A stretch of 64,000 bases of DNA, taken from assembly GCF_016865445.1 (NCBI RefSeq), contig NZ_AP024412.1:186001-250000 (forward strand), written 5' to 3'. A program made the translations under genes and the position numbers. The stretch is from Mariniplasma anaerobium. GTDB taxonomy: Bacteria; Bacillota_I; Bacilli_A; Acholeplasmatales; Acholeplasmataceae. Positions 1-64,000 of the stretch are shown in pieces (the stretch's first letter is position 1; each line of letters opens with the position of its first letter). The notes under the pieces are model-generated. The model made no database searches and was not told the origin of the DNA. It was given only the letters and a program-made list of their open reading frames with translations.

Positions 1-278
1 TGTCTTACATAGACTTGAATTTGGCCATCACGATCCATGATATGCATGAATCCTGCTTTACCTTGTCCACGTTTTAAGACTATGCGTCCGGCAATAGAAA
101 CCTCTATTTGTTTTTCTTCCAATGTGTCATGATCATCATTTGAGTATAAATCAATGATTTGTTTCGCATTGTGAGTTCTTTCGTATTTTTGTCCAAAAGG
201 CTCAACACCCATATCACTTAATTCTTGAGCTTTTTGTCTTCTTATAAGTTGTTGTTCATTTAAATCGTCTTGGTACAT
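1..278 (-). CDS. lysS: Lysyl-tRNA synthetase (class II), N-terminal part only
   Basis: Only the first ~92 codons lie in the window; the gene runs off the left edge. The protein opens MYQDDLNEQQLIRRQKAQEL and continues with a block ending RIVLKRGQGKAGFMHIMD, typical of the N-terminal OB-fold anticodon-binding domain of bacterial LysS, which charges tRNA-Lys in the cytoplasm. The ATG at 278-276 is preceded by AGGAGGG (292-286) at a good distance, and an extended -10 lies at 311-303. The catalytic domain is not visible, so completeness cannot be judged. Confidence 0.9.
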   Translation of the reverse strand, partial: MYQDDLNEQQLIRRQKAQELSDMGVEPFGQKYERTHNAKQIIDLYSNDDHDTLEEKQIEVSIAGRIVLKRGQGKAGFMHIMDRDGQIQVYVR

Positions 279-302
279 AATTAAACCCTCCTAATCGTTG
301 AT

Positions 303-311
303 ATTATATCA
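303..311 (-). promoter_or_regulatory. Extended -10 promoter of lysS
   Basis: On the minus strand TGATATAAT reads from 311 to 303, an extended -10 (TGnTATAAT). Transcription would start near 296, just ahead of the AGGAGGG ribosome binding site. No convincing -35 is seen. Confidence 0.6.
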
Positions 312-314
312 TAG

Positions 315-345
315 AAAAAGCCATAATAGAACATTATGGCCGTTT
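315..345. terminator. Terminator of the tilS-hpt-ftsH-S4 operon
   Basis: GCCATAAT (320-327) pairs with ATTATGGC (333-340) around a 5-nt loop. A-rich sequence before and T-rich sequence after make it work in either direction. It overlaps the stop codon of the S4-domain gene and separates that operon from lysS. Confidence 0.8.
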
Positions 346-579
346 TTCTTCACTTAAAAGTTCATACATCAGTACATCTTTTTTCGGGACCAAAGAAAGT
401 ACTTTTACTTTAATAATCTTTATGCCCAAATGTAGTGTTAAGATGTCATTTTCTTTAACAGCAGAAGAAGGTTTAGCAATTTTATCGTTTATCTCAACTT
501 TATCCTTGCTCGCCGCCTCTTTAGCTATGGTTCTCCGCTTAATAATTCTTGCTACTTTAAGATACTTATCAAGACGCAT
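334..579 (-). CDS. Small S4-domain RNA-binding protein (RqcP/Hsp15-like)
   Basis: About 81 residues consisting almost entirely of one S4 RNA-binding domain: [16 protein letters not shown] at the N-terminus, then a basic helix and a compact beta part with KVEIND. Proteins of this type (YabO/RqcP, Hsp15) bind 50S subunits carrying stalled nascent chains and help ribosome-associated quality control. I start it at the ATG 579-577; a GTG at 621 is in frame but would add 14 residues overlapping ftsH by 53 bases. With the chosen start the overlap with ftsH is 11 bases, so translation is probably coupled. Last gene of the tilS-hpt-ftsH operon. Function within the S4 family is inferred. Confidence 0.8.
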   Translation of the reverse strand: MRLDKYLKVARIIKRRTIAKEAASKDKVEINDKIAKPSSAVKENDILTLHLGIKIIKVKVLSLVPKKDVLMYELLSEEKRP

Positions 580-2488
580 CTTCGGATTTACCAGTTTTTT
601 CTTTCCACCATGATAATTCACCAGTTTTTACAATTTCTTCAATATCTGATTTAGTTAATGTTTCAACTTCTACAAGGTAATGAGCGATTTTGTCTAGTAA
701 ATCACGATTTTCAGTTATTATTTTTGTTGCTTCATTAAAACATGTTGTAATAATGTGTCTAATTTCAGAATCAATTTCATGTGCGACTTGGTCAGAGAAG
801 TTTTTTTCTTTGAAATAATCTCTACCTAAGAATACATTACCACTACCAGATTCGTATTGGACAGGGCCTAAATCACTCATGCCATATTCGGTAACCATAG
901 CTCTTGCGATTTTAGTTGCGACTTGGAAATCATTATATGCACCTGTTGTGACAGTATCAAATACAATTTCTTCGGCAACTCTACCACCAAGATAACTTGT
1001 GATTTTAGCTAATAAAGATTTTTTAGTTTCTAAGAATTTTTCAACTGCTGGAGTCATTAAGTTATACCCACCAGCTGAGCCTCTTGGAATAATAGTTACT
1101 TTTTGAACAACATTAGCATCTTCAAGTTTAATACCAATGACAGCATGTCCTGCTTCATGATATGCAACAGTTTTCTTTTCTTCGACTGTATATTTACGAC
1201 TCTTCTTAGCTGGACCCATCATAACTCTATCAATGGCTTCATCTAAATCAGGTTCTAAAACTAATGTTCTATTATCACGTGCAGCTAGTAATGCTGCTTC
1301 ATTTAATAAGTTTTCAATATCTGCACCAGTGAATCCTGGAATTCTACCAGCAAAATCATCAAAATTAATCTTTGGATCAATTTTCTTATTCTTTGCATGG
1401 ACTTTAAGAATAGCTGAACGACCTCTAACATCGGGTAGAGATATCGTAATTTGTCTATCAAAACGACCTGGACGAAGAAGTGCAGGGTCTAATACATCAG
1501 GACGGTTTGTTGCAGCAATAATGATGATACCCATATTTCCTGTGAATCCATCCATTTCAACTAATAATTGGTTTAATGTTTGTTCTCTTTCATCATTCCC
1601 GCCACCAAGACCAGCACCACGTTGACGACCTACTGCATCTATTTCATCTATAAAGATAATACATGGAGAGTTTTCTTTAGCGACTTTAAATAAATCACGT
1701 ACACGAGAAGCACCAACTCCGACAAACATTTCTACAAAATCAGATCCTGAAATTGAGAAGAATGGAACGTTTGCTTCACCTGCAACTGCTTTAGCAAGTA
1801 ATGTCTTACCAGTACCTGGAGCACCTACGAGAAGTACACCTTTTGGAATTCTAGCTCCCATATCAACATATTTCTTAGGAGTTTTTAAGAAATCAATGAG
1901 TTCAACCATTTCTTCTTTTTCTTCTTCAATACCAGCAACATCTTTAAATGTTATTGTTTTTTCTCTATTTAATTTAGCTCTATTTTTTGCAAAATCAAAT
2001 GCTTTATTATTTTGACCATTCGCATTTTTAAAGATAATGAATAATACAACGATAATTAAAATGAAAGGTACAATATTAATAATAACACTCCAGAATGTAA
2101 GTCCGGATAACTCTATAATTTGAGTTGTACCACCATAACCTTCCACAGTATCTAAAATAGCTTGTGCTTGATCAATTCTCATAACACGTTCAAATGAAAT
2201 GATATCATCATACAATGGAGCGTATTGTTCATATACGGATCCTGAAACTGTTACTAAATCGTAATTATCTCCACCGATTAGTTCGTATTCAACTGATTCT
2301 ATATGACCAGCACCTGCAGCTGCTTGGATTTCACTTGTTGTAAGGTCATTTACTTCACCAGCTAAAGCATCTCTTAAAAATAAGAAAATACCAATCATAA
2401 TAATTAATGTAAAGATCATAATTAAATAATCTGGTTTTTTCTTCATATCTGGTTTTTTAGGCATTGGTTTTTTTGGTTTTTGATTCAT
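569..2488 (-). CDS. ftsH: ATP-dependent membrane zinc metalloprotease FtsH
   Basis: A 639-residue protein with the full FtsH plan. A short basic N-terminus is followed by a membrane segment (about 21-39), an extracytoplasmic part, and a second membrane segment (about 130-152). Then come an AAA+ ATPase with Walker A GAPGTGKT and Walker [10 protein letters not shown], the second region of homology, and the zinc-protease motif HEAGH. It degrades misfolded and short-lived membrane and cytosolic proteins. It follows hpt by 12 bases, the classic Firmicute order tilS-hpt-ftsH. Length is normal and nothing is missing. Confidence 0.98.
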
Positions 2489-2500
2489 ATGCTCACCTCT

Positions 2501-3052
2501 TTATGCGCTTTCCTTTTTTGTATATACTTTAGGATTTAATATGCCAACATATGGGAGATTTCGATAGTATTCGTCATAGTCTAAGCCATAGCCTACTACA
2601 AATTCTTTAGGGATAGTTCTACCAACATATTTTGGAACATAAGGTTTTAATCTACCTTCTGGTTTATCTAATAAAGTTACAATTTCAACTGATTTTGCAC
2701 CTCTGTGCATGAGCAGTTCAACGATTGTAACGATTGTATTTCCTGTATCAACGATATCTTCCACAATGATAACATTACGATTGGTAATTGGAATGTCTAA
2801 GTCCATTTTAATTTTTACATCACCTGATGAACTGATACCACCATGATAACTACTAACAGACATGTAAGCTATATCGACTTTTAATTCAATCTTTTTTGAT
2901 AAATCTGACATAAAAGGCATACAGCCTTTAAGTAGACCCACTAAAATTGGACTTTTGTCTTTATAATCATGCGTGATTTGCTTTCCAAGCTTATCACAGA
3001 TAATTTGAATTTCCTTTTCTGAAACTAATATTTCTGATATATCCTTATGCAT
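2501..3052 (-). CDS. hpt: Hypoxanthine phosphoribosyltransferase
   Basis: A 183-residue purine phosphoribosyltransferase. The PRPP-binding loop VIIVEDIVDTGNT is clear, and the C-terminal FVVGYGLDYDEYYRNLPY block is characteristic of HPRT. It makes IMP/GMP from hypoxanthine or guanine and PRPP, the purine salvage step on which mollicutes depend. The ATG (3052-3050) overlaps the end of tilS by eight bases, so the two are translationally coupled, and ftsH follows 12 bases later. Confidence 0.95.
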   Translation of the reverse strand: MHKDISEILVSEKEIQIICDKLGKQITHDYKDKSPILVGLLKGCMPFMSDLSKKIELKVDIAYMSVSSYHGGISSSGDVKIKMDLDIPITNRNVIIVEDIVDTGNTIVTIVELLMHRGAKSVEIVTLLDKPEGRLKPYVPKYVGRTIPKEFVVGYGLDYDEYYRNLPYVGILNPKVYTKKESA

Positions 3053-4334
3053 GTTTTGACTCCTTTAGATTAAAATATACGCAATGCTCATCCCCAAGAG
3101 TTTGATTTAAATAAAAATCTTGAACCCATAAAATCTCATTGTTTTGGTCTGTTAAAACCCACAATTGATCACGTTTATCCATAGGTACTTTTTTATTTAT
3201 AAACAAATCTTTTAACTTTTTATGCCCATAAGAATAGGCTAGTTTATCACCGTTTTTACGATGTCTTAATATGAATGGAAATGCTAATTTATTATAACAT
3301 AATTTTTCTAATTCTTCAGTAGGAGTGTTTGAATTATTTAAAAATGTGAAAATAGCCACATTTGTTAGTTTATTTTCTCCGTTTTTAACTTCAATTTCAT
3401 CAACATTTTTTTTAAATATTTCCTTTATTGAAGCCTTTTTATATGTTCTTGTAAAAAAATGCGTTTCAGATAGTTGATATCGTGCATTTGGTTTATTTTG
3501 AAGCAGCATTTCCTTTATGTGCATAATCATATCATAGGAAATATTAAAATGATGCGCTTCTAATAAATATGCAATCATGTCTTCTTGAATTGCAGGGTCT
3601 AAGGTTTGAAAGGTTGATAAATCAATTTCTTTTTTGTTAGTCAATAATGATAAAGTAGTTTTTCTAATAAATTTAAAAGCTTTTGTGACTTGCATATTAT
3701 ATTGTCCAATTTGATTTAAAAGATTGGAGTTTTCTTGCTTCATAATAGGAACAACAGCATGTCTATATCTATTTCTTAAATAGTTGTTTTCTTCATTGGA
3801 TTCATCGTCTAAAAACGGGATCTGATTTTCTTTAACAAAAGCAAGTATTTCTTGTTTTGTTGTATATAGTAATGGTTTTACGTAATGGATAGTTTTCTCT
3901 TTATGGGCTAGTTGCATACCTGCATAGCCTAAAAGATTTGATCCTCTAGTTATTTTCATCAAAACATTTTCAAACAGATCATCTAAATGATGTGCAGTGA
4001 AAATATAGGTTGATTTAGTTACTTTTGCAGCTTCTTTTAAGTAATGAATTCTTAATTTATGAGCTTTGTGATGAAAATTTCCTTCATCGACTTTAATGAA
4101 GTAATAGTGGAATGGTATATTGTTTTGTTCGCAATATGATTTGACTAAGTCTGCTTCATCAGTAGATTGTTCACGCTTTAAATGATTGAAGTGAACAACT
4201 TCTATTTGATAATCTGTTTGCTTTAGCAAAAACAGAAGCATCATTGAATCTGCTCCACCACTGACTGAAACTATGCATTTTGCCTTTTTTGGGATTTTGA
4301 CTTCTGTGTTTAATCTATCTATGATTTGTTGCAA
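3045..4334 (-). CDS. tilS: tRNA(Ile)-lysidine synthase
   Basis: An N-type ATP pyrophosphatase with the PP-loop VSGGADSMMLL near the start, the FTAHHLDDLFENVLM block and a C-terminal TilS domain. It converts C34 of the CAU-anticodon tRNA-Ile to lysidine so that AUA is read as Ile; that substrate tRNA is encoded at 46868-46944. The likely start is TTG 4334-4332, eight bases after GGAGG (4347-4343). The GTG at 4343 overlaps the Shine-Dalgarno itself and is unlikely. First gene of the operon with hpt and ftsH. Confidence 0.93.
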   Translation of the reverse strand: MQQIIDRLNTEVKIPKKAKCIVSVSGGADSMMLLFLLKQTDYQIEVVHFNHLKREQSTDEADLVKSYCEQNNIPFHYYFIKVDEGNFHHKAHKLRIHYLKEAAKVTKSTYIFTAHHLDDLFENVLMKITRGSNLLGYAGMQLAHKEKTIHYVKPLLYTTKQEILAFVKENQIPFLDDESNEENNYLRNRYRHAVVPIMKQENSNLLNQIGQYNMQVTKAFKFIRKTTLSLLTNKKEIDLSTFQTLDPAIQEDMIAYLLEAHHFNISYDMIMHIKEMLLQNKPNARYQLSETHFFTRTYKKASIKEIFKKNVDEIEVKNGENKLTNVAIFTFLNNSNTPTEELEKLCYNKLAFPFILRHRKNGDKLAYSYGHKKLKDLFINKKVPMDKRDQLWVLTDQNNEILWVQDFYLNQTLGDEHCVYFNLKESKHA

Positions 4335-4358
4335 ACAAAACACCTCCGATATAATTAT

Positions 4359-4367
4359 ATTATATCA
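4359..4367 (-). promoter_or_regulatory. Extended -10 promoter of the tilS operon
   Basis: Minus-strand TGATATAAT from 4367 to 4359 predicts a start near 4352, giving a very short leader ahead of the GGAGG at 4347-4343. No clear -35 is visible. Confidence 0.6.
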
Positions 4368-4426
4368 TGTATTAAAGATCCTGCACGCATAGCGAGCAAA
4401 ATAAAAATATCTGATGTGTTTTCTTA

Positions 4427-4435
4427 TGATATAAT
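4427..4435 (+). promoter_or_regulatory. Extended -10 promoter of maf
   Basis: TGATATAAT at 4427-4435 is an extended -10. It is followed by AGGAGG (4447-4452) and the maf ATG at 4459. It is divergent from the tilS promoter about 60 bases away. Confidence 0.6.
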
Positions 4436-4458
4436 GATACTCAAGTAGGAGGTATTCG

Positions 4459-5010
4459 ATGATTATATTAGCAAGTGGGTCACCACGTAGAGCAAAATTA
4501 TTAAAAGATGCTGGTATTGAATTTAAAATTGTTACCAGTGATATAGAAGAAACTTTTAATCCGGATTTAGAACCACAAGAAGTAGCAATGTATCTTGCAA
4601 GATTAAAAGCTAAACATATTGCTTTATCTTATAAAGATGATATCGTCATAGGGGCAGATACTATCGTCGTCTATAACAATCAAATCTTAGGAAAACCAAT
4701 AGATCAAGAAGATGCTTTTCGCATGTTAAGCATGCTATCTAATCAATGTCACTTTGTATATACCGGTGTTTCAATCATTAAAGGTGAAGATGAAGATACT
4801 TTTTATGATCAAACAGAAGTTTGTATGAAACCTTTAAGTGAATTAGAAATTAAATCATATATTAGAACTTTGGAACCAATGGATAAAGCAGGTTCATATG
4901 GCATTCAAGGTGAAGGAAGACACTTAGTAGAAAAGTATGAAGGTGACTTTTTTACAATTATGGGACTTCCACTAAAAAAAGTTATAAATCAGCTTAAAAA
5001 ACATATATAA
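4459..5010 (+). CDS. maf: Maf-like nucleoside triphosphate pyrophosphatase
   Basis: A 183-residue Maf/HAM1-fold protein with the substrate loop ASGSPRRAKLL at the very N-terminus, the VIGADTIV block and the late DKAGSYGIQGEG motif. The family hydrolyses non-canonical or modified nucleoside triphosphates (dTTP/UTP and methylated forms) to monophosphates, a house-cleaning role sometimes tied to septum control. A strong AGGAGG precedes the ATG. It is monocistronic, with its own promoter and a terminator at 5015. Confidence 0.93.
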   Translation: MIILASGSPRRAKLLKDAGIEFKIVTSDIEETFNPDLEPQEVAMYLARLKAKHIALSYKDDIVIGADTIVVYNNQILGKPIDQEDAFRMLSMLSNQCHFVYTGVSIIKGEDEDTFYDQTEVCMKPLSELEIKSYIRTLEPMDKAGSYGIQGEGRHLVEKYEGDFFTIMGLPLKKVINQLKKHI

Positions 5011-5014
5011 ATAT

Positions 5015-5051
5015 AAAGACTTTTTATCAAAATGATATGTGGTCTTTTTAT
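5015..5051 (+). terminator. Terminator of maf
   Basis: AAAGAC (5015-5020) pairs with GTCTTT (5042-5047), with an inner ATCA/TGAT pairing near 5026-5036, and a T-rich tail follows. It separates maf from the glycosidase operon. Confidence 0.6.
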
Positions 5052-5067
5052 TTTTACAAATAAGTTT

Positions 5068-5073
5068 TATAAT
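5068..5073 (+). promoter_or_regulatory. -10 element of the glycosidase operon
   Basis: TATAAT at 5068-5073 lies about 35 bases before the GH13 start. The -35 is poor and no catabolite-repression (cre-like) site or other operator is obvious, so how this operon is induced cannot be read from the sequence. Confidence 0.45.
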
Positions 5074-5108
5074 AGGAGTAACAAAACTATAAAAACGGGG
5101 TTATCAAT

Positions 5109-6710
5109 ATGGGGTTAAAAAAAGATTTAGTTGTTTATCAAGTCTATCCAAGAAGTTTTAAAGACAGTAATGATGATGGTATTGGCGATATCAAAGGGAT
5201 CACTTCAAAGCTAGATTATATTAAGTCATTAGGTGTAGATATTATTTGGTTATCACCAGTATACTGTTCGCCTAATGATGATAATGGATACGACATTAGT
5301 GACTATTTAAATATAAATCCAGAATTTGGGAATATGAAAGATATGAACAAACTAATTTTAGAAGCTGAATTAAGAGGCTTAAAAATTATGATGGATTTAG
5401 TGATCAATCATACTTCCGATGAACATGAGTGGTTTAAAAAAAGTGTGGCAAATGATCCAAAATACAAAGATTATTATATTTGGAGAGATGAACCAAATAA
5501 CTGGACAAGTTTTTTTGGTGGAAAAGCTTGGGATAAAATAGGAGATAAGTATTATCTTCATTTATTTAGTAAGAAACAACCGGACTTAAATTGGCATAAT
5601 CCTGATGTAATGGAAGATATTAAAAAAGTAATGTCATTTTGGTTAGATAAAGGAATTTATGGATTTAGATGTGATGTTATAAATATTATTTTCAAATCAA
5701 GTTTAGAAAACGGGAAGAAGCATCTTGTTTTAACAGGAAAAGAACATTATCATCAACAAGAAGGTATGCATAAAATCCTTAAAGAACTAAGAAGAGATGT
5801 TTTAAATCATTATGATACTTTCACAGTAGGTGAAACTGTGATGGTAACACCAAAACAAGCCAATGATTTAATATATCCTGAAAATGAAGAATTAGATATG
5901 GTGTTTAGTTTTTCACATATGGAAGTTGACCAAGTGAGCAACAAATGGTTTAAGACGAAATTTAGACCAAAAAAATTGATGAAGGTTTTGTCAATGTGGC
6001 AAAAAGAAGTATATTGGAACGCAAACTATCTAGAAAACCACGATCAACCAAGATCGATATCTAGATTTGGAGATGATAAAAAATATCATAACCAAAGTGC
6101 TAAGATGTTAGCTACACTTTTGATGAGTTTAAAAGGGACTCCATACATTTATCAAGGTCAAGAAATTGGTATGACAAATGGAGAGTTTAAAACGATGAGT
6201 GAGTTTCAAGACGTAGAAACTCATACTATTTATCATGTTGCAAAAAAATTGGGGATCCCTAAAAAAATAAGATTTAAAATGATGCAAAAAACATCTAGAG
6301 ATAATGCTAGAACTCCAATGCAATGGAATAAAGAAGGCGGGTTTTCAAAAGTTACTCCATGGTTAAAACAAAATCCAAACACTAAAGAGATAAATGTTTT
6401 AGACCAGGAACAAGATCATGATTCTATACTTAATTATTATCGTAAATTAATAAAAATTAGAAAGAATAATAAAGTACTTAGATATGGAGAATTTGAATCT
6501 GTTTTACAAACAAAATCAGTATTTATATTTAGAAGATTTGATAAGAAAAAAGAAGCAATCATCGTTCTAAACATGTCTAATAAAGAACAAAAAATTAAAA
6601 ATGATTGTGAAGGAAAACTTATTATAAATAATATCAAGAAGAATGATTATAATTGTGTATTATCGCCCTATGAAGCGAGAATATACATAAAGGAGATATC
6701 TAATGATTAA
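5109..6710 (+). CDS. GH13 alpha-glucosidase, oligo-1,6-glucosidase type
   Basis: A 533-residue GH13 (alpha-amylase family) enzyme with no signal peptide, so cytoplasmic. It starts KDLVVYQVYPRSFKDSNDDG; the catalytic nucleophile Asp is in GFRCDVINI, the acid/base Glu in VGETVM and the third Asp in NHDQPR. In this family a Val directly after the nucleophile Asp (here DVI) favours alpha-1,6 linkages over alpha-1,4, so isomalto-oligosaccharides are the likely substrates (inference). Length is typical of the oligo-1,6-glucosidase group. First gene of a tight five-gene operon; its end overlaps the GH36 gene by eight bases. The ribosome binding site (CGGGG) is weak. Confidence 0.92.
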   Translation: MGLKKDLVVYQVYPRSFKDSNDDGIGDIKGITSKLDYIKSLGVDIIWLSPVYCSPNDDNGYDISDYLNINPEFGNMKDMNKLILEAELRGLKIMMDLVINHTSDEHEWFKKSVANDPKYKDYYIWRDEPNNWTSFFGGKAWDKIGDKYYLHLFSKKQPDLNWHNPDVMEDIKKVMSFWLDKGIYGFRCDVINIIFKSSLENGKKHLVLTGKEHYHQQEGMHKILKELRRDVLNHYDTFTVGETVMVTPKQANDLIYPENEELDMVFSFSHMEVDQVSNKWFKTKFRPKKLMKVLSMWQKEVYWNANYLENHDQPRSISRFGDDKKYHNQSAKMLATLLMSLKGTPYIYQGQEIGMTNGEFKTMSEFQDVETHTIYHVAKKLGIPKKIRFKMMQKTSRDNARTPMQWNKEGGFSKVTPWLKQNPNTKEINVLDQEQDHDSILNYYRKLIKIRKNNKVLRYGEFESVLQTKSVFIFRRFDKKKEAIIVLNMSNKEQKIKNDCEGKLIINNIKKNDYNCVLSPYEARIYIKEISND

Positions 6711-9033
6711 GTTTAATAAACCATATTTTGTTATCGAGACAAATTCATTAACATATGCTTTTAAAACATTAGCTACAGGACACTTAGAACACTTATATTT
6801 TGGTGATAAGATTGTTGATTCTGATTTAGAATTCTTACATACAAAGCTAACTGCAAAAGCTCGTGGAGTTATTGATTATTTAGAAGAGCAAGGTAGAGAT
6901 ATCCCTCTTGATTTAATCCCCTTAGAATTTTCGTCTTCTGGTAAAGGTGATTATAAATTATCTCCTATAGAGTTAAAAATGCCTGATCAAACATTTGTTT
7001 CTGATTTTATATATTTTAAGCATGAAATTATAGAAGGCATCTTAGTTAGTGATAAGTTACCATCTCCATACGATGATGAAAAAAACACACAAACTCTTAT
7101 AGTTACTTTAAAAGATACCAAGTTTAATATTTACGTAGATCTTGTCTATACAAGTTTTTATGATGTAGATATTATATCTAGAAAAACTATCATAAGAAAT
7201 GAAGAAAAACAAACAATCAATTTAAGAAAAATCATGAGTATGAGTTTTGATATTTACGGATCTCAATATGATATGTTAACACTTGATGGTGGTGCAATTA
7301 AAGAAGCACAAAAACATATAACACCTGTTGCTTTTGGAACATATATCAACAGTTCTGTTACAGGAAACTCAAGTTATAAACATAATCCGGGTGTTATTTT
7401 ACTTGAAAAAGGGACACATGAAGATTACGGTAATTGTTATGGATTTAATCTAATATATAGTGGGAATCATTATACAGCTGTTGATCAATCAAGTCATGGC
7501 ATACTACGCGTGATGCAAGGTATTAATCCGGCTATGTTTGAATGGGATTTAAAATCAAATGAGTTTTTTGAAACACCTACAACCATCTTAAGTTTTTCAT
7601 CTAAAGGACTAAATGATTTAAGTCATCACATGCATGATTTTGTAAACAAGCATCTTATTCCCAGGCAATTTAGAGAAGTAGATCGACCTATAGTTATTAA
7701 TAGCTGGGAAGGATTTTATTTTGATTTTAACGAAAGAAAATTATTAGGATTAGCTAAAAAAGCTAAATCTTTAGGTATAGAATTATTTGTTTTAGATGAT
7801 GGATGGTTCTCATCAAGAAATAATGATTTATCTGGACTTGGAGATTATGACGTTAATTTAAAAAAATTAAAACATGGATTAAATGGTTTATCAAAAAAAA
7901 TACATCAAATGGGTATGAAATTCGGATTGTGGTTTGAACCTGAAATGATCAATCCAGTTTCAAAATTATATGAAAAACATCCAGAATATGCTATAAAAAT
8001 TGAGGGTAGAGACCCAGCTTTAGGCAGACATCAACTCATTTTAGATATGATTAATCCAGAAGTGAGAAAATATATCATAGACGAAATATCACACATAATA
8101 GAAGATGCTAAACTTGATTATATCAAATGGGATATGAATAGAGATATGACAGATATGTTCTCAAAACATATTTCTAATCAAGGTATGTTCTATCATAGTT
8201 ATATGTTAGGCTTATATGATGTCTTATCACAATTAAGAGAAAAATATCCTCATATTTTAATAGAAACTTGTGCAAGTGGTGGAAATCGTTTTGATTTAGG
8301 TATGCTAAGATATGGACCTCAAATATGGACTTCTGATAATACAGACCCTATCGCAAGACTATCAATACAAAAGGGTATATCTTATTTTTATCCTCAATCA
8401 TGCATAAGTAATCATGTTTCTATGAGTCCACACGAACAAACATTAAGAAAAACACCTATAGATACTAGATTTAATGTATCAATGTTTGGTGTTTTAGGAT
8501 ATGAATTAGATTTTAAATTTTTAAATGCTTTTGAAATTAATTCAATAAAAAAACATATTGAAACGTATAAAGCATATCGGCATGTATTGCAATTTGGTAA
8601 ATTTTATAGATTCAATGAAGATCCTAAAGTTCGTATGAATTTTCAAGTAAGTCTTGATGATACACATGTTATAGGGAACTATCAAGTATTAGCACAACCA
8701 AATCCTAATTTAGAAGTTTTAAAAATTAAAGATTTAGATCAAGAGAAAGTATATGATCTAAAATCATTAGAACAAAAACTACCTTTAGAAAAATTTGGGC
8801 ACTTGATTTCACATGCCCTGCCAATTAAACTAAATCCTAATAAAGCTTTATTTAGATTGCTTTCAAGATTTAAGCAATTAGATAATGCAACTGAAGAAGC
8901 GCATATTTCAGGAAATGTTGGTATGAAAGGCTATAAAATGAAACAACAATTTATGGGCACTTACTATAATGATCAAACAAGAATGCTAGGCGATTTTGGC
9001 TCACAAATATATATAATAAAAGAAAGTAGATGA
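6703..9033 (+). CDS. GH36 alpha-galactosidase
   Basis: A 776-residue GH36 enzyme with an N-terminal beta-supersandwich, a central barrel and a C-terminal beta domain. The signatures are LDDGWF, the nucleophile Asp in IKWDMNR, ETCASGGNRFDLGML, and the acid/base Asp in SDNTDP. These match bacterial alpha-galactosidases acting on melibiose, raffinose or alpha-galactosyl oligosaccharides; a few GH36 enzymes act on alpha-GalNAc, which cannot be excluded. There is no signal peptide. It overlaps GH13 by eight bases and is followed after four bases by GH2. The GPH transporter at the operon end belongs to the melibiose-permease family, which suits this substrate. Confidence 0.93.
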   Translation: MIKFNKPYFVIETNSLTYAFKTLATGHLEHLYFGDKIVDSDLEFLHTKLTAKARGVIDYLEEQGRDIPLDLIPLEFSSSGKGDYKLSPIELKMPDQTFVSDFIYFKHEIIEGILVSDKLPSPYDDEKNTQTLIVTLKDTKFNIYVDLVYTSFYDVDIISRKTIIRNEEKQTINLRKIMSMSFDIYGSQYDMLTLDGGAIKEAQKHITPVAFGTYINSSVTGNSSYKHNPGVILLEKGTHEDYGNCYGFNLIYSGNHYTAVDQSSHGILRVMQGINPAMFEWDLKSNEFFETPTTILSFSSKGLNDLSHHMHDFVNKHLIPRQFREVDRPIVINSWEGFYFDFNERKLLGLAKKAKSLGIELFVLDDGWFSSRNNDLSGLGDYDVNLKKLKHGLNGLSKKIHQMGMKFGLWFEPEMINPVSKLYEKHPEYAIKIEGRDPALGRHQLILDMINPEVRKYIIDEISHIIEDAKLDYIKWDMNRDMTDMFSKHISNQGMFYHSYMLGLYDVLSQLREKYPHILIETCASGGNRFDLGMLRYGPQIWTSDNTDPIARLSIQKGISYFYPQSCISNHVSMSPHEQTLRKTPIDTRFNVSMFGVLGYELDFKFLNAFEINSIKKHIETYKAYRHVLQFGKFYRFNEDPKVRMNFQVSLDDTHVIGNYQVLAQPNPNLEVLKIKDLDQEKVYDLKSLEQKLPLEKFGHLISHALPIKLNPNKALFRLLSRFKQLDNATEEAHISGNVGMKGYKMKQQFMGTYYNDQTRMLGDFGSQIYIIKESR

Positions 9034-9037
9034 TCGT

Positions 9038-11401
9038 ATGAAACAAATCATTCCAATTAATTTTTCTTGGTATGTAAAAAAACATGAAGAAAAAGACTTA
9101 AAAAAAATAGACATCAAAGACTTTGAAGTCATAGATATTCCAAATCAACCAGTAAATATAGATAACAACTTCTTTAAATTAGATGATATTCGCCAAAAGT
9201 TCACCTATGTTTACTATATACAAGATATTGATTTTAAAAATCATAAAATCATTGAACTTCTTTTTGAAGGTGTAGCAATTGAAAGTGACATTTACTTAAA
9301 TAAGACATTTGTTGGTCATCATCAAAGTGGATACACTCCTTTTAGTGTTGATATAACAAAACACATTGATCATTCTCTAGAAAAACAAGAGTTAATGGTT
9401 GTTGTTTCTGGAGAAGAAAGAAAAAACGTTCCTCCATTTGGTGGTGTCGTTGATTATTTAGGTTATGTTGGTATTTATCGCGAGGTCTATATTAATTTGT
9501 TAGATTCATCTTATATTAAAGATGTTTTTATGTACGCAAAAGACCCATTGAATAATAATCTATTAACATTTGAAGTTGAGACATCAAAAAACAAAGGTGT
9601 TTTAGATGTAGAAATTTTTGATATAGAACATAAATCTGTTATTCAAAAATCTATTTCTATTGATAATCTTAAAACATCATTTGAAATAGAAGTAAACAAT
9701 AAGAAGTTATGGTCTCTTGATAATCCTTATTTATATGAAATCGTCATCAATTATAAAGATAAAGAGGTTTATGACATATATACTCATAAATTTGGATTTA
9801 GAACATTAGAATTTAGAGCAGATGGATTTTATTTAAATAATAAGCTTAAAAAATTAATTGGGTTAAATAGACATCAAAGTTATCCATATCAAGGATACGC
9901 GATGCCAAAATCAGCACAAAAAGAAGATGCGGATATTTTAAAAAGAAATTTAGGATTAGATATTGCAAGATCATCACATTATCCTTGTTCTAAGCACTTT
10001 TTAAATCGTGCTGATGAAATAGGGCTATTAGTTTTAGAAGAGATTCCTGGATGGCAATATATAGGCAATGACATGTTTAAAGAGATCACTTACGATTCTT
10101 TAAAACGCATGATACATAGAGATAGAAACCATGCATCTATATGTTTATGGGGAGTTAGGATTAATGAATCTGCAGATGATCATGATTTCTATTCAAAAAC
10201 AAATGAGATTGCAAGATCTCTAGATCCATCTAGACAAACATGTGGGATTAGAAATTTTGATGGTAGTGAGTTTTTAGAAGATGTTTATACATATAATGAT
10301 TTTTCTCATACAGGAAATAATCCTGGTGTTAAAAAGAAATTAGATATCGCGAAAAAAGATGTTCCTTATATGATATCAGAACATAATGGACATATGTTTC
10401 CTACAAAAGCTTATGATTCAGAACCTAAAAGATTAGATCAAGCTAAAAGACATCTACAAGTTATCAATGATATGATGAATCCAAAAAGCAGAATCAGTGG
10501 ATCTATTGGATGGGTGATGAATGATTATCATACACACCCAGAGTTTGGAAGTGGAGATGGTATTTGTTATCACGGTGTAAGAGATATCTATCGCATGCCT
10601 AAAATGGCATCATATAGCTATTTATCACAAAAAGATACACCGTTTGTTTTAGAGCTTTCTTCTAATATGAATCTAGGAGAATATCCTGGTGGATTCATAG
10701 ATGAAGTGTATGTTTTTACAAACCTAGATTCAATTAAACTTTATAAAAATGATCATCTTGTAGATACATTTTATCCAGATCATAAAGCTTATCCTCATTT
10801 AGCACACCCACCAGTAATCATAAGAGATTTTGTGGGTAAAATGATGGAAGAACAAGAAAATCTTAGTGCAAAAGATGCAGAAAGATTTAAAAAGATTATT
10901 AAGAAAGTTGCAACTCAAGGTACAAATCTTTCATTAAGATATAAATTAATGATGGCATGGCTGTTAAAAAAATATAAATTAACTTTAGATGATGGTATGA
11001 AACTGTTTTATAAATATACAACCGGTTGGGGAGATAAACTTGTATCTTATAGATTTGAAGGATATAAAGAAGAGGTAAAAGTTAAAGAAATAACCAAAAC
11101 TTACGATGAATCTTTTATAGGTAAATTAAAATCTAACAAAACCGAAATGGTAATTGAGGACACATACGATACAATGAGATTTGAATTTACTTGTGAAGAC
11201 ACTAAAAACAATATTAAACAATACTCATTTGATCCTATTCAAATTGAGACTAAAGGATCTATTCAACTAATAGGACCCGCTATACAAACACTTAATTCAG
11301 GACAAATAGCTCTATGGGTTAGATCAATTAAAAAAGGTAAAGGTAGCATTAAAGTAACTCTTCGTGACCAAGTCATAGAAAAAGAGGTAATTGTTAAATG
11401 A
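9038..11401 (+). CDS. GH2 beta-glycosidase (beta-galactosidase or beta-glucuronidase)
   Basis: A 787-residue GH2 protein with a sugar-binding jelly-roll, an immunoglobulin-like domain and a TIM barrel, plus a C-terminal region. The acid/base Glu is in WGVRINESADD and the nucleophile Glu in MISEHNGHMFP. The block RSSHYPCSKHFLNRADEIG is typical of the barrel start. It has no signal peptide and is therefore cytoplasmic. Motifs alone do not separate galactosidase from glucuronidase; the operon context (alpha-galactosidase, melibiose-type transporter) favours a beta-galactoside. The next gene starts inside its stop (ATGA). Confidence 0.88.
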   Translation: MKQIIPINFSWYVKKHEEKDLKKIDIKDFEVIDIPNQPVNIDNNFFKLDDIRQKFTYVYYIQDIDFKNHKIIELLFEGVAIESDIYLNKTFVGHHQSGYTPFSVDITKHIDHSLEKQELMVVVSGEERKNVPPFGGVVDYLGYVGIYREVYINLLDSSYIKDVFMYAKDPLNNNLLTFEVETSKNKGVLDVEIFDIEHKSVIQKSISIDNLKTSFEIEVNNKKLWSLDNPYLYEIVINYKDKEVYDIYTHKFGFRTLEFRADGFYLNNKLKKLIGLNRHQSYPYQGYAMPKSAQKEDADILKRNLGLDIARSSHYPCSKHFLNRADEIGLLVLEEIPGWQYIGNDMFKEITYDSLKRMIHRDRNHASICLWGVRINESADDHDFYSKTNEIARSLDPSRQTCGIRNFDGSEFLEDVYTYNDFSHTGNNPGVKKKLDIAKKDVPYMISEHNGHMFPTKAYDSEPKRLDQAKRHLQVINDMMNPKSRISGSIGWVMNDYHTHPEFGSGDGICYHGVRDIYRMPKMASYSYLSQKDTPFVLELSSNMNLGEYPGGFIDEVYVFTNLDSIKLYKNDHLVDTFYPDHKAYPHLAHPPVIIRDFVGKMMEEQENLSAKDAERFKKIIKKVATQGTNLSLRYKLMMAWLLKKYKLTLDDGMKLFYKYTTGWGDKLVSYRFEGYKEEVKVKEITKTYDESFIGKLKSNKTEMVIEDTYDTMRFEFTCEDTKNNIKQYSFDPIQIETKGSIQLIGPAIQTLNSGQIALWVRSIKKGKGSIKVTLRDQVIEKEVIVK

Positions 11402-13728
11402 GTTTGACATTTGAACAAAAAGTACAACTGCTAGATGGACTAGACACGTGGCATACAAAACCATTTGAAGGTTTAGATAGTATGTTAATGACTGATGGAC
11501 CGCATGGCATTAGAAAACAAATAGATACGACTGATAATATAGGTGTTACTGGAAGTGTAAAAGCAACTTGTTATCCAACTGCAAGTCTTACTGCATGTTC
11601 TTTTGATCGTCTTATTATGAAAAAACTTGGAGAAAATATAGCTAAAGAAGCAATCCATCATGGAGTTCAAATGGTTTTAGGACCAGGTATCAATATTAAA
11701 AGAACGCCTTTATGCGGTAGAAACTTCGAATATATTTCAGAAGATCCATTTCTTTCAGGAGAATTAGCTGCAGCATATATTAAAGGTTCAGAAAGTATGA
11801 ATGTTGGAACTTCACTAAAGCATTTTATTTGTAATAATCAAGAAAAGAACCGCTTCACGATTGATAGTATTGTTGATGAAAGAGCGCTTCATGAAATTTA
11901 TTATAGTGGATTTAAAAGAGCTTTAAAAGAAAATCCAGCGACTATGATGATTAGTTATAATAAATTAAATGGGCAGTATCTCTCTGAAAATCCAATATTA
12001 AAAGATGTTGTAAGAAATAAATGGAATTATCAAGGTGTAGTTGTTAGTGACTGGGGTGCCATAAATAACCGAAGTGAAAGTGTTAAAATGACGTGTGATT
12101 TAGAAATGCCATCAAGTCATGGATATTGGACAAAAAAATTATTAGAAGATAGTTTAAAAGATGGTGTATTAAAACAAGAAATCTTGAATTCATCTTTAAG
12201 AGTTGAAAGCATGATTAAAAAGTATAAAAAACAAGAAAGTGTTGAAATTGATTTTAAAAAACAACATGAACTAGCACGTATGATTGCAAGAGAATCAATG
12301 GTCTTAACAAAAAATGAAGATATTCTTCCATTGAATGAAAAAGAAAATGTTGTTTTCATATCTGGTTTTTATGATCAAATGAGATATCAAGGTGGGGGTA
12401 GTTCACATGTTAACGCATCTGAAGTATCTAACATTATAGATATTGCGAGTAATTATTCTAAAAACTTAAAATGCGCAAAAGGATTTTCAATAGAAAACCA
12501 AAAAATAGACATTAAATTAGAAAAAGAAGCCTTAGAACTTGCTAATCAATCTAAAAAAGTGATTTATGCTGTTGGTGTTCCTGAGATTTTAGAAACTGAA
12601 GGTTTCGATAGAAAAACACTTGATTTACCATATAACCAAGTGGAATTATTTAAAAAATTATACCAAATCAATCAAAATATTATATTAGTTGTGATTAGTG
12701 GATCTGTTGTTAATTTAAAACCTTTTGAAAGATCTAAAGGATGTTTAATAGCATATTTAGGTGGGCAAGCTTCTTCACTAGCACTTATGGATATCTTATA
12801 TGGCAAAACAAGTCCATCTGGCAGATTAGCTGAAACTTGGATAGATGATGCGAATATGTGTAATGTTTCAATAACAGATGATAATAATGCGATATATTAT
12901 GATGAATCAATATTTGTTGGATATAGATATTATGAAACTTTTAGAAAACCTGTTAGATATCATTTTGGACATGGTCTAAGTTATGCAACTTTTATCTATA
13001 AAGACTTTTTAGTTGAAGAAGTTGATCACGAATATAAAGTAAGTGTTTCTGTTAGAAATACTGGGAAAATAGTAGCAAAAGAAGTTGTATTAGTATTTGT
13101 AGAAAATAATGAAAGTAGCGTTTATAAAGCTAAAAGAGAATTGAAAGCTTTTGATAAGGTTGAGTTAAAACCTAATGAAGTTAAAACTGTGTCATTTACA
13201 CTAACAAAAGAAGATTTTAGTTTTTACGATATCTATCAAAAAAGATTTGTTAGAGAAACGGGTGATTATCAAATCCAGATATGTAAACATTCAGGACTTA
13301 TCATAGATCAAGCAGAAATACATATCGAAGGTAAGGAAATCAAACATCCACTAGTAAGCTATAATCAATACGAGTATAATCCAATAGACTTTTCAAAAAT
13401 TTATCAAAAAGATTTACCAATGAAAAATGTTAAACGAATGAGACCATATACACTCTCAACGACTATTCGTGAAGTAGAACACACATTGATGGGTAAATTA
13501 GTAAAAATTGCGATTTCAAATACCGCAGCTAAACAAACAAAGAAAATTCAAGATCATTGGATGAAAGAAGTTATAAAAAGGTCTTTAATGGAATCACCTA
13601 TCCGTATGCTAGCTTTATTTAGTAATGAGACTCTATCGTTATATCAAGCAGAAGGTATAGTAGATATATTAAATTTAAAAATATTCAAAGGCATAAAAAA
13701 ATTAAGAACTAAATCTAAGGGAGAATGA
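11398..13728 (+). CDS. GH3 beta-glucosidase
   Basis: A 776-residue GH3 enzyme. The N-terminal barrel carries KHFICNNQEKNRF and the nucleophile Asp in VVSDWGA; the second alpha/beta domain and a fibronectin-III-like domain (HFGHGLSYATF onward) follow. The last ~110 residues are a helical basic extension beyond the usual Fn3 end. It hydrolyses beta-glucosides (beta-xylosides are possible) from the non-reducing end. There is no signal peptide. It overlaps GH2 by four bases (ATGA) and is followed by the sugar symporter, so one transcript is very likely. Confidence 0.92.
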   Translation: MSLTFEQKVQLLDGLDTWHTKPFEGLDSMLMTDGPHGIRKQIDTTDNIGVTGSVKATCYPTASLTACSFDRLIMKKLGENIAKEAIHHGVQMVLGPGINIKRTPLCGRNFEYISEDPFLSGELAAAYIKGSESMNVGTSLKHFICNNQEKNRFTIDSIVDERALHEIYYSGFKRALKENPATMMISYNKLNGQYLSENPILKDVVRNKWNYQGVVVSDWGAINNRSESVKMTCDLEMPSSHGYWTKKLLEDSLKDGVLKQEILNSSLRVESMIKKYKKQESVEIDFKKQHELARMIARESMVLTKNEDILPLNEKENVVFISGFYDQMRYQGGGSSHVNASEVSNIIDIASNYSKNLKCAKGFSIENQKIDIKLEKEALELANQSKKVIYAVGVPEILETEGFDRKTLDLPYNQVELFKKLYQINQNIILVVISGSVVNLKPFERSKGCLIAYLGGQASSLALMDILYGKTSPSGRLAETWIDDANMCNVSITDDNNAIYYDESIFVGYRYYETFRKPVRYHFGHGLSYATFIYKDFLVEEVDHEYKVSVSVRNTGKIVAKEVVLVFVENNESSVYKAKRELKAFDKVELKPNEVKTVSFTLTKEDFSFYDIYQKRFVRETGDYQIQICKHSGLIIDQAEIHIEGKEIKHPLVSYNQYEYNPIDFSKIYQKDLPMKNVKRMRPYTLSTTIREVEHTLMGKLVKIAISNTAAKQTKKIQDHWMKEVIKRSLMESPIRMLALFSNETLSLYQAEGIVDILNLKIFKGIKKLRTKSKGE

Positions 13729-13730
13729 AG

Positions 13731-15191
13731 ATGGCAACGATTCAAAAATTCGATAAAAAGTCGAAGTATGTGTATTCAACTGCAGCTATAGGAAGAGACA
13801 TGATGTATGCTTTATATTCAACATATTTGCTAGTTTTTTTAACTAACGCAGTTGGATTACCAGATTGGGAGTTAGTAGCAGTAGGGGTCATTATTGCAAT
13901 CGCTAGAGTGTGGGATGCGATCAATGATACATTCATGGGTATTATTATTGATAATACAAGAAGTAAATTTGGTAAATTTAAACCTTGGTTATTGCTTGGT
14001 GCAATAACTTCAGCAGTTGTCTTCTTTGCATTATTCCAAGATTTTGGATTGTTAGGATGGCCGTTTGTTGCAGTATTTTCGATACTTTATGTATTATCAG
14101 GGATGACGTTTACGATGAATGATATTAGTTATTGGTCAATGTATCCTACGTTTACAACTGATCCAAAAGAAAGAGAAAGCATTGGATCATTAGCGAGAAT
14201 ATTTGCTAGTTTAGGTATGTTTATTGTGATTGCATTTGTGCCTATTTTTTACCAAAATTATGCAGGTGGGCCTAGACAGGCATTCATGATATTAGCAATT
14301 GTTATAGGGCTTATATTTATAGGATCACAAGTTGCAGTTTTCTTTTTTGTTAAAGAACCAAAAAACGCAATTACTCATGTTAAACAAGAAAAAACTCAAT
14401 TTAAAAATCTATTAAAAATTATATTTAAAAATGATCAATTAGTTGTCATTATTGTTGCGATACTGTTATTTAATACAGGATATTTTATCACTACTGCATT
14501 AGGTATCTATTTCTTTGATTTCGATTTCAATCGCTATGGTGGGACAGAATTTATGATCTTTTCTGGAATTCTTGCGGTGAGTCAGTTAACGGCAATTTCA
14601 CTATTCCCATTACTCTCACGTAAGATTGGTAGAAAAAATGTGTTTACACTTGGTGTAATTTTAGTTGTTATTGGATATTTATTATTTATGAGTGTTAAAT
14701 ATATACTTCCAATGAATATGTTATTTATTGGAATCGCCGGATTAGTTTTATTTAGTGGGCAAGGGTTCATTCAAGTTCTAGTTCTGGTAATGCTTGCAGA
14801 TACTATAGAATATGGACAATGGAAATTAGGAACCAGAAATGATAGTGTTGTATTTTCTATTAATCCTTTTGTTACTAAATTAGCTACAGCATTTCAAAAT
14901 ATCGTAGTTACAATGACATTAGCTTTTTCAGGATTAAATTCAAAGGTTATTAAGCCGGTAGCTGATGCAGTCAATAGTAATCCAGATATGGAAACTGCTG
15001 AAATTAGAACCTTAATTTCAACTCTCGTTGACGATAAGATGTTAATATGGTTGAGAGTTTCTATGATTGTGCTCCCACTTATATTAATTATTGCATCTTA
15101 CATCATTTATAGATGGAAATATAAATTAGATGAAAAAATGTATAAAGAAATTACAGCAGATTTATTAAAAAGAGTTTCAGCAGAAGAATAA
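13731..15191 (+). CDS. GPH-family sugar:cation symporter (melibiose permease-like)
   Basis: A ~486-residue membrane protein with about twelve hydrophobic segments. The GPH-family signature ARVWDAINDTFMG near residue 65 is followed by KFGKFKPWLL, and the mid-protein loop and second half (LADTIEYGQWKLGTRNDS) are also family-typical. It imports glycosides with H+ or Na+. The ATG at 13731 is chosen because AAGGGAG (13717-13723) is seven bases upstream; the ATG at 13725 is too close to that site. As the only transporter of the operon it probably carries several disaccharides or glycosides that the four upstream enzymes hydrolyse inside the cell. Confidence 0.93.
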   Translation: MATIQKFDKKSKYVYSTAAIGRDMMYALYSTYLLVFLTNAVGLPDWELVAVGVIIAIARVWDAINDTFMGIIIDNTRSKFGKFKPWLLLGAITSAVVFFALFQDFGLLGWPFVAVFSILYVLSGMTFTMNDISYWSMYPTFTTDPKERESIGSLARIFASLGMFIVIAFVPIFYQNYAGGPRQAFMILAIVIGLIFIGSQVAVFFFVKEPKNAITHVKQEKTQFKNLLKIIFKNDQLVVIIVAILLFNTGYFITTALGIYFFDFDFNRYGGTEFMIFSGILAVSQLTAISLFPLLSRKIGRKNVFTLGVILVVIGYLLFMSVKYILPMNMLFIGIAGLVLFSGQGFIQVLVLVMLADTIEYGQWKLGTRNDSVVFSINPFVTKLATAFQNIVVTMTLAFSGLNSKVIKPVADAVNSNPDMETAEIRTLISTLVDDKMLIWLRVSMIVLPLILIIASYIIYRWKYKLDEKMYKEITADLLKRVSAEE

Positions 15192-15204
15192 TTAAAATAA
15201 AAAA

Positions 15205-15234
15205 AGAGGCAATCGCACGCGATTGCCTCTTTCA
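15205..15234. terminator. Bidirectional terminator between the sugar operon and hslO
   Basis: A perfect 11-bp stem, AGAGGCAATCG (15205-15215) with CGATTGCCTCT (15220-15230), has a four-base loop, an A-run upstream and a T-run downstream. It serves the plus-strand sugar operon and the convergent hslO. Confidence 0.92.
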
Positions 15235-15235
15235 T

Positions 15236-16123
15236 TTATTTTTCTTTTCGTTTGATATTTAAATCTTCTAATTCAGATTTAGTGAAATGATATTTTTCAT
15301 GACAAAAATGACATATGATTTCTGCACCTTCATCTTCATCTATAAGTTCTCTCATTGTTTGTTCATCTAAAGAACAAAGTGATCTAGCAAAACCATCTTT
15401 ACTACAATGACAAACATAACTTAAATCCTTTTTATCTAAAATTTTTGATGTGCCATCAGAAAGAAGAGAAATAATTTCTTCAGGTGTCTTTCCTTCATGA
15501 ATTAAAGTTGAAATAGGTTTTAAATTAGATATGACTGATTCTAGATGTGTAATAACTTCCTCGCTAGCGTCAGGCATAAGTTGTAAAATATATCCACCAC
15601 TAGCTAATACGCTCTGATCGGTATTGACAAGAACACCTAAGCCGATAGAAGTTGGGACTTGTTCACTTAAAGCAAAATAGTATGTGAAATCATCAGCTAT
15701 TTCTCCTGTTTGTATTTCAGAAGAAGATGTAAAAAACTCCTTCATGTTTAAATCTTTAGTAATATAGATAACACCTTTTCCTACAGCTTCACCTACATTT
15801 AATTTCCCTTTTTTAGGTCCATCGGTATATTTAATATAAACTTCAGGATTATTAATTTCTCCTCTAACCTCACCTTTCGAGTTAGCTTCTACAAGCATAG
15901 AAGAGATAGGCCCATCACCTTTGATTCTTAAGGTTATACGTTCATCTTTTTTATACATTAACCCCATCATTACAGATACGGTTAAAAATCGTCCAAATGC
16001 TGCAGTAGCGGTTGGCCATGTTTTATGGATTTGTCTAGCGTGTTCAACTAGGTTAGTTGTATGTGCTGCATATATTCTTACAGATTTATCGTAAGCGGAT
16101 GCAATTAAAGCATAATCTTTCAT
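15236..16123 (-). CDS. hslO: Redox-regulated chaperone Hsp33
   Basis: A 295-residue Hsp33. The N-terminal domain opens YALIASAYDKSVRIYAA, and the C-terminal zinc switch is complete with CHC (CxC) followed by CHFC (CxxC). The four cysteines bind zinc when reduced; oxidation to disulfides turns on holdase activity. It faces dusB across a 70-base divergent region containing two promoters. The ATG is preceded by an AAAGGAAATGAG-like site. Confidence 0.95.
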   Translation of the reverse strand: MKDYALIASAYDKSVRIYAAHTTNLVEHARQIHKTWPTATAAFGRFLTVSVMMGLMYKKDERITLRIKGDGPISSMLVEANSKGEVRGEINNPEVYIKYTDGPKKGKLNVGEAVGKGVIYITKDLNMKEFFTSSSEIQTGEIADDFTYYFALSEQVPTSIGLGVLVNTDQSVLASGGYILQLMPDASEEVITHLESVISNLKPISTLIHEGKTPEEIISLLSDGTSKILDKKDLSYVCHCSKDGFARSLCSLDEQTMRELIDEDEGAEIICHFCHEKYHFTKSELEDLNIKRKEK

Positions 16124-16148
16124 ATATTCTCATTTCCTTTTCAATGAT

Positions 16149-16157
16149 ATTGTAGCA
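16149..16157 (-). promoter_or_regulatory. Extended -10 promoter of hslO
   Basis: Minus-strand TGCTACAAT from 16157 to 16149 fits an extended -10 about 25 bases before the hslO start. No good -35 is seen. Confidence 0.45.
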
Positions 16158-16160
16158 TAA

Positions 16161-16189
16161 TTGCACTGTCTTTAAACTTATGATACAAT
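16161..16189 (+). promoter_or_regulatory. Promoter of dusB
   Basis: TTGCAC (16161-16166), 17 bases, then TACAAT (16184-16189) with TG one base upstream. The start would be near 16196, which excludes the GTG at 16197 as start codon in practice and supports the ATG at 16206. Confidence 0.7.
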
Positions 16190-16205
16190 AAATCGGGTGA
16201 ATTTT

Positions 16206-17192
16206 ATGTCATTTAAGATTAAAGATTTAGAAATTAAAAATAAAATCATACTTGCACCAATGGCTGGAGTATCAAACAGCGCTTTTCGTGTACTTGCTAG
16301 AAAATATGGTGCGGGCTTAGTTTTTGCTGAAATGGTTTCTGATAAAGGACTGCTTCATAAGAATGAAAAAACATTAAATTTACTTTATATGACGGACTAT
16401 GAAAAACCTATGGCTCAACAAATATTTGGATCAGATTTAGAAACTATGGTTGATGCCGCTGTTTATATTGATAAGCATAGCAATTGTGATGTTATCGATA
16501 TTAATATGGGATGTCCTGTTCCAAAAGTTGCAGTTAAAGCACAAGCTGGGGCATCGTTAATGAAAAATCCAGATAAAATATATGATATCGTTAAAGAAAT
16601 CGTCTCAAGAGTATCTAAACCAGTTACAGTTAAAATAAGAAGTGGTTGGGATTTTAATAGTATTAATGCAGTTGAAGTTGCAAAAAAAATTGAAGCTGCT
16701 GGTGCATCTGCAATTACAGTGCATGCAAGAACTAGATCACAAGGATATTCAGGAAAAGCTGACCTTGATGTTATTAAAAATGTTAAACAAGCTGTTAGTA
16801 TTCCTGTTATAGGTAATGGCGATGTTATTGATGGTGCGAGTGCTAAACATATGTTAGATTATACTGGATGTGATGCAGTAATGGTCGGACGTGGTGCTTT
16901 AGGTAATCCATGGATATTTAGAGAAATAGAAGCTTACTTAAAAGATGGAACAATATTAGATAAACCTACATATGAAGAAATTAAAGAAATGATGATTCTT
17001 CATTTTAAAGCTTTAATAGAATTGAAGGGTGAACATGTTGCATGTCTTGAAATGAGAAGTCATGGTCCATGGTATTTAAAAGGAATTCCTCATGCATCAA
17101 CGCTTAGAAAGCAATTGTCTCATATTAATAATGAGGATGAGTTTATTGAACAAGTGAATTATTTCTTTGATCATGATGTCATAAATCAATAA
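16206..17192 (+). CDS. dusB: tRNA-dihydrouridine synthase
   Basis: A ~328-residue Dus-family flavoenzyme with the FMN-binding barrel start LAPMAGVSNSAFR, the catalytic cysteine in INMGCPVPKV and the phosphate-binding end NGDV...GRGALGNPWIF. It reduces uridines in tRNA D-loops. The ATG at 16206 is preferred over the GTG at 16197 because the predicted transcription start is at about 16196 and GGGTGA supplies the ribosome binding site. Firmicute DusB-type is inferred from overall similarity. Confidence 0.92.
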   Translation: MSFKIKDLEIKNKIILAPMAGVSNSAFRVLARKYGAGLVFAEMVSDKGLLHKNEKTLNLLYMTDYEKPMAQQIFGSDLETMVDAAVYIDKHSNCDVIDINMGCPVPKVAVKAQAGASLMKNPDKIYDIVKEIVSRVSKPVTVKIRSGWDFNSINAVEVAKKIEAAGASAITVHARTRSQGYSGKADLDVIKNVKQAVSIPVIGNGDVIDGASAKHMLDYTGCDAVMVGRGALGNPWIFREIEAYLKDGTILDKPTYEEIKEMMILHFKALIELKGEHVACLEMRSHGPWYLKGIPHASTLRKQLSHINNEDEFIEQVNYFFDHDVINQ

Positions 17193-17197
17193 TAAAT

Positions 17198-17233
17198 AAG
17201 GATGAATGTTCTTTTGAACACTCATCCTTTTAT
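17198..17233. terminator. Bidirectional terminator between dusB and hflX
   Basis: AAGGATGAATGTTC (17198-17211) pairs with GAACACTCATCCTT (17216-17229) with one mismatch and a TTTT loop, flanked by A- and T-rich tails. It serves the two convergent genes. Confidence 0.88.
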
Positions 17234-17234
17234 T

Positions 17235-18479
17235 TTAAATATTTTGTACATATTTTTTATATTGTTTTAACTGTTCTGGAGATAATATTGTTTTTACATA
17301 AGTGCCATCATCTTCATATTTGGTTTCTAAAATTGTATTATTTTCTTTTAGAATAGAAAAAATGTTACCTTGATCAAAAGGAATTTTTAGAATGTGAATT
17401 CTATTGTCTTTATATAAATGGCCATAAATTGCATCAATTAATGAATCAATATTCTCTTTTGTTCTGTTAGATACAAAGATATAGTCTTCATCAATAGCAG
17501 GAGTAATTGTCGCGATTTCTTTTTTTGTTAAAACTAAAAGTCTTTCAACTTGATCTGCATTTATTTCTTTTAAGACTTGTCTTGTAACATCAATTTGTAA
17601 TTGATCAAAATAAGCTCCATCTACAACGTGAATTAATAAATCAGCGTGAACGACATCACTTAACGTTGATTCAAACGAACGAACTAGTTCATGAGGAAGT
17701 TTATTAACAAACCCAACAGTATCAATTAATATAAAAGGCGGGTTATTGTCTTTTTGTAATTTTTTTGCTTTTGTAGATAATGTTGCAAAAAGCATATCTT
17801 TTTCTAAGACATCTTCAGAATCATGATGAAGTGCATCGCTTAAGGAATTCATTAATGATGATTTACCAGCATTTGTATAGCCTACTAAGGCAACAACGGG
17901 AATCTGATTTTTTGCTCTACGCTTACGAGAAACTTCTTTTTCTTTTTTTATTTTTTCTAATTCACTTTGAATTTGACCGATTTCTCTTAAAATTTTTCTA
18001 CGATCTAGTTCAAGTTTTGTTTCACCAGGACCTTTAGCATTATAAGTACCCCCACCTTGTCTAGATAATGAATTACCTAAACCAATAAGACGAGGAAGTG
18101 TATAATATTTTTGTGCAAGGGCAACTTCTAATTTTGCTTCTTTAGTTTGTGCTCGAATTGCAAAAATAGACATAATCAAAAAGCTACGATCAATAACTTG
18201 GCAATCTAGATCTTTTTCTAGATTTTTTAATTGTGCTGGTGATAATGTATCATCAAATATAACGATGTCAATATCAAGTACTTCGATCATCTTTTTGATT
18301 TCTAATACTTTTCCACTACCAATATAATATTTTGGTGTAACTTTCTTTGCATTTTGGCATACTTTATCTTTTGTTTTTATGCCAAGAGCATCTGCTAGAT
18401 GCTCAAGTTCATCAAGTGATTTTAAAACGGCTTTTTCATCTTGATAAACATTTAAACCGACGAGTATTGCTTTATCCAT
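17235..18479 (-). CDS. hflX: Ribosome-associated GTPase HflX
   Basis: A 414-residue HflX. The N-terminal nucleotide-binding-like domain is followed by a glycine-rich linker (GLGNSLSRQGGGTYNAKGPG), a coiled-coil and the Obg/Era GTPase with G1 GYTNAGKS and G3 DTVGF. The ATPase-like N-domain and GTPase act together to split stalled 70S ribosomes under heat or antibiotic stress. It is preceded by AGAGG (18490-18486 region), and 78 bases upstream a 10-codon ORF with a strong ribosome binding site occupies the leader, suggesting translation-dependent control. Confidence 0.95.
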   Translation of the reverse strand: MDKAILVGLNVYQDEKAVLKSLDELEHLADALGIKTKDKVCQNAKKVTPKYYIGSGKVLEIKKMIEVLDIDIVIFDDTLSPAQLKNLEKDLDCQVIDRSFLIMSIFAIRAQTKEAKLEVALAQKYYTLPRLIGLGNSLSRQGGGTYNAKGPGETKLELDRRKILREIGQIQSELEKIKKEKEVSRKRRAKNQIPVVALVGYTNAGKSSLMNSLSDALHHDSEDVLEKDMLFATLSTKAKKLQKDNNPPFILIDTVGFVNKLPHELVRSFESTLSDVVHADLLIHVVDGAYFDQLQIDVTRQVLKEINADQVERLLVLTKKEIATITPAIDEDYIFVSNRTKENIDSLIDAIYGHLYKDNRIHILKIPFDQGNIFSILKENNTILETKYEDDGTYVKTILSPEQLKQYKKYVQNI

Positions 18480-18495
18480 AATTTACCTCTTTGTG

Positions 18496-18507
18496 TGTTA
18501 TATAACA
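18496..18507. repeat. Perfect palindrome in the hflX leader
   Basis: TGTTATATAACA is a perfect 12-bp palindrome about 17 bases upstream of the hflX start codon. It could be a small hairpin or protein site. No U-tract follows, so it is not a terminator. Confidence 0.5.
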
Positions 18508-18557
18508 AACTGCTCGTATTCGGTTACTTTTTTAAAATAATTCGAAAGAGCTTTTAA

Positions 18558-18590
18558 TTAAAGATTTGATAGTATAAGGTTAATGTTCAT
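18558..18590 (-). CDS. Possible 10-residue leader peptide upstream of hflX
   Basis: The minus strand encodes MNINLILSNL followed by TAA. Seven bases before the ATG is AAGGAGG (18604-18598), one of the best ribosome binding sites in the window, and a TTGTTA-N17-TATAAT promoter lies just upstream. The stop is 78 bases before hflX. Short leader ORFs upstream of ribosome-rescue and antibiotic-response genes often act as stalling sensors; that role here is inference. No clear terminator or antiterminator pair could be read between it and hflX. Confidence 0.5.
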   Translation of the reverse strand: MNINLILSNL

Positions 18591-18607
18591 GGTTATACCT
18601 CCTTAAA

Positions 18608-18628
18608 TTGTATACATTATATATACAA
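18608..18628. promoter_or_regulatory. Palindrome at the hflX transcription start (possible operator)
   Basis: TTGTATA (18608-18614) and TATACAA (18622-18628) form a perfect inverted repeat with a 7-base spacer. It covers the predicted start of the leftward transcript, a position where a repressor would block initiation. Confidence 0.45.
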
Positions 18629-18632
18629 ACAT

Positions 18633-18661
18633 ATTATAACCTTTTAATTTGTGTATAACAA
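18633..18661 (-). promoter_or_regulatory. Promoter of the leader peptide-hflX transcript
   Basis: Minus strand: TTGTTA (18661-18656), 17 bases, TATAAT (18638-18633). The predicted start is near 18626. A second palindrome, TTTGT/ACAAA (18648-18662), covers the -35. The gene-free stretch 18480-18793 therefore holds the hflX leader, this promoter and the fhs promoter. Confidence 0.65.
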
Positions 18662-18736
18662 ATATTACTTATACAAAATACATAAAAAACAAGAAAATCT
18701 ATAAAGAGCGACTGGCTAATTAAAGAATTAAATATA

Positions 18737-18745
18737 TGATATAAT
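18737..18745 (+). promoter_or_regulatory. Extended -10 promoter of fhs
   Basis: TGATATAAT at 18737-18745 is an extended -10. AGGGAGG just after 18780 is the ribosome binding site for fhs at 18794. Confidence 0.65.
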
Positions 18746-18793
18746 AAAAGTATCTTACAAGCAACATACTTTTATATTTAAGGGAGGCATAAT

Positions 18794-20380
18794 ATGCAAA
18801 AAATTACTAGTATTTGTGAAAAAATGGGTGTGCAATCAGACGAGTGTATACCATTTGGTTTTTATAAGGCAAAAATTGATTTAAAAATGATGAAAAGATT
18901 AGAACAAAAAAAGGATGGCAAACTTGTTCTAGTTACAGCGATTAATCCTACACCTGCTGGTGAGGGGAAAACAACAATTTCTATTGGACTTGCTCAAGGA
19001 TTAAAAGAAATTGGAAAACACCCAGTTCTTGCATTAAGAGAACCAAGTCTTGGACCAGTTTTTGGTTTAAAAGGTGGAGCAACTGGAGGCGGATTATCCA
19101 GTGTAGTACCTATAGATGATATTAATCTTCATTTTACAGGAGATCTTCACGCAATCACTGCAGCAAATAATCTTTTAAGCGCATTAATTGATAATCATAT
19201 ATACCAAGGTAACGAATTAAAAATCAAAAGAGTCACTTGGAAACGTGCAATGGACATGAATGACCGTGCACTAAGATCTATTGAAACACCTTCAAGAAAA
19301 GATGGATTTATCATAACTGCAGCATCAGAGATTATGGCTATCTTAGCACTTGCTCTTGATTTAGATGATTTAAGAACTAGAATTAATAAAATATTAATTG
19401 GTTATAACGAAGACAATGATCCAGTATTTGTTAAAGATTTAGGTGGAGCAGATGCACTTGTCTTATTATTAAAAGAAGCAATCAATCCAAATTTAGTCCA
19501 AACAATTGATGGTGTACCAACATTAATTCATGCTGGTCCATTTGCAAATATAGCTCATGGATGTAATAGTGTTGTAGCTACTAAAATGGCTTTAAAATTA
19601 GGTGATTATACAGTTACTGAAGCTGGATTTGGTGCAGATTTAGGGATGCAAAAATTTCTAGATTTGAAAGTGCCATATTTACCAAAAGCTCCAGATGCAG
19701 TTGTTATCGTAACAACCATAAGAGCTTTAAAATCTCATGGTAAAGCTGAAGATTTTAATAAAGAAGATATTAAAGCAATGAAATTAGGGTTGCCTTTATT
19801 AGAAAAACATATTGAAAATATTAAGAACTTTGGTATGAATTATATTATTGCTCTCAATCATTTTTATAATGATAGTAGTGAGGAAATCAAAGTATTACTT
19901 GACTGGGCAAATGAGCGGAATTATCCGATATCTCTTTGTAAAGGATTTAGTGAAGGTGGGTTAGGTATGGTTGATTTAGCAAGTAAAATCGTTGAAATCA
20001 CCAATAAAGAATCACATCTAGTCCATACCTATGATGAAGCAGATTTACCAAGAGTTAAAATTGAGAAAATAGCTAAGAAAATATATGGAGCTAAAGATGT
20101 TGCATTCTCAGATAGAGCATTAAGACAATTAGATAAATACGAAGAACTTGGTTGGAATTTACCTATTTGTATGGCTAAAACACCATTATCAATTTCAGGA
20201 TCTTCCAAATTAGTTGGATTACCTAAAAATTTCACATTAGAAATTAATGACATAAAACCTTCAATGGGTGCTGGATTTTTAGTTGCATTAACTAAAGGTA
20301 TCATGACAATGCCAGGATTAAATAAAACACCTAGAGCATTAGAAATGAAACTTGATGAAAACGGCAATCTTATAGACTAG
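18794..20380 (+). CDS. fhs: Formate-tetrahydrofolate ligase
   Basis: A 528-residue enzyme with the P-loop-like TPAGEGKTTISIGLAQGL, the GLKGGATGGG block and the late ATGGGL/NLHFTGDLHAI signatures of Fhs. It activates formate with ATP to 10-formyl-tetrahydrofolate. It is slightly shorter than the ~555-residue norm, with no internal break visible. folD follows after 11 bases with AGGAGG, so the two form a C1-folate operon. Its products feed purine synthesis and formyl-Met-tRNA. Confidence 0.96.
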   Translation: MQKITSICEKMGVQSDECIPFGFYKAKIDLKMMKRLEQKKDGKLVLVTAINPTPAGEGKTTISIGLAQGLKEIGKHPVLALREPSLGPVFGLKGGATGGGLSSVVPIDDINLHFTGDLHAITAANNLLSALIDNHIYQGNELKIKRVTWKRAMDMNDRALRSIETPSRKDGFIITAASEIMAILALALDLDDLRTRINKILIGYNEDNDPVFVKDLGGADALVLLLKEAINPNLVQTIDGVPTLIHAGPFANIAHGCNSVVATKMALKLGDYTVTEAGFGADLGMQKFLDLKVPYLPKAPDAVVIVTTIRALKSHGKAEDFNKEDIKAMKLGLPLLEKHIENIKNFGMNYIIALNHFYNDSSEEIKVLLDWANERNYPISLCKGFSEGGLGMVDLASKIVEITNKESHLVHTYDEADLPRVKIEKIAKKIYGAKDVAFSDRALRQLDKYEELGWNLPICMAKTPLSISGSSKLVGLPKNFTLEINDIKPSMGAGFLVALTKGIMTMPGLNKTPRALEMKLDENGNLID

Positions 20381-20391
20381 GAGGAACTTAT

Positions 20392-21240
20392 ATGATTTTA
20401 TTAGATGGTAAAGCTTTAAGTATTAAAAGAAACTTGGAATTAAAAGAAAAAATAGAAAGAATTGTTTCTAATAATTATAGAAGTCCTAAACTTGCGATTA
20501 TATTAGTTGGGAATAACCCAGCAAGTCTTTCTTATGTTAAAGGCAAAAAAAGAGCATGTGAACTTGTAGGTATTAAACATGACATGCATCATTTAGATGA
20601 AAACATTTCACAAAAAGAATTAGAAGATTTAATTATAAATTTAAATGAAGATGATTTGGTAGATGGTATTTTACTACAATTACCAATCTCTAAACATCTT
20701 GATGATAGCTTATTAATTGATATGATATCAAAAAATAAAGATGCAGATGGTTTTCATGTAATTAACCAAGGATACTTATACCAAAAGAAGAAAACAATAT
20801 ATCCAGCTACACCTAAAGGTATTATGACAATGCTAAAAGCATATGACATTAATCTTTTAGGAATGAATGCTGTTGTTATTGGAAGATCCAATATTGTTGG
20901 TTTTCCTGTTGCAAGACTTCTAATGGATCAAGGTGCAACCATTACAGTGTGTCACTCAAAAACAAAAGATGTATCTATGTATACTAAACAGGCAGATATT
21001 ATAGTAGTAGCTGCGGGTAGACCACATATTTTAACTAAAGATATGGTTAAAAAAGGAGCAATTGTTGTTGATGTTGGTGTCAATAGAGTAGATGGCAAAC
21101 TTATTGGAGATGCAGATTTTTCTGATTTAAAAGAGGTATGTTCATATCTAACACCGGTTCCCGGTGGAGTTGGACCTATGACTATACATAGTCTATTAGA
21201 AAATACATTTGAATTATATTTAGAACATATAGCAAAATAA
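20392..21240 (+). CDS. folD: Methylenetetrahydrofolate dehydrogenase / cyclohydrolase
   Basis: A 282-residue bifunctional FolD with the catalytic lysine region SYVKGKKRACELVGI, the dinucleotide-binding GRSNIVGFPVARLL and the C-terminal TPVPGGVGPMTI. It interconverts methylene-, methenyl- and 10-formyl-THF, linking fhs upstream to glyA downstream. It is cotranscribed with fhs. A riboswitch-containing intergenic region follows. Confidence 0.96.
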   Translation: MILLDGKALSIKRNLELKEKIERIVSNNYRSPKLAIILVGNNPASLSYVKGKKRACELVGIKHDMHHLDENISQKELEDLIINLNEDDLVDGILLQLPISKHLDDSLLIDMISKNKDADGFHVINQGYLYQKKKTIYPATPKGIMTMLKAYDINLLGMNAVVIGRSNIVGFPVARLLMDQGATITVCHSKTKDVSMYTKQADIIVVAAGRPHILTKDMVKKGAIVVDVGVNRVDGKLIGDADFSDLKEVCSYLTPVPGGVGPMTIHSLLENTFELYLEHIAK

Positions 21241-21242
21241 CC

Positions 21243-21272
21243 TTTACAAATCACTATGAAACTTGATATACT
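21243..21272 (+). promoter_or_regulatory. Candidate promoter of the guanine riboswitch RNA
   Basis: TTTACA (21243-21248), 18 bases, TATACT (21267-21272) predicts a start near 21279, about ten bases before the aptamer. A TATAAT at 21282-21287 would start inside P1 and is less likely. Confidence 0.5.
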
Positions 21273-21288
21273 ATTTGTGTATATAATT

Positions 21289-21353
21289 ATCGTATAAGTT
21301 ATCTATGATGGAGATAACGTTTCTACCGGAATGCCTTATATTCCGACTACGAT
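21289..21353 (+). ncRNA. Guanine-class purine riboswitch aptamer
   Basis: All parts of the purine aptamer are readable. P1 is ATCGTA with TACGAT. P2 is GTTATCT with AGATAAC and loop ATGATGG. The invariant core GTTTCTACC follows. P3 is GGAAT with ATTCC and loop GCCTTAT. J3/1 is GACTACG. The GG of loop 2 can pair with the CC of loop 3 as in known kissing loops. The base at the discriminating position (C of GACTA) is that of guanine, not adenine, riboswitches, and the core U kept in GTTTCTACC argues against the 2'-deoxyguanosine variant. Unusually, no purine gene follows; see findings. Confidence 0.92.
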
Positions 21354-21389
21354 TAATTAAACATTTAGGGGTTGTTTTTCTAAACGTAG
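21347..21389 (+). promoter_or_regulatory. Alternative hairpin competing with riboswitch P1
   Basis: CTACG (21347-21351), part of the P1 3' strand, can pair with CGTAG (21385-21389), enclosing a TTTAG/CTAAA stem (21364-21368 with 21380-21384). Ligand binding would block this hairpin, so it is probably the switching element. Confidence 0.55.
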
Positions 21390-21423
21390 CCTTGATATGC
21401 GTATAATTATGATACATCAAGGG

Positions 21424-21453
21424 GCGAAGTGGGTAATGTAACATCGCTTTTAT
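21424..21453 (+). terminator. Possible first terminator of the riboswitch RNA
   Basis: GCGA and TCGC with a further GT/AC pairing enclose a loop and are followed by TTTTATTT. A preceding stem, CCTTGAT with ATCAAGG (21390-21422 region), is also possible. Weak to moderate terminator. Confidence 0.4.
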
Positions 21454-21455
21454 TT

Positions 21456-21486
21456 AAAAACACCGCACTTTTGGGGTGTTTTTTTT
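21456..21486 (+). terminator. Strong terminator upstream of ppa
   Basis: AAAAACACC (21456-21464) pairs with GGTGTTTTT (21475-21483) followed by more T. It should end folD read-through and riboswitch transcripts before ppa. Confidence 0.85.
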
Positions 21487-21491
21487 ACCGA

Positions 21492-21497
21492 TATAAT
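21492..21497 (+). promoter_or_regulatory. -10 element of ppa
   Basis: TATAAT at 21492-21497 follows the terminator directly. The -35 would lie in the terminator and is poor. AAGGAG precedes the ppa ATG. Confidence 0.5.
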
Positions 21498-21536
21498 GCT
21501 AAAATAATAATGTGCTTTAAAAAGGAGATTGATTAA

Positions 21537-22076
21537 ATGAATATATGGCATGATATAAGTAAATCACGTATAACACCAGATAAGTTTATTGCGTGTATTG
21601 AAATATCTAAAGGCTCAAAGAAAAAATACGAACTTGATAAAGATACTGGTATGATTATATTAGATAGAATACTATTTACTTCAACTCATTATCCAGCTAA
21701 TTATGGGTTTATTCCTAGAACTTATGCAGGAGACAATGACCCACTTGATGTTTTAGTTTTATGTCAAGAAGATATTGAACCATTATCCATTGTTGAATGT
21801 TATCCCATTGGAGTTATGAAAATGATTGATTCTGATGAAATTGATGAAAAAATTATAGCGATCCCATTTGGTGATCCTTCTCTAACACAATATAAAGATA
21901 TTCATGAACTTCCAGCTCATTTATTAACTGAAATGGGACATTTTTTTGAAGTCTATAAATCTCTTGAAGGCAAGAAAACTTATATCCTTGATATTGAAGG
22001 TAGAGAAGCAGCAAAAAAAATCATTTTAGAAAGCATGAAAACATACGAAGAGAAATTCGGAAAGACAGGTCGATGA
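21537..22076 (+). CDS. ppa: Inorganic pyrophosphatase, family I
   Basis: A 179-residue soluble pyrophosphatase of the single-domain family I type, with HYPANYGFIPRTYAGDNDPLD near residue 45; the two aspartates of DNDPLD bind metal. It hydrolyses PPi to drive nucleotide and tRNA-charging reactions. It has its own -10 and strong ribosome binding site. yebC follows after three bases, so the two are cotranscribed. Confidence 0.95.
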   Translation: MNIWHDISKSRITPDKFIACIEISKGSKKKYELDKDTGMIILDRILFTSTHYPANYGFIPRTYAGDNDPLDVLVLCQEDIEPLSIVECYPIGVMKMIDSDEIDEKIIAIPFGDPSLTQYKDIHELPAHLLTEMGHFFEVYKSLEGKKTYILDIEGREAAKKIILESMKTYEEKFGKTGR

Positions 22077-22079
22077 TTT

Positions 22080-22802
22080 ATGGGTAGAGCGTTTGAAGTA
22101 AGAAAAGTTGCAATGGGTAAAACTGCAGCTGTTAAAAGTAAACTATATGCCAAATATGGTAAAGAAATATATATGGCAGCTAAAAGTGGTACACCTGATC
22201 CAGAATTAAACCAAACATTAAAAAGAATTATTGAAAAAGCAAAAAAAGATCAAGTTACTGCAGATGTCATTAAGCGTGCAATTGATAAAGCCAAAGGTGG
22301 TTCTGAAGAAAGTTATTCAGAAGCAAGATATGAAGGCTTTGGGCCAGGAAATTCAATGATTATTGTTGAATGTTTAACTGATAATGTCAATAGAACAATT
22401 GCTGAAGTTAGAAACGCCTTCACAAAAACAAATGGTAAATTAGGTGTATCGGGTTCTGTGCTACATCAATTTAATCACCAAGCTGTATTTACAGTTCCTG
22501 AATTGACTGAAGATGAAGTCTTAGAAACATTAGTGTTAAATGATGTAGATGTGACTGATATAGAAGCTGAAGAAGATGGTGTGACTATTTTAGGTGATGC
22601 TAAAGATTACAACCAAATAAGAACTGCATTTACTGATGAAAATCCTGAACTTGAGTTTATTACTGATGAAATTATGTGGCTGCCAATCATGGATACAGAA
22701 TTAACATCTGAAGAAGATCAAAGTACATTTCAAAGATTGTTAGATATGTTAAATGAACTTGATGATGTGCAAGATGTTTACCATAATGTTAAACAAGACT
22801 AA
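22080..22802 (+). CDS. YebC/PmpR-family protein (TACO1 family)
   Basis: A 240-residue protein with the family start MGRAFEVRKVAMGKTAAVKS, the ARYEGFGPGNSMIIVECLTDN region and an acidic C-terminus. Members have been described as DNA-binding regulators and, for the YebC2/TACO1 branch, as translation factors that help ribosomes through proline-rich stretches. Which role applies cannot be told here. It is coupled to ppa (3-base gap) and followed by a terminator. Confidence 0.92.
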   Translation: MGRAFEVRKVAMGKTAAVKSKLYAKYGKEIYMAAKSGTPDPELNQTLKRIIEKAKKDQVTADVIKRAIDKAKGGSEESYSEARYEGFGPGNSMIIVECLTDNVNRTIAEVRNAFTKTNGKLGVSGSVLHQFNHQAVFTVPELTEDEVLETLVLNDVDVTDIEAEEDGVTILGDAKDYNQIRTAFTDENPELEFITDEIMWLPIMDTELTSEEDQSTFQRLLDMLNELDDVQDVYHNVKQD

Positions 22803-22841
22803 CATGAATTATAAAATGTCTAAAATAGGTTAAAAAATAGT

Positions 22842-22881
22842 AAAGATGATCGCATGAAAGTGCTTTAGGTCATCTTTTTAT
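22842..22881 (+). terminator. Terminator of ppa-yebC
   Basis: AAAGATGA (22842-22849) pairs with TCATCTTT (22870-22877), with a small inner GCA/TGC stem and a T-rich tail. Confidence 0.7.
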
Positions 22882-22894
22882 TTATTTCTTATTA

Positions 22895-22903
22895 TGTTAT
22901 AAT
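22895..22903 (+). promoter_or_regulatory. Extended -10 promoter of glyA (and probably rnf)
   Basis: TGTTATAAT at 22895-22903 is an extended -10 upstream of AGGAGG and the glyA ATG at 22932. The glyA-rnfC gap is only 14 bases with no terminator, so this promoter may also drive the rnf genes. Confidence 0.6.
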
Positions 22904-22931
22904 AAGTCGAAGACTACGCTAGGAGGAAAGT

Positions 22932-24167
22932 ATGAAATTAAAAACAAGTGATCCTTTAATGGATAAGTTCATTCAAAGTGAGAAAAACAGGCAAGAATTC
23001 AACATTGAATTAATTGCATCTGAGAATTTCGTTTCACAAGCTGTATTAGAAGCACAAGGTTCTATTTTAACTAATAAATATGCTGAAGGCTATCCTAAAA
23101 AAAGATATTATGGCGGATGTGAATTTGTTGATGAAATTGAAACTGAAACAAAAAATAGATTAAAAAAATTATTTGATGCTAAGTTTGTTAATGTTCAACC
23201 TCATTCAGGATCTCAAGCAAATATGGCTGTATATCATGCGCTTCTAAATCCAGGAGATGTTATTTTGGGTATGTCATTATCTGAAGGCGGGCATTTAACG
23301 CATGGATATTACTTGAATTTCTCAGGTAAGTTATATCAAAGCTTTTTCTATGGTGTAGATAAAAAAACTGAGATGATCGATTATGATGAAGTAAGAAAAA
23401 TAGCTTTAGAAGTAAAACCTAAATTAATTATTGCTGGAGCTAGTTCATATTCTAGAATTATTGATTTTAAAAAATTTAGAGAAATTGCTGATGAAGTTGG
23501 CGCTTATCTTCATGTTGATATGGCACATATTGCAGGATTGGTTGCGGCAAAAGTTCATCCTTCGCCTATGGAATTTGCAGATGTTGTTTCGTCAACTACT
23601 CATAAAACATTAAGAGGACCACGTGGTGGAATTATCTTAACAAATAACGAAGAGATTGCTAAAAAAATAGATAAAGCAGTTTTCCCTGGTATACAAGGTG
23701 GACCTTTAATGCATGTGATTGCAGCAAAAGGTGTCGCTTTTAAAGAAGCACTAGATGAATCTTTCACAACTTATCAAGAACAAGTTGTAAAAAATTCAAA
23801 AGCATTAGCCAGCGCATTAAGTAAATTAGGGTGTCGTATCGTCAGTGGTGGAACTGATAATCATTTATTATTAGTTGATGTTAAATCACAATATAAAGTT
23901 ACGGGACTTAAAGCTGAAACTGTATTACATGAAGTTGGTATTACATGTAATAAAAATGGACTTCCTTTTGATGATGAAAAACCACGATATACAAGTGGCA
24001 TTAGATTAGGAACACCTGCTGTTACAACAAGAGGATTTAAAGAAGAAGAAATGGAAATGATTGCTCTACTGATAGACAAAGTATTGAAAAATATTGATAA
24101 CGAAGATATTTTAAATCAAGTACGAGATGAAGTCATAAAAATAACTAAAAAATATCCGTTATATTAG
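22932..24167 (+). CDS. glyA: Serine hydroxymethyltransferase
   Basis: A 411-residue PLP enzyme with [19 protein letters not shown] at the start, the [12 protein letters not shown] block, and the PLP lysine in [14 protein letters not shown]. It converts serine and THF to glycine and 5,10-methylene-THF, completing the C1 set with fhs and folD. AGGAGG sits before the ATG. rnfC starts 14 bases after its stop. Confidence 0.97.
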
Positions 24168-24181
24168 AAAGGAAATTAGAA

Positions 24182-25480
24182 ATGATTGAGAAGACGAGAT
24201 TTATTCCTGATGGTAAAAAAGAACTAAAGAAACTTCCAATAATAAATTACACTGATTCTAAATACTTATACTATCCAGTAACAAGTTCTAGATGTGCAGA
24301 TGGTGAAACATGTGTGCGAGGTGGTCAATTTGTAAAAGTTGGTGAAGTAATCGGGACTAGAAAAGGTGCGTTTTTTGAACAACCTATGCACGCTACAGTT
24401 AGTGGAGAGGTTGTTGGAACTGAAAAACACATGGATCAAAGTGGAAAATCTGTAGATTGTTTAATCGTAAAAAATGATTTTAAATATGAGTTGCATAAAA
24501 CCATAAAAGATCGAACAGATGAAGAAATTAATGCTTTAACAAAAGAAGATTTTGTTTCGATTGTTAGAGAAAAAAGTTTAGTAGGATTAGGAGGTAGTGC
24601 ATTCCCTACTTATATTAAGTTGAGCACAAAAGACAAAATCGATGTCGTTGTGGCTAATGGAGTTGAATGTGAACCTAATTTAATCAGTGATTATGCGTTA
24701 ATGTTAACTAATCCTAAAGCTATCATTGAAGGACTTATATATGCAATGAAAGCATCTGGTGCTAAAAAAGGAATTATTGCTATTAAAAAGAAATATAAAG
24801 AAATCGATGAACGTTTATCTTTTGAACTTCGTGAATATAGCGATTATGATATTGAAGTCGTAAAAATAGGAAATTTTTATCCACAAGGATGGGAAATACT
24901 TACAATTAAAAATGCTTTAGGCATTAAGATTCCTCAAGGGGAACTATTGTCAAAATATGGTGTTCTGAATTTTAATGTTTCTACATTAGCTAGTATTTTT
25001 GCAGCTGTAAAACATAACCTGCCTGTATTAGAAAGATATATCTCTCTAAGTGGTGATGGTATAACAAATCAAAATTTTAGAGCTCGAATTGGAACATTAA
25101 TGACTGAATTAGTTGAAAGTGTTGGAGGCTATAAAGATATAGAAATTCCTAAAGTTTTAATTTTAGGTGGTCCAATGATGGGTGTCAATGTATCACAAGA
25201 TGATATTGTCATGACACACACAACAACATCATTGATTGTTCAAAACCAAGTAGATCTTCATGAAGAACCATGTATCCATTGTGCTTCATGTGTTTATTCT
25301 TGTCCAGTTGGAATTCAACCTGTTCAAATCATGAATGCATATAAGACAAGAGATAAAGATATGATTAAGCATTTAGGAATTAATAAATGTATTGAATGTG
25401 GGCTTTGTTCATTTGTATGTCCATCTAAAATTCATTTAACTGAAACCATGCGCAAAGCAAAACGCTTTGCGAGCAAATAG
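24182..25480 (+). CDS. rnfC: Ion-translocating ferredoxin:NAD+ oxidoreductase, subunit RnfC
   Basis: A 432-residue RnfC. The N-terminal domain with FEQPMHATVSGEVVG and the NADH/FMN-binding part with GLGGSAFPTYIKL are present. Two [4Fe-4S] motifs follow, CIHCASCVYSCPVG (about 360) and CIECGLCSFVCPSK (about 400). It is the peripheral NAD(H)-binding subunit. First gene of a contiguous rnf cluster and close behind glyA. The long C-terminal repeats seen in some proteobacterial RnfC are absent, as in Firmicutes. Confidence 0.95.
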   Translation: MIEKTRFIPDGKKELKKLPIINYTDSKYLYYPVTSSRCADGETCVRGGQFVKVGEVIGTRKGAFFEQPMHATVSGEVVGTEKHMDQSGKSVDCLIVKNDFKYELHKTIKDRTDEEINALTKEDFVSIVREKSLVGLGGSAFPTYIKLSTKDKIDVVVANGVECEPNLISDYALMLTNPKAIIEGLIYAMKASGAKKGIIAIKKKYKEIDERLSFELREYSDYDIEVVKIGNFYPQGWEILTIKNALGIKIPQGELLSKYGVLNFNVSTLASIFAAVKHNLPVLERYISLSGDGITNQNFRARIGTLMTELVESVGGYKDIEIPKVLILGGPMMGVNVSQDDIVMTHTTTSLIVQNQVDLHEEPCIHCASCVYSCPVGIQPVQIMNAYKTRDKDMIKHLGINKCIECGLCSFVCPSKIHLTETMRKAKRFASK

Positions 25481-25491
25481 GAGGTTTACGC

Positions 25492-26568
25492 ATGCAAACA
25501 ATAAAACAAACAAGCCCTTATGTTCGTAAAGATGTAAGTACAAAACGTATGATGATTGATGTGTTAATTGCATTAACTCCTGTTGTGATGTTTTCAATTT
25601 ACAGATTCGGAATGGATTCACTAATTAGAATATTAGTTTCATTAGTGGTCATGGTAGGATTAGAAGCAATTGCTTTTGGCATGATGCATAAGCCTGTTAA
25701 AAGTGATGACTTTAAAGAAAGATTTAAATCTAGATATAAAGATTTTACAATTAATAATATAACTGCTCCTGCAGTAAGTGCAATAATATTTGCAATGTTA
25801 TTACCATCTAAATTACCAATATACGCAGTTGTTGCTGGTGCCGGTTTCGGTATCATAGTAGCTAAAATGCTGTTTGGTGGAATGGGTTCTAATATTTTTA
25901 ATATTGCTGCAGCAGGACGTATATTTATAGGTTTAGCATTAGCAGATATGTTTACTGGCACTTATGATGGTGTTGATTTGATTGCTGGAGGAACTGCATT
26001 AACCGCGATTAGAACTGGTGCAGGGTTTCCATACACTTTAAATAGTTATCCATTAATTGATATGTTTTTAGGAAACATACCTGGCTCAATGGGTGAAATA
26101 AGTGCTCTAGCTATTTTGATTGGTATGATTTATTTATTAATTCGTAAATCAGCGGATTTTAGAGTGATTGTATCATCTCTAGCTACATTTACATTGTTAA
26201 TATTTGTTGCAGGATTAAAATTATATCCTGAGCAAGTTGTTGAATATACTTTATTCCACTTACTTTCAGGTGGTATATTATTTGGAGCTGTCTTTATGAT
26301 TACAGATCCTGTAACGTCACCAACCTCAAGACCAGGAAGATGGATTTATGGGATATTAGTTGGATCAATAGTTGTCTTAATTAGATTATTTGGAGCATAT
26401 CCAGAAGGTGTAGCTTTTGCATTAATATTTTCAAATATGTTTGTCCCATTAATTGATTATCCTCAATGGGCTACAAATAAGTATAAGCCTGCTTTCTTTA
26501 TCGGAACTAGCGTAGCAATCCTAGCATTAGTTGCTATAGTATTCTTTGGTGTAGGAGGTATTGCATAA
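25492..26568 (+). CDS. rnfD: Rnf complex membrane subunit RnfD
   Basis: A 358-residue protein with eight to ten hydrophobic segments and the conserved ending FMITDPVTSPTSRPGRWIYG. RnfD carries covalent FMN on a threonine; the corresponding block here reads LIAGGTALTAI, so the usual SGAT/GATP form is altered but a Thr is kept. It sits between rnfC and rnfG; the stop overlaps the rnfG ATG by one base. Confidence 0.93.
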   Translation: MQTIKQTSPYVRKDVSTKRMMIDVLIALTPVVMFSIYRFGMDSLIRILVSLVVMVGLEAIAFGMMHKPVKSDDFKERFKSRYKDFTINNITAPAVSAIIFAMLLPSKLPIYAVVAGAGFGIIVAKMLFGGMGSNIFNIAAAGRIFIGLALADMFTGTYDGVDLIAGGTALTAIRTGAGFPYTLNSYPLIDMFLGNIPGSMGEISALAILIGMIYLLIRKSADFRVIVSSLATFTLLIFVAGLKLYPEQVVEYTLFHLLSGGILFGAVFMITDPVTSPTSRPGRWIYGILVGSIVVLIRLFGAYPEGVAFALIFSNMFVPLIDYPQWATNKYKPAFFIGTSVAILALVAIVFFGVGGIA

Positions 26569-27194
26569 TGAAAAAATTATTTGAGAAAAAACCAATGGTT
26601 TATTATACTTTTGTACTTGCAGTTGTTTCAATTGCTTGTGGTGTTGTTATCGGTGGTGTAAATTATTTAACTGCACCAGTGATTGCTGATAATTTATTAG
26701 AAGCAAAAGTTGAAGCTTTTGAAACTGTGCTGGAAGGCATTGTTTCGTTTGAAGAAATTGAGTTAACAGATGATTATCCATCAAGTATTCAAAGTGTCAA
26801 TATGGCATATGATGCAAAAATAACTGATTCTTCGAAGCAATTGATTGGTTATATTTACGAAGCATATAATACAAACAAATTTGGTGATATGACGGTTGTT
26901 GTAAGTGTTGGACTAGATGGAAAAGTTTTGGGAGCTACATTTGTTGCTATTGAGCAATCTCTTAATGTTCCTGCAACAAGAACAAATTTATCTCTCTATA
27001 TAGGATCAGATATTACTGATTTAACGCCTAGTGGTGATATACTTGCTGGTGCAACTTATAGTTTAGCAACTCTTAATGAGATGCTAGTTGATATTGCAAC
27101 TGCCCACAATTTAGCTGCTAGTGAAACTATTGCAGTTAATCCTTTTAACAAGAATCAAAACGAGTTAAAATTTATTATAAGTGAGGTGGCATAA
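26568..27194 (+). CDS. rnfG: Rnf complex FMN-binding subunit RnfG
   Basis: A 208-residue protein with one N-terminal membrane anchor (about 12-34) and an extracytoplasmic FMN-binding domain. The flavinylation motif reads LAGATYSLATL near residue 160, with the Thr of GAT as the FMN-attachment residue. ApbE, the transferase that attaches FMN, is encoded downstream at 30085. It is coupled to rnfD and to the next FMN-domain gene. Confidence 0.92.
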   Translation: MKKLFEKKPMVYYTFVLAVVSIACGVVIGGVNYLTAPVIADNLLEAKVEAFETVLEGIVSFEEIELTDDYPSSIQSVNMAYDAKITDSSKQLIGYIYEAYNTNKFGDMTVVVSVGLDGKVLGATFVAIEQSLNVPATRTNLSLYIGSDITDLTPSGDILAGATYSLATLNEMLVDIATAHNLAASETIAVNPFNKNQNELKFIISEVA

Positions 27195-27195
27195 T

Positions 27196-28203
27196 ATGAA
27201 AAGACAAAATTTATTCTTACTTATTAATTTAGGAATTATGTTAGTTATTGGATTGGCATATATTATAGTCAATCAAAGCGTTGTGCTTCATGATGATGAA
27301 GATAAATTATTTGGACAAAAGGTTGATTTAATAAATGGGCAACAATTAGTAGAAATTCCTGAGTTGTCTGTATCTTCACGTAATATCCATATTATAGATT
27401 ATAAGTGGACAGCAGTAGATAAAAATGAAGATGTTGTTGGTACTGTATATCATGTTATTATTAAAAATGATTTCCCATTAGCTGGGACAGACCTTGATTA
27501 TGGAGTTATGGAATTTTTAGTTGGTATTGATACTTATAATGAAGTTTTCGTTCAATATATAAGAATTTATCAATCAAGTTGGGCTGTTGTGGGTATTCAA
27601 AAATATATACAAGATAATTACAATGGCATCAGTTATTTAAGTGTGAATGATGTTCCAAGTTTTGATGCAGACATCGTTTCGGGCGCTACAGAAAATCCAG
27701 CAACTGTATCAACAGATAGTGTAAAAACAATGATACAAGATGTTATAGTTCTTCATTACAATCTTGCTGAAGAAGATCCATATGTAGATATATTTGGTAT
27801 TATGGATTATGACTTATCAGTTGACGCTACATTTATTCCAACAGAACATATTACAACAAAACTTATTGTTAGTGATCAAACAAATGAACTTGGTTATATT
27901 TATAGTATTACAGGTAGAGGTGAGTATCAAGATGGAGCATATGATACCATCGTGATAAACATTGTATTTGATATGACTGGTGAAATTGTAGGAGTCTTAT
28001 TACCTGAAGAAACATATAATCATTCAATCGGTTCATATGGTAACAAAAATAAAACCTATGTAGAAGAATATGTAGGATTAACATTAAATGATATTCAAGC
28101 AAAAGTTGATTCAAATGGTAGTCAAGATGTTACAGCGGGAGCTTCTAATACAAGAGCATTAATTGATGCCTTATTAGAATTCTTCGTAAGTGAGGTGAAC
28201 TAG
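27196..28203 (+). CDS. Second RnfG-like protein with two FMN-binding-like domains
   Basis: About 335 residues: one N-terminal membrane segment (about 4-24) and then two repeats that each end in an FMN-binding signature. The first is VSGATENPATVSTDSVKTM, with a perfect SGAT Thr; the second is VTAGASNTRALIDAL, in which the acceptor Thr is replaced by Ser. It is therefore a tandem, half-degenerate RnfG relative inserted between rnfG and rnfE. The ATG at 27196 follows GAGGTGG by six bases; a GTG at 27181 is in frame but lies in the rnfG end. It may be an extra electron carrier of the complex (inference). Confidence 0.8.
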   Translation: MKRQNLFLLINLGIMLVIGLAYIIVNQSVVLHDDEDKLFGQKVDLINGQQLVEIPELSVSSRNIHIIDYKWTAVDKNEDVVGTVYHVIIKNDFPLAGTDLDYGVMEFLVGIDTYNEVFVQYIRIYQSSWAVVGIQKYIQDNYNGISYLSVNDVPSFDADIVSGATENPATVSTDSVKTMIQDVIVLHYNLAEEDPYVDIFGIMDYDLSVDATFIPTEHITTKLIVSDQTNELGYIYSITGRGEYQDGAYDTIVINIVFDMTGEIVGVLLPEETYNHSIGSYGNKNKTYVEEYVGLTLNDIQAKVDSNGSQDVTAGASNTRALIDALLEFFVSEVN

Positions 28204-28914
28204 ATGACAGAAACTAAAAAAATACCGGTTAAAAAAATACCTCCTAAAAAAGTTAAGGAAAAAGAAGAAAGTTTAATGGATATCTTTACAAAAGGTATTT
28301 GGAAAGAAAATGGAATCTTTGTAATGGTTTTAGGGATGTGTCCAGCATTAGCGGTAACAGCAACATTTGAAGGCGCATTTGGTATGGGAATCTTGGTTAT
28401 GATCATACTTACATTAACCAATACATCAGTTTCATCGATTAGAAAATTTGTACCTTCAACAGTAAGAATTCCAGCTTATGTAATTATTATTGCGACTGAA
28501 GTTACAGTATTAAAAATGGTTGTTGATGCATTTGCACCATCACTTGCAGCTGAATTAGGTGTCTTTATTGCACTTATTACTGTAAACTGTGTAGTCTTTG
28601 GTAGAGCCGAAGCATTTGCTTCTAAAAATAAAGTCTTTCCATCTATGTTAGATGGTCTAGGCGTTGCACTTGGTTTTGGTATTTCATTATCCATGATAGG
28701 TTTTGCTAGAGAATTTTTTGGAACTGGCATGATTAAATTTGGACAAGTTTTACCACTTGGATTTGAATATACATTACTTGGAAATGCTGGTTTAGATAAA
28801 TATGCATTCTCAGTATTAGTACAACCTCCAGGAGCATTCCTTATGATTGGATTCTTACTTGCAATTATTACTGCAATAAGACAATCAAAGAAAACGAAAG
28901 GAGCTAAGAAATAA
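28204..28914 (+). CDS. rnfE: Rnf complex membrane subunit RnfE
   Basis: A 236-residue integral membrane protein with about six hydrophobic segments and the RnfE/NqrD-type blocks LGMCPALAVTATFEGAFGMG and ITVNCVVFGRAEAFASKN. The cysteines in NxC/GMCP are those that hold the intramembrane Fe-S centre between RnfA and RnfE. The N-terminal ~35 residues are lysine-rich and cytoplasmic, slightly longer than usual. It is tightly coupled to its neighbours (stop-start overlap with rnfA). Confidence 0.93.
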   Translation: MTETKKIPVKKIPPKKVKEKEESLMDIFTKGIWKENGIFVMVLGMCPALAVTATFEGAFGMGILVMIILTLTNTSVSSIRKFVPSTVRIPAYVIIIATEVTVLKMVVDAFAPSLAAELGVFIALITVNCVVFGRAEAFASKNKVFPSMLDGLGVALGFGISLSMIGFAREFFGTGMIKFGQVLPLGFEYTLLGNAGLDKYAFSVLVQPPGAFLMIGFLLAIITAIRQSKKTKGAKK

Positions 28915-29486
28915 TGAGTTTACTTGCGATATTAATTTCTGCAATGTTAATTAATAACATTGTCTTAATGCAATTCTTAGGTCTATGTTCATTCTTTGGT
29001 GTGTCTACTAAGATGAAGTCAGTTGTTGGGATGGGATTTGCAGTTATTGTTGTTATTTTCTTAGCAGCACTTATTACATTTCCGTTATATCATTATGTTT
29101 TAGTACCATTAAATATAGCTTATATTGATACGATTGCATTTATCCTAGTAATCGCATCACTAGTACAATTAACAGAACTAGTCATTAAACGTGTGAGCAC
29201 AAGCTTATACAAAGCTTTAGGAGTTTATCTTCCTTTGATTGCAACAAACTGTGCGGTATTAGGAGTTGCATTAAATAATGTAGCTGTACCACAAAGTTAC
29301 ATACAAGCAATGACATATGCTCTAGGTTCAGGATTAGGTTTTGCATTTATTATTATTACATTTACTGCAATTCGCTTAAGATTAGATAGTGCGAACGTGC
29401 CAAAAGCACTAAAAGGTATGCCAATTGCGTTAGTAACTGCGGGGCTTATGGCTCTAGCATTTATGGGATTATCGGGGCTTATCTAA
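28914..29486 (+). CDS. rnfA: Rnf complex membrane subunit RnfA
   Basis: A 190-residue membrane protein, homologous to RnfE/NqrE, with six hydrophobic segments, the start MSLLAILISAMLINNIVLMQFLG and the LIATNCAVLGVALNN block carrying the conserved cysteine. With RnfE it forms the inverted pair of the membrane core. A single-base overlap with both neighbours is seen. Confidence 0.94.
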   Translation: MSLLAILISAMLINNIVLMQFLGLCSFFGVSTKMKSVVGMGFAVIVVIFLAALITFPLYHYVLVPLNIAYIDTIAFILVIASLVQLTELVIKRVSTSLYKALGVYLPLIATNCAVLGVALNNVAVPQSYIQAMTYALGSGLGFAFIIITFTAIRLRLDSANVPKALKGMPIALVTAGLMALAFMGLSGLI

Positions 29487-29695
29487 TGGAACAATTCTTA
29501 ATATTAATGGCTATTTTAATTGGAATCATTGTTTTATATGTTGGCACAATGTATTTAAACAGTAAAGTAGCTGTTCCAGAAAGTTGTAAAGAAGCATACC
29601 TAGAAGCACAACATTGTGAATCGTGTGCTTCAAGAGATGGCGGAAGTTGTGGGTTTAGCGACACACTTGAATTCATGAAGGAGGTTAAATTATGA
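29486..29695 (+). CDS. Small membrane-anchored Cys-rich protein in the rnf operon (NqrM-like?)
   Basis: A 69-residue protein with one membrane segment (about 4-24) and a short tail with four cysteines, C-x8-C-x2-C-x7-C (ESCKEAYLEAQHCESCASRD, then SCG). It lies between rnfA and rnfB with start/stop overlaps on both sides, so it is made with the complex. The plan (one helix plus a Cys cluster) resembles NqrM, a small factor needed for Na+-NQR iron insertion. That link is inference; I do not recognise a firm family. Confidence 0.75.
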   Translation: MEQFLILMAILIGIIVLYVGTMYLNSKVAVPESCKEAYLEAQHCESCASRDGGSCGFSDTLEFMKEVKL

Positions 29696-30012
29696 TCGAA
29701 GTATTATATCCTTTCATGGTTTTAGGCGTATTAGGTGCATTAATGGGCGTAATTTTATCACTTGCACATAAATATCTAACAGTTGTTGAAGATCCGCGTA
29801 TCAATGAAGTTGAAAAATTATTACCTAACTATAATTGTGGTGCTTGTGGTACACCAGGGTGTCATGCATTTGCAGAAGCAATAGTTACGGGTGAAATTAA
29901 AAGCCTTTCTAAATGTAAACCAGGGAAAGCTGATAAACATTTCAATCCTATTTTGGAGTACTTAAAAGAACATCCAAATGCGGATGGATCAAATGTAGAT
30001 GTGAAGATTTAG
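29692..30012 (+). CDS. rnfB: Short RnfB-like subunit lacking the ferredoxin domains
   Basis: Only 106 residues: one membrane helix (about 5-25), then the RnfB Fe-S domain with NYNCGACGTPGCHAFAEAI and a fourth Cys in SKCKPGK. Ordinary RnfB carries at least two further [4Fe-4S] ferredoxin motifs and is 180-330 residues long; none are present here. The gene ends cleanly in a stop followed at once by a terminator, and no CxxCxxCxxxC motif is seen in any frame just downstream, so this looks like the natural form and not a frameshift. The gene overlaps the upstream stop by four bases. Confidence 0.85.
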   Translation: MIEVLYPFMVLGVLGALMGVILSLAHKYLTVVEDPRINEVEKLLPNYNCGACGTPGCHAFAEAIVTGEIKSLSKCKPGKADKHFNPILEYLKEHPNADGSNVDVKI

Positions 30013-30035
30013 GACATTAAATATGTCCTTTTCTT
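30011..30035 (+). terminator. Terminator of the rnf operon
   Basis: AGGACAT (30011-30017) pairs with ATGTCCT (30023-30029) with a 5-base loop and a TTTTCTTT tail. It overlaps the rnfB stop codon. Confidence 0.75.
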
Positions 30036-30045
30036 TATGTTGTTA

Positions 30046-30054
30046 TGATATAAT
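30046..30054 (+). promoter_or_regulatory. Extended -10 promoter of apbE
   Basis: TGATATAAT at 30046-30054 directly after the rnf terminator gives apbE its own transcript. Confidence 0.6.
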
Positions 30055-30084
30055 AAAAAAGATAAAACTTGAAGAAGGTATCAA

Positions 30085-31359
30085 ATGAGAAAACTATTTA
30101 TTTTAGGCATGATGTTAAGTTCATTATTAATGTTAACCGCATGCCGATCACAAGAAATATATATATTTAATTTCTACGACTATATGGACACGTTTATTAC
30201 GGTATCTGTGTCTGCTTCTAGCGAGAAAGATGCAGATCAATATAAACAAGATATTGATGCTATTTTCAGTATGTATCATGACTTGTCAACATCTTATGAT
30301 GCGCTTGAACAAGAATCAGTATATATGGAAAATCTATATTCAATTAATCAAAAAATAGGACAAAAACTTGAGATTGATCAACCATTATATGATTTAATTT
30401 TCTATGCACAAGAAATTAAAAATTTATCTGATAATTATTTTGATATATCTATAGGAAAAGTAGTTGATGTCTGGAAGCAGTTAATGACTGAAATTACTGA
30501 TGGGTATGAAATTGGAGATTCTATATTTGTTTATCATTACTATGATGGTGAAAAATCAGAAGAAAATAAAGTTATTGTTAATCAAACAGGGACGATAACA
30601 TCTATTCAAACTGATGCAGACAATGATAATACAGTTTTAAGCATTACCTTAAGTATTAATGATCAATCACTTACGCTTGATAAATATGATGCATATGAAA
30701 AAGAAGTTTCAGATCAAAGCTACCAAAATGCATTAGATGACATAGAACAATTAGATTTGTTAGACAATGAGATTTTATTAGACAATGAAGATGATAAGTA
30801 TTTTATAACTATTCTAGGCAACGATATTAAGCTTGATTTAGGTGCAATTGCAAAAGGGTATGCAACTCAAAAAGCATATGAATATATAAACGAACAAAGT
30901 ATAAAATATTTTTCAATTACATCGGGCAGTAGTTCAATTGTTTTAGGTGAAAATAAAAATAGAGCTGATGAAGATTATATTTATAAAGTTTCTTTAGCAA
31001 ATCCAGTCAAAATTGAATTTACAGACAAAGCCACTTATGGTACGATAAATGTTAAAAATATAAGCGTCACTACAAGTGCAAATTATGAGCAATATATTCT
31101 TCATCAAGGATATAGATATCATCATATCGTATCTCCAATAGAAATGATGCCTGTTCAGTATTACCATGCTGTAACAATCATAGGACAAGATGCTGGATTA
31201 TTAGATGCTCTATCTACAGCACTATTTTCAATGAGTCCTGAAGTTTTGGATGCTTGGCTTTTAGAACACCAAACAGATCTTGGAATAGAATTAATTATTT
31301 TTAATCAAGATAATACGATAACAACTTATTTAAAAGATGTAGTTTTTGAGGAACATTAG
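30085..31359 (+). CDS. apbE: FAD:protein FMN transferase, lipoprotein
   Basis: A 424-residue ApbE with a lipoprotein signal peptide (lipobox LTAC, Cys about residue 22), so it acts outside the membrane, attaching FMN to RnfG- and RnfD-type threonines. Family marks are YMDTFITVSV, YFDISIGKVVDVW, KLDLGAIAKGYA and the late LLDALSTALFSM. Between the second and third lie ~90 extra, acidic, beta-rich residues (about 137-235) where most family members have a short stretch, making the protein ~75 residues longer than usual. Its neighbour set (rnf upstream, NusG-II and Gx downstream) matches that of Rnf loci in Firmicutes. Confidence 0.93.
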   Translation: MRKLFILGMMLSSLLMLTACRSQEIYIFNFYDYMDTFITVSVSASSEKDADQYKQDIDAIFSMYHDLSTSYDALEQESVYMENLYSINQKIGQKLEIDQPLYDLIFYAQEIKNLSDNYFDISIGKVVDVWKQLMTEITDGYEIGDSIFVYHYYDGEKSEENKVIVNQTGTITSIQTDADNDNTVLSITLSINDQSLTLDKYDAYEKEVSDQSYQNALDDIEQLDLLDNEILLDNEDDKYFITILGNDIKLDLGAIAKGYATQKAYEYINEQSIKYFSITSGSSSIVLGENKNRADEDYIYKVSLANPVKIEFTDKATYGTINVKNISVTTSANYEQYILHQGYRYHHIVSPIEMMPVQYYHAVTIIGQDAGLLDALSTALFSMSPEVLDAWLLEHQTDLGIELIIFNQDNTITTYLKDVVFEEH

Positions 31360-31361
31360 CA

Positions 31362-31847
31362 ATGGAAAATACTATTAAGAAAACAACTAAAAATCAAAGA
31401 GATATTTTTTTGATTGTCTTCCTATTAATAATAGTGGGTGGTTTTTTCTTATATTTTCAAGTATTTAGATCTGTAGAAGATGCTAGTTATGCTCATGTTT
31501 ATTATGGAACTTCTAACGAACCTTTGGTTACTATTGATTTTACAAAAAATGAAGTTATTTTAATTGAAAATCAAAATGTTCCAAGTTCATATGATCAAAA
31601 CTACCCAATTATCAACGAAGCACAAAAAACAATTACATTATTAGGCGATTATGAAATTAATGGCACTAGACAAGTTGTCATCATAACTTATGATTTCGGA
31701 AGAAAAACAGTTCAAGTCATAGAAGAACAAAGTCCGAACAATATATGTAGTAAAGAAGGAGTATCAAATGGGAAACCATTGATTTGCTTACCTAATCGAG
31801 TTCGAGTAGAATTTGAAGTCGATAGTGAATCTGATTTCACCGTTTAA
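31362..31847 (+). CDS. Membrane-anchored NusG domain II protein
   Basis: A 161-residue protein with one N-terminal hydrophobic segment (about 15-36) and an outer domain resembling NusG domain II, with the family ending CSKEGVSNGKPLICLPNRVRV. Its role is unknown, but such genes often follow rnf/apbE and precede a Gx-type membrane protein in Firmicutes, as here. The two cysteines near the end are conserved in the family. It starts two bases after apbE and is clearly cotranscribed. Confidence 0.8.
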   Translation: MENTIKKTTKNQRDIFLIVFLLIIVGGFFLYFQVFRSVEDASYAHVYYGTSNEPLVTIDFTKNEVILIENQNVPSSYDQNYPIINEAQKTITLLGDYEINGTRQVVIITYDFGRKTVQVIEEQSPNNICSKEGVSNGKPLICLPNRVRVEFEVDSESDFTV

Positions 31848-31851
31848 TATT

Positions 31852-32361
31852 ATGAAAAATACAAGAAAAATGATATTGCTTGCGAACTTTTTAGCAATCG
31901 CAATTGTCTTAAATTTAATAGAATCAGCATTGTTCTTATCACCAATACCAGGTGCTAAATTAGGATTTGCTAATGTGATTACATTAATCATCTTATATGT
32001 TTATTCATTCAAGGATAGTAGTGCATTGACATTAATGAGGGTTATTTTAGTAGGTGTTCTAAGTGGACGTTTATTAGGACCTACTTTTTATATGAGCATA
32101 AGTGGTGCAGCTGCATCAGTGATTGCGATGGGTGTTTTTAAAAAGTTAAATATTTTTAGTATACTTGGTGTTAGTGTTATCGGATCAGTTTTTCATGTGT
32201 TTGGACAAATTGCAGCAGGTATATTTGTAATAGGCAGTATAGCAGTTTTATATTGGATGCCAGTCATGTTACTTTTAAGCATACCTGCAGGTATTATTAC
32301 AGGTCTGATAGCTAAAAAATTTGTCGCTTTATGGAACGTTTGGTATCATGATGTAACTTAA
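31852..32361 (+). CDS. Gx transporter family membrane protein
   Basis: A ~169-residue protein with five to six hydrophobic segments and the family block SALFLSPIPGAKLGFANVITL. The family is annotated as Gx transporters or heptaprenyl diphosphate synthase component I and resembles ECF-type S components; the substrate is unknown. The ATG at 31852 lies four bases after the preceding stop; an upstream in-frame TTG (31813) lies inside the previous gene and is less likely. Last gene of the apbE transcript. Confidence 0.78.
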   Translation: MKNTRKMILLANFLAIAIVLNLIESALFLSPIPGAKLGFANVITLIILYVYSFKDSSALTLMRVILVGVLSGRLLGPTFYMSISGAAASVIAMGVFKKLNIFSILGVSVIGSVFHVFGQIAAGIFVIGSIAVLYWMPVMLLLSIPAGIITGLIAKKFVALWNVWYHDVT

Positions 32362-32384
32362 AAGATAAAATTAAAAAATATAAC

Positions 32385-32413
32385 TTGAATTATTAAAATA
32401 GTAATGATATAAT
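32385..32413 (+). promoter_or_regulatory. Promoter of rpmE
   Basis: TTGAAT (32385-32390), 17 bases, TATAAT (32408-32413) with TG one base before the -10. Both elements are good. Confidence 0.75.
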
Positions 32414-32430
32414 GAACTAGCAAAAACTTA

Positions 32431-32451
32431 CTATGGCTAAGAAGCTATGGC
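32431..32451 (+). repeat. Direct repeat in the rpmE leader
   Basis: CTATGGC occurs at 32431-32437 and again at 32445-32451 in the 45-base leader just before the AAGGAG site of rpmE. It may be an L31 autoregulation element or chance. Confidence 0.35.
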
Positions 32452-32466
32452 GGAAGGAGATAAGTT

Positions 32467-32718
32467 ATGAAAACAGGAATTCATCCAAAATATAACGTTA
32501 TTAAAGTAAAATGTTCTACATGTGGTTTTGAACATGAAGTAGGTACAACAGCAAAAGACTTTAGAATTGATACATGTTCAAATTGTCATCCATTCTATAC
32601 AGGTCAACAATCATTTATTCAAGTTGCTGGACGTGTTGAAAGATTTAATAAACGTTACGGAATTAAATCACAAAATCAAAACAATCAAGAAAAACAAGAC
32701 AATCAAGACAATGAATAA
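32467..32718 (+). CDS. rpmE: 50S ribosomal protein L31 (zinc-binding form)
   Basis: An 83-residue L31 with the four-cysteine zinc form: CSTCGFEHEVG and then CSNCHPFYTG. The last ~15 residues are an Asn/Gln/Asp-rich tail. It bridges the two subunits at the central protuberance. It is monocistronic, with its own promoter and terminator. Confidence 0.95.
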   Translation: MKTGIHPKYNVIKVKCSTCGFEHEVGTTAKDFRIDTCSNCHPFYTGQQSFIQVAGRVERFNKRYGIKSQNQNNQEKQDNQDNE

Positions 32719-32741
32719 CGTGATGTTAAATCACGTTTTTT
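32717..32741 (+). terminator. Terminator of rpmE
   Basis: AACGTGAT (32717-32724) pairs with ATCACGTT (32730-32737), loop GTTAA, then TTTTT. Confidence 0.88.
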
Positions 32742-32773
32742 GTTAAAAAACTATAAATTAAGGGGTAATCACT

Positions 32774-33364
32774 ATGTATCACACATATAAAAACGGATTT
32801 ATAGAAGTTGTATGCGGGCCAATGTTTGCAGGAAAAACAGAAGAGCTAATTAGACGTATTAAACGATTAGAATATGCTAAACAAAATGTTCTAGTGTTTA
32901 AACCTAAAGTTGATACAAGATATGCAAGAGAAGAAATTGTTTCACATAACATGAGCAAAAAACCTTCTATCATTATTGACAAAAGCATAGAAATTATGTC
33001 TTATATTAAAGATAATACAGATGCAGTAGTCATAGACGAAGTTCAATTTTTCGATCACGATATTGTAAATATTGCTGAACATCTTGCTGATAAAGGTATA
33101 AGAGTTATTGTTGGTGGACTGGACCGTGATTTTAGAGGTGAGTCTTTTGGACCAATGCCTGATTTATTATCAAGAGCAGAATTTGTAACTAAATTAACTG
33201 CTATTTGTGTAAAAAGTGGACTACCTGCAACAAGAACTCAACGGATTATAAATGGTAAGCCTGCTCATTATGAAGATCCAACCATTTTAGTAGGAGCTAA
33301 TGAATCATATGAACCTAGATCAAGACATTATCATGAAGTCCCAGGAAAACCTAAAAAAATATAA
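32774..33364 (+). CDS. tdk: Thymidine kinase
   Basis: A 196-residue type II thymidine kinase with the P-loop GPMFAGKTEELIRR, VIDEVQFFD and GLDRDFRGESFGP. It phosphorylates thymidine for salvage. In the zinc/lasso region most family members have CxxC and CxxC/H; here they read CVKSG and RSRHYH, so three of the four usual ligands are absent. Some Firmicute enzymes are known to vary here, so it is probably active. AAGGGG precedes the ATG. Confidence 0.95.
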   Translation: MYHTYKNGFIEVVCGPMFAGKTEELIRRIKRLEYAKQNVLVFKPKVDTRYAREEIVSHNMSKKPSIIIDKSIEIMSYIKDNTDAVVIDEVQFFDHDIVNIAEHLADKGIRVIVGGLDRDFRGESFGPMPDLLSRAEFVTKLTAICVKSGLPATRTQRIINGKPAHYEDPTILVGANESYEPRSRHYHEVPGKPKKI

Positions 33365-33800
33365 GTATATGAGAGCTGCTTTAAAAGAGGCTGAAAAAGC
33401 AGCGTTAAAAGATGAAGTTCCAGTTGGAGCTGTTGTCGTATATCAAGATAAGATTATCGCAAGAGCACATAATTTAAGAGAATCCAAACAGATTATACAA
33501 GGTCATGCTGAGTTTTTAGCGATGATGAAAGCAGCAAAAAAAATTGGATCTTGGAGATTGGAAGATTGTGAAATATATGTTACAATGGAACCGTGTCCGA
33601 TGTGTGCTGGGGCAATGATTCAATCAAGGATAAAAAAAGTATATTATGGTGTTAAAGATTATAAATCAGGAGTTGTTGACAGTATATGTCAGCTGTTTGA
33701 ATTACCTTTTAATCATAAGGTAGAATCTGAAGGATTGATCATGTCTGAAGAAAGTGAAAAGTTAATTAAAACTTTCTTTAAGAAATTACGTCAAAGATAA
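33333..33800 (+). CDS. tadA: tRNA-specific adenosine deaminase
   Basis: A cytidine/adenosine deaminase-fold enzyme of about 155 residues with GHAEFLAM (zinc His and catalytic Glu) and EPCPMCAGAM (zinc cysteines). It deaminates A34 of tRNA-Arg(ACG) to inosine. The start is uncertain: ATGs at 33333 and 33369 are both possible, and the first gives the usual family N-terminus, overlapping tdk by 32 bases. No strong ribosome binding site precedes either. The SRP RNA follows at once, as in Bacillus. Confidence 0.9.
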   Translation: MKSQENLKKYKYMRAALKEAEKAALKDEVPVGAVVVYQDKIIARAHNLRESKQIIQGHAEFLAMMKAAKKIGSWRLEDCEIYVTMEPCPMCAGAMIQSRIKKVYYGVKDYKSGVVDSICQLFELPFNHKVESEGLIMSEESEKLIKTFFKKLRQR

Positions 33801-33803
33801 ATT

Positions 33804-33917
33804 AAATCCCTATCAAGCATCATCATTCAATAGTAACTTGTGAACCTGGTCAGATCTTGATCGAAGCAGCCATAAGCATGTTTACTATGTGGGTGATGAT
33901 GCTTGATAGGGATTTTT
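33804..33917 (+). ncRNA. ffs: Signal recognition particle RNA (small bacterial 4.5S type)
   Basis: A long hairpin of ~110 nt with the SRP domain IV apex: GTGAACCTGGTCAG on the 5' side and GAAGCAGCCATAAGCA on the 3' side hold the conserved asymmetric loop. The base is a near-continuous stem (AATCCCTATCAAGCATCATC pairing with its complement at 33892-33913) that ends in a T-run, so it also serves as the terminator. It binds Ffh for membrane targeting. No separate promoter is clear; it may be processed from the tdk-tadA transcript. Confidence 0.95.
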
Positions 33918-33956
33918 ATATGATTTACCATAATTATGTATAAAAATAAGATGTAA

Positions 33957-33965
33957 TGTTATAAT
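33957..33965 (+). promoter_or_regulatory. Extended -10 promoter of the membrane protein-tkt operon
   Basis: TGTTATAAT at 33957-33965 predicts a start near 33972, just before GGAGG. This rules out the ATG at 33970 and supports the one at 33988. Confidence 0.65.
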
Positions 33966-33987
33966 AAAAATGACGGAGGAATTAATT

Positions 33988-34644
33988 ATGAAATTGAATG
34001 CTAAAATTTATAAACAATTAACAAATGAACCATTTGAGAAACAAGTGATTGATGGAAGAAATGTTGAGTTTCATCACATGGATGATACTCCATATTTGAC
34101 ACAATATGCTGGTAGAGGTAGATTTGCAGTATGGACTTCAGATGGAAATGACTATAAGGTTTTAATAGAAAGTACTTATTATGACGCACTAAAACCTTTC
34201 TATGAATATGAAGTTAATGTAATATGGTTAGGATTTTTAGATAAAGTATCATCTTTAAGTAAAAAGATAAATAACTTCTTTATTATTCCAACTTTGGCTT
34301 TGTATGCAATAGGCGCAATCCTTGCGATTCTCTTTTTTCAAGATCAAACATTACCTATTTTATTGGGGCTTATTGTTTTAGTAGTAATTAGCAATATAGT
34401 TCAAAGTAAAGTAGTCAATAAAAAAGTTAGAGCTGAAAATATCGCTACGCAAGATAAGATAAGAGATTATTTGGGTCAAGAAGATTTTGATCTACTTGTA
34501 AAAGCTCAAGAAGAACATTATCAAAAATACTTTAGTTTTGAAGAACAACCTATCGATGGAGAAACTGTAGAAGTTGATGAAGTAGAAATCGTAGAACTAG
34601 AGGAAGATGATTCAAAGAATGGAGATTTAAATGATGGAAAATAA
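33988..34644 (+). CDS. Hypothetical membrane protein upstream of transketolase
   Basis: About 218 residues and not recognised. A soluble N-terminal ~95 residues (many aromatic and charged residues) is followed by two adjacent hydrophobic segments (about 105-145), a basic/amphipathic stretch, and a very acidic tail (EVDEVEIVELEEDDS). Such a two-helix hairpin with cytoplasmic ends gives no function. The start ATG at 33988 has GGAGG eight bases upstream. Its end overlaps tkt by 14 bases, so expression is coupled to transketolase. Confidence 0.75.
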   Translation: MKLNAKIYKQLTNEPFEKQVIDGRNVEFHHMDDTPYLTQYAGRGRFAVWTSDGNDYKVLIESTYYDALKPFYEYEVNVIWLGFLDKVSSLSKKINNFFIIPTLALYAIGAILAILFFQDQTLPILLGLIVLVVISNIVQSKVVNKKVRAENIATQDKIRDYLGQEDFDLLVKAQEEHYQKYFSFEEQPIDGETVEVDEVEIVELEEDDSKNGDLNDGK

Positions 34645-36577
34645 AGCAATCAATGCACTTAGATTCTTAGGAGTAGATGCGATTAATAAAGCGAATTCTG
34701 GTCATCCAGGAATTGTCTTAGGATCAGCACCAATGGCTTATAAATTATTTACTGCTCATTTAAATATTGATGTAAAAAAACCAAATTGGATTAATAGAGA
34801 TAGATTTGTACTAAGTGCAGGTCATGGTTCAATGCTATTATATGCATTAAATCATCTTTCAGGATATAAAATATCAATGGAAGATCTTGAAAACTTTAGA
34901 TCAATTGGAAATACACCAGGACATCCTGAATATAGACATACTGATGGTGTTGAAGCAACAACCGGTCCACTTGGACAAGGCATTTCTAATGCTGTAGGTA
35001 TGGCAATAGCTGAAACTCATTTAGCTGCTAGATTTAATAAACCTGAATTTAATGTTATGGATCATTACACATATGTTATATGTGGTGACGGAGACTTACA
35101 AGAAGGTGTTGCATTAGAATCTATTAGTTTAGCTGGTCATTTGGGATTAGGTAAACTTATTGTTTTATTTGATTCAAATGATATCCAATTAGATGGAAAA
35201 GTATCTCTTGCATATAGCGAAGATCATAAAAAGAAATTTGAAGCTATGGGATGGCAACATATTTTAGTTGAAGATGGCAATGATCTTAATCAAATTAATA
35301 AAGCAATTAATAAAGCTAAAAAAGATAGTAATAGACCATCAATGATTGAAGTTAAAACAATCATTGGTTTTGGAGCTACTAAACAAGGCACATCAAGTGT
35401 TCATGGATCACCTATTGGTTTTGAGGAAGCTACTAAGTTGCGTGAAACTTTAAATTGGCCATATAAACCATTTGAAATTCCAGAAGACGTATATAATCAT
35501 TTCCATAAAAAAGTTACGCTTAGAGGACAAAGAGTTCATAAAAAATGGAAGATAATGTTTGATGCATATCAAGAAAAATATGCAGAGGAAGCAGAACTAT
35601 TTGAATCTTTTATTAAAAATGATTATAAAATAGATCTTTTGGAATTAGAAGATCTAGCAAATGCACCAGAAGAAGCTACAAGAAATGTGAGTGGTAAAGT
35701 TTTACAAAGACTATCACAAAAACATTTAAACATTATTGGTGGCTCTGCAGATTTAACAGCTTCAACAAAAGCTAAGGGTGCAGATGGAAATTATGATAAA
35801 GATCATAGATTAGCTAGAAATATTAATTTTGGTGTAAGAGAACATGCGATGGGTGCTATTATTAACGGAATGACACTTCATGGTGGGTTAAAAGTTTTTG
35901 GTGGAGCATTCTTCGTGTTTAGCGATTATATGAAACCAGCCATACGTTTAGCTGCTATCATGAGTATTCCTTCAATTTTTGTATTCTCACATGATTCAAT
36001 TGCTGTTGGAGAAGATGGTCCAACACATCAACCGATAGAACAACTCGCAGGATTGAGAGCAATTCCAAATCTAAATGTTATAAGACCAGCAGATGCAAGT
36101 GAAACAATTGCAGCGTGGAAAATTGCACTTGAATCAAAAGAAACACCTACAGTCATTGTACTTACTAGACAAAATGTAACTAATTATCAACATACTAGTT
36201 ATGATGGTGTATTAAAAGGTGCATATATTGTATCAAAAGAAGAAAATGAATTAGATGGTATTTTACTTTCAGCTGGATCAGAAGTAGATTTAGCAATGCA
36301 AGCAAAAGAAATATTAAAAGAACAAGGATTAAACATTCGTGTTGTTAGTATGCCATCACAATTCTTATTTGATAAACAAACAAAAAAATATCAAAAAGAA
36401 GTTTTACCAAGAAGAAAGAAAATCTTAGCAATTGAAATGGCTAGTAGTATGCCATGGTATAAATACACTAAAGATGTTTATGGACTAGATACATTTGGCG
36501 CAAGCGCACCAATGGAAGATGTACTTAAACTATTTAACTTTACTAAAGAAGCAATTGCAGAAGCATTTTTAAAATAG
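34631..36577 (+). CDS. tkt: Transketolase
   Basis: A 648-residue thiamine-diphosphate enzyme with the transketolase start NKANSGHPGIVLGSAPMAY, the TPP/Mg motif GDGDLQEGVALESISLAGHL, and the pyrimidine-domain blocks NFGVREHAMGAI and FSHDSIAVGEDGPTHQP. It transfers two-carbon units between sugar phosphates in the non-oxidative pentose pathway, supplying ribose-5-phosphate. It begins inside the end of the upstream membrane-protein gene; mnmG follows after 24 bases. Confidence 0.97.
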   Translation: MMENKAINALRFLGVDAINKANSGHPGIVLGSAPMAYKLFTAHLNIDVKKPNWINRDRFVLSAGHGSMLLYALNHLSGYKISMEDLENFRSIGNTPGHPEYRHTDGVEATTGPLGQGISNAVGMAIAETHLAARFNKPEFNVMDHYTYVICGDGDLQEGVALESISLAGHLGLGKLIVLFDSNDIQLDGKVSLAYSEDHKKKFEAMGWQHILVEDGNDLNQINKAINKAKKDSNRPSMIEVKTIIGFGATKQGTSSVHGSPIGFEEATKLRETLNWPYKPFEIPEDVYNHFHKKVTLRGQRVHKKWKIMFDAYQEKYAEEAELFESFIKNDYKIDLLELEDLANAPEEATRNVSGKVLQRLSQKHLNIIGGSADLTASTKAKGADGNYDKDHRLARNINFGVREHAMGAIINGMTLHGGLKVFGGAFFVFSDYMKPAIRLAAIMSIPSIFVFSHDSIAVGEDGPTHQPIEQLAGLRAIPNLNVIRPADASETIAAWKIALESKETPTVIVLTRQNVTNYQHTSYDGVLKGAYIVSKEENELDGILLSAGSEVDLAMQAKEILKEQGLNIRVVSMPSQFLFDKQTKKYQKEVLPRRKKILAIEMASSMPWYKYTKDVYGLDTFGASAPMEDVLKLFNFTKEAIAEAFLK

Positions 36578-36601
36578 ACAGTTTAAAAAAGAAGTGATAT
36601 T

Positions 36602-38467
36602 ATGATATATGATTGTATTGTTGTTGGCGGTGGACATGCAGGTATTGAAGCTGCACTTGCTACAGCAAGATTAAATAAGAAAACTATACTTATAACAGGC
36701 AACCTTAACAAGGTTGCTTCTTTGCCTTGTAATCCTTCTATTGGAGGGCCTGCTAAAGGTATTGTTGTTAGAGAAATAGATGCACTTGGTGGACAAATGG
36801 CTAAAAGTGCAGATAAAGGACAAATACAAATTAAGATGCTAAATGCATCTAAAGGACCAGCTGTTCGGGCATTAAGGGCTCAAATTGATAAATTAAAGTA
36901 TCCAAAAATCATGTTAGAGGTTTTAAAAAATACTGAAAATTTAACATTACTTGAAGATTTAGTGGAATCGTTAATCATTGAAGAAAACGAGGTCAAAGGT
37001 GTTATTCTAAACGACGGCACAAAAATATTTTCTAAATCCGTTATCATTACCACAGGTACTTATTTAAGTAGTAATATTTTAATAGGAGATGAAAAAATAT
37101 TATCGGGACCTCAAGGAGATCCGACAACTTTTGGAATTAGTGCTCAATTAAAATCATTAGGATTTGAAATTTTAAGATTAAAAACAGGAACACCACCCAG
37201 AGTTAAAAAAGACAGTATTGATTATCTTAAAACTACTATTCAACCTGGTGATGGTAAAAATTACACATTTAGTTTTGATGAAATGTATTATGAAGACAAC
37301 CCACAAGAATTTTGCTATTTAACTCACACATCCGAAATCACTCATGAACTCATTAATCAACATTTAAATGAATCTGCAATGTATAGTGGTGTTGTTGAAG
37401 GTGTAGGACCTAGATATTGTCCATCTATAGAAGATAAAGTGGTTCGTTTTAGTGATAAAAACAGACATCAAATATTTATTGAACCAGAAAGTTTAGAAAT
37501 TGATGAAATGTATATTCAAGGATTGTCAACAAGTCTACCTAGATATGTACAAGAAGAAATGATAAGAACAATACCTGGTTTAGAACATGCACAAATTGTT
37601 AGATATGCGTATGCAATCGAATATGATGCGATTAATCCTATACAACTATTTCCTACTTTAGAAACTAAATTGGTCAACAATTTATATTGTGCAGGTCAAA
37701 TTAATGGGACAAGTGGATATGAAGAAGCTGCAGGTCAAGGATTGATGGCAGGTATAAATGCATCTTTAAAACTTGATGGGAAAGAACCATTTATTTTAAA
37801 AAGACATGAAGCTTATATTGGTGTTTTGATAGACGACTTAGTTACTAAAGGCATATTAGATCCTTATAGACTTTTAACGTCTAGAGCAGAACATAGACTT
37901 TTACTTAGAAATGACAATGCAGACTTAAGATTAAGAACATATGGTTATGAATTAGGACTTGTAAACGAACAAACATATCAAAAGTTTTTAATAAAAAAAG
38001 AATATTATACAAAATTAGTTGAAATTGCTAATCATTTTAAAATAATGCCAAATGATTTAAATAATAGATACTTGGAATCAAGAGATTCAGCAAAAATATA
38101 CGAAGCTGTATTTTTATCAGACTTATTAAAAAGACCTGAAATGAACAAAGAAGATATTAAACATTTTGTAGAAATGAAATTTGCGGAAGATATATATGAA
38201 CAACTAGAAATTAAAGTTAAATATGAAGGTTATATTCAAAAAGCAATGAGAGAAGCAGAAAAAATGCAAAGACTGGATTATAAAAAACTGCCTGATTCAC
38301 TAGATTATAATAAAATAAATAACATATCATCTGAAAGCAGAGAAAAGCTTATTAAAATTCGTCCTAAAACACTAGGACAGGCATCTAGAATATCTGGAGT
38401 AAATCCAGCAGATATTTCTTTATTACTGATTTATTTAGAATCAGAAAGCAGACATGAAAATGTTTAA
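36602..38467 (+). CDS. mnmG: tRNA uridine-5-carboxymethylaminomethyl modification enzyme MnmG
   Basis: A 621-residue FAD protein with [16 protein letters not shown] at the N-terminus, [21 protein letters not shown], and the C-terminal helical domain that contacts MnmE and tRNA. With MnmE it builds the cmnm5U34 wobble modification. It overlaps rsmG by 14 bases (gidA-gidB pair), followed by parA-parB, an order usual near bacterial origins. Confidence 0.97.
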
Positions 38468-39158
38468 AGATGATATAAAATATAATCTCAATATTCAAAT
38501 AAGCGATAAACAACTTAGTCAATTTGAAACATATTATGAATTTTTAATAGAATATAATCAAATAACTAATTTAACAAGGATTACAGATAGAGAAGAAGTG
38601 TTCTATAAACATTTTTACGACTCATTGACTTTAGTGAAATCTATTGATATGACAAATGTTCGAAATCTTTGTGATATGGGAGCTGGAGCTGGTTTTCCAA
38701 GTATTCCATTAAAAATACTATTTCCAAATTTAAAGATAACTATCATTGACTCTTTAGGAAAAAGGATAACATTTTTAAAACAACTTTTAAAAAAGTTGCA
38801 AATTACAGATGTTTCAATAGTTTATGATCGAATTGAAAATTTTGCACTCTCAAATTCGGAAATTTTTGATGTTGTCACAGCTAGAGCGCTGGGTAAATTA
38901 CCACTTATTCTAGAATTAGGGCTTCCAATGACTAAAATTGATGGATGTTTTGTTGCATATAAATCAAGTCAATATATAGATGAAGTCGATCAATCAAAAC
39001 AAGCTTTAAAAATACTTGGTGGACAAATCTTGAATATTGTTGATATCAAATTGCCATATTCACATGGGGATAGATCACTTATTGTGATTAAAAAAACTAG
39101 AGAAACACCGAAAACGTATCCAAGATCATTTGCGTTAATTAAGAAAAAAACATTATAA
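38454..39158 (+). CDS. rsmG: 16S rRNA m7G527 methyltransferase
   Basis: A 234-residue SAM-dependent methyltransferase with the SAM loop [16 protein letters not shown], then [11 protein letters not shown] and the ARALGKLP motif of RsmG/GidB. It methylates G527 in the 530 loop of 16S rRNA; loss gives low-level streptomycin resistance in other bacteria. It starts inside mnmG (ATG 38454 or 38460) and is followed by parA after 11 bases. Confidence 0.95.
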
Positions 39159-39169
39159 AAGGAGCGATT

Positions 39170-39946
39170 ATGGGAAAAATAATAGCTATTTCTAATCAAA
39201 AAGGTGGCGTTGGTAAAACAACTACAAGTGTAAATTTGTCAGCTGCTTTAGGGGAATTAAACAAAAAAGTACTATTAATTGATCTAGATCCTCAAGCCAG
39301 TACAACGACTAGTTTAGGGATAAATAGAAGTCTATTATATTCAACGGTTACCGATGTGCTTCTTAATCATATTGAAATTGAAGATAGTATAATTCATTTA
39401 TCTGATATAAATGTTGATGTTATACCAGCAACTATTGAACTTGCCCATTTAGAGATAAAATTAGATATTGATGATAGAGAATATGCACTGAGCCATAAAA
39501 TTCAAAGAATTGCCCATTTATATGATTTTATTGTTATAGATTGTCCGCCATCATTAGGTTTACTTACATTAAATGCATTATACGCTTCTAATTCGGTTCT
39601 AATTCCGGTACAATGCCAATACTTAGCAATTGATGGATTAACACAATTATTAAATACTATTAGAATTGTACAAAAGCAATTAAAAGTAAATAATAAAAGA
39701 CTTGAAATTGAAGGCGTTTTGTTAACTATGTTAGACAAACGCACAAAAGCAGGATGGGAAATCGTCCATGAAATTAAAGATTATTTTAAAGAAGGTGTTT
39801 TTGACACCATTATTACAAGTAATGTAGCAGCACAAGTAGCTCCAACTTATGGATTACCTGTAACAACATTTGCACCAAGATCCCCTGCATCAAAATTATA
39901 TAAATCATTAGCTAAGGAGGTTGTTGCTAATAATGAAAGAAGATAA
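39170..39946 (+). CDS. parA: Chromosome partitioning ATPase ParA (Soj)
   Basis: A 258-residue deviant Walker ATPase: NQKGGVGKTTTSVNLSAAL, LLIDLDPQAS and DFIVIDCPPSLGLLTLNAL. There is no DNA-binding N-terminal extension, so it is the chromosomal Soj type. It forms ATP-dependent DNA-bound gradients that separate origins with ParB. AAGGAG precedes the ATG. It overlaps parB by 14 bases. Confidence 0.96.
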   Translation: MGKIIAISNQKGGVGKTTTSVNLSAALGELNKKVLLIDLDPQASTTTSLGINRSLLYSTVTDVLLNHIEIEDSIIHLSDINVDVIPATIELAHLEIKLDIDDREYALSHKIQRIAHLYDFIVIDCPPSLGLLTLNALYASNSVLIPVQCQYLAIDGLTQLLNTIRIVQKQLKVNNKRLEIEGVLLTMLDKRTKAGWEIVHEIKDYFKEGVFDTIITSNVAAQVAPTYGLPVTTFAPRSPASKLYKSLAKEVVANNERR

Positions 39947-40760
39947 AAAACCTAGAACACTTACCGATTTGTTAAAAGAGCATCATGTAGATGATGTATT
40001 AGAAGGCGAAGTCATTGATGAAATATCATTAAATGAAATTAAACCGAATCCGTTTCAACCACGTAGAATTTTTGATCAGGAAAAAATTGATGAACTTGCA
40101 CAATCTATTAGAGAACATGGTATTTTCCAACCTATAATTATCAAAAAGCAAAAAGATGGCTTTATAATTGTTTCAGGTGAGAGAAGATATAGAGCTGCGC
40201 AACAAGTTGGGTTAAAAACTATACCATCAATTATTAGACAATATGAAGCGTCAAAAGTTGCTGAAATTGCATTGGCAGAAAATTTACAAAGAGAAAACTT
40301 AACTCCGATTGAAGAAGCAGAAGCCTATAAAGTTGTAATGAATCATTTAAGTTTGACTCAAACTGAATTAGCACATAAAATTGGAAAGAGTCGTTCCCAT
40401 GTTACTAATATGCTCGGACTATTAAATCTACCCTCAGAAACTCAAGATATGTTATTAACTAGTCAAATTAGTATGGGTCATGCTAGAGCATTAAGTAAAT
40501 TAGAAAATGCTGCACAGATAAATAAGTTAGCAAAACTAATTGTATCTAAACAACTTAGTGTAAGACAAGTGGAAGAATTGACTCAAACTGAGGATAAAAC
40601 GAATAAAATAAGAAGAACTCCACGCACTAGATATGTCTTAGAAGAAAAAAAACTTACAACATATTTGAAACATAAAGTTAGAATTGATGATAAAAAAATA
40701 ATTATTTATTATGATGAAAATGAATTAGATTCTATGTTAGATAGGTTATTAAAAAAATGA
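39933..40760 (+). CDS. parB: Chromosome partitioning protein ParB (Spo0J)
   Basis: A ~275-residue ParB with the N-terminal CTPase/arginine motif SGERRYRAAQQ, LAENLQRENLTPIEEAEAY, the helix-turn-helix around TQTELAHKIGKSRSHVTNML, and a short C-terminal dimer domain. It loads at parS and slides as a clamp. The ATG at 39933 lies 12 bases after AAGGAGG; in-frame TTG codons at 39921 and 39924 are alternatives. It ends in a four-base overlap with the DUF951 gene. I did not find a clear parS in the window. Confidence 0.95.
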   Translation: MKEDKKPRTLTDLLKEHHVDDVLEGEVIDEISLNEIKPNPFQPRRIFDQEKIDELAQSIREHGIFQPIIIKKQKDGFIIVSGERRYRAAQQVGLKTIPSIIRQYEASKVAEIALAENLQRENLTPIEEAEAYKVVMNHLSLTQTELAHKIGKSRSHVTNMLGLLNLPSETQDMLLTSQISMGHARALSKLENAAQINKLAKLIVSKQLSVRQVEELTQTEDKTNKIRRTPRTRYVLEEKKLTTYLKHKVRIDDKKIIIYYDENELDSMLDRLLKK

Positions 40761-40939
40761 AATATGAAATAAATGATATTATCACATTAAAAAAACAACA
40801 TGTGTGTGGTTCTTATGACTGGATAGTTATAAGAACTGGCGCAGAGTTGAAAATAAAATGTGCAAAATGTAATAGAGAAATAATGATTTTAAAAAAAGAA
40901 TTAGATAAAAAGATAAAAAAAACAACCAAATTGGAATAA
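40757..40939 (+). CDS. DUF951-family small zinc-binding-like protein
   Basis: A 60-residue protein with KKQHVCGSYDWIVIRTGAEL and KCAKCNREIMI: one Cys near residue 17 and a CAKC pair, matching the DUF951 (YyzM-like) family that commonly follows parB in Firmicutes. The function is unknown. The C-terminus is lysine-rich. It starts inside the parB stop (ATGA). Confidence 0.88.
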   Translation: MKYEINDIITLKKQHVCGSYDWIVIRTGAELKIKCAKCNREIMILKKELDKKIKKTTKLE

Positions 40940-41035
40940 TCTTGTAAAACAATCTAATTTTAGGTCTAAAAAACACGTAAAAAAGCTCTATTTTTAATGA
41001 TATATTATAAAAATATATAAAAATATATAAAAGTG

Positions 41036-41064
41036 TTGATTTTTTCAATATGATAAGATAGAAT
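41036..41064 (+). promoter_or_regulatory. Promoter of tRNA-Tyr
   Basis: TTGATT (41036-41041), 17 bases, TAGAAT (41059-41064); start near 41071, 14 bases before the tRNA. The preceding 40940-41035 is very AT-rich and shows no other clear element. Confidence 0.65.
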
Positions 41065-41084
41065 AGTAAGGCAAGCCCAAAATT

Positions 41085-41168
41085 GGAGGGGTAGCGAAGT
41101 GGCTAAACGCGGCAGACTGTAAATCTGTTCCTAACGGTTCGGCAGTTCGAATCTGCCCCCCTCCACCA
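41085..41168 (+). tRNA. tRNA-Tyr (GTA)
   Basis: GGAGGGG pairs with CCCCTCC; anticodon GTA in ACTGTAAATC; long variable arm and T-arm GTTCGAAT; CCA is encoded. Class II shape as expected for bacterial Tyr. Confidence 0.96.
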
Positions 41169-41217
41169 TTCTATATAAAGCCTTAAAAAAACTATCGATA
41201 AAAATGCATCTTAGATA

Positions 41218-41246
41218 TTGACAAGGCTCTTTTATAATGATAGAAT
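41218..41246 (+). promoter_or_regulatory. rRNA operon promoter
   Basis: Consensus TTGACA (41218-41223), 17 bases, TAGAAT (41241-41246) with TG one base upstream. This is the strongest promoter seen in the window and lies ~145 bases before 16S. The 41247-41390 leader holds the processing stem and an A-rich spacer; no gene. Confidence 0.85.
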
Positions 41247-41280
41247 GTATAAGCACGCGCAAACAAGCGTGGAAGCACAA

Positions 41281-41313
41281 GGTCTTTGAAAACTGAATTA
41301 TGATGAGTGTATC
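41281..41313 (+). other. 5' strand of the 16S precursor processing stem
   Basis: GGTCTTTGAAAACTG through GATGAGTGTATC is complementary, with one mismatch and one bulge, to 42954-42985 after 16S. Together they form a ~30-bp duplex for RNase III. Confidence 0.9.
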
Positions 41314-41390
41314 AAACGAAGAAACAAAGAAACAAAGAAACAAAACAAAGCTAGAAAACAAAAAGAGCTATTAACAAACAAACTATACTA

Positions 41391-42911
<1,521 letters not shown>

Positions 42912-42953
42912 AAGGAGAAAGGCATATGCAATAACGCATATACAAATTTCCAA

Positions 42954-42985
42954 GATACACTCATCATATTCAGTTTTGAAAGACC
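42954..42985 (+). other. 3' strand of the 16S precursor processing stem
   Basis: GATACACTCATCATATTCAG and the following GTTTTGAAAGACC pair with 41281-41313. Confidence 0.9.
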
Positions 42986-43002
42986 TTAGCTTCAAATTAC
43001 AT

Positions 43003-43079
<77 letters not shown>

Positions 43080-43110
43080 TTTAATTTTTAAATAGCTTTA
43101 CATATTTTAA

Positions 43111-43190
43111 GGGGCCTTAGCTCAGCTGGGAGAGCGCCTGCTTTGCACGCAATGCAGGAGGCAGAAGTTCAAATCTTCTAGACCCCACCA
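43111..43190 (+). pseudogene. Aberrant tRNA-Ala (TGC) in the 16S-23S spacer
   Basis: The 5' half matches the intact tRNA-Ala at 46608-46683 almost exactly (GGGGCCTTAGCTCAGCTGGG), but the anticodon arm reads CCTGC TTTGCAC GCAAT GCAGG. Five extra bases lie between the loop and the 3' stem strand, so the TGC no longer sits in a 7-base loop. The variable loop lacks one base, the T-arm differs, and the acceptor has a C5-A68 mismatch. It probably cannot act as a normal tRNA; removal of the extra bases is unknown in bacteria. Confidence 0.75.
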
Positions 43191-43194
43191 AGAG

Positions 43195-43233
43195 ATCTTT
43201 GAAAAGTAGATAAATTCTGTCGTAAATGAAAGA
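43195..43233 (+). other. 5' strand of the 23S precursor processing stem
   Basis: TAGATAAATTCT (43207-43218) is perfectly complementary to AGAATTTATCTA (46106-46117); flanking bases extend the pairing. RNase III stem for 23S. Confidence 0.85.
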
Positions 43234-43239
43234 AGAAAA

Positions 43240-46080
<2,841 letters not shown>

Positions 46081-46091
46081 TATTAATATTT

Positions 46092-46131
46092 TCATTCATT
46101 TACAAAGAATTTATCTAGTTTTGAGAGATGT
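46092..46131 (+). other. 3' strand of the 23S precursor processing stem
   Basis: It contains AGAATTTATCTA (46106-46117), pairing with 43207-43218, just after 23S and before 5S. Confidence 0.85.
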
Positions 46132-46240
46132 CTGGTGACGATAGCGAAGTGGTCACACCTGTTCCCATGCCGAACACAGTAGTTAAGCACTTCAGCGCCG
46201 AAAATAGTTCCAAGGAGCGAAGATAGGACGTTGCCAGGCA
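46129..46240 (+). rRNA. rrf: 5S ribosomal RNA
   Basis: About 112 nt. The TGTCTGG start pairs with CCAGGCA at the end, and the conserved CCGAACACAGTAGTTAAGC region (loops B and C) is present. It sits 48 bases after 23S. Confidence 0.95.
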
Positions 46241-46255
46241 GCATCTCTAATTAAT

Positions 46256-46331
46256 GGGAGTTTAGCTCAGTTGGGAGAGCATCTGCCTTACAAGCAGAGG
46301 GTCAGCGGTTCGAGCCCGTTAACTCCCACCA
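46256..46331 (+). tRNA. tRNA-Val (TAC)
   Basis: GGGAGTT pairs with AACTCCC; anticodon TAC in CCTTACAAG; CCA encoded. Confidence 0.96.
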
Positions 46332-46338
46332 TTAATTT

Positions 46339-46415
<77 letters not shown>

Positions 46416-46421
46416 GTATTT

Positions 46422-46497
46422 GACCCGTTAGCTCAGGTGGTAGAGCACTTGACTTTTAATCAAGGTGTCGAAGGTTCGAATCCTTCACGGGTCACCA
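46422..46497 (+). tRNA. tRNA-Lys (TTT)
   Basis: GACCCGT pairs with ACGGGTC; anticodon TTT in ACTTTTAAT; CCA encoded. Confidence 0.96.
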
Positions 46498-46506
46498 AAA
46501 ATGAAT

Positions 46507-46594
46507 GCCTCGATGGTGAAATTGGTAGACACGTGGGACTTAAAATCCCATGGATGATGAATCCGTGCCGGTTCAAGTCCGGCTCGAGGTACCA
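46507..46594 (+). tRNA. tRNA-Leu (TAA)
   Basis: Class II tRNA with a long variable arm. GCCTCGA pairs with TCGAGGT (terminal G-U). Anticodon stem GGGA/TCCC with loop CTTAAAA gives TAA. CCA encoded. Confidence 0.95.
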
Positions 46595-46607
46595 TACCTT
46601 TTTTTAA

Positions 46608-46683
46608 GGGGCCTTAGCTCAGCTGGGAGAGCGCCTGCCTTGCACGCAGGAGGTCAGGGGTTCGAGCCCCCTAGGCTCCACCA
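46608..46683 (+). tRNA. tRNA-Ala (TGC), intact copy
   Basis: GGGGCCT pairs with AGGCTCC; anticodon stem CCTGC/GCAGG with 7-base loop CTTGCAC; CCA encoded. This copy shows what the spacer copy at 43111 has lost. Confidence 0.96.
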
Positions 46684-46688
46684 ATATT

Positions 46689-46720
46689 ATAGTAATTATG
46701 CCCTCCAAGCTAATTACTAT
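46689..46720. repeat. Perfect 10-bp inverted repeat inside the tRNA block
   Basis: ATAGTAATTA (46689-46698) and TAATTACTAT (46711-46720) form a stable hairpin with a 12-base loop right after tRNA-Ala. No U-run follows directly, so it may be a weak terminator, a processing site or a transcript boundary before the next promoter. Confidence 0.6.
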
Positions 46721-46741
46721 AAGACTATTGGTATTTATTTC

Positions 46742-46771
46742 TTAACAACTTACTTTCATATTTCTTATTAT
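46742..46771 (+). promoter_or_regulatory. Possible promoter for the second tRNA group
   Basis: TTAACA (46742-46747), 18 bases, TATTAT (46766-46771) upstream of tRNA-Met. Confidence 0.4.
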
Positions 46772-46786
46772 AGGAATATGTAGTCT

Positions 46787-46863
46787 GGCGGCGTAGCTCA
46801 GCTGGTTAGAGTGCACGGTTCATACCCGTGAGGTCGTGGGTTCGATTCCCCCCGCCGCTACCA
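46787..46863 (+). tRNA. tRNA-Met (CAT), elongator
   Basis: GGCGGCG pairs with CGCCGCT (terminal G-U); anticodon CAT in GGTTCATACCC. The sequence type matches Firmicute elongator Met (GGCGGnG...CCGCTACCA). Confidence 0.88.
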
Positions 46864-46867
46864 GTTT

Positions 46868-46944
46868 GGACCCGTAGCTCAGTTGGTTAGAGCTACCGGC
46901 TCATAACCGGTCGGCCGTAGGTTCGAGTCCTACCGGGTCCACCA
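46868..46944 (+). tRNA. tRNA-Ile2 (CAT, lysidine-modified)
   Basis: GGACCCG pairs with CGGGTCC; anticodon loop GGCTCATAACC. The body matches the Firmicute tRNA-Ile2 pattern and not elongator Met, so C34 is probably changed to lysidine by the TilS encoded at 3045-4334. A tRNA-Met identity is the alternative. Confidence 0.8.
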
Positions 46945-46981
46945 ACTTTTATTTTTTCAAGTAATATGTGTTATAATAAGT

Positions 46982-47072
46982 GGAGGAATACCCAAGCTTG
47001 GCTGAAGGGATCGGTCTTGAAAACCGACAGGCTGTAAAAGGCGCGGGGGTTCGAATCCCTCTTCCTCCGCCA
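46982..47072 (+). tRNA. tRNA-Ser (TGA)
   Basis: Class II with a long variable arm; GGAGGAA pairs with TTCCTCC; anticodon TGA in GTCTTGAAAAC; CCA encoded. A TGTTATAAT at 46969-46977 lies directly in front. Confidence 0.95.
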
Positions 47073-47104
47073 TCAGTAGTTTAATAATTTTATATTTTTT
47101 ATAT

Positions 47105-47181
<77 letters not shown>

Positions 47182-47184
47182 AAT

Positions 47185-47262
<78 letters not shown>

Positions 47263-47267
47263 TATTA

Positions 47268-47343
47268 GGCTCTGTAGCTCAGTCGGTAGAGCAAAGGACT
47301 GAAAATCCTTGTGTCGGGAGTTCAATTCTCCCTGGAGCCACCA
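47268..47343 (+). tRNA. tRNA-Phe (GAA)
   Basis: GGCTCTG pairs with TGGAGCC through two wobble pairs; anticodon GAA in ACTGAAAAT; CCA encoded. Last tRNA of the block. Confidence 0.94.
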
Positions 47344-47355
47344 CTAACTAATAGC

Positions 47356-47378
47356 AAAGCCATTAAGTGGCTTTTTTT
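47356..47378 (+). terminator. Terminator of the rRNA-tRNA block
   Basis: AAAGCCA (47356-47362) pairs with TGGCTTT (47368-47374), followed by a T-run. The IS element begins 24 bases further on. Confidence 0.9.
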
Positions 47379-47393
47379 ATTTTTATAAACATT

Positions 47394-47401
47394 GATACAT
47401 A
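47394..47401. repeat. Target-site duplication, left copy
   Basis: GATACATA directly flanks the left end of the IS and recurs directly after its right end at 49901-49908. Eight bases is the size made by IS66 elements. Confidence 0.95.
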
Positions 47402-47423
47402 GTAAAGGTCAAATATTAACACT
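47402..47423 (+). repeat. IS66 left terminal inverted repeat
   Basis: GTAAAGGTCAAATATTAACA plus CT, 22 bases, is perfectly inverted at 49879-49900. The GTAA terminus is typical of IS66. Confidence 0.95.
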
Positions 47424-47430
47424 ACCTCAT

Positions 47431-47468
47431 AAAAATACCACACTCAGACATCTGAATGTGGTATTTTT
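47431..47468. terminator. Hairpin terminator at the left end of the IS
   Basis: AAAAATACCACA (47431-47442) pairs with TGTGGTATTTTT (47457-47468), with an inner TCAG/CTGA stem. It follows the tnpC stop and has T-runs on both strands, so it ends the tnp transcript and shields the IS from outside transcription. Confidence 0.85.
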
Positions 47469-47510
47469 CTATAGGGGTTCAAATCTATCGCTGGTGGATA
47501 TTGACGAAAT

Positions 47511-49061
47511 TTAATTATTTTTCAACATATTGATGACAGATGGAGAATAAGGGAGTAGATCCTTAATCTCTTTTTTATTGATATTATCTAAAACATATTC
47601 TAAATATTTTGAAACATTAACATCGTTAATTCTTGCTGTTCTAATGATTGAAAACAGCTTTGTCGTATATCTTGCTCCATCATATGATCCAGATGTCATA
47701 AAAACTTTTCTATTAATCACGAAGGGTCTAACTGCTCGCTCTGCGATATTATTTGTAATTTCCACATAACCACTTGTTAAATATGTCGTTAGTTCAGGCC
47801 ATACTTTTTTTGTATAGGAAACTGCCTTTTCTATTGCGGAGTTTGTTTTATAGTCATGCTTAAAAATAAGATCTTCTAGCTCTTTTAGTATCTTAGGATG
47901 ATCTTGTTGTCGCTTGGTTAAAATCTCACTAGGTAAGAGGTTTTGCCGCTTATAGGTTGCTTCTTCATGAAAGAGCTTGCCCATGACATCAAGAATCTTT
48001 ACAGCGTAACTTTCTTTTTTCTTATCTTGTGGTAGAGCTTTAAGAATATCTACAAATCGTCTTCTTGCGTGTGCGAAGCACCTTTGTAATTTGATCTTAT
48101 CATTTTCTCTTTTTAGTTTTGTATAGCCTGCATAATCATCACAGACAATAACCCCTTCATATGCTTTTAACCACCTTGCTGTTTGATCAACGGCTCTTGA
48201 TTCATGAAAATCATAAATCGCGATTTGCTGATCATAATAGCTTGATGTATAGACATATACATAACTTTTCTTACGCATTTGATCTGATAAAGGTCTTTTG
48301 CTGATAGAAAGCGTTGTCTCATCTGCGTGAATAACCTTTGCTTGATTATTAAGCAAATCATCTTTCATCTGTTTATAAATTGGCGTTAAGATAGATGCCA
48401 TTTTTGCCATATATAAAGCGAGGTTTTGTTTTGAGACTTCAATTTTAAGGGTTTCTTTAAGGTGTCTTGATAAGTGCTCAAAAGGAATGCCGAGCTCATA
48501 TTTATGATAACAGATGTATGAAGCGAAAGAATGCGTCATGACGCTTCCTGGAAATAAAGATGTTGAAAGTGGATAATAGATTTGATTATCCTTTGGATTA
48601 CAGTTTTTGCATTTGCAGCTTTGTTTAATGATCTTTGTGACCTTAAGGGTTGCGGGTATAGACTCAACCACATAACGTACTTTTTCTGATGCGATGGATA
48701 ATTCCCCTTTACATGTTGGGCACGTGTCTATCTCAGGCTTTTCATATCTAGTTTCACTCACGTGACGCTCAAAATCAAAAGACTCAAAGTTTTTACGCTT
48801 TTTCTTTCTTATCTTTTTTTCTTTACCTAATGTTTCTACTTCGTTAATAATGACTGCTGATATGCTTTCGCTCTTAGGTATAAATGTCTTGATCCGTTCT
48901 ATATTATATTTTTCAGTTAAGATCTCTTTGTCACTTAAAATCAAGTTTAACTTTGTGTTAAGCTTAAAAATGAGACGATGATTCTTCTCGTTTTCTTTTA
49001 AAAGTTTTATATTTACTTTCTTTAGGTGCTCGATTTCTTTAAGCGCTTGGTTTAAGTTCAT
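47511..49061 (-). CDS. tnpC: IS66 transposase TnpC
   Basis: A DDE transposase of about 516 residues. An N-terminal coiled-coil-like helix (LKEIEHLKKVNIKLLKENEK) is followed by a zinc finger with CPTCKGEL and CKCKNC, then the catalytic core with VIHADETTLS, IVCDDYAGY and NNIAERAVRPF, which supply the D, D and E. I place the start at ATG 49061 (MNLNQALKEIEHL); an in-frame TTG at 49124 would add 21 atypical residues encoded by a palindrome. No break in the frame. Confidence 0.93.
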   Translation of the reverse strand: MNLNQALKEIEHLKKVNIKLLKENEKNHRLIFKLNTKLNLILSDKEILTEKYNIERIKTFIPKSESISAVIINEVETLGKEKKIRKKKRKNFESFDFERHVSETRYEKPEIDTCPTCKGELSIASEKVRYVVESIPATLKVTKIIKQSCKCKNCNPKDNQIYYPLSTSLFPGSVMTHSFASYICYHKYELGIPFEHLSRHLKETLKIEVSKQNLALYMAKMASILTPIYKQMKDDLLNNQAKVIHADETTLSISKRPLSDQMRKKSYVYVYTSSYYDQQIAIYDFHESRAVDQTARWLKAYEGVIVCDDYAGYTKLKRENDKIKLQRCFAHARRRFVDILKALPQDKKKESYAVKILDVMGKLFHEEATYKRQNLLPSEILTKRQQDHPKILKELEDLIFKHDYKTNSAIEKAVSYTKKVWPELTTYLTSGYVEITNNIAERAVRPFVINRKVFMTSGSYDGARYTTKLFSIIRTARINDVNVSKYLEYVLDNINKKEIKDLLPYSPSVINMLKNN

Positions 49062-49089
49062 GTGTTTAGTATAGCACATTTTTGAACTT

Positions 49090-49113
49090 TTACTATATAT
49101 ATTTATATATATA
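49090..49113. repeat. AT palindrome between tnpB and tnpC
   Basis: ACTATATATAT and ATATATATAGT form an inverted repeat with a TT centre just ahead of the tnpC start. It could act as a hairpin lowering tnpC expression or simply be AT sequence. Confidence 0.55.
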
Positions 49114-49127
49114 GTAAATCTCAAAAT

Positions 49128-49463
49128 TTAATACCCTATTTCTTTGTTTTTCTCATCAATGACTTTCAGTCCCTTTAAAAGCGCTTTAAGATCACTTGCT
49201 TGATACCCTATCTCTTTTGAATCTTTGGGCCATTTAAACTTTGTGAAGTTTATTTTATTGATCAGTAACCACGTTCCATATTCATCTTCATAATAGATTT
49301 TGATTGTCTTTCTATTTTTTGAACAAAAGACAAATAGGGTATACATCATCTCAATGGGTCTAAAGTTACACGATAATAGAATTTGGAGTTTATGCATACC
49401 TACACGCATATCCATATCTTTTGAATAGAAATAGATTTTCTTTATGTTCCTATAATCAATCAT
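49128..49463 (-). CDS. tnpB: IS66 accessory protein TnpB
   Basis: A 111-residue IS66 Orf2 protein: IKKIYFYSKDMDMRVGMHKL, then VFCSKNRKTIKIYYEDEYG. The family is required together with TnpA for efficient IS66 transposition; its biochemical role is not established. It overlaps tnpA by eight bases. Confidence 0.9.
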   Translation of the reverse strand: MIDYRNIKKIYFYSKDMDMRVGMHKLQILLSCNFRPIEMMYTLFVFCSKNRKTIKIYYEDEYGTWLLINKINFTKFKWPKDSKEIGYQASDLKALLKGLKVIDEKNKEIGY

Positions 49464-49821
49464 AAATAACCTCTAAGATTTTTAAAGCTTGTTCTAGAGA
49501 GGTTGTGATTTTGATTTGTTTGCTTTCTATCACGACTATCGAGTGATCAAAACGTGAAAAGTGTGTTGATTTCTTTGTAATCTCATCGCCTTTTAACATA
49601 TTAAGTCTGATGTTTTCTTCATTGATGAGTTCTCCTGGTCTATCACTTATATTGTCAATTCTTATAAAGTCACCTTCTAAGTGATTAAATGCCGCTACCC
49701 AGTCTTTAAGTGTTGATCTATTAAATTTGTGTTGTCTTGCGAATTCACTTAGACTCAAATTTGACGCTCTATAGTTTTTGACCGCATCTAGACGCGCTCT
49801 ATTTGTATAATGTTTTGACAT
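49456..49821 (-). CDS. tnpA: IS66 accessory protein TnpA
   Basis: A ~121-residue IS66 Orf1 protein with an N-terminal helix-turn-helix (RLDAVKNYRASNLSLSEFAR, then HKFNRSTLKDWVAAF). Start ATG 49821 has GAGGA eight bases upstream; an upstream in-frame start at 49857 is less likely because it lies in the terminator-like hairpin region. It probably binds the IS ends. Confidence 0.88.
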   Translation of the reverse strand: MSKHYTNRARLDAVKNYRASNLSLSEFARQHKFNRSTLKDWVAAFNHLEGDFIRIDNISDRPGELINEENIRLNMLKGDEITKKSTHFSRFDHSIVVIESKQIKITTSLEQALKILEVIYD

Positions 49822-49854
49822 TTTCTTTGTCCTCTTTTCTCTACCTATAGCATA

Positions 49855-49884
49855 CAAAAAAACACCCTAAATTATTAGAGTGTT
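49855..49884 (-). terminator. Terminator-like hairpin at the right end of the IS
   Basis: AACACCCTAA (49861-49870) pairs with TTAGAGTGTT (49875-49884, one G-U), and on the minus strand seven T follow. It would stop outside transcription from entering the tnp genes. It overlaps the terminal repeat. Confidence 0.65.
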
Positions 49885-49900
49885 AATATTTGACCTTTAC
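49879..49900 (-). repeat. IS66 right terminal inverted repeat
   Basis: Exact inverse of 47402-47423 over all 22 bases. Confidence 0.95.
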
Positions 49901-49908
49901 GATACATA
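49901..49908. repeat. Target-site duplication, right copy
   Basis: GATACATA, identical to 47394-47401. Confidence 0.95.
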
Positions 49909-49955
49909 TGCTATTAATTGAATAAATGATTGTACTCAAACTTAATGTAAATTCT

Positions 49956-49984
49956 TTGACTATGACATTGATACCATGTAGAAT
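49956..49984 (+). promoter_or_regulatory. Promoter of the rhodanese lipoprotein gene
   Basis: TTGACT (49956-49961), 17 bases, TAGAAT (49979-49984). It lies 48 bases beyond the IS duplication, so the insertion left it intact. Confidence 0.75.
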
Positions 49985-50007
49985 ATATAAAAATAGGAGG
50001 ATCACAA

Positions 50008-50409
50008 ATGAAAAAAATATCATTATTATTTATGGCCATTGCATTTATTTTAGTTATAGTGGGCTGTGCCACAGAAGTAAATTCTATGCCAGAGTATATA
50101 GATCTAACACCAGAAGAAGCTAAAGAGCTTATAGATAACACGCCAGATTTAATTATTATAGATGTATCACCATATTTCTCACAAGGTCGTATTCCAGGTG
50201 CTGTTAATTATTATGTTGGAGATGGATCACTCGATGATGCTATTCCGTCACTTGATAAAAATAAAGCTTATTTAGTATATTGTCATGCTGATAGTGCATC
50301 TATATTAGGTGCTAGTAAACTTATAGAGGCTGGTTTTGAAAATGTTTATAGACTAGAAGGAAACTACGCAGCTTGGGTAGCAGCTGATTATCCAGTAGAT
50401 ACTAATTAA
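50008..50409 (+). CDS. Rhodanese-domain lipoprotein
   Basis: A 133-residue protein with a lipoprotein signal (hydrophobic 5-18, lipobox IVGC at about 20) and one rhodanese domain: IIDVSPYFSQGRIPGAVNY and the active-site loop VYCHADSAS, with the catalytic Cys and a shortened loop. It is exposed on the outer face of the membrane. It is a probable sulfurtransferase; the substrate is unknown. AGGAGG precedes the ATG. Monocistronic, with a strong terminator at 50463. Confidence 0.9.
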   Translation: MKKISLLFMAIAFILVIVGCATEVNSMPEYIDLTPEEAKELIDNTPDLIIIDVSPYFSQGRIPGAVNYYVGDGSLDDAIPSLDKNKAYLVYCHADSASILGASKLIEAGFENVYRLEGNYAAWVAADYPVDTN

Positions 50410-50462
50410 TTCTATATGCAATGCAATTAAAATGTCGATACAATAAATTAAGCTGAATTCAT

Positions 50463-50491
50463 ACCTCATTTCATTTTGAAATGAGGTTTTT
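50463..50491 (+). terminator. Terminator of the rhodanese gene
   Basis: A perfect 11-bp stem ACCTCATTTCA (50463-50473) with TGAAATGAGGT (50477-50487), loop TTT, then TTTT. Confidence 0.9.
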
Positions 50492-50556
50492 ATTTTTATT
50501 AAAGTAATTCTCTACATATTTTATTACTATAAAGATAGAAATGGAAGTGTTAGGAT

Positions 50557-51234
50557 ATGTCAATAAAATCAATGTATATTTTTAATAAAATGACAGAGTT
50601 ATCTATATTCACTAATGAATTGGAAAAAATAGATTGGAAAATTGAAAAAGAATATTTAAAAGATAGAGCGATTTTTTATGCAAAACTAAAAATATTCACC
50701 TTAATGAAACAAACATTCCTGGATAAAAAAATATCAATTTTTGCATTAAAAGATGAGGAAGTCATTACATGGATTGATACGTTAACTTTGTTAAGGCGTC
50801 TGTTGTTAATTCTTTTTAAACAAGGTGTTGATACAGATAAAATATCTATTATAATGGAATACCCATTAATTTTTGGAAATCATATGAGAGCTGATTATTT
50901 GTTAATCTATGATCAACTCATTATTGTTTTAGAGTTTGGAATGTTTAATCAAGATGAGAGACGTAGCGAAGAAAGATATACTAAAAAGCTGCAAGAATCA
51001 AATAGCTATAGACAATTATTGGCAAATCTAATAAATTCAAAAATTGAAGTTGTGAATTATGTAATGATATATAGACCAGAATATTCAAGAAATCAAAAGC
51101 AATATTTAAAAGAAAATATTTTATACAACAATGAGGAGTTACATAAATTAGTTAAATTTATTAGTCATTTGATAAAATTACAAGATGTTTCACGTCCAAT
51201 GTATCAATTAGCATACTTAAATAACATAAATTAG
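50557..51234 (+). CDS. Hypothetical protein, possible PD-(D/E)XK-like fold
   Basis: A 225-residue soluble protein, not recognised. Residues 110-128 (MRADYLLIYDQLIIVLEFG) place an Asp, a hydrophobic strand and E-F-G in the spacing of the PD-(D/E)XK nuclease core, and the following helix with RSEERYTKKLQESNSYRQLL would fit the next helix. The usual Lys of ExK is Gly, so it may be inactive or use another residue. The N-terminal ~90 residues are helical. It is alone between two terminated units, with a weak ribosome binding site (TAGGAT). Confidence 0.6.
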   Translation: MSIKSMYIFNKMTELSIFTNELEKIDWKIEKEYLKDRAIFYAKLKIFTLMKQTFLDKKISIFALKDEEVITWIDTLTLLRRLLLILFKQGVDTDKISIIMEYPLIFGNHMRADYLLIYDQLIIVLEFGMFNQDERRSEERYTKKLQESNSYRQLLANLINSKIEVVNYVMIYRPEYSRNQKQYLKENILYNNEELHKLVKFISHLIKLQDVSRPMYQLAYLNNIN

Positions 51235-51243
51235 TTATTATAT

Positions 51244-51271
51244 TTGACATTAATTTTGAATGTGTTATTAT
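51244..51271 (+). promoter_or_regulatory. Promoter of degV-marR
   Basis: TTGACA (51244-51249), 16 bases, TATTAT (51266-51271) with TG one base before the -10. The predicted start is near 51278. Confidence 0.7.
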
Positions 51272-51285
51272 TATATTAAATAATA

Positions 51286-51298
51286 TTTGAAATTCAAA
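51286..51298. promoter_or_regulatory. FabT-like palindromic operator
   Basis: TTTGAAATTCAAA, i.e. TTTGA-N3-TCAAA, the same half-sites and spacing as the FabT box of streptococci (TTTGATTATCAAA). It lies just after the predicted transcription start of degV-marR. A MarR-family regulator is encoded in the same transcript. Confidence 0.6.
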
Positions 51299-51319
51299 AT
51301 ATTTGAAGGAGAAAATAAA

Positions 51320-52171
51320 ATGTCAGAAAAAATAGGTTTAGTAGTTTGCGGTAACTCTGGTGTTGATTATATGTCACTTAATTACCCAGTAAAATTAATA
51401 AGATCAACATTAAATTTAGATGGCAAGGAATATGAAGATTACATAGATATTCAAGCAAATGAGTTTTATAAAATGATTGAAGAAAATCCAAATATAGATG
51501 TCTCAACATCTCAAACATCAACTGGAAAAATAGCAAGTGTTTATGAAGAATTAAAAGAAGAAGGCTATACTGATGTCATAGTAGTAGTAATCTCATCCAA
51601 ATTAAGTGGAACTTTTCAAGGAGCTATTTTAGCTAAACAATTAGTTAAGGATTTAAATGTATATGTTTTAGATTCAAGAACAGTTTCTTATGGTGAAGCT
51701 TATTTAGTTATTGAAGCTATAAGATTAATAAAAGAAGGTAAAAAAACAATAGAAATTATTGATTACTTAGAAAAAATAAGAGATCATATATATATCTATG
51801 TCTTAGTTGATACACTTAAGTTTTTAGTTAAAAATGGCCGTTTATCAGCAACCAGTGGTTTTTTAGGAACTTTATTAAAAATAAAACCATTACTACATAT
51901 ACAAAAAGATGGAAGTTTGGTTCCATTTGAGAAAATTAGAACAACTAGTAAGGCGCAAAGTAGATTAATTGAAGTTCTTGAAGATAATATTCGTGATAAA
52001 AATGTTATAATATTTATAGCGTACACAAACAATAAAGATAAAGCTCAAGAAATAAAAGATATTCTTTTACAAAAAAGAAAAGATGTTACTATTGAGTTGG
52101 TACCTTTGACACCAGTCGTCGGTGCACATGCTGGTCCTGGAACTTTGGGAGTAGGATATATTGAAATATAA
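51320..52171 (+). CDS. DegV-family fatty acid-binding protein (FakB-like)
   Basis: A ~283-residue DegV protein with the EDD-fold marks: an N-terminal Ser/Asp loop, DVSTSQTSTG (fatty-acid carboxyl contact region), DVIVVVISSKLSGTFQGA, and the C-terminal VGAHAGPGTLGVGY. DegV/FakB proteins present exogenous fatty acids to the kinase FakA. The start ATG at 51320 follows GAAGGAG; an upstream TTG at 51287 would lie in the operator. It is cotranscribed with a MarR regulator. Confidence 0.93.
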   Translation: MSEKIGLVVCGNSGVDYMSLNYPVKLIRSTLNLDGKEYEDYIDIQANEFYKMIEENPNIDVSTSQTSTGKIASVYEELKEEGYTDVIVVVISSKLSGTFQGAILAKQLVKDLNVYVLDSRTVSYGEAYLVIEAIRLIKEGKKTIEIIDYLEKIRDHIYIYVLVDTLKFLVKNGRLSATSGFLGTLLKIKPLLHIQKDGSLVPFEKIRTTSKAQSRLIEVLEDNIRDKNVIIFIAYTNNKDKAQEIKDILLQKRKDVTIELVPLTPVVGAHAGPGTLGVGYIEI

Positions 52172-52188
52172 TAAAGGATGTGAGTTTC

Positions 52189-52626
52189 ATGGTTTCCCCA
52201 AAAGAAGTCATAAATGAATTAATAGTTGATGTTTTTAATCAAATTCTATCAATTGAATCAGATGTTTTAAAAGAACGTGGCGTGAAACTTTCGATGACAG
52301 AAGTGCATGTATTAGAAGCTATAAAAAATACAGAAGATCCCACAATGGGAAATGTTGCAAATAAACTTAGAATTACCATGGGGACACTTACGACGTCAGT
52401 CAATGTTTTAGTTAAGAAAGAATATGTTAATAGATACAGAGATGAGAAAGATAGAAGAAAGGTTTACCTTGAACTTAACGACCAAGCCAAAGAAGTGTTG
52501 GCTATTCATGATGAATTCCATGAAGAAATGGTCAGTTCTTTACTTAAAGACCTTAATTTGGAAAAAGATAAAATATTATTAAAGTCTTTAGAAAATATTA
52601 GTAATTATTTTAAACAAAGATATTAA
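52189..52626 (+). CDS. MarR-family transcriptional regulator (FabT-like)
   Basis: A ~145-residue winged-helix protein: KLSMTEVHVLEAI, MGNVANKLRITMGTLTTSVNV (recognition region), and the wing with RYRDEKDRRKVYLELN. The size and layout match FabT, a MarR-type repressor of fatty-acid genes. The TTTGA-N3-TCAAA palindrome upstream of degV supports that and suggests autoregulation (inference). ATG 52189 is preferred; a GTG at 52180 abuts the Shine-Dalgarno. Confidence 0.85.
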   Translation: MVSPKEVINELIVDVFNQILSIESDVLKERGVKLSMTEVHVLEAIKNTEDPTMGNVANKLRITMGTLTTSVNVLVKKEYVNRYRDEKDRRKVYLELNDQAKEVLAIHDEFHEEMVSSLLKDLNLEKDKILLKSLENISNYFKQRY

Positions 52627-52652
52627 AAAAACACCTTAAAAAGTGTTTTTTT
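52626..52652 (+). terminator. Terminator of degV-marR
   Basis: AAAAAACAC (52626-52634) pairs with GTGTTTTTT (52643-52651) and continues into T. Confidence 0.75.
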
Positions 52653-52684
52653 TGAAAAAAAGTCTCCCTTTTTTAGCCTACAAA

Positions 52685-52693
52685 TGTTATAAT
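52685..52693 (+). promoter_or_regulatory. Extended -10 promoter of the ROK kinase operon
   Basis: TGTTATAAT at 52685-52693; no good -35. Confidence 0.6.
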
Positions 52694-52720
52694 AATAAAG
52701 TATGAAATGGAGGTAAGATG

Positions 52721-53668
52721 ATGAGCAAATATGTATATGGAATAGATGTGGGTGGAACTAGTATTAAAATAGGTCTATTTAATTTTGAATCTATGGATAT
52801 GATTAATGATTTTGAAGTTGAAACTCCGAAACTAAATCACAAAGATTCAATATTTGAAACCATATACCAAGGCATTATATCAAATAACGAAATTAATAAT
52901 ATTTTGATGGATGATATATTAGGTGTCGGTATAGATGTACCATGTCCTGTAAAAAAAGGATATGTTCATACATGTGCTAATTTAAATTTAAATGATACTG
53001 ACTTAATTAGTAGTATGAAAAAATATTTGCCAGATCATGTTGAACTTGTTGCTGCTAATGATGCAACTATTGCAGCTTTTGGGGAAAATGCCTCTTTAAA
53101 AAATCCATATGATAATGCAGTTTTAATTACATTGGGAACGGGAGTGGGTGGTGGAGTAATACTTGATGGAGCAATTGTAGAAGGTGCAACTGGCTTAGGT
53201 GGAGAAGTAGGACATATTAGAGTCTATGATGAAGAAGAAAAAGTATGTGGATGTGGATCTAAAGGCTGTTTAGAACAAATTTGTGGTACAGCTGGAATTT
53301 TAAACTATACAAAAAATCTATTACCAAACGACACTTCAATACTAGATAAAGACCAATTGACAGTTAAAGCAATTTTTGATGCAGCTAAAAAAGGTGATCC
53401 TGTAGCTTTAAAAACAGTTCATAGAGTCGCCAAGTATATTGGAATTGCTGCAAGTATTTTATCAATAATTAATGAACCTGATGTGTTCATCATTGGTGGT
53501 GGAGTATCTAAATCAGGTAAATTTTTAATTGATTTGATTCAAATGTATTATAAAGAAAATGCAAGATTCACTACCGGGGATATACCTTTTAAATTAGCTA
53601 TGACGGGTAATCAAGCTGGTATAATTGGGTCTGCTATGTTAGTAAAGAGTGTTATTGTTAGCACATAA
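52721..53668 (+). CDS. ROK-family glucokinase
   Basis: A ~315-residue ROK sugar kinase: ATP loop GIDVGGTSIKIGLF, catalytic Asp in AANDATIAAFGE, phosphate loop LITLGTGVGGGVILDG, and the zinc motif CGCGSKGCLEQICG with three cysteines. Glucose is the likely substrate, since sugars entering by symport need ATP-dependent phosphorylation. ATG 52721 is seven bases after GGAGG; the ATG three bases earlier is also possible. A degenerate Enzyme I-like gene follows 29 bases later, probably on the same transcript. Confidence 0.92.
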   Translation: MSKYVYGIDVGGTSIKIGLFNFESMDMINDFEVETPKLNHKDSIFETIYQGIISNNEINNILMDDILGVGIDVPCPVKKGYVHTCANLNLNDTDLISSMKKYLPDHVELVAANDATIAAFGENASLKNPYDNAVLITLGTGVGGGVILDGAIVEGATGLGGEVGHIRVYDEEEKVCGCGSKGCLEQICGTAGILNYTKNLLPNDTSILDKDQLTVKAIFDAAKKGDPVALKTVHRVAKYIGIAASILSIINEPDVFIIGGGVSKSGKFLIDLIQMYYKENARFTTGDIPFKLAMTGNQAGIIGSAMLVKSVIVST

Positions 53669-53697
53669 AAATATATAAATATGGGGGATTACAACTA

Positions 53698-55314
53698 GTG
53701 GGAAATCAGTATTTTGGTGATTTTTTAGCACTCGGAAGAATAGTGCAATTTGATGGAAGTAAACGGAATAAAAAATACACAAAAAAAGAAATAGCTTTAT
53801 TGTTAGAAGAAATAGGAATGGTTATCAAGAATAACATCTATAGTTTTCATACTAAATACTACGAAGACAATTATATTGAAGGGTTATTTGATTTCAGTTA
53901 TATAGCATCACCATTCAACTCAAAACTTTTAGTAGATTTGATGATGGATGGGTTCTATAATAGTGATATAGGTTTCAGCGATATCTTTAGTAAAGCTATC
54001 AAAAAATACCAACAAAAAACATCTAATAATTCGTTTATTATTTTTTTTAAGGAAGATCAAATTGAGCTTCTTAATGAAAAAATAATTGAATTAAAAGATA
54101 GAATTGTATCTCAAATAGATCGATTACTTATTCAAGATATCGTCTCTAAAATAAATGAAGATGTCATAATCAATGTAAATCATTTTAAAAAAGAATATTT
54201 ATATGAATTACCAAAAAATATAAAGGGATTTATATGTAAGAGATTGGAAAGACCAGAATTAATTTTGGAGTTAAGTGTTGCTTATGAGATTCCAATCTTG
54301 TTGACATCGAGATCTTATTCAAATGCAGCTTTTGCTATTATAGATGGAATAAACAAAAAAGCATATCTAAATCCAAACACAATTAAAATTAAAAACGCAA
54401 TAGATTTAAAAAACTCGTATACATTTACTTTAGGCGAGGATCCGATTTATAGTTCCGAAGAGATTAAGTTTTATGCATCTCTTGTAGATAAAAAAGATTT
54501 TGATAGAGCAAATTCCTCTACTTGGTATGCAGGTGTAGCTTTGTTTAAGACAGAATATATGTATATCACAAAAGGGTACACACCTACTTTTGATGAGCAA
54601 GTAGAGTTATATTGCAATTTATTAGAGACATTTAAAGATAAATTAATCCAGATTAGGATCCCCTCATTCGATGAAGTTATGTCTATTGATTATGAGGGTG
54701 AGATATTTACTGATCTAGAACATGTTAGAGATTATTCAAGAATATTTTTTACAAATATCACTGCTATTCAAAAAGCTTCAGAACTTACAAATAAAAGAAT
54801 AAGTATAATCATACCGATGCTCAGAATGGGATTAGAAATTGAAAAGTGGAAGGATCTTATTCAGGGTTACACAGGGTTCTCTACATCTGATGTAAAAAGA
54901 CTACTATTTTCAATTATGATGGAAACAGAATCAGCATTTATGTATTATGAAGATTATAGATATGTTGATTCAACAATCTTCGGGTTAGATAACTATATAG
55001 ACGAGTGTATGGAAAAGTCAAAATATGACAAGATTGATTATGAAGAGTTTATGCTTCAAGCTTTTCCGGATTTGGAAGGTGCACATCAATACTTTAGAAG
55101 AACTGGTATTAAATTACTGCACTTTGTTCAAGGTAACATTCTAAAAGATCCTAAGATATTAAGAAAATTCATGAATAAAGGATTTAAGCACTTTATAATC
55201 CCACTTTCACATATTAAGAAAGCTGGAGAAGTGCTGTTTGCAAAAGAGTCAGTCAAAGGTAAATACAAAGATGTTTATGCTAAAAGGAAAAAAAAGAAAG
55301 AAAACGATAAATAA
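53698..55314 (+). CDS. Degenerate PTS Enzyme I-like protein
   Basis: 538 residues with the whole Enzyme I plan. An N-terminal helical HPr-binding-like part comes first. The swivel domain has ILLTSRSYSNAAFAIIDG (about 201-217) where Enzyme I has GGxTSHxAIxAR. The C-terminal PEP barrel has GVALFKTEYMY, IIIPMLRMG, MMETESAFMYY and a late FIIPLSHIKKAGEVLF. The phospho-His is Arg (TSR), the PEP-site LRTE Arg is Lys, TNDL reads LDNY, and the active Cys near the end is absent. It therefore cannot do the PTS reaction. It starts with GTG after GGGGGAT. Linked to a ROK kinase; its function is unknown. Confidence 0.8.
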   Translation: MGNQYFGDFLALGRIVQFDGSKRNKKYTKKEIALLLEEIGMVIKNNIYSFHTKYYEDNYIEGLFDFSYIASPFNSKLLVDLMMDGFYNSDIGFSDIFSKAIKKYQQKTSNNSFIIFFKEDQIELLNEKIIELKDRIVSQIDRLLIQDIVSKINEDVIINVNHFKKEYLYELPKNIKGFICKRLERPELILELSVAYEIPILLTSRSYSNAAFAIIDGINKKAYLNPNTIKIKNAIDLKNSYTFTLGEDPIYSSEEIKFYASLVDKKDFDRANSSTWYAGVALFKTEYMYITKGYTPTFDEQVELYCNLLETFKDKLIQIRIPSFDEVMSIDYEGEIFTDLEHVRDYSRIFFTNITAIQKASELTNKRISIIIPMLRMGLEIEKWKDLIQGYTGFSTSDVKRLLFSIMMETESAFMYYEDYRYVDSTIFGLDNYIDECMEKSKYDKIDYEEFMLQAFPDLEGAHQYFRRTGIKLLHFVQGNILKDPKILRKFMNKGFKHFIIPLSHIKKAGEVLFAKESVKGKYKDVYAKRKKKKENDK

Positions 55315-55320
55315 TATAAA

Positions 55321-55360
55321 AAAAAGGAGATAAAAGGTTGCTTTTATTTCCTTTTTAATA
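55321..55360 (+). terminator. Terminator before the ribosomal protein operon
   Basis: A 16-bp stem: AAAAAGGAGATAAAAG (55321-55336) with CTTTTATTTCCTTTTT (55341-55356), loop GTTG. Confidence 0.9.
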
Positions 55361-55366
55361 TATAAT
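55361..55366 (+). promoter_or_regulatory. -10 element of the S10 operon
   Basis: TATAAT at 55361-55366 directly after the terminator predicts a start at about 55373. Confidence 0.6.
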
Positions 55367-55372
55367 TATAAC

Positions 55373-55500
55373 GCTCGTGTGATTACATGAGCAGGCTGTG
55401 AAATGGGAGGTTGCCGACACACGGATACCCGTTGTCTATGTAGTTGGGTTTTTCCACGGAGCAAGTCTATACAAGATTATAGGCGAAAGGAGCTATTATA
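55373..55500 (+). promoter_or_regulatory. Structured leader of the S10 operon
   Basis: A 128-base leader with a 7-bp hairpin right at the predicted start (GCTCGTG 55373-55379 with CATGAGC 55386-55392). A second stem, GACACACGG with CCCGTTGTC (55416-55436), could compete with an ACCC/GGGT pairing (55427-55449) followed by TTTTT. It may be an attenuation or r-protein (L4-type) control leader; which protein binds is not known. Confidence 0.5.
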
Positions 55501-55809
55501 ATGGCAAAAGATGTAATTAAAATTCGTTTGAAGGCTTACGATCACAGATTATTAGATCAAGCTGCTAAGAAGATTGTAGAAAGTGCATTAAGAACTGGGG
55601 CTACTGTTCAAGGTCCTATTCCTCTTCCAACTGAAAAGGAAATATTCACAATCCTACGTTCACCACATGTTAACAAAGACTCACGTGAACAATTCGAGCG
55701 CAGAACTCATAAGAGATTGATCCAAATTATTGATCCAAACCCAAAAACAATCAGTGCATTGATGGACATTGATTTACCATCAGGTATTGATATTGTATTG
55801 AAAAAATAA
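55501..55809 (+). CDS. rpsJ: 30S ribosomal protein S10
   Basis: A 102-residue S10 with [20 protein letters not shown] and [17 protein letters not shown]. It is part of the 30S head and, in other bacteria, of the NusB-S10 antitermination complex. First gene of the S10-spc operon, after a long structured leader; GAAAGGAG supplies the ribosome binding site. Length is normal and the sequence intact. Confidence 0.98.
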
Positions 55810-55835
55810 TTTAAAATTAGAAAGAGGTTAAAAGT

Positions 55836-56477
55836 ATGGCCAAAGGAATCTTAGGTAGAAAACTTGGGATGACACAAATTTTCGGTGAAAATGGCGTGTT
55901 AATTCCAGTTAGCGTTATAGACGTGGCTGACAATGTAGTCCTACAACAAAAAACTATTGAAACAGATGGTTATGTAGCTACACAAGTTGGTTTCGAAACT
56001 AAACGTGAAAAATTAAGTAACAAGCCTGAACAAGGGCACGTGAAAAAAGCTAACACAGCACCTAAGCGCTTCGTTAAAGAAATCCGCTTTAAAGAAGAGC
56101 TTAAAAATGAAATGGTGGATATAGCCGTAGGTGACCCTGTGAATTTAGACTTATTTGTAGTTGGCGAAGCAGTAGATGTAACTGGTACATCTAAAGGTAA
56201 AGGTTTTGCAGGTAGTATTAAGAGACACAATCAATCTCGCGGTCCGATGGCGCATGGTTCAAGATATCATCGTAGACCAGGTTCTATGGGAGCTGTTAAG
56301 GGTAACATTAAGGGTAAGAACTTACCTGGACATATGGGACACGAAAGAGTTACTATTCAGAATTTAGAAGTTGTTGGTGTTGACTTAGAAAATCAATTAT
56401 TGCTTATAAGCGGAAGCGTTCCAGGACCTAAAAAAGGACTTGTACTCGTAAGATCTGCTGTTAAAAGTGGTAAATAA
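55836..56477 (+). CDS. rplC: 50S ribosomal protein L3
   Basis: A 213-residue L3 with [13 protein letters not shown] at the start and the central [20 protein letters not shown] extension, followed by [12 protein letters not shown], which reaches the peptidyl-transferase centre. It is an early assembly protein of the 50S. It starts 26 bases after rpsJ with AGAGG, and rplD follows after 11 bases. Confidence 0.98.
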
Positions 56478-56488
56478 GGAGGGTTATT

Positions 56489-57118
56489 ATGCCAAAAGTA
56501 GACATTTTCGATCAATCAGGTAAAAAAGTAGCAGACCTAACCTTATCAGAATACGTATTTGGTATTGAACCACATCAACAAGCATTATTTGATGTAGTCA
56601 ATGCACAAAGAGCAGCGATGAGACAAGGTACTCATGATGTAAAAAATCGTAGTGAAGTATCTGGTGGTGGTAGAAAACCATGGAGACAAAAAGGTACAGG
56701 TAGAGCACGTCAAGGTTCGACTCGTTCACCACAATGGCGTCATGGTGGTATAGTTTTTGGGCCAACACCTAGAAGTTATGCAGTTAAGCTAAATCAAAAA
56801 GTGCGTCAATTAGCTTTAAGATCAGCTTTATCATATCAATTAGCACAAGGACAATTAAAAGTTGTTGATTCAGTTGAATTAGATGCACCAAAGACAAAAC
56901 TATTCCGTGATGTATTAGCAAATCTAAATGTTGTAGGAAAAACATTAGTTGTTGGTAAAACATTTACACAAAATGAAGTGCTTGCATCAAGAAATTTACC
57001 TAGAGTTGCATTTTCATTAGCTAATCACGTGAGTGTTTATGATGTATTAAACTGTAAAAATTTAGTATTAACTAAAGATGCAGTTGAATCATTAGAGGAG
57101 GTATTAGGTAATGATTAA
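56489..57118 (+). CDS. rplD: 50S ribosomal protein L4
   Basis: A 209-residue L4 with the exit-tunnel loop GGGRKPWRQKGTGRARQG (about 65-85) and a conserved globular body. L4 often controls its own S10 operon by binding the leader in gamma-proteobacteria; a similar role for the leader here is only possible. It overlaps rplW by eight bases. Confidence 0.98.
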   Translation: MPKVDIFDQSGKKVADLTLSEYVFGIEPHQQALFDVVNAQRAAMRQGTHDVKNRSEVSGGGRKPWRQKGTGRARQGSTRSPQWRHGGIVFGPTPRSYAVKLNQKVRQLALRSALSYQLAQGQLKVVDSVELDAPKTKLFRDVLANLNVVGKTLVVGKTFTQNEVLASRNLPRVAFSLANHVSVYDVLNCKNLVLTKDAVESLEEVLGND

Positions 57119-57398
57119 GTTTTATGATATTATCAAAGCCCCAATTATTACTGAACAAAGTACACAATTAATCGAAAGTCAAAACAGATACACATTTAAA
57201 GTTGACAAAAAAGCTAATAAAGTTGAAATCAAAAAAGCGATTGAAGCAATATTTAGTGTAAATGTACTTTCAGTTAATACAGTAAACGTATTACCTAAGT
57301 TTAAAAGAATGGGTAAATATGAAGGGTACAAACCTGCTTATAAGAAAGCAGTAGTTAAGATTGCTGAAGGCCAAAAGATAGATGCCTTTACAGTATAA
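57111..57398 (+). CDS. rplW: 50S ribosomal protein L23
   Basis: A 95-residue L23: IIKAPIITEQSTQLIE at the start and the loop KFKRMGKYEGYKPAYKKAVV. It surrounds the tunnel exit and docks SRP and trigger factor. It starts inside the end of rplD, so translation is coupled. Confidence 0.98.
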   Translation: MIKFYDIIKAPIITEQSTQLIESQNRYTFKVDKKANKVEIKKAIEAIFSVNVLSVNTVNVLPKFKRMGKYEGYKPAYKKAVVKIAEGQKIDAFTV

Positions 57399-57425
57399 GT
57401 GAAAAATTAGAGGAGGTTTAACCAA

Positions 57426-58256
57426 ATGGCGGTTAAAAAGTACAAAGCGACCTCAAATGGTCGTCGTAACATGAGTGTTTTAACTTATGACGAAATTACA
57501 ACATCTACTCCTGAAAAATCACTACTTGAGCCAATCTCTCGCACAGGCGGACGTAACAACCAAGGTAAGATTACCGTTAGACATATCGGTGGCGGTGCGA
57601 AAAGAAAATATCGTGTAATTGATTTTAAAAGAAATAAAGACAATATTATTGGAAAAGTGGCAACGATCGAATATGATCCAAACCGTTCTGCTAATATCGC
57701 TTTAATTCACTATGTAGATGGAGAAAAAAGATATATATTAGCACCTAAAGGATTAGAAGTAGGAATGGAAATCCTTTCTGGAGCACAAGTAGATATCAAA
57801 ACAGGAAATGCATGTCCAATTATGAGCATTCCAGTTGGTACTGTAGTTCATAACATCGAATTAAGTCCTGGTAGAGGTGGACAGATAGCTAGAAGTGCTG
57901 GCGCATCTGCTCAAATCTTAGGGCGTGAAGAAAAATACGTTTTAGTACGGTTGCAATCTGGTGAAGTTCGTAAGATTTTAGGAACTTGTCGTGCTACAAT
58001 TGGTACCGTTGGTAATGAATCATGGGAATTAGTAAATATCGGTAAAGCTGGTAGAACTAGACACATGGGCGTAAGACCAACAGTTCGTGGTTCTGCAATG
58101 AACCCTAACGACCATCCACATGGTGGTGGTGAAGGTAGAACACCAATTGGTAGAAAATCACCAATGACCCCTTGGGGTAAGAAGGCTCGCGGAGTTAAAA
58201 CTCGCGACAATAAAAAAGCGTCAAACGACTTAATCGTTCGTCGTCGTACGAAGTAG
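57426..58256 (+). CDS. rplB: 50S ribosomal protein L2
   Basis: A 276-residue L2: [20 protein letters not shown] near residue 40, [20 protein letters not shown], and the active-site-near [20 protein letters not shown]. It is central to subunit joining and peptidyl transfer. Full length, with a strong GAGGAGG ribosome binding site. Confidence 0.98.
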
Positions 58257-58266
58257 GAGGAAAATC

Positions 58267-58548
58267 ATGGCACGTTCAGTCAAAAAAGGACCATTTTGCG
58301 ATTTGCACTTATTAGTTAAAGTTCAAGCTCAAAATGACACTAACAAAAAGAAAGTGATCCAAACTTGGTCACGTCGTTCAACTGTTTTCCCAGACTTTGT
58401 TGGACACACGATTGCAGTTTATAATGGTAAATCTCATGTTCCAGTTTATATAACTGAAGATATGGTTGGCCACAAGCTTGGTGAATTTGCACCAACTCGT
58501 ACTTATCATGGACATGGTAAAGAAGACAAGAAAGCTAAGAAGAAGTAA
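58267..58548 (+). CDS. rpsS: 30S ribosomal protein S19
   Basis: A 93-residue S19: [19 protein letters not shown], then the [20 protein letters not shown] core and a lysine-rich tail. It is in the 30S head near the A site. It starts 10 bases after rplB with AGGAGG. Confidence 0.98.
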
Positions 58549-58560
58549 TTGGAGGAGAAA

Positions 58561-58899
58561 ATGATGGAAACTAAAGCTATAGCTAAAACCGTTCGCATTG
58601 CTCCCCGTAAGGTTAGATTGGTTATCGATTTAATCCGCGGTAAAAACATTAAAGAAGCGCAAGCAATCCTAATGTTTACACCACGTGGTGCCTCACCAAT
58701 TATTCTTAAGGTGTTAAATAGTGCTGTTGCGAATGCAGAGCACAATAATAATGCAAACGTTGAAGAATTATATGTTAAAGAAGCATATGTTAATGAAGGA
58801 GTTCGTCTAAAAAGACTTTTACCTAGAGCTAAGGGTCAAGGCGACATTATCAAAAAAAGAACTAGCCACATAACTATTGTTGTGGCAGAAAAAGAGTAG
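58561..58899 (+). CDS. rplV: 50S ribosomal protein L22
   Basis: A ~113-residue L22: [19 protein letters not shown] at the start and the tunnel hairpin region [20 protein letters not shown]. The site of erythromycin-resistance mutations in other bacteria. ATG 58561 (or 58564) follows GGAGGAG. An in-frame TTG at 58549 includes the Shine-Dalgarno and is rejected. Confidence 0.97.
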
Positions 58900-58911
58900 G
58901 GGTGAAGAGAC

Positions 58912-59658
58912 ATGGGTCAAAAAGTTAATCCGATTGGTATGCGTGTTGGTATCATCCGTAACTGGGATTCAAGATGGTATGCTGATAAAAATAGCGTTCC
59001 AGCACTAGTTAAGGAAGATGCAAGCATTCGTTCATATCTTAATGATTTTTATAAAAAAGCCGCTGTTTCTCACGTTGAAATCGAACGCGTTAAAGGTAGA
59101 GGCGGTAAAGATCGTGTAAAAATCACTTTACACACAGCAAAACCTGGTATCGTAATTGGCCGTGATGCTGAAACTAAGAAAAAAGCAGTTGCTCAATTAG
59201 AAAAAATTTCTAATAAAGAAATTGTATTTAATGTAGTTGAAGTTAAACGTCCTGAAAGAGTAGCATCTCTTGTTGCACAAAACATAGCAGAACAACTAGA
59301 AAATCGTGCATCATTTAGACGTGCTCAAAAAATTGCAATGCAACGTGCACTTAAAGCCGGAGCTAAAGGTTGTAAAACATTAGTTTCAGGTCGTTTAGGT
59401 GGAGCAGAAATGGCTAGAAGCGAAGGATATTCAGAAGGACAAGTTCCTCTACATACACTTCGTGCAGATATTGATTATGCAACAGCAGAAGCACATACAA
59501 CGTATGGTGTATTAGGTATCAAAGTTTGGATTTATAATGGTGAGGTATTACCAGGACAAACAAGAGAAGGAAACCTAAGAAAGCTTGATGAAAGAGCTCC
59601 ACGTCCACCAAGACGCGGTGGTCGCAATAATCATAACAACAACAGAGGAGGCAAATAA
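58912..59658 (+). CDS. rpsC: 30S ribosomal protein S3
   Basis: A 248-residue S3: [20 protein letters not shown], a KH domain with [14 protein letters not shown] (the usual GKGG-type loop varies), and [20 protein letters not shown]. The tail is Arg/Asn-rich with NNHNNN. It is at the mRNA entry tunnel and has helicase activity with S4 and S5. Confidence 0.97.
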
Positions 59659-59660
59659 TT

Positions 59661-60077
59661 ATGTTAATGCCTAAAAGAACAAAATTCCGTCGCCCACATA
59701 GAGTTAGTTATGAAGGTAAAGTAAAAGGTAGAAATGAAATCTTAAATGGTGATTTCGCACTTATTGCTTTAGAAGGCGCATGGATTACAAACCGTCAAAT
59801 CGAAGCTGCTCGTATCGCGATGACAAGACATATGAAAAGATTAGGGAAAGTATGGATTAATATATTCCCGCATTTAGCAAAAACAAAAAAACCACTTGAA
59901 GTGCGTATGGGTTCCGGTAAAGGTGCTCCAGATCACTGGGTAGCGGTTGTTAAACAAGGTAAGATCATGTTTGAAGTGAATGGAGTTTCTGAAGCAATTG
60001 CAAAAGAAGCACTACGTTTAGCATCACACAAATTACCTATAAAAACAAAAATTGTTAAAAGAGGTGAGCAAGCGTGA
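59661..60077 (+). CDS. rplP: 50S ribosomal protein L16
   Basis: A 138-residue L16: [39 protein letters not shown] and the [16 protein letters not shown] loop. It is near the A-site tRNA. The start is ATG 59661 or the ATG two codons on. It overlaps rpmC by four bases (GTGA). Confidence 0.97.
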
Positions 60078-60262
60078 AAGCGACAGAAATTAGAAAAATC
60101 AGTACACCTGATTTAGAAAAACGCATTGTCGAGCTTAAAGCAGAATTATTTAACTTACGCTTTCAACTTGCAGTAGGTCAACTAGAAAATACGGCTCGAA
60201 TTAGTATAGTTAAAAAGACGATTGCACAAATGAAAACAATCATCAGTGAACGTACTGAATAA
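60074..60262 (+). CDS. rpmC: 50S ribosomal protein L29
   Basis: A 62-residue L29 of two helices: [20 protein letters not shown] and [20 protein letters not shown]. It is at the tunnel exit next to L23. It starts with GTG inside the rplP stop, after GAGG, so translation is coupled. Confidence 0.96.
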
Positions 60263-60272
60263 GGAGGATACC

Positions 60273-60533
60273 ATGGAACGTAAACAAAGAAAAGTATATA
60301 CGGGAATTGTTGTATCTGACAAAATGGATAAGACGATTACCGTGGTTGTCGATACATACAAAAAAGCACCTTTATACAGTAAAAGTGTAAAGGTTTCAAA
60401 GAAATTTCATGTGCATGATGAAGAAGGTTTAGCAGGAATTGGGGATAAAGTTACCATTATGGAAACTCGTCCACTATCTAAAACTAAGAGATTCCGTCTC
60501 TTAGAAGTTCTTGTTAAAGCCGACTTAGTATAA
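60273..60533 (+). CDS. rpsQ: 30S ribosomal protein S17
   Basis: An ~86-residue S17: [20 protein letters not shown], then [10 protein letters not shown] and the end [21 protein letters not shown] 60273 is 7-8 bases after AAGGAGG; further upstream in-frame codons run into rpmC and are rejected. Confidence 0.97.
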
Positions 60534-60547
60534 GGAGGATATAAAAC

Positions 60548-60916
60548 ATGATTCAACAAGAAAGTAGATTAGTTGTTGCTGATAACAGTGGCGCTAAAGA
60601 AGTCCTTGTGATTAAAGTTTTAGGGGGAACCCGTCGTCGTTATGCTAATATCGGTGATGTTGTCGTCGTAACAGTGAAGAAAGCTACACCAGCCGGAATG
60701 GTAAAAAAAGGTGAAGTTTTAAGAGCAGTTATCGTACGTACAGTAAAAGGTCTTCGTCGCGCAGATGGCTCATACATCAAATTTGATGAAAATGCAGCAG
60801 TTATAATTAAAGATGATATGAATCCACGTGGAACCCGTATTTTCGGTCCAGTGGCAAGAGAGTTAAGAGATAAGAACTTTATGAAGATCGTTTCTCTAGC
60901 TCCAGAAGTACTATAA
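60548..60916 (+). CDS. rplN: 50S ribosomal protein L14
   Basis: A 122-residue L14: [40 protein letters not shown] and [20 protein letters not shown]. It forms part of the subunit interface and binds the silencing factor RsfS. Strong AAGGAGG. Confidence 0.98.
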
Positions 60917-60929
60917 GGAGGTCTCGTCT

Positions 60930-61310
60930 ATGTATATTAAAGCTGGAGACACAGTTGCAGTGATTGCCGGACGCGATCAATTTGTAACTGACAAAAAAGG
61001 AAACAAGACACGTAAGACAGGCCGTGTGCTACGTGTATATCCAAGTACTGATCGTGTGTTAGTAGAAGGCATTAACATGGTTAAAAAACACCAACGCCCA
61101 ACACAAGCAAACGATAAAGGCGGCATTTTAGAAAAAGAAGCACCGATTCATGTTTCTAATGTAGCGATTATAGATCCTAAATCTGGTAAACCTGCACGTG
61201 TAGGTTACCGTTTGAAGACAGATAAAAATGGCGAATTAGTATTAGGTACAAATAATAAACCTATTAAAGTACGCTATGCTAAAAAATCAGGCGAAAGCCT
61301 AGATAACTAA
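60930..61310 (+). CDS. rplX: 50S ribosomal protein L24
   Basis: A 126-residue L24 with a KOW domain ([15 protein letters not shown], then [19 protein letters not shown]). At ~126 residues it is longer than the ~103-residue norm, because of a charged C-terminal part after [13 protein letters not shown]. It is an assembly-initiator protein. Confidence 0.96.
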
Positions 61311-61322
61311 GGAGTTTGAACA

Positions 61323-61862
61323 ATGAGTGTAATTAAAGAAAAATACGAAAATGTTGTCAAACCCGAACTTATTAAGGCATTCAACTATACATCTGTTATG
61401 GAAGTTCCAAAAATTGATAAAATTGTAGTGAATATGGGCATCGGTGATGCAGTATTCAATCCAAAAGTTTTAGATGATGCAGTAGAAGAATTACAATTAT
61501 TAACAGGACAAAAACCTATCATTACTAAAGCTAAAAAATCAATATCTAACTTCAAATTAAGAGAAGGTATGCCAATTGGGGCGAAAGTTACCCTTCGTGG
61601 CGAAAGAATGTATTACTTTTTAGATAAGTTAATTTCAATCGCACTACCTCGTGTACGTGACTTTAGAGGAATTTCAGGAAATTCATTTGATGGTCGCGGA
61701 AACTACACAGTTGGTGTAAGAGAACAAATTATATTCCCAGAAATTAGTTTAGACAAAGTAAAAAAAGTTCGTGGAATGGACATTGTTATTGTAACAACGG
61801 CAAAAACAGATCAAGAAGGACGTGCATTATTAAGTCAACTTGGTATGCCGTTTAAGAAGTAA
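61323..61862 (+). CDS. rplE: 50S ribosomal protein L5
   Basis: A 179-residue L5: [40 protein letters not shown] and [20 protein letters not shown]. It binds 5S rRNA at the central protuberance. Normal length. Confidence 0.98.
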
Positions 61863-61873
61863 GGAGGCGTATT

Positions 61874-62143
61874 ATGGCAAAGAAATCAAAAATTGTAAAA
61901 AATGATAAGCGTAAAGTAATAGTAGAACGCTATCGCGAACAAGTTGCAGAGTTAAAAGCTAAAGGTGATTACCTAGCTTTACAAAAACTACCAAGAAATG
62001 CATCAGCAACTCGTGTAAGAAATCGCGATTCAATAGATGGTCGTCCACGCGGCTATATGCGCAAGTTTGGCTTGTCACGTCTAACATTTCGTGAATTAGC
62101 ACACAAGGGAGAAATTCCTGGTGTTAAAAAAGCAAGCTGGTAA
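61874..62143 (+). CDS. rpsN: 30S ribosomal protein S14 (long, zinc-free type)
   Basis: An 89-residue S14: [20 protein letters not shown] and the C-terminal [20 protein letters not shown]. No cysteines, so it is the C-minus form and not the short zinc-ribbon form usual in this position in many Firmicutes. A strong AAGGAGG precedes it. Confidence 0.97.
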
Positions 62144-62159
62144 TTAAGGAGGAATAAAC

Positions 62160-62558
62160 ATGGTTATGACTGATCCGATTGCGGATATGCTAACGCGTGT
62201 TCGTAACGCAAATAGAATGCGTCATGAAAAAGTAGAAATGCCTGCTTCTCGTTTAAAAGCTGATATATTAGCAGTTCTTAAAAAAGAAGGCTTCATCGTT
62301 AGCTACAATGTAGTTAAAGAGGGAGTACAAGGTAAAATAGTTGTTACCTTAAAATACACTGATCTTAAAGAACGTGTAATTAAAGGTTTAAAAAGGATAT
62401 CGAAACCAGGACTTCGTGTATATACATCTGTAGACGAATTACCAAAAGTTTTAAATGGTTTAGGGATTGCATTAATCTCTACATCTAAGGGTATCATGAC
62501 AGATCGCGAAGCACGTTTAGCTCAAGTTGGCGGCGAAGTGCTTGCTTACGTTTGGTAA
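62160..62558 (+). CDS. rpsH: 30S ribosomal protein S8
   Basis: A 132-residue S8: [20 protein letters not shown] and the C-terminal [20 protein letters not shown]. It binds the central domain of 16S and in E. coli represses the spc operon. ATG 62160 or 62166; AAGGAGG fits the first. Confidence 0.97.
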
Positions 62559-62573
62559 AATAAGGAGGAAATT

Positions 62574-63113
62574 ATGTCACGAATAGGTAATAAAGTGATT
62601 CAAGTTCCTGCTAACGTTACTGTAACGGTTAGTCCAGAAAACTACGTAGTAGTTAAAGGTCCAAAAGGTCAACTTGAATATCAATACAATCAAAATTTAA
62701 CAATTAAGTTGGAAGGTAACGAAATTGCAGTTACTCGTCCAAATGATGAAATTTTTTCAAGAAAAATTCATGGAACAACTCGTGCTCTTATTCAAAATAT
62801 GATCACTGGTGTTGTAGATGGATTTAAAAAACAACTAGAAATCCGTGGTGTAGGTTATAGAGCACTATTACAAGGCAACACGGTAGTATTATCAATGGGC
62901 TTTTCTCACCCAGTTGAATTAGAGATACCAGAAGGCGTTACAGTTACAATTCCAAAAAACACAGACGTAATTATCGAAGGCGTTGACAAACAAGCCGTTG
63001 GCGAATTTGCTGCTAAGATAAGAAAAGTTAGAAAACCAGAACCATATCTTGGTAAAGGTATTCGCTATGTTGGGGAATATGTACCTCGTAAAGCTGGAAA
63101 GACTGCTAAGTAA
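62574..63113 (+). CDS. rplF: 50S ribosomal protein L6
   Basis: A 179-residue L6: [20 protein letters not shown], the duplicated L6 fold and the end [20 protein letters not shown]. It lies near the sarcin-ricin loop. Normal length. Confidence 0.98.
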
Positions 63114-63127
63114 GGGAGGACATCAAT

Positions 63128-63481
63128 ATGATTAAGAAAAAATCAACAAACGAATCGAGATCAAAACGTCATTTACGTATTAGAAAAATTGTTAAAGGGA
63201 CACCAGATAGACCAAGATTAAGTGTTTATCGTTCAAATCTTGCAATTTATGCGCAATTGATCGATGATGTCAATCAAACGACTTTATTTAGTGCTCGTAG
63301 TCAAGAAGCAGGTCTTAAAAATTCAAACATTGAATCTGCTAAGACAGTTGGAAAATTAATTGCCGAAAAGGCTCTTGCTGGTGGTGTTAAACAAGTAGTA
63401 TTTGACAGAAGTGGTTATTTATATCACGGACGTATTAAAGCACTTGCTGAAGCAGCGCGTGAAGCAGGATTACTATTCTAA
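63128..63481 (+). CDS. rplR: 50S ribosomal protein L18
   Basis: A 117-residue L18: [20 protein letters not shown], then [20 protein letters not shown]. It binds 5S rRNA with L5. GGGAGGA precedes the ATG. Confidence 0.98.
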
Positions 63482-63494
63482 GGAGGAGACGTAC

Positions 63495-64000
63495 ATGGCT
63501 AGAGATAGATATAAAAAGCAAGAACAAGAAAAACAATTCGAAGAACGTGTTGTTTCAATCAACCGTGTAACCAAAGTTGTTAAAGGTGGACGTCGTTTCC
63601 GTTTTGCTGCCTTAGTTGTGATCGGCGATCAAAAAGGTAAAGTTGGATTTGGTACTGGTAAAGCTTCAGAAGTACCTGATGCAATTAAAAAAGCAATCGA
63701 AAATGCAAAATCAAATTTAATGACTGTACCAACAGTTGGAACTACCATTCCACATGAGGTTACAGGAACATACGGAGCAGGTAAAGTATTTTTAAAACCA
63801 GCTTCAGAAGGTACTGGAGTTATTGCTGGTGGGGCCGTTCGTGCTGTATGCGAACTTGCTGGCATTAATGACATATTATCAAAATCAATAGGAACATCAA
63901 CACCAATCAATATGGTTCGTGCAACATTTGCTGGTCTTAAGGAATTAAGAACTGCTGAAACAGTTGCTAAACTTCGTGGCATTGATGTATCGGAGCTTGG
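63495..64000 (+). CDS. rpsE: 30S ribosomal protein S5, 5' part
   Basis: At least 168 residues; the gene runs off the right edge. It starts [20 protein letters not shown] and has the S5 N-terminal double-stranded-RNA-binding domain: [20 protein letters not shown], then [20 protein letters not shown]. It is at the mRNA entry and in the fidelity centre. AGGAGG precedes the ATG. Confidence 0.97.

Follow-up and report, generated by a model that had tools for sequence, protein, structure and literature searches.

RosA of Bacillus subtilis is a sponge of the C-rich small RNAs (sRNAs) RoxS and FsrA; its promoter is under CcpA control, and no ligand aptamer is described there (PMC8464778). The RNA that we describe here resembles RosA in being stand-alone, in its length of about 200 nt and in G-rich stretches predicted to pair C-rich sRNA regions, a comparison of layout and not of sequence, and differs from it by including a purine aptamer. 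Other sponges are ChiZ, IspZ and FtsO (PMC7815308). In Listeria, the riboswitch-bearing non-coding RNA Rli55 sequesters the protein EutV, and SreA and SreB are SAM riboswitch fragments that pair with prfA mRNA in trans (PMC8079631). The latter share with our RNA the base pairing of a riboswitch RNA in trans, but they are by-products of a working cis switch, whereas the RNA described here has no cis gene and an sRNA as its predicted partner. EutX of Enterococcus, from a 2014 paper in Science, is likewise said to be an aptamer-bearing non-coding RNA that sequesters EutV. Rli55 and EutX are similar to our RNA in placing an aptamer within a trans-acting non-coding RNA that acts by sequestration. 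They bind EutV, however, and their ligand acts via premature termination, whereas here the partner would be an sRNA and the terminator is seemingly constitutive. In tandem guanine-PRPP riboswitches, to which PMC8632094 refers, an extra structured domain follows the guanine aptamer; the RNA examined here differs in that a search of Rfam at E<=5 gave no ykkC/PRPP match and in that its additional element, hairpin D, is predicted to pair with RNA. A literature search for a ligand-gated sRNA sponge found none, many subscription papers lying outside that search.

The window, that is, the whole 64,000-nt stretch of Mariniplasma anaerobium DNA analysed, contains the gene order fhs, folD, aptamer RNA, ppa, yebC. 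The features of this locus and of the partner RNA are as follows.

21243 to 21272, + strand: promoter of the aptamer RNA, TTTACA-N18-TG.TATACT (extended -10; -35-like TTTACA at 21243-21248, TATACT at 21267-21272, N18 between them and TG upstream of TATACT), seen in 26/26 orthologues
21278 to 21486, + strand: putative stand-alone transcript of ~209 nt, its start at 21278 placed from the -10 and the conserved 5' strand; model R1 matches 21278-21416 with 94.3 bits
21278 to 21296, + strand: helix A, 5' strand, which takes in the P1 5' strand; 11/19 helix A pairs changed on both sides
21289 to 21353, + strand: purine (guanine-type) aptamer P1-P2-P3 (RF00167), which keeps U22, U47, U51 and C74 (xpt numbering)
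21347 to 21351, + strand: CTACG, P1 3' strand and also helix B 5' strand
21359 to 21377, + strand: hairpin C, AAACA-TTTAGGGGT-TGTTT, with a conserved GGGG loop at 21368-21371 (orthologue alignment, covariation)
21385 to 21389, + strand: CGTAG, helix B 3' strand and P1 competitor
21395 to 21416, + strand: helix A, 3' strand, whose paired state excludes P1 (covariation, strand-swap test)
21420 to 21451, + strand: hairpin D, in which segment 21427-21445 (AAGTGGGTAATGTAACATC) complements seed 1 of the CCCC sRNA (stem swap, pairing tests)
21456 to 21486, + strand: intrinsic terminator AAAAACACC..GGGGTGTTTTTTTT, U-tailed, which also lies downstream of folD; no orthologue offers its 5' arm another predicted partner
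21497 to 21536, + strand: separate promoter of ppa, with -10 TGCTAAAAT at 21497-21505 and Shine-Dalgarno (SD) sequence AAAAGGAG at 21520-21527, kept in orthologues and also where the RNA is missing
21537 to 22076, + strand: ppa (inorganic pyrophosphatase; PF00719, 1.6e-59), the next gene, judged a non-target
G000:C1:507075-507178 (= L287:1501-1604), outside the window: CCCC sRNA of the same genome, at the topA-tpx locus

An earlier note on this DNA had called a guanine aptamer at 21289-21353, a TTTACA-N18-TATACT promoter just upstream, a strong terminator at 21456-21486 and a -10 belonging to ppa itself, and each of these calls holds. Rfam RF00167 matches 21270-21369 with 66.7 bits against a gathering threshold of 37; the J2/3 core is complete, and the pocket residues of the window copy read TTTTCTACAC at U22, U47-C53, A73 and C74, with the discriminating C74 of the guanine type. 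When the window copy and two orthologues were searched against Rfam at low thresholds, the aptamer alone was significant. A search of the whole genome (G000) for 6S RNA (RF00013, E<=1) gave no match, while control genomes do match. Elsewhere in the window, 55390-55486 matches the S10-Clostridia ribosomal protein leader RF03136 just above threshold (39.9 vs 35.1 bits), here in a relative of Acholeplasma.

Orthologous copies of the aptamer RNA lie between folD and ppa in 26 cases, all with the same layout: promoter, 5' strand, aptamer, AGGGG loop, CGTAG, second G-rich hairpin, terminator and ppa promoter. The promoter (consensus TTTAC-17/18-TGnTATA(A/C)T), the terminator and the separate ppa promoter are kept in 26/26, and the folded 5' strand begins, in the alignment of orthologues, ~6 nt past the -10, at the expected transcription start. 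Across the order, the matches of model R1 above 67 bits are all folD-ppa copies; among weaker ones, from about 60 bits downwards, are ordinary purine riboswitches that the model matches via the aptamer. The sequence folds more stably than its shuffles (z -3.2), and a search of the orthologues for a conserved small ORF found none. Relatives without the aptamer RNA (L092, L111, L113 and L171) retain the order folD, terminator, ppa promoter. Among the three options that the earlier note had left for the locus, our comparison favours the stand-alone, guanine-linked sRNA of ~200 nt. As judged from this conserved layout, the aptamer locus (about 21278-21486) most likely encodes a stand-alone RNA and not a switch for ppa. 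A shorter folD-ppa copy, L062 (G021:C32:37477), lacks hairpins B and C but retains a GGGGGATAAAGTA motif as well as helix A; a search of G021 for topA and for the sRNA of that locus found neither. An antiterminator made of GGGGTTGTTT and the terminator was tried as a candidate and rejected, being neither conserved nor ever predicted.

At least one purine aptamer is present in 55/88 genomes of the family. The window's genome has two, the other of which (L001) precedes an NCS2-like purine permease (identity by inspection). Other purine riboswitches in the same genomes lie upstream of NCS2-like purine permeases, purE, guaB and guaA (names by inspection), mostly at a distance of some tens to ~100 nt from it. 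They belong to the same aptamer family as the window RNA; in the latter, however, the next gene lies beyond a junction, a pairing hairpin and a further promoter. Two further loci merit mention. L058 (G009:C1:85453) is a purine aptamer whose next listed ORF, lipoprotein-like, begins 216 nt downstream, and is possibly another free-standing copy. In genus g2, a Fur-like gene (by inspection) is followed by L229-L234 (G005:C1:1135499-1135601, - strand), which represent another purine-aptamer RNA of the stand-alone kind. It has a promoter, a long-P1 aptamer and an invariant anti-SD CTCCTTCTT, and most copies also have a terminator; the genes that follow vary and seemingly have their own promoters. 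This RNA is a candidate guanine-linked anti-SD sRNA.

Folded singly, nearly all orthologues reach their minimum energy as a four-way junction. This structure keeps P2 and P3, pairs the P1 5' strand with a distant downstream sequence of the TTAAATACA type and pairs the P1 3' strand with CGTAG. Because the junction takes up both P1 strands, it and P1 are mutually exclusive. In a model-fitted alignment of 25 copies, junction covariation was 0.307, compared with 0.157 for shuffled alignments (0/500 as high); 33/47 pairs had two-sided changes, and 89.5% of pairing cells were paired. Since this alignment was fitted to the structure, we added an alignment-free strand-swap test, in which helix A reached -13.3 kcal/mol with its own strands and -10.3 kcal/mol with swapped strands (0/20000). 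L112 has lost the aptamer core and has helix A rebuilt from new bases (CCGCATC/GATGCGG), and in L104 P1 is broken and helix A repaired, which argues that selection acts on the junction in its own right and not through the aptamer. When only the nascent part up to P1 is considered, the aptamer is predicted to fold in 23/25 copies (exceptions L063 and L112). The full-length RNA disfavours P1 by 1.6-13.4 kcal/mol in aptamer-bearing copies and by 16.6 in L112, with a mean penalty in the complete RNA of 6.4 kcal/mol in free energy. For purine riboswitches, a penalty in this range is plausibly bridged by a tightly bound ligand.

The pairing of CTACG with CGTAG, which the earlier note had described as competing with P1, is thus real and part of a larger, covarying structure, and the CCTTGAT (21390-21396) and ATCAAGG (21416-21422) that it had joined in a stem are complementary. 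The further terminator that it had listed, at about 21424-21452, is instead hairpin D, predicted to pair with another RNA. Its suggestion of a tandem device with a second domain is borne out insofar as such a domain exists, an RNA-pairing hairpin whose partner we found; as far as matches in Rfam go, it is not a second ligand pocket.

Hairpin D consists of a variable but complementary stem around a conserved ATAGGGGATARGTAGCATC with a GGGG motif. Its 3' arm is misaligned by MAFFT, and the stem was judged by the strand-swap test (0/20000) rather than by pair counts. Model R2, built on D, matches in many genomes not only D but also a second locus, the opposite strand of which reads as an sRNA gene of ~100 nt that we call the CCCC sRNA. 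It comprises, in order, a TTTAC..TATAAT-like promoter, a GCATCC/GGATGC hairpin, TACTTATCCCCTAT, a GTGTAC/GTACAC hairpin, AAATCCCCTTTAAT and a terminator, and carries two CCCC seeds. Model R3 finds it in 42/160 genomes of the order, including that of the window; at the loci checked, topA precedes it and tpx-ftsY mostly follows. It had no significant Rfam match, also at low thresholds, and when compared with RoxS/RsaE (RF01820) it scored 15.1 bits against a gathering threshold of 79 (E 2.7). By its comparative signature, the CCCC sRNA is a new sRNA family of Acholeplasmataceae. Sequences exactly complementary to the g10 D motif numbered only three besides D, all of them apparently chance matches within coding sequence (the third by inspection), and exact complements of loop C showed no excess over a reversed control.

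Complementarity between D and seed 1 extends over a core of 13-19 bp in most of the 22 genomes holding both RNAs. The duplexes include G-U pairs, one mismatch in G038/G044 and, in a few genomes (the window's and G087), bulges. Predicted energies averaged -32.2 kcal/mol for own partners and -29.2 kcal/mol for swapped ones, and 0/50000 permutations were as good; relatedness between genomes is uncorrected in these permutations and in the loss counts below. The window's genome shows a double change, ATGTAAC/GTTACAT where its sisters have AAGTAAC/GTTACTT, and G035 holds the compensatory pair AAGCAGC/GCTGCTT; in G030 the flanks changed on both sides, and G034/G045 have GTAAC/GTTAC. The window's own duplex, which is bulged, is the weakest of the 22 (-23.0 kcal/mol) and its energy is unexceptional when taken alone, 76/8528 window segments pairing as well. 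Some D motifs pair as well or better with foreign sRNAs. For loop C, we observed a weak own-partner excess with seed 2 (1950/50000) and, in the permutation test with seed 1, none.

The two RNAs also tend to be lost together. At the topA locus, G024 and the L092 genome have a broken CCCC sRNA or none, L113 and L117 have none, and all four are without the aptamer RNA at folD-ppa (G024 has the permease aptamer only); in L171 the sRNA is strongly diverged and the aptamer RNA absent. In G026, G036, G039 and the L104 genome, the sRNA is absent or broken and D is diverged or without GGGG; G039 and L104 are additionally damaged in J2/3 or P1. G040 and the L104 genome have identical topA-tpx spacers, and G040 most likely carries a decayed L104-type RNA missed by model R1. 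In the L112 genome the CCCC sRNA is kept and D pairs over 16 positions (2 G-U, by inspection), and the aptamer is lost. Because L112 keeps junction, D and sRNA without the aptamer, pairing is probably the core function and the aptamer an input layer. Two features expected of a RosA-like sponge were found here: seed complementarity (22 genomes) and coevolution, as compensatory changes and correlated loss with relatedness uncorrected. Pairing between D and the CCCC sRNA is well supported by these comparisons. The CCCC sRNA commonly occurs without the aptamer RNA (g2, g3, g5, g6) and must therefore have other targets. The pattern AAGGGGAT-N2-9-ATG is enriched over a reversed control in 8 genomes, as SD sequences would be in any case, and among the inspected candidate target genes the only one repeated between species encodes a small membrane protein.

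We propose that this stand-alone RNA with a guanine-type aptamer pairs the CCCC sRNA in trans and sponges it or is degraded together with it, a reading to which we assign a probability of roughly 70%. Its 3' part, hairpin D and perhaps the GGGG loop of hairpin C, would capture the CCCC sRNA made at topA-tpx. During transcription the aptamer would fold first, with P1; without guanine, later sequence would invade P1 and form the four-way junction, displaying the hairpin C loop beside hairpin D so that both could engage the two CCCC seeds. Guanine would hold P1, block the junction and partly hide loop C, and the weakened capture would free the CCCC sRNA. This direction is suggested because the predicted accessibility of loop C falls from 0.81 in the junction ensemble to 0.46 once P1 is imposed, averaged over 24 orthologues, whereas that of D hardly changes (0.53 vs 0.50); guanine control would consequently need to act via loop C, geometry or stability. 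The direction is tentative, and we would sooner bet against it than for it. The stand-alone layout, the alternative folds, the complementarity of D to the sRNA and their coevolution are supported by sequence; expression, guanine binding and sequestration by the aptamer RNA are inferred. That this would be the first natural small-molecule-gated sRNA sponge, in which the exclusive folds of a guanine aptamer decide CCCC sRNA capture, falls in our estimate just short of an even chance.

Other explanations of the locus can be set against this proposal. In the ppa-yebC read-through switch that the earlier note had offered, guanine would set terminator read-through in cis. The aptamer indeed lies upstream of ppa in 26/26 orthologues, and by inspection GGGGTTGTTT could partly pair the terminator 5' arm in most of them. 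That match fails, however, in L050 and L104; removing the terminator costs 9.4-15.8 kcal/mol, its 5' arm has no competing partner in the predicted folds, and it stays whole in both conformers, including with P1 forced (six copies displayed). The -10 of ppa is conserved both in orthologues and where the RNA is absent, and a cis switch would leave the coevolution of D with a distant sRNA unexplained. No expression platform for the adjacent gene is thus predicted, and the read-through switch appears highly improbable. We give equally scant credence to the aptamer RNA being mainly a processed 3' UTR of the fhs-folD mRNA whose stability the aptamer tunes: we noted no clear terminator in the stretch from folD to the aptamer RNA, and RNA-less genomes have a terminator alone after folD, but a near-perfect promoter in 26/26 copies, with the folded 5' strand ~6 nt past its -10, and the co-loss with the CCCC sRNA argue against it.

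The action might also run in reverse or be mutual, the aptamer RNA being a target of the CCCC sRNA or both being destroyed by RNase III with no net sponging. The same complementarity data would fit, and the CCCC sRNA is the older or more widespread of the two, occurring in g2, g3, g5 and g6 without the aptamer RNA; as the latter has no conserved ORF to regulate, however, its being a target is meaningful only as a decoy or in co-degradation, and we consider such action unlikely. Finally, the family could be real and the window's own copy a chance or relic sponge in decay. Both its D and its seed 1 have drifted to the weakest of the 22 duplexes, and the close relative SMBSF03 (L092) has no aptamer RNA and a broken sRNA. 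The drift is compensatory (ATGTAAC/GTTACAT), however, and the window copy has its promoter, aptamer core, junction and terminator intact, which makes decay quite unlikely.

Riboswitches are nearly always read as controls of the next gene. Under the trans-acting sponge that we favour, an aptamer would be joined to a fold switch and to an RNA-pairing hairpin in one free RNA, the partner of which was named from coevolution alone. The analysis adds two RNA families, as yet undescribed, to the Acholeplasmataceae. Natural mutants are at hand in which the aptamer is lost and the pairing kept, or the sRNA lost and the pairing decayed, and make each step testable. The proposal predicts a link between guanine level and an sRNA network; if true, purine status would reset a post-transcriptional regulon in relatives of the minimal-genome Mollicutes.
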